From: Watersipora subatra
Lineage: Eukaryota > Bryozoa > Gymnolaemata > Cheilostomatida > Watersiporidae
Direction: 5' to 3'
DNA length: 64,000 bases
Assembly: GCF_963576615.1 (NCBI RefSeq)
Contig: NC_088717.1
Location: 14,700,108 to 14,764,107, forward strand
Shown here: one piece after another, positions 1 to 64,000 of the stretch
Layout of the letters: every line of letters starts with the position of its first letter
Numbering within the stretch: position 1 is the stretch's first letter
The notes under the pieces: generated by a model
The model's database searches: none
What the model was told of the DNA's origin: nothing
What the model saw: only the letters and a program-made list of their open reading frames with translations
Program-made: the position numbers and the translations under genes

Positions 1-154
1 TATGTCGGAGGTGTTTTTTTTATGAGAACAGCATCACTCTGTATTTTTCAACTGCTCAGGTTATACTTTTGTATCGTGTTTTTTCTGCGCGATTTTCAGT
101 GCAGAATTATGCGAATTGAAAGTACTGTGCGTAGACCGAAAGTTTGCCATTAAA

Positions 155-590
155 ATGAAAGATAATGCAAAGAAAAAGCGAATGATAACAATTGATATTA
201 AACGGAAAATTATTGAAAAATATGCGAAATGTGTATGCGGGATTGAGCTAGCTCAGCAATATGACAGAAATACATCCACAATTATCAAATAGAAGGATTA
301 TATTTAGGGCATTTAGTTTGCCAAATGACTAACCATAGTTTCTAAACGGCGCATCGATCTTCACGACCGCTGATGGAGGGACTGCTCAAGCATTGGATAA
401 AAGACAAAATATTGGCCAGTGACAGCGTAACTGAAACGATGCTATGTGAAAAGGCCGGTGCTATCTATCAAAACTATAAATATAGACATTCAGATAAGTT
501 GGCGAGTGGTCGTGTATTAACCCTCAGTGACGACACCTGTGTTCGTCCTAACCCAACATGTTGAAAGGGCGACAAAGGCAAATGTCCTTA
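155..590 (+). pseudogene. Tigger/pogo-like (CENP-B-type) transposase fragment, dead
   Basis: A reading frame from 155 to a stop at 290-292 encodes a lysine-rich start followed by a helix-turn-helix of the CENP-B N-terminal/psq type (IDIKRKIIEKYAK then ELAQQYDRNTSTI). After several stops the frame at 373-563 continues with a segment resembling the second CENP-B/Tc5 DNA-binding domain (LLKHWIKDK, then MLCEKAGAIYQNYK). Order and spacing match Tigger/pogo transposases. The DDE catalytic domain is absent and stops interrupt the frame, so this is an inactive relic, probably within a Kidins220 intron. The family call rests on remembered motif patterns, not a search. Confidence 0.6.
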
Positions 591-592
591 TA

Positions 593-1439
593 TAGGTTTC
601 TCCTAAAACGGCCGGCTAGTCGTGAAAGTGAAACAAAGGAAAAATTAGCTAATCGGCGAGAAACTTAAAACTATGAACGCCGACGACATTTTAATTACGT
701 TAAGTTAAAAATGAAAGTTTGCTTTTAGATTTGCTTCTAAGTTTGTCTTTTAAGACTTTGATAAAATCCAAATTTATCAAAGTCAACTGTTGTAATGAAG
801 GATAACTTATCTCTCCCTCTCTGGCAAATGCTAGCGTTAGCTGCTATTGTATGTATTTAATTGTACATTTTAATTAATCACATTTCCTAGAGTATGGAAA
901 CCATTCAATATATATTTGATTGTTCTATATATCAATAAATTGCACCAACATGAGAGTAAACTGACATACGAGCTCAGTCTCGGAACGCATTAAGCTCGTA
1001 AGTCGAAGTATGACTGTATAGACATAATACTCGTCACACTTTTGCTTGATCTGATCATTTTAACTGCCATCAAGTTTTGTCGATTTTAATCTTGAAACAT
1101 CCTGACAGTCAGATCACATCAAACATTAAAAACAATCGCAAATGATAGAAAAATAAAAATATTTTCTGATAGAATTTACTAACATTTTGTGCAAGTTCAT
1201 CTTTCTGCCTTTTCTAGAGTGGTGGGTTATTTCTGCAGAGGTTGACAACTCCAAATTGTTTAGCCAATGACTTCTTTAGTTGGTGAATGAATCTGCACCT
1301 TCCATGTACACAAGTTTGTTGGTCTATCTCGCAGCACTTTCTTATAATTTGTTGTAATATATTTGTTGTTCTTCAGTAGGTTTGTTGTTTCCTCTTTCAA
1401 CTTTACTACACGTAGGTATCTCTCTGCTTATTTTTTCAG
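593..1439 (+). other. Kidins220 intron, no recognisable exon
   Basis: No coding segment with usable splice sites was seen here. The preceding Kidins220 exon should encode the end of the KAP NTPase region and must lie left of the window. Positions 1030-1200 hold one arm of a dispersed repeat listed separately. The stretch ends in a pyrimidine-rich tract and CAG acceptor at 1437-1439. Confidence 0.6.
1025..1200 (+). repeat. Dispersed repeat, single-arm copy of a MITE-like element
   Basis: The segment around TTTTAATCTTGAAACATC and CAGTCAGATCAC recurs at about 35825-36010 in the same orientation, and at 19382-19790 as a facing inverted pair. This suggests a non-autonomous DNA transposon with arms of roughly 110 bp, here reduced to one arm. 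Confidence 0.65.
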
Positions 1440-1618
1440 TGTAAAAGAAAGGATTCCTTTGTTGCGGGAAGTGGAGCCATTGCTCGATATTGACAGAAAT
1501 GAAAGGAAGTTTACAACTTTCCTAAAGTCACATGTGCCAAGGCTGAGTGTCGATGATATTAAGAAGTTTATGCCTGCCACTATTAACCTTGACCCCTTCC
1601 TTAGGAAACTTATTAAAG
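1440..1618 (+). CDS. KIDINS220: Kidins220 exon: end of KAP/winged-helix region
   Basis: Acceptor TTTTTTCAG at 1431-1439; donor GTCAGT at 1619. The first base completes a codon and the exon ends in phase 1. It encodes VKERIPLLREVEPLLDID and then the pattern TINLDPFLRKLIK, matching the vertebrate Kidins220 segment that follows the KAP domain. Confidence 0.88.
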
Positions 1619-4600
1619 GTCAGTTTTGGCTCATCTCATCTTGTAGTGTTGATGTCTATGTTATCGTTCTATGACTCAAATTGTATGCATGCATATCTTG
1701 CATCGCACTGTCGATGTCAATGTTGCAGCACAATGACCTTTGTAATCTTATGCCGCATTTTGCATTGCGGGATCGCTGTCCGGGGTATCGCTATGATACG
1801 CCATTAGCATTCTTCATTACAGCATAAATGTTTATGAATTGCGTTGCACCAGTGTACATTCTTTTGTGTTGCAGAATCACTGCATATACAGCTATGCAGA
1901 AAAAGAAAACTAATTGATACCGATTGTGGGTTGCATTACTTTCCCTAGTTTCCTACATTTCAGAATATCACTTGTCATTGCGTGGTATTGCAGAAAATGA
2001 TCTCAAGAGAATGGTTGACGAGCTGGGTTATGCGAGTGATGTAGCATCACTTACCCAGCAGTTGTCGATATTAGGTGATACTCCTGTCGAGAATACGCGC
2101 TGTTTGGTTCCTGGAGTACCCAGTCATTTCCATTATTTATGCCTTCCTCATCCCGTTCCTCAGCTTGCGCTTCCTTCCAGGTGGTGGCTCAGCCCCAAGG
2201 TCATCATCACTTTGTCTGAAAAATATTTTTTGAGTCCTCGCGACTTGTATTATAATAGTCTAATTGGTTCATCCTATAATCCTTGTTAAGTTTGTGACAT
2301 CTCTGATCAACTCAGGAATTCTCTCTTTAGATAAATCGAGAGATGCGGAGTTACAGTTGCCTGAAAGCATGCGGCTGTCTGGAACTCCTGTTAACACTTA
2401 TCTTCAACCTAGGTAAGTTGTCTACTCTTTGCTGGAGCTCCTTTCGTCAGCGGCAGACAAAGCATATCTGTTTTGGGGCAATTTTTAGTATTTGTGGCCT
2501 GATAATTGCGCACATAGTCAAATGATTCGAAAAAAAAAACATTGTATGCTTAAGCAGGCCACTGTTTCCATTCCATAGCAGTAATAGAGTGATGACAGAG
2601 TAGTCTCAGTGCCCTCTGTGTTCGCTTCCAATGCCTAGTAAACAGGTTTTGGTTAATGGTAAACTGAGTTTCTTGGTGTGGTATTTTAATGATTATACCG
2701 CTGCATCTGTAAGCTTTGAGTTATCAGTATTTACCCGGCCTACACACAGACTAAAGGCACTGTTCTCACACAGCTCTTCATGGTGTCAGGAGGGACATCA
2801 GATCCTAAGGGTAGTTTGTCGTGTTACAGGCATGATAAGTTTAATCCTTTTGTTTATGGCTAGAGGTATCAAAACCGTGATAGAAAGAAAATTTCTGTGA
2901 TCATTGTACAGCTAGTGATATCTTCTTAGCCAGATGACGCAGTTACATAAACGTGTTATACATATTTTAGGATCGGTGTGCCTCCACAATCTCAACCAGT
3001 CGCGTACAACAATTTTTCACCTCATGTCCTTCCTCATCAGCCTGTTCTTGCTATCCAAGAGCGCAGGCAGAAGCTGCCCAAGGTATTGGATTTTATCATT
3101 ACTCTATCGCAGTCATGTTCTTTCAAAGTTAGCTTTTTTGGAGTTGTCACCTTTTGCTGTTTTTTTTGTAGTTGCTTGTTTTTATAGTTACCTTTCTTTG
3201 TACTTTGACTTGTCTGGTAGTTGTCTTCTTCAGTAGGTCCTTCCCTTGACAGTTGCATTCTTTTTTAGCAGTGCCCTTTGGGAGTCGTCCTTCTTTATCA
3301 TATTTAGTTTCTCTGTATTTCTAAAGTTAACATTGTCTAAATATGTTGAAAATGGTGTCATTTTATTATGAAGTGTAAGGTACTCGACTTGAATATTAGA
3401 AAGGGCATGAAATTCATTAGATTGTGATAAGCAATATGTATTAAATGATAGTATATTAATAATAATAATAATAAAGATTATAGTAATAAGTGATCATGTA
3501 CAAAGTCTAACATAATTGTATTTATATGAGAAGGGGTTGAATAAAAGATATTGTCTAGTGTGTAGAAGGCAGGCTAGGAAGGCTCTGTGGCTTTGATGTT
3601 GAAAAAGCATTTCATGGGATACTCTCGTTAGATGACTATTTACTCACTGAAGGCTGATACACATATATTACCTTTCCAGGATCTTAAACCGCTCTCAAAT
3701 TGCACGGTGGCAGATGTCTGCGATCTTCTGCACAAGATACCCTCTATGTCTACCCTCAATCTAGACAAATACAAAACTTCAATACTCCTGCACAACATCA
3801 ATGGAGTTGTCCTTTCCACATGTGACCTCGCTGACCTCAAGCCTGTGCTAGAAATGACGTTTGGTGACTGGCAGCTTTTTAAGTCTACTGTGCTAGGTGC
3901 GTAGCTGCTGTGACACTGTCAAGAGCCAATTTTGGAGCTTATTGTTCTCTGTGAAAGCGAGAATAACATGCACTATTAATTATATATTAGCATTATTGAT
4001 ATATGTTAATTATATATTATCAAGTAGGTACGTACGTTACTGCTTTATCATATAGGTTGGCCGTCAGTTCATATGAAGTTTGTTATTTGTAAAAATGTTC
4101 GTCTTTAATTATACTGTATTGTGGTCTGTTATGGGGTCATTTTTAGTTTATGCAAGTTTTAGGCTAGAACTACCATTTTAACATATACGCGTGAAGTTGT
4201 TTCATTGTGAGCTATTGGTGAAGTTGTTTGCTCGTTCTGGGTTTTACATTTTACTACCCAGTGTTTTTCATAAAAACTATCAACAGCATCATATCTATCG
4301 TTCTCTATTTCTTATTTCCCTCATTTATGTAAATCTGACAAATATGCTTGATTACCTTGTTAAAGTGGGCATCAAGAACTCAAGTAAAATATGAACTGTA
4401 TTTAGTGTTTTTCTATGGAATGTTAATTTTTGTCCCAATAATTAAATATGGTAAACTAGTTGACCACAAGCATTATGGATCCTGTTTATACGATGCGTCC
4501 TGATTAGCGGTTAATCACCCTGATTAGCGGGTTAATCACCCTGACTAACTTATTTATAGCAATGCGAGATGCAGATGTAGGAGTTCCAGACAGCAGGCAA

Positions 4601-7600
4601 ACACCAAGCCCAGATCTTAGGTCTGAACCATTGCTCCAAGCAGCACCTACAAAACCAGAGACTATGGGTAGTAATATTTCAGGAAATGCTTCCATCCCCC
4701 ATCCTAGCTCTCCGATGATTAACCGTCCCATCCCTCCAATCAACGGTTAGTCAAATACCTTTTCATTATTTACTAGTACACTGGTAGTCACGCTCGTCAT
4801 GAGAGATTCTCATGAGTTCATTAGTATATGCATAATTATATCGTGGAGCAGCGAGGGGATGAAGTAGTGGAGTGGTTGTGCGCTTGCCTTAGAACCTGAA
4901 GCTTTGTGTTTGATTCCCATGCTTTTTTTCCTAACACTCTCAGCGTGACTTTGGACAGACGGACAGACACGGCTATTATTATAGTAAAGATTTAGTTGTT
5001 ATCAAATAGGATTAGTGAAATAGAATAGGAAATTGTGGTACTGGCTGTTTAATAAAAATTCATCAAGGAATTGTCGTTCCCTTTTCTTGCTCGATTGTTT
5101 CGCTTCAAAAACCTCTGTGTTTCTTCAAGAGGTATGAGTCATGTCTTGTATATCTTTGCGCTGGCCTCATGAAACTTCAAACTCTTTTGAAACGTTTATT
5201 AGCAGGTTATATTAGCAGTTTAACAACTTCAAGCCCTAAAAAAGGAATGTTACTTAGGAATATTTTAATTTGAACTAATAAATGCTCGAAGTAGAGACTT
5301 GATTGCTTGTCATAGAAGTACTATTTTCTCGAAGAACAAGTTTGGTGGCGGGTCTGCGCTGTGAATTCTAAATTTTACGTGGTAAGATAACTTTATGCAT
5401 GCCACATATGACAGTCATAGAGCTATTTACTGGCCATTTGCTGTCATCACAGATGTAATTTAGTAGAGAAGTCTGCAATATGACTAGGGGAAACTTGTTC
5501 TAGTTGAACTAAAAGAGCTGTGAAATTAAAACCAAGTAATTGATGGTTAAGCAGTTATTTTTGTGGTTTTATTCATTTTATATGGTTTGTTAAATTGTGA
5601 GATTGCTGACAGGCAGTCTACGTCATAAATGAACATGAAAATATCTAAGTATAGGGGCTGATGGGTGGTTCCTTTAATCACTCAGTCGTGTGACATTATC
5701 ATCTGATGCTCAGGCACTAAATAACTAGGATTATATATTGTATACTATAAAATTTATCTCATTTTCAACCGATTCTGTTACGGGTTTTTGTCACAAAAAG
5801 ACAAAAATCAAAGAAAAGGTTTAACAGTGAAAACCGGTTGGCCAAATAGTCGAATAACAGAAATTTATTCCCATTCAAGGCACAACTGTCACAGCTAACG
5901 ATGACATGGCATGACATGCGCGCAACCTACCATCTCCTCACAGCATGAAGAGAAAACCTCATAGCTTTCAAAAAGATATATAGATGTGATTAGTTGTAGT
6001 TTGAAGTGTCAACTGTCGCTTTCTAAAAGTTATCTAGGTTAATTATAATGCAAGCACTGGCCACTCATTGTCAAGCGCTAGGCAGTTATTGTCACGTGAC
6101 AATTAGTACACGCTCTCAGGTATGCTTTACATTCAGCTCATGTTGTTTGGTTTGCGCATAATCTCCATCTCGTGGGACTGAGTTCAAAGAGACACTGAGA
6201 AAATCTACAAGGAATGTATTAGTTCTTTTCAAAAGCTAGACGTCTTTAATCAATGCTTTGACGCTCTTTCATTCAGCTAAAAGAGAAATCTAGGGGTCAT
6301 TTTCCTGGAGCACATGAGCTGCGTAGCAGCAGCAACCTTCGTGCTAAATTACTTCCATAGCTTTTTTTAGTTTGTTGGGTTTCTTGTGGTCATATGTTAT
6401 TTTCACATCTTTCCATTCTTTGAATTCTTCGGTTAAGTTTTGAGTTGTCATTTGATCATATTCTTTTCCCTGTTTGACCATTTTCTTGTCCCTGTTCTTG
6501 TCTCTGCATATGACCAAATTTGCACAGGTTTCGCCTATCGTTTTTGTTTAACCTGGCATTCTAGGGTTATAGTCATTTAGGAATGAAAGGGCTGAAGTTA
6601 TGCTGACATACTGAGAATAGAAAAGGGTGTGATAGATCACCTTTAGAATGTTTTATCAACAGGTGATGCCGAGTTGACTAGGAGGGTTAGAGCGGATGTC
6701 TCTGTTGACACCGTGTTGCTAGAGAATCAAATGATCATGGCTGCTGTCCATGACCAGGTGGCATCCTCCGACGAAGAAGACTCCAATGAACAGGACGACA
6801 CGGTGAAAGACATGAGTCAGCTTAGCGCTGAGCTGAGCAAAATGCAGCATCGTCGAAGTGAGTTTCCCGTGATCTTGTCTCTTTAAGCTATTGCACCTAG
6901 TATAAAGAGGTCTTCTGGTCAGACCTTATTATCTCATTTATAAGCTCCTTGGCAAGGATTAATTTTTAGTCAAATTATTTTATGCCGTTTTATGAAGACA
7001 TCATAACGGAAAACTATTGTATCTTAGCAATATTTAGATGAAGTTTTTTAAACATTTTGCGAAGAGTATGCTAAAAATTTTATGCAAAATAAGAATATTA
7101 CAAATTATGAATGAAAGTTTATATATTGCATCAGCATTTGTGTTACTTGCTTAGGTAAACCAAAATTATTTTTTTACAATCCAAGGTTGTCTTGTGATAC
7201 ATCACTTTCAGTATACTAAAGCCTTAGGTTCAAGCAGCAACCGGTTTGGAAGACAAGCCTGGGCAAAGGCATCGCTGTAAAGAGTTTGTTCGTATCAAAG
7301 TAATTGACATTCGTGTCAATATCAAGTCATATTCTATCAATTGACATTATACAGTGGGTACATTCTATCAAGCTTATCTGATTATATCTTGCCTTACACT
7401 AGTAGCTATAATAGACAAGCACAATATAGGCCTAAATTGTTCTTCACAGTTTGTATGTGAATTATTTATGTTATGTTCACTGGTTACTGCCTCGGCCTTA
7501 GGCCCTTCTCAGGCTCAATGGGCGGCCAGTGCAGTCTTCAATGTTTATCTATTTTCACACGTTTTTATATCGTGTTATTAGACCCTTTATCAGCGTGTCT

Positions 7601-10600
7601 TGAACATATAATGTTTATTACACCCATTCTATTTTCAAAGCATTTATCAGCCATTACCTTGAAAAAGTTAGTATTTTTAAAAAGCTTCTAAACATTATGC
7701 ATTTTTGAAGTTTTTATTTATTATATATTATATATTCAGGCGGTTGGAACTTGCTACACGCACTCGATAAAACCTCTAATAGCAGCCACCGTGGTTCGTG
7801 GGAGTCTGAATTTTTGTAGCAGTTTTTGTTTCAAAAACTGTTACCCTCTAAGGACTAATTTACCTAGACGTGTTCACGTTTTTTCAGACCTGAGAAAATT
7901 TTCAACACACAGTATATGCCTTCATCTTAACACAAAGAATTTGTGCACCAGTCTCCCGGCAGCGGTCTCACGGCAGCAGTGTAATTGAGTGTAGGCGGCT
8001 GTCTCCAAGGATTAGTATCTGGCGTAACAGCTTCAACCATTTCTCTTCATCCGTCAGATAAAGTGGTTATAAAAAGCGCATGTAATATTTGCGAGGACAT
8101 GAAATATTCATGCGGATAGCTAAGAGGATTGTTATTACATAGGGTTCTTCTGATGACTGGTTAACAAATATATGCACTCATTTTTGACCAGGGTTTTGAC
8201 TGTACTTGCAGGAGTGCTGACTATAATTAGAAAACACAGCAATATGCGCTCTGCAGAGCACATGTATGCGCTCTGCATACGCATATTGCTGTGTTTTTAT
8301 TACTAACCAGCTAATCACTAGGATTAGTTTCCTCGACTTTCTCTTCATTGTTGTTTGCTGAGCGGTCATGCACTTTTTATTATATAATGTAGTTTCCTGT
8401 TGCTTTTGCAGGTGCTGAAGGTCTGACTGGAGCTCGAAGCGTTAAGTTTGATGTAGAATGTGAGACGCATGGGCTAGCAGCTCATGAGCTCAATGGGCTT
8501 AGCACTGATTCTTCTCTTGAGCTGTTGTTCGGGGCTAATGGTACTCCTCAACCTACTAGTGAGGCTTTGGAACTCAGGTAAGTTTTGCGCATAACTTAGT
8601 TAAGTTTTCTGATGTCCTTAGTTCATGTCTCCCAGTCAGTTTTTGGAGAGCTATATGAAAAATCCTCCAGTTTACCCAAAGCTTCTCGCGACTACATAAA
8701 AGTTCTTGAACTTAGCATTTGCCAGTTCTTATGTAACCGTAGGAACCAGCTTGCGATTTCTGCAATAACTGCATGAGTCTAAGATGTCTGGTTACAGCTG
8801 GCTGGAACTTATCAGTTATAATGCTGGCTGCTGATTGGCTGCTGATACGCCTATTCAAATGAAAGTTGATGGTTTGTCTCAAAATCTGGTTAATGTGGCT
8901 TAAATATACAATGATATGTTATATTCTCTAAAAACTTTTAACATGGATTCTATTAATAAGGCATGTTACATCTTCAATGGTTTTTGTCCTTTAACAGCTG
9001 TAACATAGCTGAAAACATACCAAATTTAAAACTCATTGATATTTTTATTACGTATTAATTTTAGTCCATGCATATCCTCTCTCGTTATCTAGCCTTTGTG
9101 AACTATGAATATGAACTATTGAAAGGATAGCCTTAGTGAACTATCAATATGAACTGTTGAAAGGATAGCCTTAGTAAACTACCAATATGAACTATTGAAA
9201 GGATAGCCTTAGTGAACTATAAATAGGAACTATTGAAAGAATAGCCTTTGTGAACTATGAATATGAGCTGTTGAAAGGATAGCCTTAGTGAACTACCAAT
9301 ACGAACTATTGAAAGGATAGCCTTAGTGAACTATAAATATGAACTATTGAAAGGATAGCCCTAGTGAACTATGAATATGAACTATTGAAAGGCTAGCCTT
9401 AGTGAACTATGAATATGAACTATTGAAAAGATAGCCTTAGTGAACTATAAATATGAACTGTTGAAAGGATAGCCTTAGTAAACTATAAATATGAGCTATT
9501 TACAAGTACTCTGACCTAGTATTTAAGCAAGCACCAACAATAGCATGTTTGTCGTCGTATCAGCTTTGCTTTGCCTTCAAATGAATGTTTGCGGGGATTT
9601 GTACTGTACAAGAGATGGAATATTTTATCGATGCTTTTGTTAAAAGAAGACGTCGGATATTTTGGTATATGAAGGTCTCCCTTCAATTTATTTCCTTTCA
9701 TGAACAACTTTTTCATAAATCAGTAGGTGTTCGGAAAAGTGGTTTTGAAAAGTGGAGACTGAAAATTGAATTAGTAAATTAATGTAGCGGATGGGTACAG
9801 GTTGGAGTTGTCCATCATGCATAACACGTTGTCTTGATGTTTGCGTAACCTTCCCTCCGCTGGTCAATGTACTTATTAACTTGTTCAATCTGTATTCAGG
9901 ATCATGAAAAAGGTAAGTAGGTATTGGGCTACTCACATGATACTTGGTCTTACTGTCACCTGCTGAACAACTCCTCATGGCTGCTCCTAATCAACTGTTT
10001 CGTCTACAAATTCTCCTTGGCAAACTTATTATAGTCGTAGACATTCGGAAAGTTGTGCCGGGTTTGGAAATTTAGTATTTCCCTACTGTAGAGCTGCTTT
10101 CTGGAAATAACTTGATTTCCTAGCAGTATGCTGTCTGTCCGCTTTTGCATCAGTCAGCAATCGTTGTAGGATTTGTCTTCTTTTCTGCTAGTTATATTTA
10201 AATCTTATATATTAAAATAAATTATATTAGAAAAATTTATATTTAAATCCTGGCTTCTACCGAATTCTGGTCAGTTTGTCACATATTACATTGAGCATTA
10301 AATAGTTTATTCTTTGGTTTAGGCAAAATATTTGCAATCTCTAAATTTACATGCGTGGAATTGCATGAGCGTTATACAGTAGAATGAATATGCAGGTTCT
10401 GACAACTCTACGTCATCATAAGTTGAAAAAAATACAAACATGTTTTTCGTGTTCACTTAGTCAGAGACTTTTGAGTAGAACATCTTCCCTAAGTTTCATA
10501 TAGCGAAGATTCGGTAATGGTGATAGATAATCTCTCTCCTAACCAACTCTGCTTTTTTCTCTCACATCTCTTTTGCCAGATACTGGACGGTTTAGTGGGC

Positions 10601-10826
10601 TGCAGCAAGCATTCTTGTTTACTTTTGTACTCGTGACCCTCAGTTTCTGTCATCAAGTATTTCATTGATTGATTTTATACAAACCACGGTTGTTTCTTAC
10701 ACGGAGTGTCTTTGGATATTGTAGAAGCTATCAGAATCAAATCCTCTGATGTCATGCCCAATTATGGAGAAAGACGAAGAGGAAGGTGTGGACAATAAAG
10801 CTTTTGACCCTACTGAATACCCTTAA
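1440..10826 (+). CDS. KIDINS220: KIDINS220/ARMS-like scaffold protein, C-terminal part (gene span)
   Basis: Spliced coding region, 5' part outside the window. Exons: 1440-1618, 1964-2074, 2331-2412, 2971-3082, 3680-3896, 4560-4745, 6663-6857 and 8412-8577 (confident), then 9901-9913 and 10725-10826 (proposed). All junctions are GT-AG and phases are continuous, giving about 453 residues. Family knowledge: Kidins220 is a membrane scaffold with ankyrin repeats, a KAP P-loop NTPase, four membrane segments, a SAM-like domain and a cytoplasmic tail, coupling neurotrophin and Eph receptors to MAPK and Rho-GEF signalling. Visible here are the post-KAP segment (EVEPLLDIDRNERKF, ATINLDPFLR), a proline-rich linker, the SAM-like domain ending FGDWQLFKSTVL, and a tail with an acidic serine stretch (ASSDEEDSNEQDD). 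The ankyrin and membrane parts are not in the window. Convergent with the P2X gene. Confidence 0.88.
1964..2074 (+). CDS. KIDINS220: Kidins220 exon
   Basis: Acceptor CATTTCAG ends at 1963; donor GTGATA at 2075 (weak +4 to +6). It starts with two bases completing a Glu codon and ends in phase 1, consistent with both neighbours. Encodes a helical stretch beginning YHLSLRGIAENDLKRM. The frame stays open past the donor to 2289, but the downstream part loses coding character. Confidence 0.8.
2331..2412 (+). CDS. KIDINS220: Kidins220 exon, linker
   Basis: Acceptor CTCTTTAG ends at 2330; donor GTAAGT at 2413. Phase 1 in, phase 2 out. Encodes DKSRDAELQLPESMRL and a Thr/Pro stretch; no domain recognised. 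Confidence 0.8.
2971..3082 (+). CDS. KIDINS220: Kidins220 exon, proline/glutamine-rich linker
   Basis: Acceptor ATATTTTAG ends at 2970; donor GTATTG at 3083. Phase 2 in, phase 0 out. Encodes a Pro/Gln-rich linker (VPPQSQPVAYNNFSPHV) comparable to the disordered linker between KAP and SAM-like regions in vertebrate Kidins220. Confidence 0.82.
3680..3896 (+). CDS. KIDINS220: Kidins220 exon: SAM-like domain
   Basis: Acceptor CCTTTCCAG; donor GTGCGT at 3897. Encodes a 72-residue SAM-like domain: a VADVCDLLHKI helix, LDKYKTSILLHNINGVVLSTC, and the diagnostic end FGDWQLFKSTVL, equivalent to vertebrate FGDWHLFRSTVL. This is the strongest evidence for the gene's identity. Confidence 0.92.
4560..4745 (+). 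CDS. KIDINS220: Kidins220 exon, cytoplasmic tail
   Basis: Acceptor TATTTATAG ends at 4559; donor GTTAGT at 4746. Phase 1 in and out. Low-complexity Ser/Pro-rich tail (RQTPSPDLRSEPLL, then SSPMINRPIPPIN). Directly upstream, 4503-4550 carries a short tandem repeat of TGATTAGCGG. Confidence 0.8.
4746..6662 (+). other. Kidins220 intron
   Basis: About 1.9 kb between exons. A SINE-like repeat occupies 4795-4990. The rest shows no recognisable coding sequence and ends with acceptor TTATCAACAG. Confidence 0.7.
4795..4990 (+). repeat. tRNA-derived SINE-like element, family A
   Basis: Box A-like GTGGTTGTGCGCTTGCC and box B-like TGTTTGATTCCCA lie at tRNA-like spacing, followed by a body ending near ATTATTATAGTAAAGATTT. 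Related copies in reverse orientation are at about 12000-12240, 39905-40150 and 41110-41340. Confidence 0.6.
6663..6857 (+). CDS. KIDINS220: Kidins220 exon, acidic tail
   Basis: Acceptor ATCAACAG ends at 6662; donor GTGAGT at 6858. Phase 1 in and out. Encodes a tail with VSVDTVLLENQMIM and the acidic patch ASSDEEDSNEQDD, plausible casein kinase 2 sites by sequence only. Confidence 0.8.
6858..8411 (+). other. Kidins220 intron with hairpin
   Basis: About 1.55 kb without recognisable exons. It contains an 18-bp perfect inverted repeat at 8231-8297 and ends with acceptor TTGCTTTTGCAG. Confidence 0.7.
8231..8297. repeat. Inverted repeat (hairpin), 18-bp perfect arms
   Basis: AAAACACAGCAATATGCG at 8231-8248 is matched by its reverse complement at 8280-8297. 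The loop carries CTCTGCAGAG and ATGTATGCGCTCTGCATA, so secondary palindromes are nested inside. Confidence 0.85.
8412..8577 (+). CDS. KIDINS220: Kidins220 exon, tail
   Basis: Acceptor GCTTTTGCAG; donor GTAAGT at 8578. Phase 1 in, phase 2 out. Encodes GAEGLTGARSVKFDVECE and a Leu/Ser-rich stretch with LSTDSSLELLFG. The next exon must contribute one base to the split Arg codon. Confidence 0.82.
8578..9900 (+). other. Kidins220 intron with 38-bp minisatellite
   Basis: Intron between the last confident exon and the proposed microexon. It holds the tandem array at 9090-9500; elsewhere nothing recognised. Confidence 0.5.
9090..9500 (+). repeat. 38-bp minisatellite, about 11 copies
   Basis: Tandem copies of a 38-bp unit containing TATGAACTATTGAAAGGATA and GCCTTAGTGAACTA, with scattered substitutions (TATGAA, TATCAA, TATAAA variants). 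Confidence 0.9.
9901..9913 (+). CDS. KIDINS220: Proposed 13-nt Kidins220 microexon
   Basis: GATCATGAAAAAG sits between a good acceptor (TTCAATCTGTATTCAG) and a perfect donor GTAAGT at 9914. One base completes the Arg codon left by the 8577 exon and twelve encode IMKK, ending in phase 0 as required by the 10725 exon. Splice sites and phase agreement support it; there is no expression evidence. Confidence 0.5.
10725..10826 (+). CDS. KIDINS220: Proposed terminal Kidins220 exon
   Basis: Acceptor GGATATTGTAG ends at 10724. The phase 0 frame gives 33 codons and TAA at 10824-10826: KLSESNPLMSCPIMEKDEEE followed by an acidic end closing in DPTEYP. It lacks the ESIL-type PDZ ligand of the vertebrate protein. 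An alternative acceptor at 10579 (TCTTTTGCCAG) would end the protein after five residues (RYWTV). Confidence 0.5.
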   Translation, partial: KLSESNPLMSCPIMEKDEEEGVDNKAFDPTEYP

Positions 10827-10990
10827 TATAACGTACTCTGTGATAGCCTTGCTTCTCTTAAAATGTATTGATTCATGGTTGATACCGGTAACTGTAGCAT
10901 CCTCTATTATTATTGACCAACAATAGCTTTCGGATGCGCGACTATATCCATTTTATTTGAACTAATGAAATGCAATCAAGTGTCATTAAT
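10825..10990 (+). repeat. 3'-flank segment duplicated at 14943-15107
   Basis: Shares TATTGATTCATGGTTGATAC, a CCTCTATTAT block, a CTATATCCATTTT block and AAATGCAATCAAGTGTC with 14943-15107, same orientation. The similarity begins just at the proposed Kidins220 stop codon. Confidence 0.75.
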
Positions 10991-12706
10991 GGTCGTTGAA
11001 CAACAAGAGTTATTGATATTCTATGTCTGCATACGCATGTATATAGTTCTATACCCCTTACTGCATGATATTATCAACTTTGTGCATAATATTTCTGCCA
11101 AACTTGTAAAGGTTGCATCGTTGTTGTAAATAGCTTTTTTAGTTTCACTGAACTAGAGCCAAGTCTTAAAACAGAGATTTAACTATTTCATAATATATTT
11201 TCAGAATAGATTTATTTTTTAAAGTGTCAAATGGATTTATTTCTCACACAATAGTCAGATTTTCTGGCCTTGACTTTAATAATCTCTAGATATTTGTTTT
11301 GCTAACCCTATTTAGCATGCTTCATTGTGTATTTCTCAATCATTTCTTTACCAATACACGAAGTACTGTCTTTGTTTTCTTTGCTATTTTATCTTCCATC
11401 TTATCTCAATACGTGTAAAATTTTCTTTATTTCAGAGAGATTTATGTTGTATTATCATTGCTTATGTAAATATTTTGACACCTTTTTAACAATACTGTAC
11501 CCTTGGAAACACTTACACTCTCTATGACCTGTGCTTGATTTTATAACTCACCTTATACTACAGCTAAAACTGTCTGGGTTTTCAAACATTTAGGCACCAT
11601 TTTGAGTTAGTCACTCTAGAATGTAGAGAATATTTGCAGATATGACAGCTCAGTGTAAATTTTAAAAATTTGCATTTCAATCAGAATTGATTTTAGTGGT
11701 AATTAAATTTTACTAGTTCGTTTTTAGCATTAACTAAAAAAGGTTACTTATCGATCAGCCTTTTTTCTGTATTAAGTATGAATAAAAATGGTAATAATCT
11801 TTACTATAATAAGAGCCGTGCCCATCCTGTCTGAAGCCAATCTAGGAACATTAGGAAAAAATGCATCACACTAGATTCAAACCCGGATATGTGAATGGTA
11901 AATGTTGTATATGATTGAAAATCAATTTTTTCTGGTCAAAAATTCCTTTCATTACCAGTGCAACGCCATGCATTCAGTAGTCTTTAGTATAGTGTGAGCC
12001 GTGCCTGACCAAAGCTATGGTAACAGCGTTTGTACTACAATGTGAGCCGTGCCTGACCAAAGCTATAGTAACAGCGTTTGAAAAAAATGTGTTGCCCGAG
12101 AATCAAACTTGGAATTTCCAGGTAAGCACGCTATCATCTGCCTCACTCAACCACTTTTTCACATCTAAGAATAACTGTGCGCATAGTTATTACACATAAC
12201 GATGTCTGATGGCACACAGGACTGCCAGTGTACTAGTGGTTATAATAATCACATAACTAAAGAATAGTTGATTAGGATAATGTGAGAAATAATATAACAA
12301 CAAACAATACCTGTAAAATGGACGAGTGTATTGCACAAATTATGGTTACAAACAATAACAGTTATTTTGCCAAAAACATAAAAAAGTTATGTCACTAACA
12401 TTATCTTCATTGTCTAATACAACATAAAGGTATACATTTATGCTAGCTCGCTACTGAAAACAATGAAAAAATGGGTTTGCTAGGTGTCTAGCAGTACCAT
12501 GTTTCCCATGGCCAACCAGGTGAGTGAGGTACTTACAGGTACATATCGAGCAGGTGCTACATATGTAATAAGTAGATCCCTGAAAGTACAGCAGGTTTTT
12601 CAGTATACAATCACGTAATTCAGACTGACTCATAGACACAACTAATTAGCTCTGTAAAATGTGGCATACAGGCGGTGATAATAAAAGCATATTAAATAGG
12701 GCAGCC
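10827..12706. other. Kidins220 3' flank and P2X 3' flank
   Basis: Convergent intergenic stretch. The segment 10825-10990 is repeated at 14943-15107 and may be 3' UTR. An AATAAA at about 11782 is a possible Kidins220 polyadenylation signal. SINE-like sequence lies at 11800-12240. No convincing coding sequence otherwise. Confidence 0.5.
12000..12240 (-). repeat. tRNA-derived SINE-like element, family A
   Basis: On the minus strand, GATAGCGTGCTTACC (box A-like) and AAGTTTGATTCTCGG (box B-like) are followed by a body containing GTCAGGCACGGCTCACA. A 52-bp internal repeat (GTGAGCCGTGCCTGACCAAAGC occurs twice, 11995 and 12040) marks a local duplication. Confidence 0.6.
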
Positions 12707-14008
12707 TTATTTGCTATTACCGTTTGGTGGGTGGAGAGCCTCTCTGTCTGAAATTTGATCATTCATGGGACACTCGGTAAAGTTAGTGCTCGATCTCGAA
12801 AAATCTCGTTTCGATGTTTTATTCGGTTCAGCCTCTGTAATATCATGAACGATATGTTGTTTGAAAAAATTCTTTTTTCTATGGAGGTAGACGAGAATGA
12901 TGTCAGAGCAAATGGCAGCCATTCCTAGCAGCGCTATTCCTGAGCCAAGGTTAAGCGTGAAGGTCACAAAATCAAAAGCCCTAGCACTCGCTTCAACCTC
13001 GAGTATGAAAAGTATGCCATAGGCTTTGACCAGGTCGCGCTTTCTTACTCCATTTTCATAATAGTACACTGGATAGCGAAAGTTGTATCCTGACCCCAGC
13101 GAATTACCCTTATACTTGTCGAGTCTGTCAAATGAGTACGTAGGCTTACATTTCTCATCTTCGTAGTCAAAGTTGCAATCCCATTTCAGTTTGATCGAGA
13201 CAACACCGCCTTTAATAGCTAGAGCCTCGTACCATTTATCATCGTAAGATAAACTTGCCTCCTTTTTAGTTTCAGCAAGACTTACGATGTCCGATAGTCG
13301 AAGTATCGGACAATATGGGTGCTGTTCATGGTTATAGATGCACCCTCCAAGATAGTCATATGTAACCGATTCTATAAAATTGCTCCGTGTTCTGTCGTAA
13401 TAAGGGAAATAAACATGGTTCTTGATCATAACGGTCCAGTCTTTAGTATCTCTCAGAGTAGCATATCTACCTGCTGCCGGCAGGTTGTCATTCTCGACGG
13501 GGCACCAGCCAACTATGTTGCACCTTTTGGCTGTCTTATCACACCTTCCTGTGCTTCTTCCGTGACCGGCATGCAGGAGGCTGCCCAAAGGCTCGCAATC
13601 GCTGTCATTATCACACAAAAAATCGTTTTCAAACTCTGGACACTCACCTTGTGTCTGATTATACGTTGTAATAATATTTGTTGTGACAAAGAACGCATTA
13701 TTTTCCTCCGGAGGTACAACAAGGTCCGCGGTATCCCAGAGATGTTCTCCAACGCGTGGATCGTCTGTAGCGTTAGTATAGGCGACTCCCTTAAGCTTGG
13801 TCGTTGTACCGCTGATAGCCCCATGGTCAATGTATTGATAGCCTTTGTGCGCAAAAAATATATAACCAACCACATATGATATTATCGCTAATTGAACGAG
13901 TCGGTTGAGAATTCCGATGCTTTTAGAATGAATATGCACAGTTTTCGGGGTGTCGTACTCAAAGCACGTTGAAGAGACAGCACGACGCAAAACTGTACTA
14001 CACCCCAT
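12707..14008 (-). CDS. P2RX: P2X purinoceptor (ATP-gated cation channel), intronless
   Basis: Single open frame of 433 residues. P2X receptors are trimeric ATP-gated cation channels of the plasma membrane. All hallmarks are present: YDTPK near the N-terminus (18-22, conserved phosphorylation site), TM1 about 31-53, ATP-site lysines in TTTKLKG (K71, K73), the ten ectodomain cysteines (123, 132, 138, 156, 163, 169, 223, 233, 278, 287), the NFR motif (309-311), K328 in KAYGI, a glycine-containing TM2 about 344-375 (NLGSGIALLG), and the membrane-proximal YxxxK trafficking motif (YLHRK, 374-378). Length is normal for the family. The start is the first Met of the frame and fits the short P2X N-tail. 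Vertebrate P2X genes have about a dozen exons, so this uninterrupted copy may be a retrogene that has stayed intact. Subtype cannot be assigned; P2X4-like residues are general. Transcribed toward Kidins220. Confidence 0.96.
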   Translation of the reverse strand: MGCSTVLRRAVSSTCFEYDTPKTVHIHSKSIGILNRLVQLAIISYVVGYIFFAHKGYQYIDHGAISGTTTKLKGVAYTNATDDPRVGEHLWDTADLVVPPEENNAFFVTTNIITTYNQTQGECPEFENDFLCDNDSDCEPLGSLLHAGHGRSTGRCDKTAKRCNIVGWCPVENDNLPAAGRYATLRDTKDWTVMIKNHVYFPYYDRTRSNFIESVTYDYLGGCIYNHEQHPYCPILRLSDIVSLAETKKEASLSYDDKWYEALAIKGGVVSIKLKWDCNFDYEDEKCKPTYSFDRLDKYKGNSLGSGYNFRYPVYYYENGVRKRDLVKAYGILFILEVEASARAFDFVTFTLNLGSGIALLGMAAICSDIILVYLHRKKNFFKQHIVHDITEAEPNKTSKRDFSRSSTNFTECPMNDQISDREALHPPNGNSK

Positions 14009-14340
14009 CGTGCTATATAGAGATCTGATACTCTCCTATTCCTACATTACAACCAGCATAAAAATATTATTAGAGATGCACGTGATCGTGCCTATGTGGC
14101 AAGGTGAAGTGATTTAATTGGCTACAAGTAGATTTCTTTAGCATTCATTGATTAAAATTGATTAGGAATGGCGTTGCATGTGAACGAATCATAATTTAAG
14201 TTGTAGTGATCTCCCTGAGGCCCAGTTGGCTAACAGCATTGGATATAAGAAATCTGAGCAGAATATCGGAAAGTATGATTATTTAATGCATGTATATATT
14301 ATATAAAAACTGTTTCCTCAACCCCCTTGAAATAAGTGGG
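14009..14340. other. P2X 5' flank
   Basis: Upstream of P2X. A TATATAG lies only about 10 nt before the ATG, too close for a TATA box unless the real start is downstream. No other promoter element recognised. Confidence 0.4.
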
Positions 14341-14354
14341 TGGTAATGTCTACC

Positions 14355-14835
14355 TAAGCTTGGGTCTCCTACCAGAGACCGGGGTATTGAGCACAGGATA
14401 AATAATGCAGCTGGTAGGGTGTCTGCGAGGTGACCATGAGATCCCAGGTTTGATGCCCACCCACAGCGGTTTTTTTGGCAGGGACCAGACAAGATTCTTT
14501 GCTTGCATAATGACTACAATCTCCATGATGGGTGCAAAAACTGATTCAGATGTTGCTCGGCTAAACAAGGTTCACTCTGTTCGCTGGGAGGTTCACAATG
14601 TTCACGGAAGTTCGCTCAGGTCTCCTACCAGAGACCAGGGTATTGAGCACAGGATAAATATTGCAGTCGGTAGGGTGTCTGCGAGGTGGCCATGAGATCC
14701 CAGGTTTGATCCCCCACCCACAACGTTTTTTGGCAGGGACCAGACAAGAATCTTTGCTTGCATAATGACTACAATCTCCATGATGGGTGCAAAAACTGAT
14801 TCAGATTTTGCTCGGCTAAACAAGGTTCACTCTGG
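14355..14835 (+). repeat. Tandemly duplicated tRNA-like SINE, family C
   Basis: Two copies about 256 bp apart share GTCTCCTACCAGAGACC, GGTATTGAGCACAGGATAAA, a box A-like GGTAGGGTGTCTGCGAGGTG, a box B-like CAGGTTTGATCCCC and a shared tail with ACTACAATCTCCATGATGGG. Box spacing is tRNA-like but no cloverleaf forms. Confidence 0.75.
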
Positions 14836-14942
14836 CTGAACCAGGACAAAGCGGGTAGCCCAATAGTGAGAAATAGGCTACTGGTTCAAAATGTATGAAA
14901 TGGACTCATACGGATATAAAATATTCTTCCTTCTGGATATCT

Positions 14943-15107
14943 TTAACATACCGCACACTGTGCTAGCCTTGGTTCTCTTGAAATATATTGATTCATGGTT
15001 GATACCGGTATCAGTAACAACCTCTATTATCATGAACCAACAAGAGTTTTCGGATGTGCAACTATATCCATTTTGTCTAAACCAATAAAATGCAATCAAG
15101 TGTCCCT
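14943..15107 (+). repeat. Second copy of the Kidins220 3'-flank segment
   Basis: Similar to 10825-10990 and carrying an AATAAA (about 15086) absent from the first copy. No coding similarity precedes it, so only the flank-like part is shared. Confidence 0.75.
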
Positions 15108-15239
15108 ATTCACTTCTAGATTAACACTTATATACATACTTCAAATTACATCCTCATCTATTTAACACGCAAAAGCTATTCGTGAGAAATATATATAAGC
15201 TCTGCAAAATATATATTATATATATCAGAGCAGTCGTTG

Positions 15240-15505
15240 CCTGCATATACAAAGAGCAGCTGTTGCCTAATGGTCAAGAATGCCTGACATGTAAACCACA
15301 GGTCAGGGTTCGATTCTCAAATAAGGTCGCTGGTGGTAACAAGAATGTCATCCAATCCTAAATTACCCTCTGCAACTGGGCATATCTCGAGTGACCGAGG
15401 ATTCTCTGCCACTAGACTCAGACATGTCCAGCCAAGATAACAGAGACATTGTTTGTACAGCAATGGTGCTTTAAAACACACACAGCCTCTTCTTGCATAA
15501 GCAGG
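15240..15505 (+). repeat. tRNA-derived SINE, family B
   Basis: Box A-like CCTAATGGTCAAGAATGCCTGA and box B-like CAGGGTTCGATTCTCAA are followed by a body shared with 25165-25430: GGTCGCTGGTGGTAACAAGA, an AACTGGGCAT block, and CACTAGACTCAGACATGTCC. A truncated body-only copy follows at 15530-15645. Confidence 0.75.
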
Positions 15506-15711
15506 CATACTAACTACCAACTACTATTGTTCTCCGCAACTGGGCATGTCTCCAGTCGTTGAGGTTCCCTTACCACTGAACTCAGACATGTCCAGCCAAG
15601 TTCATGTTTGTCCAACATGGCTCTTTAAAACATGCTTATAGAATAGATGATGATGCATGAAAATAGTGCAAAAAGAATATATTCCATAATAAGCAACATA
15701 TTTATATCATT

Positions 15712-16228
15712 GTATCAATATAAACAATGTATAACAATATAAACAACGTATAACAATATAAACAATGTATAACGATATAAACAATGTATAACGATATAAA
15801 CAATGTATAACAATATAAACAATGTATAGCAATATAGACGATGTATAACAATATAAACAACGTATAACAATATAAACAACGTATAACAATATAAACAATG
15901 TATAACGATATAAACAATGTATAACGATATAAACAATGTATAACAATATAAACAATGTATAACAATATAAACAATGTATAACGATATAAACAATGTATAG
16001 CAATATAAACAATGTATAACAATATAAACGATGTATAACAATATAAACGATGTATAACAATATAAACGATGCATAACAATATAAACAACGTATAACAATA
16101 AAAACAACGTATAACAATATTAACAACGTATAACAATGTATAACAATATAAACAGTGTATAACAATATAAACAATGTATAACAATATAAACAATGTATAA
16201 CAATATAAACATTTTTATAACAATATAA
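15712..16228. repeat. 19-bp minisatellite, about 27 copies
   Basis: Tandem ATAAACAATGTATAACAAT units with A/G transitions (CAATG/CAACG, AACAAT/AACGAT). Because 19 is not a multiple of 3 and the unit has no minus-strand stop in any frame, all three minus frames stay open as hydrophobic pseudo-ORFs of 130-163 codons. They are not genes. Confidence 0.95.
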
Positions 16229-19200
16229 ATAGAAGCACTTTCAATAAAAAGCTCATAGATATGCTGCTAGTATATAAAATCTGGAGAAGAGTTATTTTTA
16301 ATCCCATCGACTGCTTTGGAGTTAATCATTCACCACTTGTTATCTTTTGAAACATTCATATTTAAACACAACATTTTTGATTTTGACAAATAAAACTTTG
16401 AAGGAAACTATAGCATTGCACATGCAATAAATGTTAAAATATAAAAAAACTTAATTTCGCTACACAAATGGAGTCAACGTTGAGTGATAAATATATTAAT
16501 AGCAGTCAGGTGGAGTTTAAAAAGAAGCATTATTGTAACCTGTTCCTCACGTCAGCATTTCCTGATAAAAGTAGGTCACAGGTTTCAAACTGTTTGCAAG
16601 AATGATTTATCAAGGCAACTGAAAAATTCATTGCATATACTCGTAAATTTTAAACCTTTTAAAAATTTCAAAGCTAGTTTTAATAGTTTTTAAAATTTGA
16701 AAATAGTCGAAATGATTGTCATAGCTGAACTGCAAAGCAACAGAGGGAAGAAAGATTTAGACTATAAATACTCCACATGAAAAACTGATGCTCATGAACA
16801 TGTTTGGCTTTTTAAAGCTGAAGATTGTTTAATTTGAATTATAATTGTTTGCTCAAAGTTTTCTATATACGAACAGCTATGTTAGACATACAATATGCAC
16901 ATCTGAGATAGATATTTTACACATGTGAACCTTAAAAACATGTATATAAGTCAGTCAATAAGTCCTGATTTCTGTCTTTTTATTTTTGTTTTTGGCATGT
17001 AATTAAATCATCATTTTGTTGGTGATTACTAAGGCCGATTAAAAGTTATATATATACATACATTGTATAGAGAATGTTTAAATAATGGTATATAAATCAC
17101 GTTACTGTATATTTCAATTTTAATATACAGACTGCAGGGTTCAAATTTCCAATACTACGCAGTTTTAACCAAAACTTAATTTACAACGATGAACAATTGT
17201 ATTTACTTTGTTTGACTATTATGGCTCTAGTTTTGGTATCCTGACAAACCATAGCAGGTACCTTGTTTATTTGCAGAACAGCTCATCTATCAGCTGCCCA
17301 CATTATCTTGACTAAATGTCATGATTAATTAGGGTGAAGAGTTCATGTGCTTGACTGACGGCTCATAACCACCCTTCTTGAGGTACATGAATAGTTGCAC
17401 TATCCACTAAAGTTACCTCTTTAGCACTGTTCAACTGAAAAAAGCAACCAACAATATTTTTAAAGCAGATGTTACCTCTTTGTTCAAAAAAATAAGGGCA
17501 TTTAACAAGATTTGCATTACGTTATTGGGCAAACGCGAACCTGGTCAGCTGATTGCCAGATATTCCATTTTTTCATAAAGTTTTAAAATTATCTGTATTC
17601 AGGCTAACGCGATACAAATATTTAATGCAAGCGTACAATATACCATAAATGTGGCTCTATGAAAGCAAACTCAACAATAGATGTAACCATTTTGTAAGAA
17701 ATGTAGGCTATGGAATATTTCCAAATCTGATGCATTCATAACTAATCTCTTGCCTCTCTAGTGATATTCTTGGGATCAACCTCCTAGAGAATTCTTATGC
17801 TCTGTAGCTTTTCAGACCAAATAGATAGATATGTCTAGCAAGTGATTAAACCTTTGGAGCTGTTCTACTGCGATGGACAACTTGTTTATCTAATGACCAT
17901 CTATATAATTGCTAGTAATTAATTTATATAGAGTTGTTAAGAGTTTTGTAAAGTTTAAACATAATGACTTATTAGGTTGTTATGGCTGATAGAGACGATA
18001 ACGGCAAAGCTTCTGTTTACTGCAAAGCTGGTTAATTAGCAATTAAACCATCGTTTGATATACAAACCTCGATCAGCTGCGTATACAAGCTGCGTGCAGT
18101 GTCAGCTTACGGTATCTGATTGACAGCCTCTGTTTTTTTCTGGTTGAACAATAATTTAAAAAAACTTCAGATGAATTGCTATCAAAACATATTTCGGATT
18201 CTACAAAAAAGCTGAAACAATTTGCGTTGGTCATTGCAATGACAAGAGGAGAAAAGCTGGAAGAAGAGCAAGCATGGTTGGCATCTTTATTATTATTGTT
18301 GTAGATTTTGTTGTGAAAGTAGCCTGAAGGTTACTAAGTTACTAGCTTAAGTTACTGAAATTTGTTAGGTTAAGAAACTTAGACAATGACAACTACATTA
18401 CTTGCCGCAGTTTATAAGCTGTTTTAAATCTTTAGCAAATGTGTAGCATAAGTAGAAAATGTTTTTCAACAATCTGTTTTAGCTCTGCCTCAAGCTTTTA
18501 AATATTTGAATTATGCATTGGCCAGACATACACAGAAATAAACCAACACCTTCATTTAAAAGTTAAAATGGTAAATGTTGTGTATGTTGATTGAAAATGA
18601 ACTTTCTATGGGAAAAAATTTTTTATTACTTGCGCAACGCCGGGCACTCATCTAGCATTAACGCTATATACCCGGTAAGAATTTTGATTTATAAACTCAC
18701 AACACTTTATATTATTTAAAAAAATATAAAATTCATTCTATATGAACCAAAAGTGTACGATGAATACAATGAGGCCACAGCTGAGTGGTACTCTATGTTA
18801 ACACTAACATGTTCATGAATTCATTTGGGCGGCGTGACAGGAAGTTTAATAGCTGAAAACATTCTGTTAGATTTCCCATGACATTTCTCTATCAGATGCT
18901 TCCGGTGCATTCAATAACTGTGAAACAAGTCTTATTGTCACATCTTCCGGTGAAGACACTTAGCTTAGCTAATCGCGTCACTTGAACTATTCATCGAGCA
19001 GACAGGATCTATTTATAGCTTTAAAGTTTCCTTGACACACTGACTTGACGCACTGACTTGCAATAGAGCTCATTCTATGGATACTTTCTGGTTCGGATGT
19101 CTACAAAAACTATTCAGTTAGCATTTCTATTGATTTATTTTATCATAGACACAGTTTATCATAGACACGGTACTGTTTAAAACTGTGCTGAGCAAAGCAG

Positions 19201-19380
19201 TGGCGATTGACAATATATTTTCTAATAAAAAATGAGCCAAAAAACAACCTTTTTAACAGAATAATCATACATAGTGAGTGCAAAAATGCTTTAGTTGTTG
19301 TTTTTACTAGTACTTACAATGATACTAATAGTAAATTACTTGTTCAGCTAACTTGAAGATTCTGGTAGGTTTTATCAGAA
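16229..19380. other. Intergenic, AT-rich, no gene recognised
   Basis: No homologous coding sequence found on either strand. A tail fragment of family A repeats lies at 18560-18665 (GTAAATGTTGTGTATG, then CGCAACGCCGGGCACTCATC), related to 11900-11960 and, reversed, 56965-57060. Confidence 0.6.
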
Positions 19381-19381
19381 A

Positions 19382-19790
19382 GCATCGGTATTTTTCTATC
19401 AATTACGATTATTTTTTATGTTTGAGATGATCTGACTGCCAAGATGTTTCAAGATTAACATCAACCAAGCTTGATCATGGTTAAAATGCTCAGATCAAGC
19501 GAACCTGCGAATATGACGTTTATTGTCGCAAATAGACCGACAGAATAGAGGCGACTGCCGCTTGAACACAATAGCCGACATCAGCTACAACAACAATAAC
19601 AACTGGTGATGTAACTTTTCACGTATTTACCTTCTGATTGTTTTAATTGAGATCAAGTGTTGTTGATTTTATTCTTGAAACATCCTGGCAGTCAGATCAC
19701 CTCAAACATCAAAAACAGTTGAAAATGATAAAAAATACTGATACCTTCTGATAAATCTACTAAAATTTTGTGCAAGTACTCATATTGTTC
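19382..19790. repeat. MITE-like element with about 110-bp inverted arms
   Basis: Left arm 19382-19497 and right arm about 19640-19790 are imperfect reverse complements (left ATGATCTGACTGCCAAGATG, right CATCCTGGCAGTCAGATCAC). The central 140 bp is unique. Single arms recur at 1025-1200 and 35825-36010. Confidence 0.75.
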
Positions 19791-21440
19791 TAGGCTTTGC
19801 TTCATTTTTGTATTTATGGTATGACTATAGAATAAATGTCAATAGCCAATATAAAAATGTCATATAAAATTTGTGTCACCAGGTTGATGAGATGAACAAG
19901 GTCAATCCGTTATTGAAATAGGTATAAATATATTTACATACAGTGCATCAGCAAAATATTAAGTAACCCGATTAAATAACCTCTGAAATAGGATTGATTT
20001 TTACCAAAGTTATGGCAAATAAAATTCCTGTATGGACACGCCTACTCCATATCGATTGCGCAATCATGATGAGTCATGCATTGGTCATGTACAGAGCATA
20101 TTCAAAGTAGCTACAGTAAAACATGCTATAAGTCCACAAACACCCCAAAATGTAAGCCACACATAATAAAATAACCAGGAACAAAAGCAAAGGTAAATAT
20201 TAATAAAGCGGCAAACACATCTGTATGTACCAGACATGTACAGCTAAGACCAGAATTTGTGATCGTTTTATAGCAGCTGGCAAAAGGTTAAATTACACCA
20301 ACAAAGTTTTGTGACCAATCTTTTCAGAGGCGAGTCAGTATAATAAGTTGTACAAGAAGCCAAAGAAATGAGCTCATCCATTTTGTTACAAGAGCAGAAA
20401 ACTCTAGATACAAAGGTTGTTCAGTGGTTATTAATAAAAAACATCTTGCTACTAATCAACACAATGAACCATCCGTAAAGTTGCTACTATTAAAAAGTCC
20501 AAGATATTATTGTCTGAATATGTTTCATCAATTAGTTGAAAAGAAAGAAACTGTTTTTTTAAATTTTACTCACATTGCCAATATCATCTTGCCAACTGCA
20601 AAGAATTTTTTACATATGTATAGCTTTATTCATTTAATTATTGAATGGTTTAAGGACAGTTTGATACTGCGTTGTTCTGTATGGTTTATTGCATTGTAAT
20701 CTTTTGCAGAAACATCAGTAGCTACGAGTCATAGCATTACATAAATTTTAGCAGTTATCTCCTCATGTATAAGTTGAATTATCAATAAAGTCATAATTAC
20801 GCAGACAAATATGCATTGCGTTTACATGCAGTCAATGTACAGTAGTTTACACTTAACTGAAATTTGATTCATTAAGAACTTTGTTTGTTGGTCTTTGAAA
20901 AATAAAGTAACTTTTTTTAATTAGTGATTTAATCTAGGTAAACAGTTAAAAGTAATTTATCCTATAGCATTCTTTTTATTAATAAACTGTTATTTGATTA
21001 TTATTATCATTAGAAAGATCTCTCAGTTTTTGCTGGTACTTGCTTTGGCATCCTTGAAGGGTGACTAAATTTAGATAAGCTTTGCCTTCCCTGTTATGTT
21101 TGCCCATCCCAGCCCATCCCATCCCAGTGCAGCGAGTATAGTAGTTTACTTTGTTTTTGCTCAGCTGCTCAGTTATGTCTGGTTGATATGAGACATTCCT
21201 ATTTATTCACTCAGCTAACAGAGAGCCTTTACTGCTCCAATCATTATCGGTATCATCATTGCCCAAGCTTTGCACACTCAGTTTACTCATACTGCTAGCA
21301 ATAAGCCTGGTGATTTGAGCATTTTGCATTCTTAATCAGATAGCCAGCAGATGGGTGTTTAAGAGGATGGTTTTCAGTAACTAGAAACAGAGCATATGAG
21401 TGTAAAGTTTTAATAAAATTGGCCAGCAAATGTGGAAACA
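19791..21440. other. Intergenic, no gene recognised
   Basis: AT-rich. The segment 19855-20290 has a relative at 39535-39900 and 40145-40215 (shared CACCAGGTTGATGAGATGAA / CACTAGGTTGAGAAGATGAA and CAGAGCATATTCA), so it is another dispersed repeat. No coding evidence. Confidence 0.6.
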
Positions 21441-21465
21441 CATCGCATCTATGTGAAGTAACAGA

Positions 21466-21549
21466 CACACCCACACACGCACATCACACACATCACACCA
21501 CACACACACCAGCCACACCACGCACCATGCACCACACACACGTAAACAC
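21466..21549. repeat. CA-rich microsatellite
   Basis: Irregular CA/CACA tract with interspersed CAT and CAC units. Confidence 0.9.
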
Positions 21550-21616
21550 ATGCACAAAAAATGACAGTGTGAGGTTTATTAATATATATAACAATACTTT
21601 TTTACAATGTTCACCT

Positions 21617-21912
21617 TAAAGGTTGACTTGCGACAAAATTCACATTACAGTTAGTTGGTATTAAGAGGTTCTCCATGTCTTACTCTGTTGTATTGTAGGT
21701 GCAAAATATGTTTTAAATGTGATTACAAGCTCTTAAAAGCTCAAAAATGAACAATTAATTACAACCTTCACAAAAACGCCGTAGTTTGGAATCCCTCTCC
21801 AAAAGGGCTCAAATAGGACAGAGTTGAAATGGATGTGCTCCTGTTTACACTTTCATGCAACCTTTTGATACCAAATAACTATAATGAGAATTTTGTTGCA
21901 AGTCAACCTTTA
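21617..21912. repeat. MITE copy 1 with TTAA-type ends (internally deleted)
   Basis: Starts TTAAAGGTTGACTTGCGAC and ends GTTGCAAGTCAACCTTTAA. The ends are inverted repeats flanked by TTAA, as expected for piggyBac-type targets. Longer copies at 55715-56552 and 59354-60246 share both ends. Confidence 0.8.
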
Positions 21913-21919
21913 AATAAAT

Positions 21920-23040
21920 AACCCCCATAATAAATAATAATGCTCTTAATAAAAGTGTTCCTTTTATTAAGAGTATTTGAGAAAGGGTTCAAATGAGGCA
22001 TCTAAATTTTAATGCTGTACCCATCACGCCTGTAGTAGAAACACAGTAGATTTGTCTTGACTAAGGCACAATTGGGTAAAAATAGGCACAGATATAGCAA
22101 TGCAGAACTGTAACACTTTAATGTTGTAGCACTGCATCACTGGTTATTTATTTTTCAGGCTCATAAGTAAAGTCATTCTTTTCGCTATCAACTCTGTTCT
22201 ATTGAGAGTTGTGCACCCATGGGCTCCTTCTAGTATATTCAATAGCAGTTGTTTGAAATGGAATGCTTGCGCTCTATGGATTGTAAAAACAATTGGTTGT
22301 ACGTATGTATAACTGTGTATTAGTAATCATTAACAAGTTGGTGTTTTTCATTACATGTTAGAAGAAAAAAATAAAATAGAGTCAGAAATCAAAAATTGTG
22401 GAGTGAGTTGAACAAAAGCGTTTTAAAAGTGGTTAATCTAATATTATTGCAGAGAAGTCCGGATAGTGAATAGGAATGCCATATCTGTACTTAAGCAAAA
22501 ATAACAATTATTTGCATGCATTGAGCCAATAAAAAATATGTTAACAACCCATCCTGATTGTAGTTTTGCTTTCCAAAATTTTTAATTTTTTATAGCAATT
22601 TATTGTTAGCGGTGACCAGTCGTGCTAGACGCTTACAGCTACAAATTTTTACAAATTTTAGATCTATGGACTTTGGGTGATTGTTATTGAACAATAGTAC
22701 TACTAAAAGTGATTATTCATATTTTATCAGTAATAATAATAAAGCCGTAAGCTGTAATAATATTGATAAATCGTCCAACTTGGACACGCTCACTGTCTTT
22801 TTGAGAATGATCGAAAAAGTGTTCATTCTCATTCTCCAACGTATTTGTGGTATTTTTCATTTCATTAGCTGATGTAAAATTGTATGGTGATTAATTTGGT
22901 ATCAAAATATTTTTTATAGACCGTGTGGTTCAAAAGTATGACGATTTATACGTGCCTCTGACAAATATTAACTTTTATCGAATACGTAATTATGTCCCAG
23001 TAAATAAATTGATTTGGCAGCGAAAGAGTTAATTATACAC
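21920..23040. other. Intergenic, no gene recognised
   Basis: Short chance frames only. A tRNA-SINE tail-like piece (GCTCATGACAGTCTCTCACG) is at 23049-23070, related to 40110-40140. Confidence 0.5.
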
Positions 23041-23099
23041 ATACTGATTGCTCATGACAGTCTCTCACGGTGCACGGTGCTGGCGATATACTTGTGGTA

Positions 23100-24080
23100 G
23101 ATAATATACAGGGTTGTGATGCATTAGAACCGCACTGCATCATTGCAGTGTAGTACACAGTAATTTTACAGTGCATTACAACTTTCTAATGTGCAGTAGA
23201 CAATTACTGCTACTGCAACTGTCTCCTACTGTAAACTGTCTACTGCAATCTACTGCGCATTTACTTTTATGATGCATTGACCTGAAACCCAGCAATTCAT
23301 ACAAACTGCGAATGCGCATTCTTCAACGTTTGAAACAGAGGGGTACTGCAGCTGTGTGTTAGTATGAAGTTGATACTGCGGATCAACTGACACTGCTGAC
23401 TTTTAAAACATCTTTACTGCATGGTACAAAGTTGTCAGCCACTATGTCTAGTAAGCTCATGAACTTGTGCTCTAGCTCTCACACCATTTCAGAATAGGGA
23501 GTCAGGCATTATCACCATTCCAATAAAATTGGGGTCTCTATATTGTATTCCCATTTATGTTAAATATTAAAACCACAGTAGATTTTCATTTTCAAAATGC
23601 TAATTGTGGTCAATTTATTTTCTCATCTGTACTCAAGTTTGAGCAGCATTCATATCTCGCAATTGTGTTGCGGCTGCGACCAAGCCGATTCAGTACTTGA
23701 TTCCGTGATGAGTTTTTATGTGCATGTATGTATAGCCTGATGCAAACGTTCCTACTACATCTAGCATTGTGAAATGTGCACTAGCAACACTTCCACTGCA
23801 TCCAGTACTGTACACTGTGCAGTGGCAATACTACCACTACCAATACTGCTTACAGTACTGTACACTGTGCAGTGGGTGATAGCACCACTGCACCAATACT
23901 GGTATTAGACAATAGTTGTACTGCAAGTCCTATGCAGTAGGTAGTAAAGTACGCAATACAATTACACTGTATACTGCATGACTCTGACACACTTACTACC
24001 GCGACTGCACTATTAATGCAACTACATAGATATCCAGGTAAAAATTTACTGCAACTGTAATGCATTTTACAACTGAACAT
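23100..24080. repeat. Degenerate CACTGCA/TACTGCA-rich region
   Basis: Many short related words (ACTGCA, CAGTACTGTACACTGTGCAG) on both strands. CAGTACTGTACACTGTGCAG occurs twice within 45 bp (about 23804 and 23852). It looks like a decayed satellite with self-complementary potential. Confidence 0.55.
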
Positions 24081-24339
24081 CGGTAAGTACTTATCAATGC
24101 GCAGTATTTATTTTTTTGTAATGTTCACAACTTCAACTAATAACTATCAAAAGATTTTATCTTTGTCAGTTTTTGCAGTAAATCATGAAAACTAGACATG
24201 TAGAAGAGCTTTAGATAGCAAATATATCAAAATATTTCAAATACATGTATTATCACCAAATTAACTCAGTTCAATGCCCTCTACTAGTGCGCTACTCTGC
24301 AATGGTTGCGCGTGCAAAGGAGACTTAACTTCAGTAGCG

Positions 24340-24351
24340 AAAGAGGAAGTT
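24340..24351 (+). promoter_or_regulatory. PU.1/ETS-like site upstream of AIF-1
   Basis: AAAGAGGAAGTT fits the purine-rich PU-box consensus and lies about 385 bp upstream of the AIF-1 start codon. PU.1-class factors drive myeloid genes, including vertebrate Aif1. The site is read from sequence; function is inference. Confidence 0.4.
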
Positions 24352-24434
24352 ATGCCCAGCTTTCACTCTCTTTTGATCCTAGATAACAACACATCTATTG
24401 TTTACGCTTGTACGACCCATTCCGAGTTATTACT

Positions 24435-24548
24435 ATCCAATCAAAGAGAGTTCCAGCTTCTTTCTTGCAAAGCATTCTAGCACCCGGCTGCAACCAATGA
24501 GATGTTGGCTGCATTCCAACTAGCTTTGCCCATTAGCTATATATATGC
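24435..24548 (+). promoter_or_regulatory. Candidate AIF-1 core promoter (CCAAT boxes, TATA-like)
   Basis: CCAAT at about 24436 and 24493 precede GCTATATATATGC at 24536-24548. A start site about 30 bp later would give a 5' UTR near 150 nt before the ATG at 24724. The order and spacing are typical of a TATA-containing promoter. Confidence 0.5.
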
Positions 24549-24723
24549 TCATGTGATGTAAGTTTGACATATTCCTTGATGATTGTCATTCGTGATTCTA
24601 GCTAGTGATCACTGTCGACTTGTCATTGTCATCAGATACAGCAAGGGAGAGCGCTGACAGTTAATTTAAACAGTGGGGCTCCGTATACAGTTACATCATC
24701 AATATCTGCCAACAAAATCTATC

Positions 24724-24751
24724 ATGCCTGGACAAACTGCGCAGTTTCCAA
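24724..24751 (+). CDS. AIF1: AIF-1 exon 1 (start)
   Basis: ATG then PGQTAQFP and one base; donor GTAAGT at 24752. Nine codons plus phase 1, completing an Asn codon with exon 2. Chosen because the splice site, the phase and the final length (147) all fit. Confidence 0.8.
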
Positions 24752-27700
24752 GTAAGTCACGTATAGTTGAATTCTAGCATGTCATTTGTAGAATATCTTG
24801 ATTTCCAGAAAGAAGTCGGCATGGTTCATAGCAATTTGATGGTTGAGTTTGTAGCTTTCTTTCCGGCATTGCAAGCAATTCAGGACATAGGACTAATATT
24901 ACTTTGGGAGTTACCCTGCAGATCAATTCCACCATGACAGCAAAAGTTAATAGCTGCTCATTTGCAAAATTCTTGAAAACATTTTCATTTTCCAAACCTC
25001 AGTGGTCAGTTTTTGGAGTCAGAGAAGAAAGGGCTGTCATTAAGTTTTACCATTGCCAAAATACATTGAGTGATGCACGGACGTTTTACTGTTGCAGCCT
25101 ATTCATCTGCTGCCTGTCAACAGTTGACTGTTTTTCATTTGTAAGTGTATGAGGTAGTATGTCCTATAGTAAAGCCTGTGGCCTGTTAGTTTAGAACGCC
25201 CGACCTACAAACAACGGTTTGGGGTTAAATTCTCAAAAAAGGCCACTGGTGATGACAGGAATGACGTCTAACCTTCACGCTCTCTTTGTGACTGGGTTAT
25301 GTCTCCAGTCATCGAGGTTCCCTTGCCACTGGACTCAGACATGCTTAGCCAAGATCACAGAACCATTGTCTGTACAACAATACTCTTGAAAACGCATAGC
25401 CTTTTCTTGCAATAAGCTAAGCAGACATCTAGCTTTGGAGAATTGCTCATGGATGTCAAAGAACTACAGAAAACATGAGACTACATGCAGTGAAAAATCC
25501 CCTAAGGATAGACCTGCATGACGACAAACAGGACATGAAACACTTGCTCAAAGATATGGTGGAAACAACATTTCCAAAAGATCGCATTGGTCAACACTGA
25601 AGCCAGCAAAGGCAAACTTCCTGTTTTGGAGTTTTGTCAACCGCTTCATGAAATGCCAGACAGCTTATTAGCTTTTGAATTGCTTAATCCGTATCATTCA
25701 AAAAGTGACGCATAAATACATCAGTGTTGCTTATGTTGTCTATTTGAGCCGCTAGGTTTATAGGCTCTTAGGCTATATGATTCAGTGACAAGGGCAAGAG
25801 TTAGTTCTTTGAGTTGTAATCTTTCGTTATCTCACTTCCTCCTCATATCCACTGTAACTTTTTATCTACTTCCTTCTTACTCATAGGGCTGTCTATGTTG
25901 GCAAAAACCTTCCTACTGATGACTTACTCTTCCACAACTACTACAATTCATGTTATTTGTCTTTATGGACAGTGAGAAGTTGTAGTGCTTTCTATTGATC
26001 TATCTCTCTATCTTGCTGTCTCTCCGTATCTCTGTCTTCTCGTGTCTTCTCTCTATCCCATGCCTCTCTTCTTCTTGTCTCTCTTCTCTCTGTCTCACTT
26101 CTCTCTTCTCACTGTTTCTCTTTCTCTCTATCTCTCTTTCTCTCTGTCTCTCTTCTCACTGTCTCTCTTCTCTCTGTCGCTCTTTCTTTCTGTCTCTCTT
26201 TCTCTCTGTCTCTCTTCTCACTGTTTCTCTTTCTCTCCATCTCTCTTCTCACTGTCGCTCTTCTCACTGTCTCTCTTTTCTCTGTCGCTCTTTTTCTCTG
26301 TCTCTCTTTTCCCTTTCTCTCTTCTCACTGTTTCTCTTTCTCTCTATCTCTCTTCTCACTGTCGCTCTTCTCACTGTCTCTCTTCTCACTGACTTTCTTC
26401 TCACTGTCTCTCTTTTCCCTTTCTCTCTTCTTACTGTCTCTCTTTTCTCTGTTTTTCTGTCTCTCTTCTTTCTCTCTGTCTCTCTTCTCACTGTCTCTCT
26501 TTCTCTCTGTCTCTCTTCTCACTGTCTCTCTTCTCTCTATCTCTCTTTCTCTTTGTCTCTCTTCTCACTGTCTCTCTTCTCCCTATCGCTCTTCTCACTG
26601 TCTCTCTTCTCACTGTCTCTCTTCTCACTGTCTCTCTTCTTTCTCTCTATCTCTCTTTCTCTTTGTCTCTCTTCTCACTGTCTCTCTTCTCCCTATCGCT
26701 CTTCTCACTGTCTCTCTTCTCACTGTCTTTCTTCTCACTGTCTCTCTTCTTTCTCTCAGTCTCTCTTCTCACTGTCTCTCTTTCTCTCAGTCTCTCTTCT
26801 CACTGTCTCTCTTTCTCTCATCTAGGGTTATCTATCTCTTGGTTTTTTTATATCTTTGTCTTTGTATCTCTCCGTTTTTATCTACGTAAAAGCTGAGACA
26901 ATGTTGAGAAGTAAATAAAAAAACTTGACAAATAATTTAGTCCAACACATGCATAAATAAATTTTAATGGTAGTTTGGCCAAATTGAACAGAGAACTCAA
27001 AAACATTAGACTAGTGTATGGAATACTTGTTAGGGCCTGTAACAGTCTTGCAGATGACTTGCTCAATATTTCAGATGGAAAGATGTATGGAATGTCGCTG
27101 GAGAACCTGGAGCACGAGCTCGATAAAGTGAACGCGGTATGTACATGCAACCAGGTCAGAAAACCAGTCAGTGATCGTAAAGTAGGGAGGTAAATTGGTA
27201 CGCCAGTAAGCAGCAAGTAGACAGGGTTGTCAACATCACCGAGTTGTTGTTTGACTACTGGTTTCAAGATTTGAATAGCAATTTTTTTGCTAACAGCGAA
27301 GTATCACATCTCATGCGTTATGTTTCCATTATTCGCAAGCATGATGGATTCGATAAAGTTTTGAGAGCCGCAAAACTTGCTTAGCCTGCGGATGTATGCT
27401 GTTTCCATGATGCGATTAACTTGCGGATTGGCTCAAATTTGCGCATCATGCGCGTCTTGGAAACACAGTGATGACTAGATTGTCACTAACTTGCTTGTTA
27501 GAAGGCTTGCTGGCATGATTTCTAAGCAAGGTACATGTATTAGTGACACTCCCGTGTACCTTTAGTGAAAGTATGTGACATTGGTCATAGTTGCCTTGCT
27601 AGTTACCAAGGCTGGTGCCGCCAAATTATCAACAGATATGCTCGTTGGCACGCCATGAGAATCTATGTCGCTGTGAGATAATGTAGCCCTCATCTTGTTA

Positions 27701-30700
27701 AATGGAGTGCGACAGACTTATGGCATACCTACTAATGCTACATTTGTAATAATATTCTTCAATTGTTATATAATCACTTCTAAGTATATCGGGCTGTCTT
27801 GTGAACCCGTGAGGAAAGAGCCCTTCTCAAAGTTCTGCTTGATCAGAACTAGGCTCGCACTCATGTGGTGACGTTGGGTAGCTCCGAGACGGTTTTCGAG
27901 AATTACACATTGGTGTATGGATTGGAGATGACAAACAAATAGAGCAGGTAAAATGGGAAGCGGAAGTCATCTGCATGTTTATATTGCTTTCATTAATTTT
28001 GTTCGATCAAAATGCTAATAAGAATAGCCAAGTCATAAACAAGTAAAATATAATAATGAAGGTAACTTGCGGACTTCTTTCAAGGACTTTGCTAATTACC
28101 CAATAAACGTCCCTGTTAGTTTAAGTTGGATTTAACATAAGTTGAGTCTCTATTTACGCATAAGGTAGTTCACACATCGGCCACGAGATCCCGGCAGCAA
28201 TCTGGCGCAATCAAAACTGCAGCAAGAGGCTCAGCGTGTTATGCTCACATAAGTTTGCATTGCTTATGATAGCTTGGGTAAGCTACTACAGAATGTCAAG
28301 GTCATATGGAAAATGGCTGCTTTTAACAGATGATCTAGGTTATTAAACTTGGTTGTCATGTCTGCCACGAGCCTGTGAGGGCGATATCGCGCTGCAAAAG
28401 TGGTGACTTTCATCTGTACGAAGCATTTTGGGGAGGTTTTCTCTTATCCCTCGTAGACACCTATCCTTCGTTTTTTTGTGATGTCATTTTGTCGTTGTCG
28501 GCCATCTTTATAGACAATTTTATCGTTAAAAACACGAAGTTTTTGCAATGATAATTTGAAAACGATGTTTTTGTTTGCAATTTTTTTATTATAGTATCAC
28601 AACAACACCCAAAAGTACTAATAAATAAAAGAAAAACGATCGTTTTCTACAAAAATGGCAGCTTTTTCGTGAATGAGCGCATGTGCAAACGACTTGATGA
28701 CGTAAAAAAAACGATGTATCATCGCAGATCTTTGTAGTTTCAAACTCTTGTCTTATGACAGACTTGTCAAGTGCATGATACAATGGTTTTGTTGAATTTG
28801 TGTGCAGGTCATCAATCGATTAATCGATGGTATAGAGAGGAAAACTTCCAAGTTTAGGACTGATTTTGTACTAAATGATTGGTTATTACATCAACTATTC
28901 AGCGATAGTTATTTTTTGGTATATTGTACTTCATATTTCCCCTTTCACAAAAGTTCTTCGAGATTACTCCGCAAGTAATAAATATCGTCCACCTTCCTTT
29001 GACCTTGGTATAAAGAATCTCACTGGCTCTTTAAAGCTTCTATTCAAATCTTAAAATATCAAGTTTTTACCTAATGTTCATAAAACTCTAATTGTGAAAG
29101 ATCAGTACATGCCGTAATACGTGGTACATGTTTGCACTCAGCTTGCGAAATTAAGTCGAACCTTTTAGCAGCTCAGAAATAAGCCTGCAATACTTTCCAT
29201 TTTATTAAACTGTATCTGTACATCCATAGAAAGTGATTGATCACAAGATAAAGCGACATTCAATAAAATGGAAATCACTGCGAGCACAACCTCGACATGC
29301 TGCTAAGCAAATATGCCTTAATTTGTTAAACCGGCTAGTTTTTAAAAATCTTGAATTTTAGAGATTCTGTATACATTAATAAACCAACCCTATACAGTAT
29401 ATGCATCCCTTTATTAAGCAGCCCGCAATCATTTTTAAAGAAAAAATGTTTTGAATATGATGCCGCAAAAATCAATAAATTAAAAGGTGTTGGCATGTGG
29501 CATCGTAAACGTAAAAAACCAAAATTCATACAAGACTTGAGACTACTAATTTAAGTTATACATTTTATCTCATTTAACAAATGATTAAAAGATTTAACCA
29601 TACAATTGTGTGTAATTGGAGAAATGCAAAATAAAATCATCATATGGTGGATACTTTTTATCTATACTGGAATATCAGTACATCTATCGATATCTTTCTG
29701 TACTGAACTATCAACCTCTCTGCATCAAATGTCCTTTTTTGTGTTTTTTTCTATGGTGTGGTAAAGATTCAAAAACACCCTAATCCTTACAGAGTCACAC
29801 TCTCTTAAAAGTCATGTTGTTTGACTTGTAACTTGGAAACTTCCTGGAAACTTGGTAACTTCGAGCTTGGCTATTTGTTCTGCAGCATTTCATATCAGTT
29901 TCTCATCACTACACACAGTAGCTATTGTGATCGCTTATCTCCCCAATGACACATTACCAGTCTCTGGTCATGAGTCACTGAACTGATAAAAAGTCAAGTT
30001 CATTGCCAGGATGGGGCACGTGTAACCCTACTCCTATTTACCACATGCCTGATCATGAGTGCAAACAAACATGTGCCATCCGAGTTCATCTCTTGTTTGT
30101 TTTTTTTAGGAATTTCTCCAAGACGATAACTACAGCAATGTCGAAGATCTGGAAGAAAAGTTGACACAGTTTAAAGGTTAGTCGTAATATTAGAATGTAC
30201 TGGCTGACCAGAAGCTTAATAAAATGCAAGCGTGATGCCATGAGCTCGCACTGAGTCTGACTCATTGTGATAGATGCCACTCTCTAGTAGTCTAGTGTTT
30301 AATTGGTTGGCCAGGAAGCTCATCCGCTGCTGCCTTTTTCAGCTGAAGCCCGTTAGCTCACTAATATGCTAATAAGTGACACCTTTATGAGTATGTAGTG
30401 TCTGGTTATCCAACATCTGTTTAGCCAGTCCACAACACCCCGTATCACATAGATAAACATAAGCTCTGTGAAACTATGCATAGTTCAAAGAATTGCGCAT
30501 ACCGCAGCTAAGTTTGATTGATTTAACATTTTTTGCAATAGATATGAGTGCTGCGCTTCCTTGGCAACTATTTTAAACTCCTCAACACAAATCATGCATG
30601 CTTTATAAGTCTATTTCACCTTCAATCATAAGATGTAGTCCAAGGTTACGCATTCCTTTTTAACTTTTGTTTTGGCAATTCCAGCAGCTTGCCTTGATAC

Positions 30701-33700
30701 CTAGCAATAACACACGTTGTAGTAATAGTAGTAGTAGTAGTAGTAGTAGTGATAGCGATAGTAGTAGCAGCAAATTGAATTGGTAAGATTTGAAAATTGT
30801 TTACTTTTTGAGAAAAAAGCTACATGAATGTTAACGTAGTAACCTGAGGATGCATCATTGCAATGAGCCTGCGAGTTAGATGAGAGTTTATGAGATGTAT
30901 GGTAGCCAATCCATCTAAATAAATCATTAAATACAGTCAGACCTCTGTACGAGTTAATTCATTTTAGATCTGCTTCGTATGTTAAAATCGTCGTGTATTG
31001 GATCAAATATTCCTATAAGAATACACAGTGATTTGTTTAATTCGCTCTGTGACTCATAAAACTCATGATATCTCCTTAATAAATACTACGTGTAAATATA
31101 TATAGCATTACATGTTATATAAAATTATGTAAAATACTAAATTAATAAAATGATAATCAGTAGAAATATGTCTTATATATTGTAGGAATAAAAATTAGCG
31201 CCTCTGAAATATAAAAGCAGTACAACTATATTGCTATATGTCATCTAAAGTAATTATAATGTGATAGGTTTAATTCCATTGTCAACAATGATAAGGGCAC
31301 ATCACTCAAAGCTTGAAAAAGCAGGACAATCTAAATTTAATTTTGGCATAAGTAAAAATGTGTATTTCTCAAACTTTCTGAAATTCTCATGTCACGCCTC
31401 CTCTAAAGGCAGCCTTTTTAGAAAAGTAAGACGCTTGTTATACTACAAGATGAATCTTCTAGATCTGGGAGATCTTCTTAGATCTTCACTTCTAAAAAGA
31501 TCTTCCAGAATATTCCAGATCTGGAAAATCTTCCTAGATCTTCGCTTCTAGAAAGATCTTCCAGAATCCTCTCGATCTTCTTAGAAGCTAGTATAGTGTT
31601 CCTTGTGTATACATGTATAAGTGTATACTTCCTGTTGCTGGTCTGTATGCTAATAAAAACACCTGTCAAAGCTATGAAACGCAACTCATAGGAAATTCAC
31701 ATATATTAAAATGTGTAAAGTTATTATGACATAAGTCTGCACTAAACAAACTTCCTATCAGGAACCAAACAAAATTCTTTTGGACCAAGCTTGGATGACT
31801 GCCCTGTGAAAATGGATGCTAGCATTTAATAGGTATAAGGTTTTACAATAGCTGATTGCATGTAAGCGTAGTAAAGGGTTAGTGAGCACCTGCGGGCACC
31901 TGTGAACTCCTGTGAAAACCTGAGCATATTCCAGGGCATCTAAAGAATATAATGATTTAATATCTAGTTGCTCTAAGTTTCCATGTCAGCTCACTTTAAA
32001 AGATTTCTATATCTATTCAAGTGATCATCTGCTAAAATTGATAACCAGCGTGGAAACTGTTTTTTTATGAGAGTTCAACCGATCAGCTGTAATTTAGCTA
32101 TGAACAAAACATCAAGGAGCCAGCCACATTGTGGTGTCATTTTCACAAGCTAGATAATGTAACCGCTTATCGTACCAGCCTGTTGTAACTCTGGCCTCTT
32201 ATCTGTAGCTTTATTTTCTGCATTGTGTTTCTAGACAGTGTTAGAAGAGATAGTTTTTACTTCTTTACTGTTTTTACTAACGGCTACACCAAGTCATCAT
32301 ACCTAGTGCTATTCACTATTATCATAAATTTAACACTTTCTACCTTTCCGTAATTGCATATATACAATTAGCCATAGACGTATTTAGTAACAGCTGGCTA
32401 TGCATAGACTTTACTCTTTGTAAAAATCTATTACTTAGATAATAAATAAATTGCTGTTATGTCAATAAAATTATGTTTGTTTTAATTTTTTTATGCATCG
32501 GTGATGTAAAAATGTACAATAATATTAATTCACTTGCATTTAATCACAAAAATTTCAAAATATATATTTTTTTAATTGATATATATATATATTAGCTATC
32601 TGGATTTATCTCCCTTGATATATAATTTGCATTTTTTTCATTCAAATTTCCTATGGAAAGCTGAAAACATAAAGTGATAAAATATTTTATAAAACTGTGG
32701 TTTCTTGTCGGATTGTTTTCGGTAAACTAGCAATTTATATATATACATGTATAGATGATTTATATATTTTAAATTAAATATATAATTTATGTGTTTTAGC
32801 CAAGTTCATCGAGTGTGATAGAGACTTATCTGGAGACTTAGGTAAGCGTGTAACATAACACTTGTTAACACATGTAACATAACACTAACATGTTTGTGAA
32901 CACATAGTAACCATTTTTGTTTTATTCATGTATACTATGTGTGCTTATGTGAGCACAATTAGTAGTAGCTTTGACTGACCTTGAATTAGTGGCAGCACTC
33001 GGCAAGTGCCAGTTGTCAACAAGTGCTTTTAATGACAAGAGACAACTAAATTACCCATAGCTTACACATTTACAATCATAAAAGCTAAGCAGTGGTCCAA
33101 GGGTAGAATTTATTCAACACATAAATGCTACAGTGACAGCAAACAATGTTCAACATAATTAAACAAATAGCTAACCCACTGCCTACTGCAATAGAATAAG
33201 TTAGACAGCTAGAACTATAATAGTGGCCATTAACTAGGTTTGTCAATGACCTGTGTTACGGTTTGTGTGCAAGCGTGTAAGAAATTTATAAATTTTTCTC
33301 TGAAAGAATAACTTCTGATTACAATAGAGTTGTCTGCCCTGTATGTTTTGCTAAAAAAGCATATACTTAGTCTCACAGTCAAATATCCTTTCACTGTAGT
33401 CAGGAGTTGTAATTTATAGAGTTCACCTTTTAGTATTCTAGACTAGTACTCTGGTAGTCTAGTGTGTAGTGATAACTTACCTCTTTACAAAAGATAAAAG
33501 ACATATAATTGTAAGTAAGATGAAATATTGAATATAAAAACTGCTGACAACAAGAAACAGCAGTTGTAGCAATTCAACAGCCACTTTGGATGACGTTGAT
33601 ATGTTTTCTGTTGGTTTACAGACAGGAACGGACATTTTTATCTGTAAGCTGGCCTCGTGTCAACTGCGTGTAGCTATTAGAAGTTTTATTGTTGACTCCT

Positions 33701-33814
33701 TAGTCTAACATAATAGATATGAGTATTCAATGCTGTCACTACTGAAAGCTGTTATTAAGAAATAATTGATAAATGGGGTATACCACAACACAGCAGCTAC
33801 TATTTTGTTATATC

Positions 33815-33880
<66 letters not shown>

Positions 33881-36800
33881 GATATAACAAAATAGTAGCT
33901 GCTGTGTTGTGGTAGCCTAAAGCAGTGATTATCAACTTTTCTAAAACCGCAGAATTTTTTTTACACCTACAGAGTTCTAGGGCACAAACCAAACAAAATA
34001 ACACAGAATAGCACTCTAACACAGTAATACGCATAGTTAATAAGTTTCTTAATGAGTTTAGGTCCTCACTTAGTATGAAACCTGTTTTTGTTTTGATGAA
34101 CACATTGTGAATATCTTTGCTGAAAAGGTAAAAAAACACACGCAGCTCTTGGCTACCTTACAGAGCCTCAGAATGTTTGCGCCAATTCAAAAAAAGATTC
34201 CTGTGGGTGGGTTTGAACTTGTGACCTGCAGTTCAGCAGCCCTTCACTCTTACCAACTGCCCTAATCAGCCAACATTATAATTGTATAGTAACTGTGCAA
34301 ATAGTTATTTTCTATGCTTTCTGACAGAGACACGAGGCCGACGGACAACGTCCAATAATAATATGGATGAAGTTAAAAAAAGGCTAGTGATAATTCTCGA
34401 TATTCTTCTTATTCTAGAATATTCTTATTCTAGATATAATTCTATGTCTAAGGCCCCTGATCTGTGAACAAATAGTTGGCACTCAATTTTCAAAAAGATT
34501 GTTAGTGGTGGCAGCAGAAAGAATAGACAGTTTTATTTCAAGACAAGCCAAGTTTTATATGCTGAGTGATAGCTATAAGGAATTCTACTTTTTAAAGACA
34601 GCGAATTACAGTGGTTTGAAAAATAAACAGACCACTTTATACAACATTATCGTTGCTTCTGTTTAGCACTTGAGGTGATTAAACCCCTCATTAAACTCTT
34701 GCTGTTGAGCAGAACCCATACAAACTATACATAAAAAAAAGCTTACAATAAATAAAATTTAATAAAATTAATTTTAGCTTGAAAAAATGATGCTAAATAA
34801 GTTTTAGAGAGTCAAAGTTAGCAATTATTTTTAACATTTTCACTCATTTGAATTCGAGTTAAACCTGTATTTTATTTGCATTCAAACTTAAAGCAGTGAT
34901 GTTACTCAGATCAAAGATGTTGTGTAAAACCATCTTCAAGTCATTGTGTTTTGCTCAATAGAAAACTTTGTCTTTGAAGCTGCTAACTTGCTATAAAAAT
35001 TGACTCAGTTTTTGTGCAGCACAAGTCTGCATTTTAAGTGGTAAACTACTTCAAATGTGTTTTTAATAAAATATTTGAATAGAGGAGCCTCAGAGCTACA
35101 TTTTGGTGTATAATAAGTTCAACTTCAAAGAATTGTCTTGCAACTGCGACACCATATTTATTGAAATTTGTCAAATTGTAAGGCGGTCCGTTTATTTTTC
35201 CCAATATTGTATATTATTAGGGAAAATCATCAATTGCTCATAGAACGATCATCAAAACTGTAACATCAAGTGAGTTTAGCTAAGCGAAGAGTGATAAACG
35301 ATGATTTTGTGAGACTACTACAAAAAGTTGTGTACTCTTGGTTCAAATGAATGAGGAAACGATTCTCAATTTTGTAAGCACAACAATTAGGAGAGCAGCC
35401 TCGTGGTCTTGAGAGCCTGATCAGTGAACAGCGAGTTGGTGTTCAATTTTAAAAATAAAAAAAGCCCACCGGTGGTGATAGGAAAGACATCAGGCATTAA
35501 ATTGCTCGCTCTACCAAATCGGCAATTTGGATTTGTCTGCACTCCATCAAATCACCTTATCCTAGTACGGTAACATAAAAAATTGAATGTGTGGCCTAAT
35601 TAGCAAGGATAAAATTTTAACTTATGGATAATACTAAAATAAAGTTACACTTATCGTGAGTGTTAAATTTTGTTCACCGCTAACAGTTTCATGACTAAGG
35701 ATTGATGGTGAATCATAAAACTGGGAGTTGAGGTCAAATAATGGACTTACAGATCGGCACAGCTGTTTTTAGTCAATTTTAAGTTGAAACGTTACGCGTC
35801 TCTATTTTTTTCGTCTATTTGCAATTATAGACATCATAATCGCACTTCTGCTTGATCTGAGAGTTTTAATCGCAATCAAGTTTTGTCGATTTTAATCTTG
35901 AAACATCTTGGCAACTGGATCACCTCAAACATCAAATGCAATCGCAAATGTTAGAAAAATGCCAATACTTTTTGATCAAATTTGCTAAAAACTTTGTGCA
36001 GGTTCATCTTTAGGTAAGATTTGGTTAAAGCGTGGATACGCAGTGTTTACCTTTTTTAACTCACTTTCCTGTAAGAGTTATGCTCTCCTTTTAGGAGAGC
36101 ATAACTCGTACACAGACATATAATATTCGCCACTCAGTCATGTCATACAATAAACATTGCAATCAAGGGAAGGGCCGGTGAACAACACTATTTATATAGA
36201 TATTAATAAGTCACACTTTATCACTGTGTGTGTCTGCCTGTAAGTCTGTATAAACACTATGCCTTTCCACTTTTTTTGGCTGACTTCGTCTAAACTTTAT
36301 GCACATATGCTCTGTGCCTTCTCATAGATAAACAAAAATATTTGATTTCAAAACTCCATCTGATTCCCAAGAACCAGCCTTTTAAACACCCACCTAGAGA
36401 CTGTCTGTTTGACAATAAAAAGAATCCGCAACGCCGAGCTTATCGCTGGCCTTACATGTCGGTACATCTATAAATAAAATATATATAATAATAAAAATAT
36501 ACAAATAGATATATTTATTTATGTTTATATAATTATGTGAGTAAATAATAAAAATATAGACATTGCATCGGGTTTCACTAACATTATACAACACAACATT
36601 AGAATACCCATAAAGAAACAGATAAAGCAAATACTGTGCTATTATAATTTTTGATATCAAGTTGGTAGAAGTTGTTTCTTGATGATTGTCTGTTTATTTT
36701 CCTAAACTCTTAGATCTAGGGTCAGGAACCTCTTTGACTAAAAGAGTCAAAAAACCCACATGTCTCAAAATTTATTTTTAGGAGAGCCATATGTATTTTT

Positions 36801-38349
36801 CAAATCTCAAAAGCCTGAAAAAGAAGACCAACAAATTTAGTATGTTTGTAACCAGCCAAGCTAACGGAATTAAAGTCACCTCGCCGGGTCCATACATGGA
36901 GCTGCTGCTAGCTAGCTTTTAATCTAGACAAAAGTTCTTGGCGGGCTTTCTTTTTACTGTCTCCCATTGAATAATTCGCCGCAAATGTGGCATGGCAGGA
37001 GTCAATGTGTCACTTGATGTTTCACCGTTTCATCGACGCATTCTTATCTTTGCATATTAGACACACTGCAAAACCAGCTTTTTTCACAAAGGCAAATTCT
37101 TCTGTCCATTCTTGCTAAAATTTCCGATACTCCACGTTTTTTATTTGATACGTCAATGTCTTTCTCGATAATCATATTCTGGTTTAAAAGATTTACCTTT
37201 TGATCTAAAAATGACTCTTGCAGTCTCTGTGCGGCCTGTGCAGAGCGGAGCACAGAAAGCACTAAAAACCCTTTGCTGTGAGCACCAGATTGAAAAGTTA
37301 CAACTGAAAATATATTTCGATTAAATGAGCCTGATTTTTTAATTTGTTTATTGTTACTGTAATTTCAGCATTGTTTGTATTATTATTTAAATTAAATTGA
37401 TAGCAAAATAACGGATTATTTTTTTACTAATTTATCCAAGAGCCAGATGCAGTTATCAAAAGAGCTACATATGGCTTGAGAGGCATAGGTTTTCTACCCC
37501 TGTTTTAGATAAACAGCAAATTACAAATCTTTTTAGAAAAATTTGGCACTAGAGTACAGTGATGATGATGCATCTGTTAGTAATATGATCAATGAATTGT
37601 TGATTTAAATGTTTGATTAGATGTCTATGTCTATGTTAGATGTTAATGTCTTTAATAAAACAGTCTTTTAGAGTCAAAATATTTGTTTTTATAACACTTC
37701 TGTGAGTTGTTTGCTTATCAGTTTCACAAATGACAGAGGTGCGTTTCTCAGCGTTGCTGCTGTCAAAGATTTTAAAAATCAAGAGCCCTGACATATTATG
37801 GTTTATTGCAGACTTAATGGATTTAAAATACATGCTTGAGAAGCTAGGACAACCAAAAACTCACCTGGAGCTCAAGAAACTGATAAAACAAGTCGATCTG
37901 AATAACTCTGGTACTATCCACTACAACGAATTTATCCTGATGATGCTTGGTAAAACATCTGTGCTGAGAATGTGAGTTGTCCTCTTTTGCACCACCCTTT
38001 GTAAAATCGCTAAACCATATTATGTTGAGTAATCTGAAAGAGTTGTCCTGTCCTAGTTTTAAAATGGGGCCAAAGTGTAACTCTTTAGTTGCAACTGCAT
38101 CCTAATAGTATTACAAGGGAGTCTAGAGAAGACATACAAAATTGGAATATTCAATTTTAATAATTAGATATTTTATTATTTAATATTAATAATCAATCTA
38201 TTAAATATTCCCTTATAAATAACTAGTGGTATGACTGCGTGATGATGGTTGTTGGTTTGTTTAGGATCTTGCTATTTGAAGACAAACAAAAAGAGGCTGA
38301 AAAACCAACTGGAGTGGCACCAAAAAAGTCCATCGCTGATCTTCCATGA
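24724..38349 (+). CDS. AIF1: Allograft inflammatory factor 1 (Iba1), complete (gene span)
   Basis: Six coding exons: 24724-24751, 27075-27136, 30110-30176, 32800-32841, 37812-37971 and 38265-38349. They total 444 nt, i.e. 147 residues plus stop, the length of human AIF1. All introns are GT-AG and phases agree. AIF-1 is an EF-hand calcium-binding, actin-bundling protein of macrophages and of invertebrate immune cells. Visible are the GKMYG motif (11-15), a helix ending ELDKVNAEFLQDD, EF-hand 1 (loop 59-70, [12 protein letters not shown]), the invariant [19 protein letters not shown]-hand 2 (loop 95-106, [12 protein letters not shown]), and the C-terminus EKPTG..KKSI.DLP shared with vertebrates. 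The second loop keeps near-canonical ligands, unlike the degenerate human loop. Introns are large (up to 5 kb) and repeat-rich. Confidence 0.97.
25165..25430 (+). repeat. tRNA-derived SINE, family B
   Basis: Box A-like GTGGCCTGTTAGTTTAGAAC and box B-like TTTGGGGTTAAATTCTCAA, then the body TCTCCAGTCATCGAGGTTCC and CACTGGACTCAGACATG shared with 15240-15645. Confidence 0.75.
25996..26822. repeat. CT-rich (TCTCTC-based) tandem array, 0.83 kb
   Basis: Polypyrimidine tract built from TCTCTCTTCTCACTG and TCTCTCTTTCTCTCTG variants with higher-order duplication near 26540-26760. Gives long Ser/Leu pseudo-ORFs on plus and Arg/Glu pseudo-ORFs on minus. Confidence 0.95.
27075..27136 (+). CDS. AIF1: AIF-1 exon 2
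   Basis: Acceptor ATATTTCAG; donor GTATGT at 27137. Phase 1 in, 0 out. Encodes [20 protein letters not shown], aligned with human GKAFGLLKAQQEERLDEINK. Confidence 0.92.
27137..30109 (+). other. AIF-1 intron 2
   Basis: About 3 kb, AT-rich, no recognised exon or named repeat. It ends with a strong TTTGTTTTTTTTAG acceptor. Confidence 0.75.
30110..30176 (+). CDS. AIF1: AIF-1 exon 3
   Basis: Encodes [18 protein letters not shown] then TQFK; donor GTTAGT at 30177. Aligns with human [22 protein letters not shown]. Confidence 0.95.
30719..30768 (+). repeat. (TAG)n microsatellite
   Basis: Imperfect TAG trinucleotide run with TGATAGCGATAG interruption. Confidence 0.9.
31450..31590. repeat. AGATCTTC-rich duplicated cluster with heat-shock-element motifs
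   Basis: Two imperfect units of about 58 bp (AGATCTTCACTTCTAAAAAG and AGATCTTCGCTTCTAGAAAG). Position 31503-31515 reads TTCCAGAATATTC, three inverted nTTCn/nGAAn pentamers in perfect register; TTCTAGAA lies at about 31546-31553. Confidence 0.7.
32800..32841 (+). CDS. AIF1: AIF-1 exon 4 (EF-hand 1)
   Basis: Acceptor TGTGTTTTAG; donor GTAAGC at 32842. Encodes [14 protein letters not shown], the start of the first EF-hand (human EKYMEFDLNGNGDI). Confidence 0.95.
   Translation, partial: PSSSSVIETYLET
33781..33914. repeat. 134-bp palindrome with (TA)n core
   Basis: TACCACAACACAGCAGCTAC and following bases to 33820 are perfectly reverse-complemented ending GTAGCTGCTGTGTTGTGGTA at 33914, with about 60 bp of alternating TA between. 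It can form a long hairpin or cruciform. Confidence 0.92.
34190..34275 (-). repeat. tRNA-derived SINE head
   Basis: On minus: GGGCAGTTGGTAAGAGTG (box A-like), then AGGTCACAAGTTCAAACCC (box B-like). Arms do not pair as a functional tRNA. Confidence 0.6.
35390..35530 (+). repeat. Family B SINE fragment
   Basis: GCCTCGTGGTCTTGAGAGCC with GTTGGTGTTCAATTTT and ACCGGTGGTGATAGGAAAGA resembles the 5' half of the family B elements. A shorter relative is at 34430-34520. Confidence 0.6.
35825..36010 (+). repeat. Dispersed MITE-like arm
   Basis: Same orientation relative of 1025-1200; shares TTTTGTCGATTTTAATCTTG and GATCACCTCAAACATCAAA. Confidence 0.7.
36075..36107. repeat. Short perfect hairpin
   Basis: GAGTTATGCTCTCCT, 3-nt loop, AGGAGAGCATAACTC. 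Confidence 0.9.
36890..37140 (-). pseudogene. hAT/ZBED-type transposase N-terminal relic
   Basis: On the minus strand a frame reads [15 protein letters not shown], later NASMKR, a stop, a His..His region, then [19 protein letters not shown]. This is the BED-finger-containing N-terminus typical of ZBED5/EPM2AIP1-like domesticated or mobile hAT elements (zinc ligands C..C..H..H). Two in-frame stops and no catalytic domain show it is dead. Confidence 0.6.
37812..37971 (+). CDS. AIF1: AIF-1 exon 5 (EF-hands 1 and 2)
   Basis: Acceptor TTTATTGCAG; donor GTGAGT at 37972. Encodes [17 protein letters not shown] and the second EF-hand [13 protein letters not shown], then [10 protein letters not shown]. 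Confidence 0.97.
38265..38349 (+). CDS. AIF1: AIF-1 exon 6 (C-terminus)
   Basis: Acceptor TTTGTTTAG; TGA at 38347-38349. Encodes [16 protein letters not shown] then KKSIADLP, matching human ILMYEEKAREKEKPTG and KKAISELP. Confidence 0.96.
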
Positions 38350-38652
38350 TTTACAGTACTCGGAATGCAAACCAGCAGATTGATTCTGCATATATATCTT
38401 TATTATTGTAATGAAATAGTTATTACTCACATGCTGTGTCATTTTTTTAGAACATGCAAATGATACGGTTTTTTATGTATATCTACGTGTTGTATGAGAT
38501 GTCATTCATTATCTATAGATTTGACTATGCAACATTTATTTTTAAATTGAAGAAATTAACTTTGGCTTAATTTTTGCTTTTTACTAGCTGTGGTTTTTCA
38601 TAGTTTATTTTATTCTAAGTGATAGAAATTGCTGATCATATTTTATCTTAGA

Positions 38653-38658
38653 AATAAA
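38653..38658 (+). terminator. AIF-1 polyadenylation signal
   Basis: AATAAA about 300 nt after the stop codon; the first canonical signal downstream. Confidence 0.7.
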
Positions 38659-39904
38659 GAAGTTTAAACCTATGAGATACCTTACATCTGTAACCTTTAA
38701 CCTTTAACTTTTGATCTTTTGACATGTTAGAGGAGTAGTTTTTAACCAAAAGTTCTTTACAGAAATAAAAAATCAAAAGCATTATTTTGCATCAATTTGT
38801 TGTTTAAAATGCTCAAATCGTATCTCTAATCTGCCTGACCATCCATTACATTCCTAACTCTACAAAAAACCACTACGCTTTATACCAGACACCAACACAT
38901 TAACAATTTATTTTATTAAACAAATACAACAGCGTTACTCAAAAAGAGCTTTTCTTTTAATACACATAATTTACTCTACTATTTTTGTCTTTGTTCTTTG
39001 TCTCATTGTCAAATTCGCTTTACACGTCATTGACTAGAGTAAATAAAATTAATATGCATCTGTCTATTATGATGATTTTAGGCTTAAGGTATAAAAAGAA
39101 ATACATGTAATTGTCTTCTTATGTTCTCAAGATCTTGTTATTTCACATGTCCATAAACTTCATCAAAATTAAAACTAGTAGGTTGCATCAGAATAAAATA
39201 AAAACAACTAACATGAACAATTTTTCTAACTTTGCTTAAATTGGATTAGCTGGCTGTCTATGGCAAACAAGTTAAGGCATAAGGAGTCAACACAACAAAT
39301 TGTAGACAAACTGTGTACTTCTCTAATGGCTCCTTAACCAAAACGCTGCCAGGAAGTTTAGTAATTCATGGCAGACTTTGGTAGATTTGATTCCCAGGCT
39401 GTGTTGGTAATTGTTAGTTAACTGCATCAAAGTCATTTCTCATGCTCCAAGTACTCGTTCAGTTGTTCGCAGTTGATTGGCCAAAGAGTTGTGTTACTAG
39501 CTATATATTCATAAGTCTTAGCTTGTTAGTTATTGTCACTAGGTTGAGAAGATGAACAAGGTCGATCTGTGATTAAAAGGTAACTAAATTTATTTACTTG
39601 TTATTGAATTGTATGCAATTAAATGTATTAAATGACCTGAATTAATAACTTCTGAAATAGGATTGATTTTTACTGCAGAGCCCTGTCTGCTTATATACAA
39701 AAACAAAACTTCTAACTCCTGAAAGAAAATTCCTGAATAGCCAGGTGTGTTCAATGTTGATTGCGCAATCATGAGAAATGTATGATGCGTCAAGCAGTGG
39801 TCATGCACAGAGCATATTCACAATAATCACAGCAAAATATGCTATAAGTCCACAAATCACTCAAAGTGCCACACAATAAAATTATAAGAAACACAAAGCA
39901 AAGG

Positions 39905-40150
39905 TGAATCTTTACTATAATAAGAGACAAGTTTGTCCGTCCCTCTGTCCGAAGCCAAGTGTTAGAAAAGTGTTAAAAAAAAGTGTTAGAAAAAAAGTTT
40001 TGCCTTACACAGGAGTTGAACGCAGGCATCAAATTTCATGGCAAGCATGTTACCACTACACAACTCAGTAACAACACCACTTTAATGGATAATCATACTC
40101 GTTACTCATGACGATCTCTCATGGTGCGCGGGACTGCCAAGCATACTAGT
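39905..40150 (-). repeat. tRNA-derived SINE-like element, family A
   Basis: On minus: TGTAGTGGTAACATGCTTGCC (box A-like) and GCGTTCAACTCCTG (box B-like); ends TCTTATTATAGTAAAGATT, as at 4795-4990 and 11800-11815. Confidence 0.7.
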
Positions 40151-41109
40151 AATAAAAAACCACACAATGCACATCTATATGTATCCAACACGTACAGCTA
40201 AGACTAGAATTTGTGACAGTTTATGAATATTCTACAAGAAACAGACGTTTGCGTTGTGCTGCAAACACAGCCTTCTTAAGCCTGTACAGGGTGCTTGTAG
40301 GAACAATAGCTGTTTTTATATTAAAGGTTAACAGTACTAATGTCTATATCAAAATAAACCTAAATAATAAAACTTATAGTTTATTACAAGTATCTAAAAC
40401 TATTGTCAGTAAGAGTTGTTGAGAAATTAAACATAAAAGTACAAGGAGTAGATAATAATTAATAAATAATCTATAATAAATAATCAATAATAACAAATAA
40501 AATGTGATAACTTAAAATAGCATATCTCGTTTATTATTCTCAATGAAAATGAGAACGATTGAATCATGATATCATGAAGTTGGTCACCGCAAGTGAAATT
40601 GCACATTGCTTTTATCTTTAAATAACACAAACCTTTTTTCTGAGCACAAAAAATAGACTTTTAAAAGTTTCAAAAGAACTGTAAAAATACTAAAAAGCTC
40701 ATGTATTTTTACTTTTATATAAAAAAATCCCGATCATGTACAAAAACGTTGTTTAGCTTCAAACTTGCCAAAAAATGGTGCAACTTCTAGTTGTAGCCGT
40801 TATGAGAAGAAACTTTATGTTTGCATGATATTCTAGCTAGTTGCTACAACTTTCTATGCCTCTGTAGTGTTAGTGCGTTGTCATAGTGCAAAGTTTACCA
40901 ATGAGACCTCAAAGACACTGGTAGACACCTCAGACTCTAAACCAGAAACACCAAAGACACCAAAGAGAACTGAAGACACCTCAACCAGAGATTTGTTTGT
41001 CTGATTTTTAATAGCATTTATTTCAATCAATAATATAATCATTTATAGGAAGGCTAACTTACACTGAAAACACTTTTGGACCACAGTCTAGGCATACAGT
41101 ACATATACT

Positions 41110-41340
41110 TTATTGTAACGAGAGCCGTGCCTGTCTTTCTAAAAGTGTTAGAAAAAATTGCCTTGCAATGGATTTGAACTCAATAACACCAGTTGTTCAG
41201 ACAGGCACACTAACCACTACACCGACACCATGCGATGTCATGGAATAAATGTGCACATACTTATTACACATGACATTTTCTCACACCAAATGGCCATGGC
41301 CAGTGTACTAGCAGTCATAAAAAGCCATACTATGTACACA
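41110..41340 (-). repeat. tRNA-derived SINE-like element, family A
   Basis: On minus: GTGTAGTGGTTAGTGTGCC (box A-like) and TGAGTTCAAATCCATTGC (box B-like), then GACAGGCACGGCTCTCGTT. Confidence 0.7.
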
Positions 41341-41939
41341 TGAAATACTATGCACAGACATATGCAATATGTGATATTATGATAAATCATATTTCAAACA
41401 ACAGACAATAATACAGACTAATCCACTATTCTAATAAGTGTCAATATTGTAAAATGTGTAGGAATTTGTGTACATCGGGAAATAACTTTAAAAATCCCTA
41501 CAAAAAGCAATAATCATCCTTGGTCTATACAATTATGATGTTATATTTTATGTGGTAAAATGGCATAAGTTAAGATGGCAGCTGCTGGTAAACAAAAGCA
41601 GCAGTTATAAACGAAGGTCCTGTGAACATCAGCGGTATTAGCAAGTTTAAATCATAAACCACCCCCGGTTTGTAGGTTTTTTTTTCACTCACATATGGTG
41701 GAGTTTATATCAGTATATACAATAATAATATTGTATGATACAATCGAATATTTTCCTGCAACCATCTGGAGGTAAAGTATGAACATTATCGCCTCGTTGC
41801 AGACCAACATACGGAGAAGTGCAGTTATGAGCGCAATACTGGTTATATATGAGATGTTTGTACAAAATAATACTATGACAATCACGGTGTCTATCTGCTT
41901 AGTTATGGAAGAAAATGTCAGGTTTCACCAGCTTATACC

Positions 41940-42984
41940 AGTTTTTGGTGCAAACTGGTCTTGAGGGTCTTGATGTACTGTCTAGCCTGAGTTCATCTAC
42001 TGGTGCTTGTAATACCTGGAGTGTTGGTGCTGAAGTTTGCAGTCTTCTGTGACGCGATACTCTGAGCAGCATTACCATCTACTGTAGGTCTCGGTGGAGC
42101 AGGGTTAGAATTATAAGCCATGCCCTATGTATGATTTGGTACGCTAGTACCACTATGTTCATATCGTCACTCTGCTTTTACAGCATGAAAAGCTGGTAGA
42201 CAGTATGATCTGACGAAGGATATATTACACCTGAAAAGCTTCTCAGCCCTTCATTGAACAGTAATCTGAAGACCTTTAACCTCAAAAACAATTACAGACC
42301 CGGTCACATAGAAGGAGTCTGTAATTTTGACAGGCTTTCTCATGGGAGAAGAACGAGAGAAAATGGATTTGTCGTTGTATAAAAACAAAATGGTGACGAA
42401 GCGAGAGAACTAGAGACAAAACGATGACTGGACCATTAGCCACTGACCATCAACATATAACAAGACACTGTATGATGCAAAGACTTGCGCAATACTATCG
42501 AAACTTCCTCGACATGAACTCAGGTCCGTTATCACTTTTTAGAGACACCGGGAGTCCATAAATCATAAATATACTGTCTAACTACTTACATACAGTCAAG
42601 TCAGCTGTCTTTGTCAGCGACATGAATTCAATTTCATTCAATCTACTCTAGTAATCTGTCAACACAGTCACTATCTTTCTATTGTGCCCTAAAGGTCTAG
42701 TGCTAAATCCTTCATGGTTCAGTGGGTAAATCAGTCACTCTAATCTGGCTTGCACCACATGGCTGGATCGTCAACTGGCACTCACGACACTGTTACACAA
42801 ATTACTTTACCTCAAAATCTCTCGCTGACAACCATACTCTAGTTATCAGATATCTTTTGGTGCTATTAAATCCACTATGTTTTTCATGAGCACACTCTAT
42901 CATGCTTCTTCTCACCGGTTTTGAAATAATTATCCTACTGTAACACATCTCAAGTTTTTCATAAATGCATGCTCCACCTCTCAA
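41940..42984 (-). pseudogene. Ty3/gypsy-like retrotransposon relic: integrase part
   Basis: Read on the minus strand from 42984 downward: an H2C2 zinc-binding segment (HEKHSG, later CREC), then integrase catalytic-core signatures VLTDY and SDNGPEF, and further down a C-terminal region closing near 41940. Order and spacing match Ty3/gypsy pol. Stops and frameshifts occur throughout, so it is inactive. I did not identify paired LTRs or a primer-binding site. Confidence 0.75.
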
Positions 42985-43732
42985 CTGTCACCTCTCAACT
43001 GTCACCTCTCAACTGTCACCTCTCAACTGTCACCTCTCAACTGTCACCTCTCAACTGTCACCTCTCAACTGTCACCTCTCAACTGTCACCTCTCAACTGT
43101 CACCTCTCAACTGTCACCTCTCAACTATCACCTCTCAACTGTCACCTCTTAACTGTCACCTCTCAACTGTCACCTCTCAACTGTCACCTCTCAACTGTCA
43201 CCTCTCAACTGTCACCTCTCAACTGTCACCCCTCAACTGTCACCTTTCAACTATCACCTCTCAACTGTCACCTTTTAACTGTTACCTCTCAACTGTCACC
43301 TCTCAATTGTCACCTCTCAACTGTCACCTCTCAACTGTCACCTCTCAACTGCCACCTCTTAACTTTCACCTCTCAACTGTCACCTCTCTACTGCCACCTC
43401 TAAACTGTCACCTCTCAACTGTCACCTCTCAACTGTCACATCTCAACTGTCACCTCTCAACTGTCACCTCTCAACTGTCACCTCTCAACTGTCACCTCTC
43501 AACTGTCACCTCTCAACTGTCACCTCTCAACTGTCACCTCTCAACTGTCACCTCTCAACTGTCACCTCTCAACTGTCACCTCTCAACTGTCACCTCTCAA
43601 CTGCCACCTCTTAACTTTCACCTCTTAACTATCACCTCTCTACTGCCACCTCTCAACTGTCACCTCTCAACTGTCACCTCTCAACTGTCACCTCTCAACT
43701 GTCACCTCTCAACTGCCACCTCTCAACTCACA
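42976..43732. repeat. 14-bp minisatellite, about 54 copies
   Basis: Tandem CTCAACTGTCACCT units with a few variants (GCCACC, TTAACTTTCACC). It separates the RNase H and integrase parts of the gypsy relic. The long plus-strand frames through it are repeat artefacts with a 14-residue period. Confidence 0.95.
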
Positions 43733-43839
43733 GTGAGCCCCTCTATGTTTTGCTCTCATATATGAACTTAAAAAACTTTCAAATTGAAACAACCTTGAAT
43801 TGGCATCCAAACAAGTAGTGGTTTTTTAATTTGCAGACA

Positions 43840-44270
43840 TCACCTCTCTACTCGAAACAGCACATGATTGGCATAACTTACTATTTTAGGTTTGTCATAC
43901 CGCTCCTGCACAGAACTAGCATTGGTGTACAAGCATGTGCTTTGACGGCAGATATCAAACAAGGTATGAGCATCAGAACAGCACAAATCAGCCTCCAACC
44001 AATTGAATAGTATCAAATCTTTGGCTGACAGAACGACAGAACCTTGAACATCTTTATTGACTGTCAGGCTTCTCAGAGCCTCATTTGTGTGCAAAAAGTG
44101 TAGTATGAATTTTTTAAATGGCAAGATGTGGGACCAGAAAAAACTCTTAACCTCACAGTCTTCGGTATGACAGCATTTTTGACTTCTTCAACCTTACCCA
44201 TTCCCCTTTTTTGTATATGAGCATAAACACAAATATCATATGCCAGACTGACAACACCAACTCATATGAT
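43840..44270 (-). pseudogene. Ty3/gypsy-like relic: RT end and RNase H start
   Basis: On minus, VEEVKNAVIPKT (RT/connection motif), FKKFILHFLHTNEALRSLT, then a region ending CLYTNASSV, equivalent to the LQTDAS start of gypsy RNase H. Same strand and correct order relative to the integrase part. Broken by frameshift at about 44130. Confidence 0.7.
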
Positions 44271-45020
44271 TGCTGAATGTCATTATGTCACGAAAGTCTC
44301 AATGCAAAATGAACTAATGGAGCCTATCGTACAAAAACTTACTGCACCACCGTGTCCCGTCCATGTCAAATAATATCTCATTTACTGTTTGTGCCAGGTG
44401 GGGGTGTCTGTCTATGGCTGTATTTGCTAGTTCAGCTACAGACTGCATGTCAGTTTAATACTTTTTGGGCCTTATCTAGCGTGTCTGAGAAGTTTTACTT
44501 AGTGTGTTTGTGAACACTGAGTTGTCTCGACTCATAGTCACTATTAGTTCCATTAGTCACTCATAGTCACTAGCTATTATATTCACAACTCCCAGCCTTT
44601 TAGCGCTATCAATACCTAGGAACGACTTCATATTATGAATTTGACTCTCTATGGTACATGTTCTGGTTAATTGCTGACATACAGTCCACACCACAAGTTA
44701 CCTAAGGCTGCATTGCTTGCTGAGCACTGTATGACTGAATTTTTGTTATGCCTTTGCTAGAATATGATATCTTGAAGTTGCTACCTTCCAACCACTCATA
44801 TGTGGTTTAAAATAAAACATTATAGTCAGATCCCATTTTAAAGTAGAAATAAAATAAAATTTGTCAAGACACACCCAAGTGTATCATTGTCAAAGCACTG
44901 CTATGATGTACCATGGGCACATGAGAAGCATAGTAGGGTGAGTTCCCAGTTTTAAAAGTTGATGTAAAAACTTTTTACTGGAAAGACCTTTGTTGTCTTT
45001 ACTAGTAATATTATTTGATG
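44271..45020 (-). other. Probable decayed RT region of the gypsy relic
   Basis: Lies between the gag zinc knuckle and the RT/RNase H part on the same strand, where protease and RT would be expected, but I could not recognise their motifs. Confidence 0.35.
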
Positions 45021-45027
45021 TTTTTTT

Positions 45028-45141
45028 TAGAGTAGTACACCACTTAGCATGGTGATTCTTTTTGTCGCAATTATGGCACAGCTTGCCAAATGCAGGATCT
45101 TCGCTTAGGTTGTGAGACAGAAAACATTTACTACATTTACC
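45028..45141 (-). pseudogene. Gag nucleocapsid zinc-knuckle fragment of gypsy-like relic
   Basis: On minus: CSKCFLSH then PAFGKLCHNCDKKNHHAKWC, a CX2CX4HX4C knuckle within the double-finger pattern typical of Ty3/gypsy gag in invertebrates. Upstream of the pol fragments in the expected order. Confidence 0.7.
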
Positions 45142-45454
45142 ATCTTATGGTTAGATATTTGCTTTGGGCAGATATCTAAAGACCTTACCAATTTATCTAG
45201 CTATTATAGAAGGAAGCTAATTTTTTTTAGCAGATATGGTTGGAGGTTCCCTCTAGTTGTTACTCCGGCGAAAACAATTGTTGATGGTCAAACTTGCATC
45301 AGGACAGCATCTAAGCTAGATTGCGGTCTCTGACAGCGCGTTATGTTTTCATGCACCTATGAGCATGTGCAGCTACTTGGAGTTTTTCACAAGCATCAAT
45401 GACACATTATCTTCCTTTTTACGTTTGTTATATATTCGATAGCTTTATTTGTAT

Positions 45455-45785
45455 TATCATGTCGGTGTATTGGAGACTATCTTGTTGATAGGCTTATCCC
45501 ATGCTGAAGCTGCATATTCAACATTCAGTCAGCAAAGATTAATGCAAGCTAAAATTTGCACAATCTTTAGAGCGTGAGATGGGGGCACGCTAGATCATAC
45601 CGAGCTGGTGATTGGCTATGAATATTTTATCCTGTGTATGTGATTTGAACTTGAAATCTGATTGCAGTATTACTTCAAGGTATTTGGTCTCTTGAAGAAT
45701 AACAAGAGAAGTACTGTTTAGGCAGAAGTCTGGAGGCGGAGGCGATACAGTTGGGTTGAAAACCATTATCAACTTTTTGATTACT
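45455..45785 (-). pseudogene. LINE (non-LTR) reverse transcriptase 3' fragment
   Basis: On minus, KYLEVILQSDFKFKSHTQDK followed by ANHQLGMI and, after stops, VEYAASAWD. This is the thumb-region pattern of LINE RTs (YLGV..D..F..H, A...LG, LEYAS.VW). Only a relic; clade not assignable. Confidence 0.65.
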
Positions 45786-46009
45786 TTGAATAATGTCCTC
45801 GATGCCCAAGTTTTCAGTGAATCTACATTGTTTATTTTTTATTTATTAACCAATTCTGTTGCACCTTGTTCAATACTTATGTAAAGTTAAAAACTAGTTC
45901 AAAAATACTGTCTACGAACAACCACTCAAAGATCAAGTAGCTTAGCTTACTGCAAGCAGACTGCAGGTTTTGTAAGAGCATTGTTGACTGGGTGCAATGA
46001 GTCTAAGTA

Positions 46010-46165
46010 TGGTAGCACAGGGCTCTTGATGACCAAAGACATGCCCAGTTGTGAAGAGCATTTTTAGTTTGGAAGGCATTTCTGTCACCATCAGTTGCTT
46101 TTTGTGGGAATTGAACCCGAACCTGTGATTTGTAGGTCAGGCATTTTCGACCACTAGGCCATGGC
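46010..46165 (-). repeat. tRNA-derived SINE head, family B
   Basis: On minus: GCCTAGTGGTCGAAAATGCC (box A-like) and AGGTTCGGGTTCAATTCCC (box B-like), then ACTGATGGTGACAGAAATGC. The 15-bp minisatellite begins exactly at its 5' edge. Confidence 0.75.
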
Positions 46166-46576
46166 TGTGTTTCACATAACTGTGTTTCACATAGCTGTGC
46201 TTCACATAGTTGTGTTTCACATAGCTGTGTTTCACATAGCCGTGTTTCACATAGCCGTGTTTCACATAGCTGTGCTTCACATAGTTGTGTTTCACATAGC
46301 TGTGTTTCACATAGCCGTGTTTCACATAACCGTGTTTCACATAGCTGTGCTTCACATAGTTGTGTTTCACATAGCTGTGTTTCACATAGCCGTGTTTCAC
46401 ATAGCCGTGTTTCACATAACCGTGTTTCACATTGCCGTGTTTCACATAGCCGTGTTTCACATAGCCGTGTTTCACATAGCCGTGTTTCACATAGCCATGT
46501 TTCACATAGTCGTGTTTCACATAGCCGTGTTTCACATAGCCGTGTTTCACATAGCCGTGTTTCACATGACCGTGCC
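46163..46576. repeat. 15-bp minisatellite, about 27 copies
   Basis: Tandem GTGTTTCACATAGCC units (AGCT/AGTT/AACC variants). As the unit is a multiple of three, frames on both strands stay open with a 5-residue period (VFHIA on plus, YVKHG or CETRL on minus). A higher-order unit of roughly 90-105 bp is visible in the variant order. Confidence 0.95.
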
Positions 46577-47317
46577 TTACCAAACCCACATTGGCAACTA
46601 GGTTGCATTTTATACAGGACAATAATAAGGTGAAAACTATGTGCTTGAACACTTTACAAGGCATACTAGTGTGATTGTTAATCTTGTCTGATGGTCTGTG
46701 ATTGTGTAAAGAAGAAACATGAACTAGTTTAAAAATTGATGATTTGAAAATATGATTGTTAGGCACTTAGCAGTCATGGTGGGATCGATGAGAAGGTTTT
46801 TCTTGCCAATCTTACCACGATCTGGGTGCTTACCATCTTGTAGTAAATTGAGGATTTTGACGACACTGTCAGTCGATACGTCCAGTTGGCTTGTAGAGCA
46901 TGTTTTGGAGAAATTATCGAGAATATTTGCACATTCGTTTGGGCTTCAAATGTGAGAGCCATTCCCAGTGAGTAGTTTCATCGGTGGCTTGCAAACATTC
47001 TGCGATCACTATAGATGACGGTAGAATGGTTTGCTGTTACTTGTTTTATGTAGTTAACAAGCTTTATTAGAGTGATGTACTCATGTTCAGTCACTCCAAG
47101 TTCAGCTTTATATTACTGTCTTTCCTGTTTATACTTGCACAGGTAGAAGAAGTCTTTTGTGCGTTGATATTTTCTTGTGGGTTTCTTGATGCTTTGTAAT
47201 CAGTGTAGTGCCATGTTTGTTAAACCCGTAAGGTTAGTAGGATAATTTGGGCCTAAGGCTACGTGTCGGCACTTCTATCTCACGAAGTTTGACGAGAATA
47301 ATTATTTATATGGCTTC
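46577..47317. other. Intergenic upstream of the CBP 5' duplicate
   Basis: No gene recognised; short chance frames on both strands. Confidence 0.5.
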
Positions 47318-48050
47318 ATGATGATGACTGAAGACCCAGTCGGGCGTCTCAACAAACCTCCGAAGATCGAGGAAGCGATTAACACTAACGACAACAACGG
47401 TAAGAGATTCATTAGTAACTTGTATGTCAGCTTAAAATATCATATTCTAAGTAATATTAAATTTTTAAAAGGCAGCGATTTTGCGTGCATGGTAAATCTC
47501 AACATGTCATATTGGAAACGCATGTTAGTATAACCGCTAATGCTACAGTTCAGGCGGTCCAAGAGTGATAAAGTAGCAAATGATTTTTTATTTATACCTA
47601 CCGACTAATTATATGTAAGAGGTTTACCACAAATTTACTCATGCCTGTCTTTCTGATACCCTGTTTTAGGAATAGTCTAGAGCTCATTTCAATCTAAAAA
47701 CCTCGATCTTATACATACAACTTTTTTACATTTTGTTTTACTAGTAATCTATCCCACAATTACTCATTTTGTTCTAAAAAATGTAAACTACCGGAGAGTA
47801 GTTTATTTTGATGATTGTTTTGGCTCTTTTAACATTTTAACTTTTAGCACTGTTTGACACACAAAATGTCAAATCTCTTTTGAAGTACATTTGTGTCAAC
47901 TATTGTGTGAGCTTGATAACATCTGCTTTAAACTAACCCTTCTATACTTTTAGCTTTTAGTTTACGGGTTCTGGAAGATTCTCCAGATGGCTTACTTTGG
48001 AGTTGTGGAAACATGGCACCAAATACTACAATAATATTTTGTCAAGTATG
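47318..48050 (+). pseudogene. Duplicate of CBP exons 1 and 2 (decayed)
   Basis: Exon-1 copy 47318-47399 (MMMTEDPVGRLNKPPKIEE...) with intact donor GTAAGA, and exon-2 copy from 47954 after the same acceptor TACTTTTAG (AFSLRVLEDSPDGLLW). Compared with the real exons at 50270 and 50838 it has lost the basic PNKRSKI motif, and the exon-2 copy reaches a stop by about 48070. Offset is 2952 bp for exon 1; the flanking 30 bp upstream is also duplicated. Could be an alternative first exon, but decay favours a pseudogene. Confidence 0.8.
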
Positions 48051-48398
48051 TCACCAGCTTTATGGTTAATTTTTAAGGGGTATGAAGTGGATTTGGGTTT
48101 TTGATGGGAGTATCTTGGCTTGACGTCTATGATCTTGACCTTTTGACCTCTAGGGTTTATGACAATAGTTGATAGATTTGCTGCACTATTCGTGCGCGCA
48201 AGCTAAAGTTTTGTCTTTAACGTCAGTTGGTATGTTTATTATTTATTATTATTATTATATTATATTATTATGTTTATTATTTGAGCCAGATTATTCTCAG
48301 ATAGAAAGCACTCATAGTCGCTGTCAATAACCTTGCAAGTGCCACTAGACTTGATTAAATTTTTTTCCAATTATAATCGGGAAGTTCATACCTCCAAG

Positions 48399-49383
48399 TT
48401 ATATGAAGAGATATGGCCAATATGTCGCAGCTATTCTTTGAGAAATTTCGATTAAGTTGGTGATGTCAACTGTTTGACTAAGTCGATAATCACAGTAACA
48501 GAGGATAATCATACGCGCATTGAAACGTACAAATAGGGCTTCATAATTGTCCAGCTCACTTTTTAGTAAGTTGCTTATTTCTGTTAAAACGTCACTGTTA
48601 TGTATGTTGCAATCATTACGGTAGAATATCATGTCATCATGATTTATTATTATTTTGTTATTAAAGCTGTCATCAACATCAGTTTTTTGTAAAACATGTG
48701 ACACAGTGGTGGATAGTTGTTGTAAAACAGTTTTAAGGTTTCAAATACGTGACACTATTATATCTATTTAGATATCTAAAAGAAAAATATCTATAGATAT
48801 AATAAAATAGATAAATATAGTATATCTATTATATCTATAGGATTCCTGATGAAGTCTGAAATGAGAATTTCTTTTGCACAGTACTCTTGATCAGTATTGA
48901 TTAGTGTTAGGTGTTTAGTAGTTTATATTCCTCAACTCGCATTTCTTTCGATTTATGCAACAGGCAAAATATTGGAATTGACTGACTATGCTGATTCACG
49001 CTCTTTAAAAACTCCCACTTTGCAGTTTTATCATTAAATACACTTTTATTTGTCTGGGTTTATCATCTAGTTTAGCACAAGCCTATAATGAAGTGTTCAC
49101 ACGAATATTAGGAGTATGCTCAGAGCATTCTTCAGAGACAATTTTTTTAACTTGATCAATGACTTTCTCTCCAATTTTCTCATGTAAGCCATACAGGTTA
49201 GCATTGAGTGGGCCTGTTTCAGCACCTGCCTAGTTACCAGTTCACTTTAGAAGTATGTACCTGCTGTCTTTTGACAAAAATTGTGATTTCTTCAACACCT
49301 TTGACAATATTCTCATTTTTAGATTCCATGGTTTTACTGCTTTTTTCCAGCTCAGGCTGGTTTGCAGTTTTCAAATTTTTCAT
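48399..49383 (-). other. Unidentified coding-like segments, broken
   Basis: Four minus-strand stretches with protein-like composition follow in order: 49383-49234 (ATG, charged, 49 codons), about 49219-49083 (HEKIGEKVIDQVKKIVSEE), about 49055-48907 (AKWEFLKSVNQHSQSIPIF) and 48750-48399 (DVLTEISNLLKSELDNYE...). They are separated by frameshifts or stops, or by introns too short (about 40 nt) to be convincing. I recognise no family. Confidence 0.35.
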
Positions 49384-49744
49384 CAACGTCATAGATGTTT
49401 ACATTACATATTTATGTATAATAAAAATAATGGTATCAAAAACAACGAAATTTAAATATTTGGAGTTGCTTGCTCTTAATTTAGTGATGACATTCAATGA
49501 TTTTGTATTTCACGTTGCGCTGGATAGTTTTACTAAGAACGTAGTTGTGCGGGATAGCATGAATATCGTTTTGTGTACGATTAATAAATCGACGCGCGTC
49601 GATCCCTATTATTTATACGTACAGTTCGAGCCTGTAAATATACGTTTTGTTTATATTCTCGTGCTACCTTGTGATAGTTGCAAAGCGATTACTAAATGTA
49701 TAGAAAGAATATTATTGGTCAATAAGATCGAGAATCTTCGGTGA

Positions 49745-50269
49745 CCTCCGCTTGATTGCAACGGAGTTTGGCTCGCAGTCACCGCCATCTTGATATCTTA
49801 ATTAGAAAGTTTTTTGTGATGTTTATTGTTTTTATTTGCAATTTCTGAGCGGCTAGTGGATGTGGTGGAATTAAACTGTCTACACTGAAAGTTCGTTGGT
49901 GTTCCAACGTATTCGAAGACTTACGCCTCAGTTGAGGCTTCATCTGGACTAATATTGGACAACAAGGAAAACATTGTCGTTAGTGTCCGCGGTTAACTCG
50001 GTATTCAACATTTGGTCTTTGCGTCCGCTCAGCTATTAACATATTCGTTAGCTGATAGACGCAGTAATTTTGCCATTCACAAGTGTCATTTGGCACTTCA
50101 TTTTAGCTGTTACTTGGATGTATGTTGCAGTTGATTAAATCTAACTGTAAGCAGGGACTTTCAAAGAAAACATTTTTTGGCAATGATTAGCCACTTGCTT
50201 AACACAGCCATTTAATGGAGCTGCAGTTATCTAGCGATCATTGACAAGAATAGTTATATATACGGCCTC
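49745..50269 (+). promoter_or_regulatory. Candidate CBP promoter and 5' UTR, with YY1-like site
   Basis: The stretch before the CBP start is less AT-rich than its surroundings. ACCGCCATCTTG at 49781-49792 fits the YY1 consensus, common near start sites of housekeeping genes. No TATA box is evident. The exact start site is not determinable. Confidence 0.4.
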
Positions 50270-50351
50270 ATGATGATGACCGAAGACCCAGACGGGCCTC
50301 CCAACAAACGTTCGAAGATCGGGGGACCGATTAACCCTAACGACAACAACG
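50270..50351 (+). CDS. CREBBP: CBP exon 1 (start)
   Basis: Three consecutive ATGs, then [18 protein letters not shown]; donor GTAAGG. Aligns with human DGPPNPKRAKLSSP. Any of the three Met could be the start; the first is given. Confidence 0.9.
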
Positions 50352-53300
50352 GTAAGGGATGCATTAGTAATGTGTTCAAAATATTCTATGTAATGAAATA
50401 TTGATGAAAGACAGTTATTATGTGTACGTCAGAAATATTTTGTGAAACATTCAAATGTTGTAAGAGTCAACATGTCATCTTTTAAACTCTTGTTAGTATA
50501 ACCGCTAACGCTATAGTTCAGTCGGTACGAGAGTTAGAAGGTAACCGATAGTTATTTTTTGTTTATGTTCACCGACTACTCATGTGTTGGAGGAGTACCA
50601 TGAATTTACTGGTGTATTTTGTTTTAGAAATAGTCTATCCAACTATCGCTCATTGCGATCTTGAAAAAAACATTAATTATCGGAAAGTAGTTTATTTCTA
50701 TTGTATCAACTCTCAACATTTCTATACACAATTTCGCATCTCATTTTTATGTGGTATATTAGTTTGAAGTACATTCGTGTCAACTAATGTGTGAGCTTGA
50801 TAACATCTGCTTTAAACTAAATCTTCTATACTTTTAGCTTTTAATTTACGGGCACTGGAAGATTTTCCTGATGGCTTACTTGGAAGCGGTGGTGGAAATA
50901 TGGTACCAAGTGCTGCTATGATGTCACATCAACCATCATCACAACAACCAATACATGAAACACATCAGAACCTCACTGCTTTACTTTCGACCAATCCTCC
51001 TTCCAAGGATGTAAATCATTCAGGATCAATGAACAATACAATGGTGAACACCTACTCCGGACCTGGTCCAGGTCAATATCATAACAATATGATCCCGAAT
51101 GGTCTATCTAGTGCCAACTATGCGTCGCCAGGATATAATGCTGCTGTTTCTTTCTCTGGATCTAATATGATGTGCGGTTCACCATCCATCTCTTCAAGTA
51201 ACTATTCTGTGAGCAATTCAATGCCTCACACTTCAGTACTATCAAATGCACCACCCAACATGAACACTATGCAAAATCAGCAGCTTTCTGGAATGGTTCA
51301 GCAAAATCAGCAACCTTCTATGCAACAACAGCCGGGACTAGGGATGATGAATGGACCATCATCAGCTATGTCCAACATGAATAATAGAGCACTACCTAAT
51401 AACAATATGACGCCTCGACTTCCACACTCTCAGGTTGGGGATGCAGCAGTCATTATATATGTTAAATAAATCAAGAAATTCTCTTTTTGTATTTTAGTAT
51501 GTTCACTTCTCTACCTTATATGCTTTGTAGTCTATGAATAATAGCAGCATATCCCATCATGGAAACGGGTCAATGCCGGGTCCGGGTGCACCTGGTCAGC
51601 AGATGATTGGTTCAGGCCAAATTGCTACCCCTCGACCAAGTAATGTTTCGCAGCCAAATGGAGGTCAAGTGGCAGCAATCAGTGCCAAGAGGAAACAACT
51701 GCAGCAACAACTTGTTCTGCTGTTACACGCTCACAAATGTCAGCGTCGTGAGCAGTCAAACGGAGAAGTTGACCGTGTTTGTACACTCATGTATTGTAAG
51801 ACTATGAAAGGTGTGTTACAACACATGACAGCGTGTACTGATGGGACACAGTGCCAAGGTATGTGCATCAAAAGCCACTTCTGTTTTGGCTTTTCAACAA
51901 CTGACTGCTGTTGCTGTATCAATTCTCCCGAAAAGTTGGACTTTTTACATCTATTCTCTTGAGACCAGCTTTTATTTTCCTTCAGACTTTTCATCTTTGT
52001 TTACGTGAAAGCTTAAATTTTTACTGCATGTTGGTTGTATTTTAGTGATAATGATATATATGCACCTTTTTAGTTGCTCATTGTGTAACCTCACGACAAA
52101 TCATAGAGCATTGGCGAAGCTGCAATAGAAGTGACTGTCCAGTGTGCTTGCCTCTTAAGAGTGCTTCTGACAAGAAAAAAAGCAGTCAGGCCAGTAAGTA
52201 TCTAGTGGTGTCTATATTTGACACTTGGATAGTTTAAAATATGTTAATGTATGATCTCACGATATTAGTGAAATTATTATATCAGTGTCATAGAAAATGA
52301 TCTGTTCAAAATTATGAGGTGTTTTAGAATCGCCAGCTTTGGTTTTTAGATAGCATGCTCAATAGTTTGGTGCAGAATAACCAAACAGGAGGAAGTAACT
52401 CACTTAATGTCAACGGTTTGGATTTGCCAAATGCTGGACCTGCACTTAGCATGCCGCCGCAGGGCCCTCCTTCCATGTCAAACATACCTGGAAACATGCC
52501 TCCGCCACCAAACTGGCCACAGCAGCCTCCTACGCAACAACCGATAGGCGTTGATTGTGTTGGTCAGTCAAGGCCGCCGGGTCTGGTGGTCAGCGCTCAG
52601 CCTAGAGGACCACTGCCAAATACTCCTAATGTACCATCTAGTGCTAGCGGTTCACAGCCACAGTCTGTTGCCCCTGGACCAGTCAACAGTCAACCATCTG
52701 CTCCAGAAATGATCAAGGCATATGATGCGTTGGGATTACCATATCCTGGTACGGGTATGCAACATAGTGCCTTACCGCAACATCCCGGTAAGTTGCATTC
52801 TGGATTTTCAGGAATTCCATTCAGTTTCTTGTGCTTTATTTATGCTTTTTTCCTTACATCAACTATTGGCACAAATTGTGTCTTGTTATTCACAGTGCAG
52901 CGACATGGTCAGCTGGGGGTTGGGTGTATCACATCATCAAAAGATCAACCGACGAAGGAGTGGCACAAGAATGTAGCTATTGACCTGAGGAATCACCTTG
53001 TGCACAAACTGTATGTCTACAATGCTCTTTTACTCTTTATGTTCGCAAAACTTGATTTTAAACATTATTGAAGTTGTCATTATCATTTTATGGACTGTGA
53101 TTTCAGTTGATCTTGTGTTTTTTCATTGTTTCTCTTTGTAGCCATGGCTTTTTATATGCAGTTTGGTTATCATTCATCTTTCATCCAAATTGTTTTTGAA
53201 CCTTTGTTAGCGAGTATTTATTTAGCTTGCATTTGCTGTGAAAGCAGTTGTTAAATTTATGATTAATGCAGCCTTACCACATTGCTATATAGTGCACGTC

Positions 53301-56300
53301 AGCTGGATCACATGTAAAACGTCCTGTAATACATTTGCAGAGTGCAAGCTATATTCCCATCACCCCAACCAGAGATACTGAATGATCCAAGAATGACCAA
53401 TCTTATACATTATGCAAGGAAGGTAGAGATGGAAATGTACTTCACAGCTAGCAGTCGGGTTAGTTTACAGTTCCAACAAGGTTCCTGTTGGTGATTCCTT
53501 TCTTGATTGTTTTCTCATGGATAATAAAGTCCAGGCATGGGTTAATCGATGTGTGAATCGGTGAGCTCGTAGTAATTTGTTTGATCTTGTTGTTTCTTCT
53601 AAAACTTATTTTACCCTAGGACACTTATGTATTCGCGGCATCTAACTTTCGCGTTTTCGCGGTGTCATCCTCTCGCGAAAATTTAATGAGCGAAACTAAA
53701 CTATCATAACGAACGAGCGAAAACGTGAAGTTAAATAGCTTTGTTCATTGATATTCACGATAAAATCGTCATATTAGAAATGCAGGCGATTTTCGTCTGT
53801 GGTTGGGATCAATGGGAAATTTCTGGTACACTCATTATAGCTAATACACCGACTGAGCAGCATGGCAAAGCAAATTAAGATTATATCAGTTTAGTCACCG
53901 AATTTGTAACTGATGAGGATGAAAGTCTGGTAGGTGAAGTCATAAAATTGCAGAATAATTATTGTAGTGATGAATTTTATTACCAACCAAAAACAATATC
54001 AACCCTCATCAGGTCTAACCACATTATCTCTTCCACTGCCAACCATGTACAAATTAGCTACCGGCCTAGTGCCAGCCATTTTACCGAAATTGCCGATATT
54101 GCTTCATGATATGTATACAGTATTTTTTCAAGTTCTACTTTAATTATCTGTATAATCACGAAAATCTAAATTGGCTATTATGTCATCAACAACTAATTAC
54201 CTGTTTTATGACTCGCGCGGGGTAGTTAATGAACTCACAGAAAAATGTTCGTTTTTAGATTAGCAATTCTCAAACAAAAGTTTAAAATTGCTTCGTTGTT
54301 TTAGGCTGATTTTATAGAGAAATCTTCGGACAACACAGTCAATTTCATAAAACACTTAAAGACCGTGGGTTATGTGGTCAACAAATAATAAAATCAGGTT
54401 ACCAGACAATTGCTGAGAAAGTCCGCAAAATGCGTTTATGGCAGTGGCCCCTAGAAAACCCATAAATGCGTTTATGGCAGCGTAAGGGTTATACAGTTTT
54501 GGTTGTGAAGTTGGTTGCTACCTATCTATTTTCTTTTTCTTGGGATTCGAATGTGAAAGTCACAGCGGTAGGAACCTAGACGTCATTGATAGTCTAAAAA
54601 ACAAATGGCAGCAAGTGATCCATATGAATTGCCGATCTCACCCACACATTTCAACCTGTGGTTTACAAATACGAACTAGTCCCAAATTGAATTTTTTTCT
54701 TATTAGCAAACTGGACCTGAGGAATGTAATCTGTTTTTTCCACTGCATTTATTTTCACATCACTATATTTTCGCACTCATCAGAGCCGCGAAATTAAGTT
54801 GCAGCGAAATTTTATTCTGTGCGCTACTCACGAAACTAAATACTAGCGAAATATAAGTGTCCTAGGGTATATGGATTACCAATGGCCATATATTTTCAAC
54901 TTACCCTGCTGCTCATAAGTTTTCCTAAAACATGTTAACTCATAAAACTATAGCGGTTATCATAATTATGGGAGCGTTTAAAATAAACCCGTTATTCGTT
55001 ATTAATTCTTAGTTTGTTAAGTATTAGATAAATTAAATTTAATGATGACATACATGTGAGTATTATTAACTATCGACTGATATTTGCCCTTTCGGTCTTG
55101 TTTTGGTGTAACGCAGCAATAGTTGCATTTTATGACAAGGAAATCGAATAAACTCTAAGTTTATATTTGTTGACAAAATTAGTGAAGTTTAACATGGTTT
55201 TTGAACATACATGTGCATGCAACTATATGGAAGTAAATTGGTGGCCTTGGGCGTATCAGTAGCATCTTAATATTTAGTTGGTCAGTCCTTTTTGTTAATC
55301 ACAGGATAATATAAAATAGGACAGGATAAGATAAGTAAGGATAGGAGCCCAATAAATAGATTACAATGCACCCATGGGTTATGATGTCCCTGTTATACAG
55401 TCTTTTGGTCTTACGAAGATTGTGGAACTCAATGTTTTTTTCACCCCTGCCATATGATGGTTTTTTTGTGCCATATGATATCAACAAAAATTTCTTGAAA
55501 TACAAATTTGGTAGTCGGCGTGCTGAATACGTCGAAATAATGAAGATGCTGATATGCTATACGCCGAAATCCCTCTTACAATGCATAAAAGAGATTCGAT
55601 GCTCGCTCTCCCTCTCAGTTCAGCATTTGTTGTGTTTTGTAAATGCTCGATATTGCTTGAGCGAAATGAAAATCGGTGAGAATTAAGTGAAAGTTTATTG
55701 TGCATTTTAGCTTTTAAAGGTTTACTTGCAACAAAATTCGCATTGTAGTTGTTTGATATCAAAAAATTCAACATGTCTTACTCTACTGTTGGTGCAAAAT
55801 ATGTGGAAATGTGATTACAAGCTCTTAAAACCTCAATAACGAACAGTTAATCGCAGTCATTACGAAAATGTTGTAGATTAGAATCCCCTTCCAAAATGGC
55901 TCAAATGGGACGTAGCTGAACAAGATGGCTTATGTTTACACTTTCATGCAACCTCATTTGTCGAAATATTTTCACAAATATTTTGAGCACTGATATCTCA
56001 AAACCCACCATAAAAAATCGTTTAATTTTTTTAACCTTAGCTCGAAGGAGTGCGTATCATCTTCTGATAAACAAGAGGAGCCTGTTGGTCGCCTGTGATA
56101 GTCGAAAAATGTTGCAGAAATTATTCGCGCTGTTTGGCAGGAAGTATGGGTCACATAATCAGGTTACGACTAGACGATTGGACCAAGCCGAAACAAAACT
56201 GTAAAGTAGCAAGCATCTATATTTGATACGGGCTTTTCGGTAAAACCCTGAAGTGTTCGTTTAAAACTAGTGCTACGAGACGTTTTATATTGAGCATTTT

Positions 56301-59300
56301 ATTGGCCTTTCAATTCACGTAATAAAATCACGTGTCAAAACAACCAAATTGTTTGAGTACGTCGGAGAAATAAATTGATTCCAACCTACGACGTTATCGT
56401 GATGGCGGCGATGAACTGTTTGTTTTTGAGCTTTTAAGAGCTTGTAATCACATTTCCACATTTTTTGCACCTACAGCACAGCAGAGTAAGACATGGTGAA
56501 TCTTTTGATACTAAATAACTGTAATGTGAATTTTGTTGCAAGTCAACCTTTAATATAATATTAATTATGATTTTAATTTATTATACTAATGTAGCTATAT
56601 AAATACATATATAACTTTACTTTATTTGCAATGGGTCCTGGGCTTGATAATGACATTGAAGGAAGAAGTAGGAAAACGGTTACCATTGCACGTACAGTAC
56701 GTATATAAAATCTTGATGGTTTTTGCATTAGACATTTTTGATAAGTTTCCATACCCTCTATGCGATAATTTTGCCTTACGATGCCAACATTTTGACAAAT
56801 TAATGTCGGATGACGGGAGTGCACTGTATATTTCTTGAGAATAAAACCTGCTGCTCAAATATATATAGAATGCATGATCTGAGATATTAAAGGGAGTTTA
56901 TGCCATAAGTGGGAGTCAATAAAAATGGCCACTTTTTTCCGGACATCTTTGAAATATTTTTAGTTTAGTATAATACTAGATGAATGCCCAGCGTTGCCTG
57001 GGTAATACAACCGTCTTGGGACAGAATTTTTTCTGATCAACAGACAACATTTACCATTCTAACTTTTTAGCTTCATATCATGAGAAAAGGGTTTATTGTG
57101 CAGTTTAAATAAATTGAGAAAAAAATAAAACAGCGATAAAGGTTTTGAAACTTTTTCTAACAACTGTTACTTTTAAATTTCATATCATGAAATAAGTGTT
57201 TTGTTTAAATAAATTTGGAGGAAAAATAAAACTGTAGAAGTGTTTAAATGTAAATGTGAAATCATTAGCAAGTAATCGCTAAATATAGTCTGTTTTGCTA
57301 TGATTACAATGAAAAATTATTTGATTATCAATGAAAAATCATATAGATCCTGTACATTTCAGTGTTGGCATCATGAGGAGAAAATATTGTTTAGATGTAT
57401 AGAGTGATATAGAAACCCATCGTAATTATCAAATGCAATCACCTCCTGGTAAAAATCATCCTCATTAAAAACTAGTAGCAAAACAATATGTTAACCTTGA
57501 GAACTATAGTTACCTACAATAACTTTAGTGCATTTTGTGGTTATGATTTGCAAGAGAATGTAACATTCACTGTACTACGTGCAGAGTTCTTACCTTTGAA
57601 ACAGATGTGTAACTTAAATGCTGAATTTAACTTAAATGAATTTAGCTTACTAAACACTAATTTGAAGGAAGCCTTAGTATGTATTTTAGCAAACTTCAAA
57701 ACTTGTAACTAAAATTTCGTCACTTATCTGTTTGCGAATCCGTTTTTACTATAACGGATAACACTGATAGCGGCAAAATAGCATTTCAATATTTTTGTTA
57801 TTTCGTCATAATCAGTAAAACAATCGCCAAATTCTAATGTCGAGAGAAATTATTGTTGATATTGTGTGGCAATTAACTAATAATAATTAATGTCATTTAG
57901 CGTGTGCATACGGTATATGATAAGAGTGATGAAATGCTAAGGACTGTATAGCTCAGTGGTTAAATGTGTGGTTTGAAACTTGTGGCTGCAATCTCCGTGA
58001 GTTCAAATCTGAACAGACGACAACGTTTGACATTTATAGATATAGATAGTGATACCTCGGCTAGCGAATGCGTATTATCTCGGCCAAATTGGATTTCGAA
58101 CAAAAAGTGTGAGATTTTATGCCTCAGGCTTGAACCAAAAATTCTGCTTTCAACCAAGCCGAAATAAGGTTTTTTTATTTCACATGATGTTTGCTAGGAT
58201 ACGTTACTGTACTCTGTCATTAAAAAATTTTAGACTATAACTTTAGCGTAAGGTAGCCATCACTATTTGAATGTTTATGTTGAAATTGGTAACGATAAAC
58301 CATGAAACTTGTGTTTTTTCCATGATCTTAGATAGAATATCTTATATTAAAATAAGACAGTAGATTTCTATGCTTTTTAATTTATCATAAGTACACAAGA
58401 TTCGGATTAAACAGAGCTGAGTTATGAGTTGCTACTGATACAGTAGTACAGTATATTCCCCGACCTGCATTAGTTCATTATTAGATTTTTATTTGACAAT
58501 CATTGTATTTTACATATTATTTACTCTCTTATGACACGTGATAGTTTATAATGTAAAATAGTAAAACATGCCATAAAGGGCTTTTCTACACTTGGGTTTT
58601 TCTAGAGTGGATATAAATTATTTACATTAATTATAATGGACAAATAGTTTTGGGTTTTGGACAAATTGTCTTTCAAATGGCCTTTTAGAACAAATTATGG
58701 TCGCAAACCATGGTTTGACTATACTTAAAAATATGAATTAATGATCATAATGTAGTTGAAAAAATTTTTTATTCAACTAAATTGCTATTCCAAAATATAT
58801 TCAATGTTTAGAACATATCGCATCATGACACATTAAAGGTACCTCGGACTGATTCTTTCACATTCAATCCCGTTCAATAGTTAGTCTATTCACTCTTTGT
58901 TTGAAAACATTTGAGGAAGCCTTCGGTTTACAAGTGGTTGATCATCTAAATGCGCTTTTGTAGGAGAATTATTATCATATGCTTGCTGAGAAGATATATA
59001 AGATACAGAAGGAGCTGGAGCAGAAAAGGGAGTCACGGCGACAGCAGATGAAAAACATACAAGCAGGCTCTCAGGCTATGCCGGTCATGCCTTCATCGCA
59101 GCCCGGAGCTGGCCCTCCTGAGTTGTCTCAGCTCAACAATATGGCACCCCTTTCTAACGCCGGCTCTATCAATTCCAACATGAATGGTTAGTTTTTGTAA
59201 ACCTTTTACCATAATTGTCTCCAGTACATATGTTAATAATTTTAGGTTGGCAACTATTGAGGTATTTTTGAGCAGTTATTTGACAATAGAAGTGAAACAT

Positions 59301-62300
59301 GCTTTGCTTTCATATGGTAGTATAAACACTATTGCCCTTATTTCTTCTTAAGTTAAAGGTTGACTTGCAACAAAATTCACATTACAGTTATTTGGTTTCA
59401 AAAGATTCACCATGTCTTACTCTGCTGTGTTGTAGATGCAAAATATGTGGAAATGTGATTACAAGCTCTTAAAAGCTCAAAAACGAACAGTTGATCGCAG
59501 CCATCACGAAACCGCCGTAGATCGAAATCACTTTATTTCTCTGACGTAGTCATTACATTTGGTTATTGTTTTGTCATGTGATGTTCTCACGTAAATTGAA
59601 AGGCCAATAAAAGGCTCAATATAGAACTTCTCGTAGCACTAGTTTATGACAAACACTTTGGGTTTTACCAAAGACCTCGTATCAAATATAGACGCTCGCT
59701 ACTTAACAGTCTTGTTTAGGCTTGGTCTAACCTTCTAGTCGTAATCTGATCAAACAGCGCGAAATATTTATGCAGCATTTTTCAACTATCACAGGTGACC
59801 AACAGGCTCGTCATGATTATTGGAGGATGATATGCACTCCTTTGAACTAAGTTTAAAAAATTCAACGAATTTTTATGGTAGGTTTTGAGATATCAGTGCT
59901 CAAAATTGCAGCATTACAATGATGATGAAATAAACGTGTGAGAACAATAGACATGGCTTTATTGAATGCGTGAAGTATATTTGTGAAAATATTTCGACGA
60001 ATGAGGTTGCGTGAAAATATAAACAGAACCCATCTTGTACAACTGCGTCCCATTTGAGCTGTTTTGGAAAGAGATTTTAATCTATGGCGGTCTCGTGATG
60101 GCGGCGATTAACAGTTCGATTTTGAGCTTTTAAGAGCTTGTAATCACATTTCCACATATTTTGCACCTACAACACAGCAGAGTAAGACTTGGTGGATCTA
60201 TTGATATCAAATAACTGTAATGTGAATTTTGTTGCAAGTCAACCTTCAAGGTTTTATTTAAAACTTGCGTGATGTGATGGCTTTCGAAACTCTTACGTGT
60301 TTTTCTAAACAGGTCCCAACAGTGTGCAGTCCAATCCCGGAGGGCCAGGTTCTGTGCCTAGTTATTCTGGTCCACCATCTGCAGGCCCTCAAAGCATTGC
60401 CTCTGCTTCCATGATGAGTCCTCCCATTGGAGGCAGCAACACAGGTATGCCTGTCTCAAAGGCTCTGCAGGAAAGTAAGAATGATTTCCATGAGGCTCGT
60501 AGGAGGCAACAGATGCAGCAAAGTGGCAACGTAAGTAATATCACGCTGCAAGTTGTCTTTGCCTGACCGGTAATGGCGATTTTACAAGCTATCCATGCAT
60601 ATCTGTTGATATGTACATTTAATTTTGGTTTTGTTAAGGAGTTTAAGACGGAGGTGAAGACTGAGCCAGATGTTCCTATGGATGTAATGTCAGGTAATGA
60701 GATGAAGGCTGAGATAAAATCAGAGCCAGTTGTGAAGGTATGTTTACATGTCTAATCTTATTTTTTTGTATTTTTAATGTTTGGTTAATATTCCTATACC
60801 CTCCGAGTATAGTATACATAGTATAGTATACATTGAGTAAGCCATACCATTGATCATTAACCAATACAGCCTAGGTGTTTGATTGATTGATGTACAGTAA
60901 ATAAGAAATAATTTTTGTTTGGGTTATCATTGTATTATTTACGTTAAATAGAGCAGTTTTTGTATCTAATATCTGTGATTCATTTTTAATGCCGAATGTT
61001 CTACAGTCAACATATTTCTTACTGCTCTTTTTTGAAGGTTGTTGAAATTATTTAATTACGTTGAAACTGAAACAGTTTTTCAATTTTTCAACCATCACAG
61101 CTGTTCACACATTACCTCCTTTTCTAGCATAGCATTAGGCTACTAACAAAAGGTTTTTTTGATATGAACATGCAATTTGTAAACTTGAGCACTTTATGTG
61201 GCACATAAATCTAGAGTTGCAAGAAAGTGTATCAATGGAAAACTCATCAATATTGGAGTCACAGTAGAAACATCAGTGCACTTAGTAAGGCAAATTCAAC
61301 AAGATAAACATCCGTTGTTAGCCATTTGAAGGTCACTTATTAGTGGTGTAACTAGCAATATAAGCTTATAGTTATCGCAGCCAGCTCCATTTGTCACGAA
61401 AAAAAGAATAAAATCAATACACCTGTAGACTGCGCGGCTCTTGAAAAAATGTCTATTTTTGGATTAGCCCACTTATGATTTTTACTAAACATGACATGAA
61501 TTTAGTTAAACAAAAGTATTGTTGAATTACTCAAAAAATATTTGCAAGTTCTTTAACCAGGATAATTGGGAATGTACTATTATAAACATACAATATGTAT
61601 TTTATACATACTGTATGTTTATAATAGTGTTTTTTTGTTCTCGTTCAGTAAATTACAAAAAATTTCCTTGTTTGTCAAACCTAGCTAGTGTGCAGTCGAG
61701 ATAATTCTATTGGATGCTCTTGTACATGAACTGGTATCATTGTTCGTGAGTTGCCTACCAGATTTTTAGCGTATAGCTTTTATCCATATATCTGTTGTGT
61801 CATTAGGAAGAACCAAGATCAGCACCTCATACCCCAAAGCCCGATGTGAAAGACATAAAGGATGTCAAACCAGCCACCCCTTCCACACAACCTAAACAAC
61901 CGACACAAAAGAAGGTGTTCACCGCTGATGAGCTACGGCAGGCTTTTGTTCCTCTTGTTCAGAAGCTTTTGAAGACTGAGGAGTCTGTGCCTTTTCGTCA
62001 GCCCGTCGATGCTCAGGCTCTCAATATACCGGTGAGTATCTTTAGCTTCACGTGCCCTCAATATACCCTAGAGTATCTGTAACTCCATGTGCCCTCAATA
62101 TACCCGTGAGTATCTTTAACGTCACGTGCCCTCAATATACCCGTGAGTATCTGTAACTCCATGTGCCCTCAATATACCAGTGAGTATCTTTAGCGTCACG
62201 TGCCCTCAATATACCCGTGAGTATCTTTAACTCCATGTGCCCTCAATATACCCGTGAGTATCTTTAGCTTCACGTGCCCTCAATATACCCGTGAGTATCT

Positions 62301-62906
62301 TTAACTCCATGTGCCCTCAATATACCCGTGAGTATCTTTAGCGTCACGTGCCCTCAATATACCCGTGAGTATCTTTAGCTTCACGTGCCCTCAATATACC
62401 CGTGAGTATCTTTAGCTTCACATGCCCTCAATATACCCGTGAGTATCTTTAGCTTGATGGGCCCTCAATATACTACCTGTGAGTATCTTTAGCTTGATGG
62501 GCCCTCAATATACTACCCGTGAGTATCTTTAGCTTGATGGGCCATCAATATACCCGTGGGTATCTTTAGCTTGATGGGCCCTCAATATACCCGTGAGTAT
62601 CTTTAGCTTGATGGGCCACGCCAAACCCGCACTCTTTCAATCTTCTCAATTCTTTGTCAACTACTTTTTGTCTGCTTGCAGATTGGTCACACATTAGCAG
62701 CATATTTTATTGTGGTATTCCTCGCGTTGTTTTAGGACTACCATCACATTATCAAGAATCCCATGGACCTTCAGTCGATACAGAATAAGTTAGACGCTGG
62801 TTCTTATGATGATCCTTGGCAGTTTTGCGATGATGTCTGGCTGATGTTTGATAATTGCTGGGCATATAATCGCAAAACCTCAAGGGTGTACAAGTCTGGA
62901 TCCAAG
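50270..62906 (+). CDS. CREBBP: CREB-binding protein / p300 histone acetyltransferase, N-terminal part (gene span)
   Basis: Twelve exons: 50270-50351, 50838-51433, 51531-51858, 52074-52193, 52350-52787, 52896-53010, 53341-53458, 58964-59186, 60313-60530, 60639-60737, 61807-62031, 62736-62906. They join in frame for 911 residues and run off the right edge. CBP/p300 is a nuclear transcriptional coactivator and lysine acetyltransferase. Seen in order: N-terminal [10 protein letters not shown] (CBP NLS-like), a Gln/Met/Asn-rich nuclear receptor-interacting-type region, TAZ1 (about 279-366, all twelve HCCC zinc ligands), a Pro-rich linker, KIX (about 541-625), a linker, a SUMO-motif-rich CRD1-like segment (747-779), and the bromodomain (about 813 onward). 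The acetyl-lysine-binding Asn is in YNRKTSRVY. The HAT, ZZ, TAZ2 and NCBD domains lie beyond the window. At this point the protein is about 260 residues shorter than human CBP because linkers are shorter. Invertebrates usually have one CBP/p300 gene, so CBP versus p300 is not distinguishable. Confidence 0.97.
50838..51433 (+). CDS. CREBBP: CBP exon 2
   Basis: Acceptor TACTTTTAG; donor GTTGGG (weak) at 51434. Begins [20 protein letters not shown], aligning with human FDLENDLPDELIPNGG, then a long Ser/Asn/Met/Gln-rich disordered region. The ALLSTNPP motif corresponds to the LSELLRG nuclear-receptor box area but lacks LXXLL. Confidence 0.92.
51531..51858 (+). CDS. CREBBP: CBP exon 3 (TAZ1 first half)
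   Basis: Acceptor GCTTTGTAG; donor GTATGT at 51859. Ends with [18 protein letters not shown], then zinc ligands in RVC, MYC, LQHMTAC and TQC. Confidence 0.97.
52074..52193 (+). CDS. CREBBP: CBP exon 4 (TAZ1 second half)
   Basis: Encodes [17 protein letters not shown] and [16 protein letters not shown], near identical to human. Donor GTAAGT. Confidence 0.97.
52350..52787 (+). CDS. CREBBP: CBP exon 5 (linker)
   Basis: Pro/Asn/Gln-rich linker, ending with [14 protein letters not shown], equivalent to human MQRAYAALGLPYMN. Donor GTAAGT at 52788. Confidence 0.93.
52896..53010 (+). CDS. CREBBP: CBP exon 6 (KIX first part)
   Basis: Encodes [18 protein letters not shown], the first KIX helix. Donor GTATGT splits a Leu codon. 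Confidence 0.97.
53341..53458 (+). CDS. CREBBP: CBP exon 7 (KIX middle)
   Basis: [18 protein letters not shown] then the ARKVEMEMY helix, ending SSR. Human VQAIFPTPDPAALKDRRM. Confidence 0.97.
53612..54869. mobile_element. Non-autonomous DNA transposon, 1.26 kb, TA-flanked
   Basis: Perfect 18-bp inverted ends: TACCCTAGGACACTTAT at the left and ATAAGTGTCCTAGGGTA at the right, the outer TA probably being the target duplication. Subterminal GCGAAA/TTTCGC words are frequent at both ends. No transposase frame inside. Confidence 0.85.
55715..56552. mobile_element. TTAA-type MITE, copy 2 (838 bp)
   Basis: TTAAAGGTTTACTTGCAAC to GTTGCAAGTCAACCTTTAA. Inverted terminal arms extend about 110-140 bp (AAATGTGATTACAAGCTCTT versus AAGAGCTTGTAATCACATTT). 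The interior matches copy 3 in opposite orientation. No transposase. Confidence 0.88.
57940..58165 (+). repeat. tRNA-derived SINE
   Basis: TATAGCTCAGTGGTTAAA is a near-perfect box A and GAGTTCAAATCTGAAC a box B-like sequence, with a body through CTCGGCTAGCGAATGCG. Acceptor and T stems do not pair well, so not a functional tRNA. Confidence 0.65.
58964..59186 (+). CDS. CREBBP: CBP exon 8 (KIX end)
   Basis: Begins [18 protein letters not shown], the third KIX helix with the conserved Tyr residues, then a Pro/Ser linker. Donor GTTAGT. Confidence 0.97.
59354..60246. mobile_element. TTAA-type MITE, copy 3 (893 bp)
   Basis: TTAAAGGTTGACTTGCAAC to GTTGCAAGTCAACCTT, in CBP intron 8. Its interior (TTGAAAGGCCAATAAAAGGC, GAGATATCAGTGCTCAAAAT) is the reverse complement of the interior of copy 2, so the two inserted in opposite orientation. 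Confidence 0.88.
60313..60530 (+). CDS. CREBBP: CBP exon 9 (linker)
   Basis: Gly/Pro/Ser linker, ending [18 protein letters not shown]. Donor GTAAGT at 60531. Confidence 0.9.
60639..60737 (+). CDS. CREBBP: CBP exon 10 (CRD1-like, SUMO motifs)
   Basis: 33 codons: [17 protein letters not shown], then MKAEIKSEP. Four hydrophobic-K-x-E or closely similar motifs ([16 protein letters not shown]) in one short exon fit the SUMO-dependent repression segment (CRD1) described for p300/CBP. Acceptor TTTTGTTAAG is atypical (AAG) but AG-ending. Confidence 0.85.
60738..61806 (+). other. CBP intron 10 with hairpin
   Basis: AT-rich, no exon. Contains the inverted repeat at 61576-61628. Confidence 0.8.
61576..61628. 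repeat. Inverted repeat, 24-bp arms, one mismatch
   Basis: ACTATTATAAACATACAATA... pairs with ...GTATGTTTATAATAGT around a 5-nt loop. Confidence 0.85.
61807..62031 (+). CDS. CREBBP: CBP exon 11 (bromodomain start)
   Basis: Ser/Thr/Pro-rich lead, then [20 protein letters not shown] and [15 protein letters not shown], aligning with human KKIFKPEELRQALMPTLEAL and LPFRQPVDPQLLGIP. Donor GTGAGT at 62032, the first unit of a tandem array. Confidence 0.97.
62032..62619 (+). repeat. 37-bp minisatellite built from the CBP exon 11 splice donor, about 16 units
   Basis: Units of GTGAGTATCTTTAGC..., TGCCCTCAATATACCC, each ending with a copy of the last exon bases (CTCAATATACC) followed by GTGAGTATCT. 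Fifteen full units plus a partial one; two units are 40 bp. At least twelve repeat copies after the authentic donor keep GTGAGT intact. Confidence 0.95.
62736..62906 (+). CDS. CREBBP: CBP exon 12 (bromodomain core)
   Basis: [19 protein letters not shown] and [18 protein letters not shown], then [12 protein letters not shown]; donor GTAAAA at 62907. Contains the acetyl-lysine-binding Asn. Human has KFCSK where this protein has KSGSK. Confidence 0.97.
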
Positions 62907-64000
62907 GTAAAATATAGCTTGATTACACTCCGCTGTTACTCATCTCAGTGATTTGTCTCACGTAAAATCTTTGTCACGCTTTTCTTCTTATAATTTTATG
63001 GCCACTCATTTAGTAAAACTTGCTAAAGGGGTTGCGATTCAAGGTGTTAAGGTTAACAGATTTTAAGGTTAACAGATGATGAGGTTAGCAAATGTTAATG
63101 TTAATAAATGCTAATGTTAACAGATTTAAGGTTAACAGATGTCGAGGTTAACATGTGTTGAGGTTAACATGTGTTGAGGTTAACAGATGTCGAGGTTACC
63201 AAGTGTTAAGGTTAACAGATGTTTCAGACATGATTTTGATGTTAGACAAACAAAACATCCGTTTTAGAGATAAAAGCTTTTAGCCATGGCGTAAAGCGGT
63301 CATTTCTTCAGCGAAACACATACTTGTGAATTACGGTAACGAGACAAAAGCACTTTAGCTGTGCGTCATCCTTATACATTGTATACCATCTAGTCGCTAC
63401 TCTATGTTCTTATAGTAAACCAACATGATATATTGTTGTAATGTGAAGTTGAACCCATTCGACAAATACCAAACCATCGAGCGGTGGTAGTGGAATTCCA
63501 CCAATCGGATTGCGCATACAATATGTGGAGTGTGCAGTAAGAAGTTCTTCTTACACAAATTGGAAAAAAGCCCTTTAAAGTTAGCTATTTCCGAAAGTCA
63601 TTTATTTATATCCTATCAACGCATGCTCAGCCTTTATCAATAAGAATTTTGAAATGACAATTTTTTATAATCTTGTTCAAAAAAATTTCACATAATTGTA
63701 TAGTGTTGTAGCTGTTTCCAGTTGCTATTTTGCCAAGGTGGTGAATCTTTTTAACTATTCTCGCACCTTGAAAATGTTGATAAAACCTGGTATTTGGTTG
63801 AGCTTAACCAAAAATATTTTTGAAACCCTGAATCTGTAATGTTATTTGCTGCTGTTTATGGAATAAAAATTTGTGTTGTCGGTGAACATTTAACTGGAGG
63901 GAGTGGTGAGCACATAATGCACGCAGAGTTTGTTGACTACGAAACTCTTCTTCTTTAGTCTCTGTCTAGTTCTCTACTCTTGTGCCTTATGTTGTATCCA
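62907..64000 (+). other. CBP intron 12, incomplete
   Basis: No exon for the next bromodomain segment was found, so the intron continues beyond the window. A degenerate minisatellite lies at 63039-63225. Confidence 0.75.
63039..63225 (+). repeat. AGGTTAACAGATG minisatellite, about 17-18 bp unit
   Basis: Degenerate tandem units AAGGTTAACAGATGTTG / GAGGTTAACATGTGTTG, roughly eleven copies. Confidence 0.85.

Follow-up and report, generated by a model that had tools for sequence, protein, structure and literature searches.

A minisatellite spans an exon-intron boundary of a CBP/p300-type gene

We analyzed 64,000 nucleotides of the Watersipora subatra genome (C10:14700108-14764107, where C10 is contig NC_088717.1), hereafter the window. 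At the end of the window, on the plus strand, lies a CBP/p300-type gene with Pfam matches to a TAZ zinc finger and a bromodomain, together with pieces that, from motifs recognized by eye, we take to be KIX. The joined product of the two exons in Table 1 is a bromodomain (Pfam E 3.7e-21), and its best PDB match, among the best 60 of 379 matches, is CREB-binding protein 5xxh (E 1.2e-39). The start of the upstream exon was placed at a putative acceptor, CATTAG. Within 14 kb past the window lie open frames that we interpret, by eye, as the PHD, acetyltransferase, ZZ, TAZ2, and C-terminal parts, and a family search located the acetyltransferase domain at C10:14765127-14766014. Since the domains in the window are followed by frames for the remaining ones, the CBP gene that carries the array looks intact.

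Table 1. Coordinates of the CBP exons, the intron between them and the repeat units (window numbering)
Feature	Position	Strand	Description	Basis
CBP exon (exon 11 of the original prediction)	61807..62031	+	Phase 0, ending ...QALNIP; the repeat unit begins with its final 12 nt	Open frame, junction, bromodomain
Unit 1	62020..62056	+	Exon end and authentic donor CCG/GTGAGT, junction 62031/62032	Unit list, junction
Intron	62032..62735	+	704 nt, mostly array; ends with acceptor TTTTAG	Junctions
Unit 2	62057..62093	+	Lost donor (TAGAGT); contains in-frame TAA 62080-62082	Unit list, frame reading
Units 3-16	62094..62617	+	Decoy donors, GTGAGT in 13 and GTGGGT in 1; units 13 and 14 are 40 bp	TRF, unit list
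Next CBP exon	62736..62906	+	Ends ...YKSGSK, then donor AAG/GTAAAA	Frame, domain match

As the original prediction held, about 16 units of 37 bp stand directly at the real junction, and the repeat unit is built from the exon end and its authentic donor. TRF analysis reported a 37-bp minisatellite at 62020-62617 with 16.0 copies, 89% matches, and a score of 876, an array far beyond chance. The array begins 12 nt within the coding exon: unit 1 opens with the exon end CTCAATATACCG (codons L N I P) and continues into the donor and the first intron bases GTGAGTATCTTTAGCTTCACGTGCC, and the repeat unit therefore spans the exon-intron boundary. Fourteen units are 37 bp long (counting the last as 62581-62617), and the other two, units 13 and 14, measure 40 bp. 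The prediction that most copies keep GTGAGT also held, as this hexamer was found in 13 of the 15 downstream units and a GT in 14 of them; the donor of unit 15 is GTGGGT, and unit 2, which reads TAGAGT, is dead. With the real donor included, GTGAGT occurs 14 times within 567 nt. The predicted difference between the real junction and the copies at position -1 was likewise seen, with G in unit 1 alone among the 16 units and C, A, or T in the others. This restriction of G to the boundary unit could reflect selection on splice-site contrast.

For column and identity counts, both 40-bp units were trimmed to 37 by removing a 3-base insertion. Within units 1-11, mean identity was higher at lag 2 (95.2%) than at lag 1 (89.2%), a sign of growth by dimers; a third type, with TTGATGGGCC at its end, makes up units 12-16. 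Variable columns made up 5 of 22 in the exon/donor part of the unit and 8 of 15 in the tail, a difference that is not significant (Fisher p=0.083) and that uses a split chosen post hoc; we also considered whether the donor part has been under selection and set this aside, there being no significant signal in this comparison. That the array sits at a splice junction is less striking than the array itself, since within the 204 kb examined 28 merged arrays (TRF score of 100 or more, period of 10 or more, 3 or more copies) take up 17.8 kb.

Relation to known boundary-spanning repeats

Minisatellites that span exon-intron boundaries are known from amphioxus as "mirages," reported for Adh3 and the globins BflGb6 and BflGb9 (PMC3087553) and also for TnC and PGBD5 (PMC3902484). 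Many but not all of their copies carry AG/GT signals, and their units measure 10-72 bp in Adh3, ∼150-160 bp in the globins, and 60 and 108 bp in PGBD5 (PMC3087553, PMC3902484). Data on Adh3 and RT-PCR of the globins suggest that regular splicing is unimpeded, although the copies could act as cryptic sites, and intron gain through boundary arrays has been proposed for the globins (PMC3087553). The Adh and TnC mirages are reported to occur without aberrant mRNAs, and the same is suggested for PGBD5 (PMC3902484). Like these arrays, the CBP array spans an exon-intron boundary and keeps splice signals in most copies; it differs in its 37-bp unit and in the gene concerned.

Turri et al. reportedly described, in 1995, a minisatellite in human IFI6 (6-16, G1P3) that gives multiple splice donors. 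There, the repeat supplies several donors, two downstream units are used, and three mRNAs result (PMC4526556). In Caenorhabditis elegans, minisatellites near alternative exons have been linked to splicing choices, and the portion of that report drawn on here does not describe copying of a splice junction (PMC4039745). Both boundary-spanning repeats and the idea of multiple donors are thus already published, and the CBP array most likely adds a member of the mirage kind. The listings of our literature searches did not include the CBP case, but these searches did not name CBP, apart from one that sought a splice-site coordinate in CREBBP, and we do not assert that the case is new to the literature.

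Downstream donors lie behind an in-frame stop codon

When the exon frame is continued into the intron, 16 codons are added before the TAA in unit 2. The first downstream GT donor, at 62106, lies 3′ of this stop, as do all 14 downstream GT donors, so that decoy use, in any phase, could only be unproductive. The original expectation that every third copy would restore the frame therefore fails, since unit 2 has no donor and its TAA precedes 62106. This sets the CBP array apart from IFI6, where two downstream repeat donors are used, whereas in CBP no in-frame variant could arise past the stop in unit 2.

We predicted the pairing of each donor with AUACUUACCUG, a sequence that we take to be the U1 5′ end and that may not be this genome's own. 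With this sequence, the predicted duplex of the real donor reached -11.4 kcal/mol, compared with -7.8, -7.7, and -7.5 kcal/mol for GTGAGT copies preceded by CCC, CCA, and CCT, respectively, -7.0 kcal/mol for unit 15, and -4.0 kcal/mol for unit 2. The predicted pairing of the real donor is thus ∼3.6 kcal/mol stronger than that of the usual copy. Predicted accessibility of the individual donors followed no evident rule, with values between 0.08 and 0.64; the real donor stood at 0.53, below unit 10 (0.64) and unit 13 (0.63). We also considered RNA structure that hides the decoys and rejected it, as the array fold gave a z of +1.59 against shuffles, 18 of the 20 shuffles matching or exceeding its stability.

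These results bear on a regulatory reading in which the array competes for U1, some of the transcripts take decoys, stop at the TAA at 62080 and are degraded, and array length tunes the dose of CBP. Within these data, such control by copy number and unproductive splicing finds support only in the anatomy of the array, where the stop precedes each of 14 downstream GT donors (GTGAGT in 13), and IFI6 offers a precedent for repeat donors in use (PMC4526556). However, strong competition by decoys is disfavored, since the real donor comes first and has the strongest predicted U1 pairing; moreover, the nearest copy, unit 2, is dead, and the amphioxus mirages are said to splice normally (PMC3087553, PMC3902484). 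We consider this reading unlikely, and its more specific form, in which copy number would set CBP dose by diverting some transcripts through decoys to a premature stop while the -1 G, confined to the authentic junction, maintains the contrast between splice sites, somewhat more doubtful still.

A paralogue has the intron without the array

The same genome holds a second, diverged CBP/p300-like gene on contig C8 (C8:18061108-18070497), with two exon matches to the CBP gene, one of 60% over 57 residues and the other of 43% over 46. This paralogue has an intron at the identical codon and phase, with the junction CTGAATATTCCG/GTGAGTGTAG (donor GTGAGT) and the acceptor TTGTAG/GACTAT, and a length of 1531 nt by coordinates. 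We found no further GTRAGT and no 37-bp array in this intron, where the best echo of the junction 22-mer has 8 mismatches; the one tandem repeat reported there by TRF, an 11-bp unit present 4.3 times, lies away from the junction. Most simply, then, the intron predates the split of the paralogues, and CCG/GTGAGT is probably the ancestral junction. Since the paralogue shares the intron position but not the array, the order indicated here is an intron first and a boundary array added to it afterward.

The paralogue also weighs on two further readings. Donor-like sites might recruit U1 and thereby aid definition of the true junction or guard against premature polyadenylation, as the dense run of GTGAGT could suggest. 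Yet the C8 gene keeps its junction without this array and the signal of selection on the copies falls short of significance (p=0.083), and we regard such buffering as very improbable. Alternatively, the array could have created the intron, as in the published model for amphioxus globins (PMC3087553). The array does occupy most of the 704-nt intron, but an intron without this array at the equal codon and phase in the paralogue argues here against arrays creating introns in the proposed manner, and we give this origin almost no credence.

A truncated CBP duplicate carries a second array

A genome-wide search (783.7 Mb, 239 contigs) for exact matches to the unit pattern returned at least 25, of which 12 fall in this array and 13 in a second one, these counts being lower bounds. 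All of these matches thus lie in two arrays on C10, and we rejected a dispersed element as carrier of the array. No copy of the unit was found elsewhere in the window among the matches listed, with E up to 1, and a search for relatives in further collections confirmed 0 loci in genome_contigs and 0 in viral_contigs, the latter also giving 0 pattern matches. A search for the marker COX1 likewise returned 0 matches.

The second array, at C10:14874358-14875082, lies ∼112 kb downstream in a truncated duplicate of CBP, and the unit is common to both arrays. The flank before it aligns to 60255-61927 of the window with 1542 of 1632 bases identical (94.5%); a further 178 columns are gaps, among them the missing piece of the exon. 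The duplicated exon is cut after ACCGC and passes directly into the array, and the remnant frame stops inside the first unit; the far end of the array adjoins a stretch that shares 94% identity with the apparent last CBP exon, which is located ∼12.4 kb past the window. By our split, the second array has 23 units, 18 of them with GTGAGT. Two of the 23 end in CCG, and since the duplicate has no authentic junction, a G at -1 can evidently sit within an array. The two arrays share two unit-tail types out of totals of 7 and 11, and their lengths of 16 and 23 units compare two loci rather than alleles. Because the truncated duplicate carries copies of the same 37-bp unit, the array probably existed before the duplication that made it. 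For such a copy of the array in a truncated duplicate, the portions of the mirage reports drawn on here describe no counterpart.

Tandem arrays are often misassembled, which raises the prospect of an assembly artefact; the variant-rich units, the dimer pattern, and a second array of different composition elsewhere make this scarcely credible.

Arrays elsewhere at this locus bear on how such repeats arise. An intron stretch of 52 bp at 58408-58459 is matched well at a single place in the intact gene (49/52, the next best being 28), and the duplicates hold 28 and 72 copies of it, which gives a before-and-after view of the birth of a minisatellite. This genome readily makes arrays out of single-copy intron sequence, and a neutral origin of an array at a splice junction is therefore believable. 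No exon was recognized at the edge of other window arrays in the flanks of eight arrays and an echo scan, a weak survey in a window where most genes are unannotated.

Partial duplicates of the middle region of CBP (window 52580-62609) extend over C10:14841500-14875200, ∼77-111 kb past the window, with the KIX part present twice. Several ends of the duplicate blocks there fall at arrays (a 52-bp unit in 28 copies, a 52-bp unit in 72, a 32-bp unit in 30, and the 37-bp unit in 23).

A probably neutral array on an old intron

Taking the array together with its paralogue and its duplicate, we think it likely that this is a neutral, mirage-type minisatellite seated on an old CBP intron, of which the first donor is used. 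In such an account, a 37-bp stretch across the exon end and the donor of the old intron would have been tandemly duplicated. We infer that slippage or unequal exchange later enlarged the array, partly as a 74-bp dimer, and that the array persists as near-neutral sequence within the intron. The spliceosome would take the first site, which is predicted to be the strongest and directly adjoins the exon, and any use of a decoy would lead to a premature stop and probably to nonsense-mediated decay. Observations that speak against this account are the G at -1 in the boundary unit alone, the lower though not significantly lower variability of the exon/donor part of the unit, an accessibility that does not favor the real donor, and the use of repeat donors in IFI6. 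The locus offers a natural test of how the spliceosome chooses one donor among 15 near-identical GT sites, with two comparators in the same genome, namely the paralogue, whose intron lacks such an array, and the truncated duplicate, whose array is longer.

Other features of the window

An element of ∼900 bp occurs at 59353-60249, 55714-56553, and 21616-21917, with several copies in and beyond the window. Its ends are inverted relative to each other over ∼180 bp and 91% alike (59353-59534 versus 60068-60249), and it looks like a non-autonomous DNA transposon. On the minus strand, a P2X receptor (Pfam E 1.9e-117) is encoded at 12710-14035 by 442 codons in a single unbroken frame.
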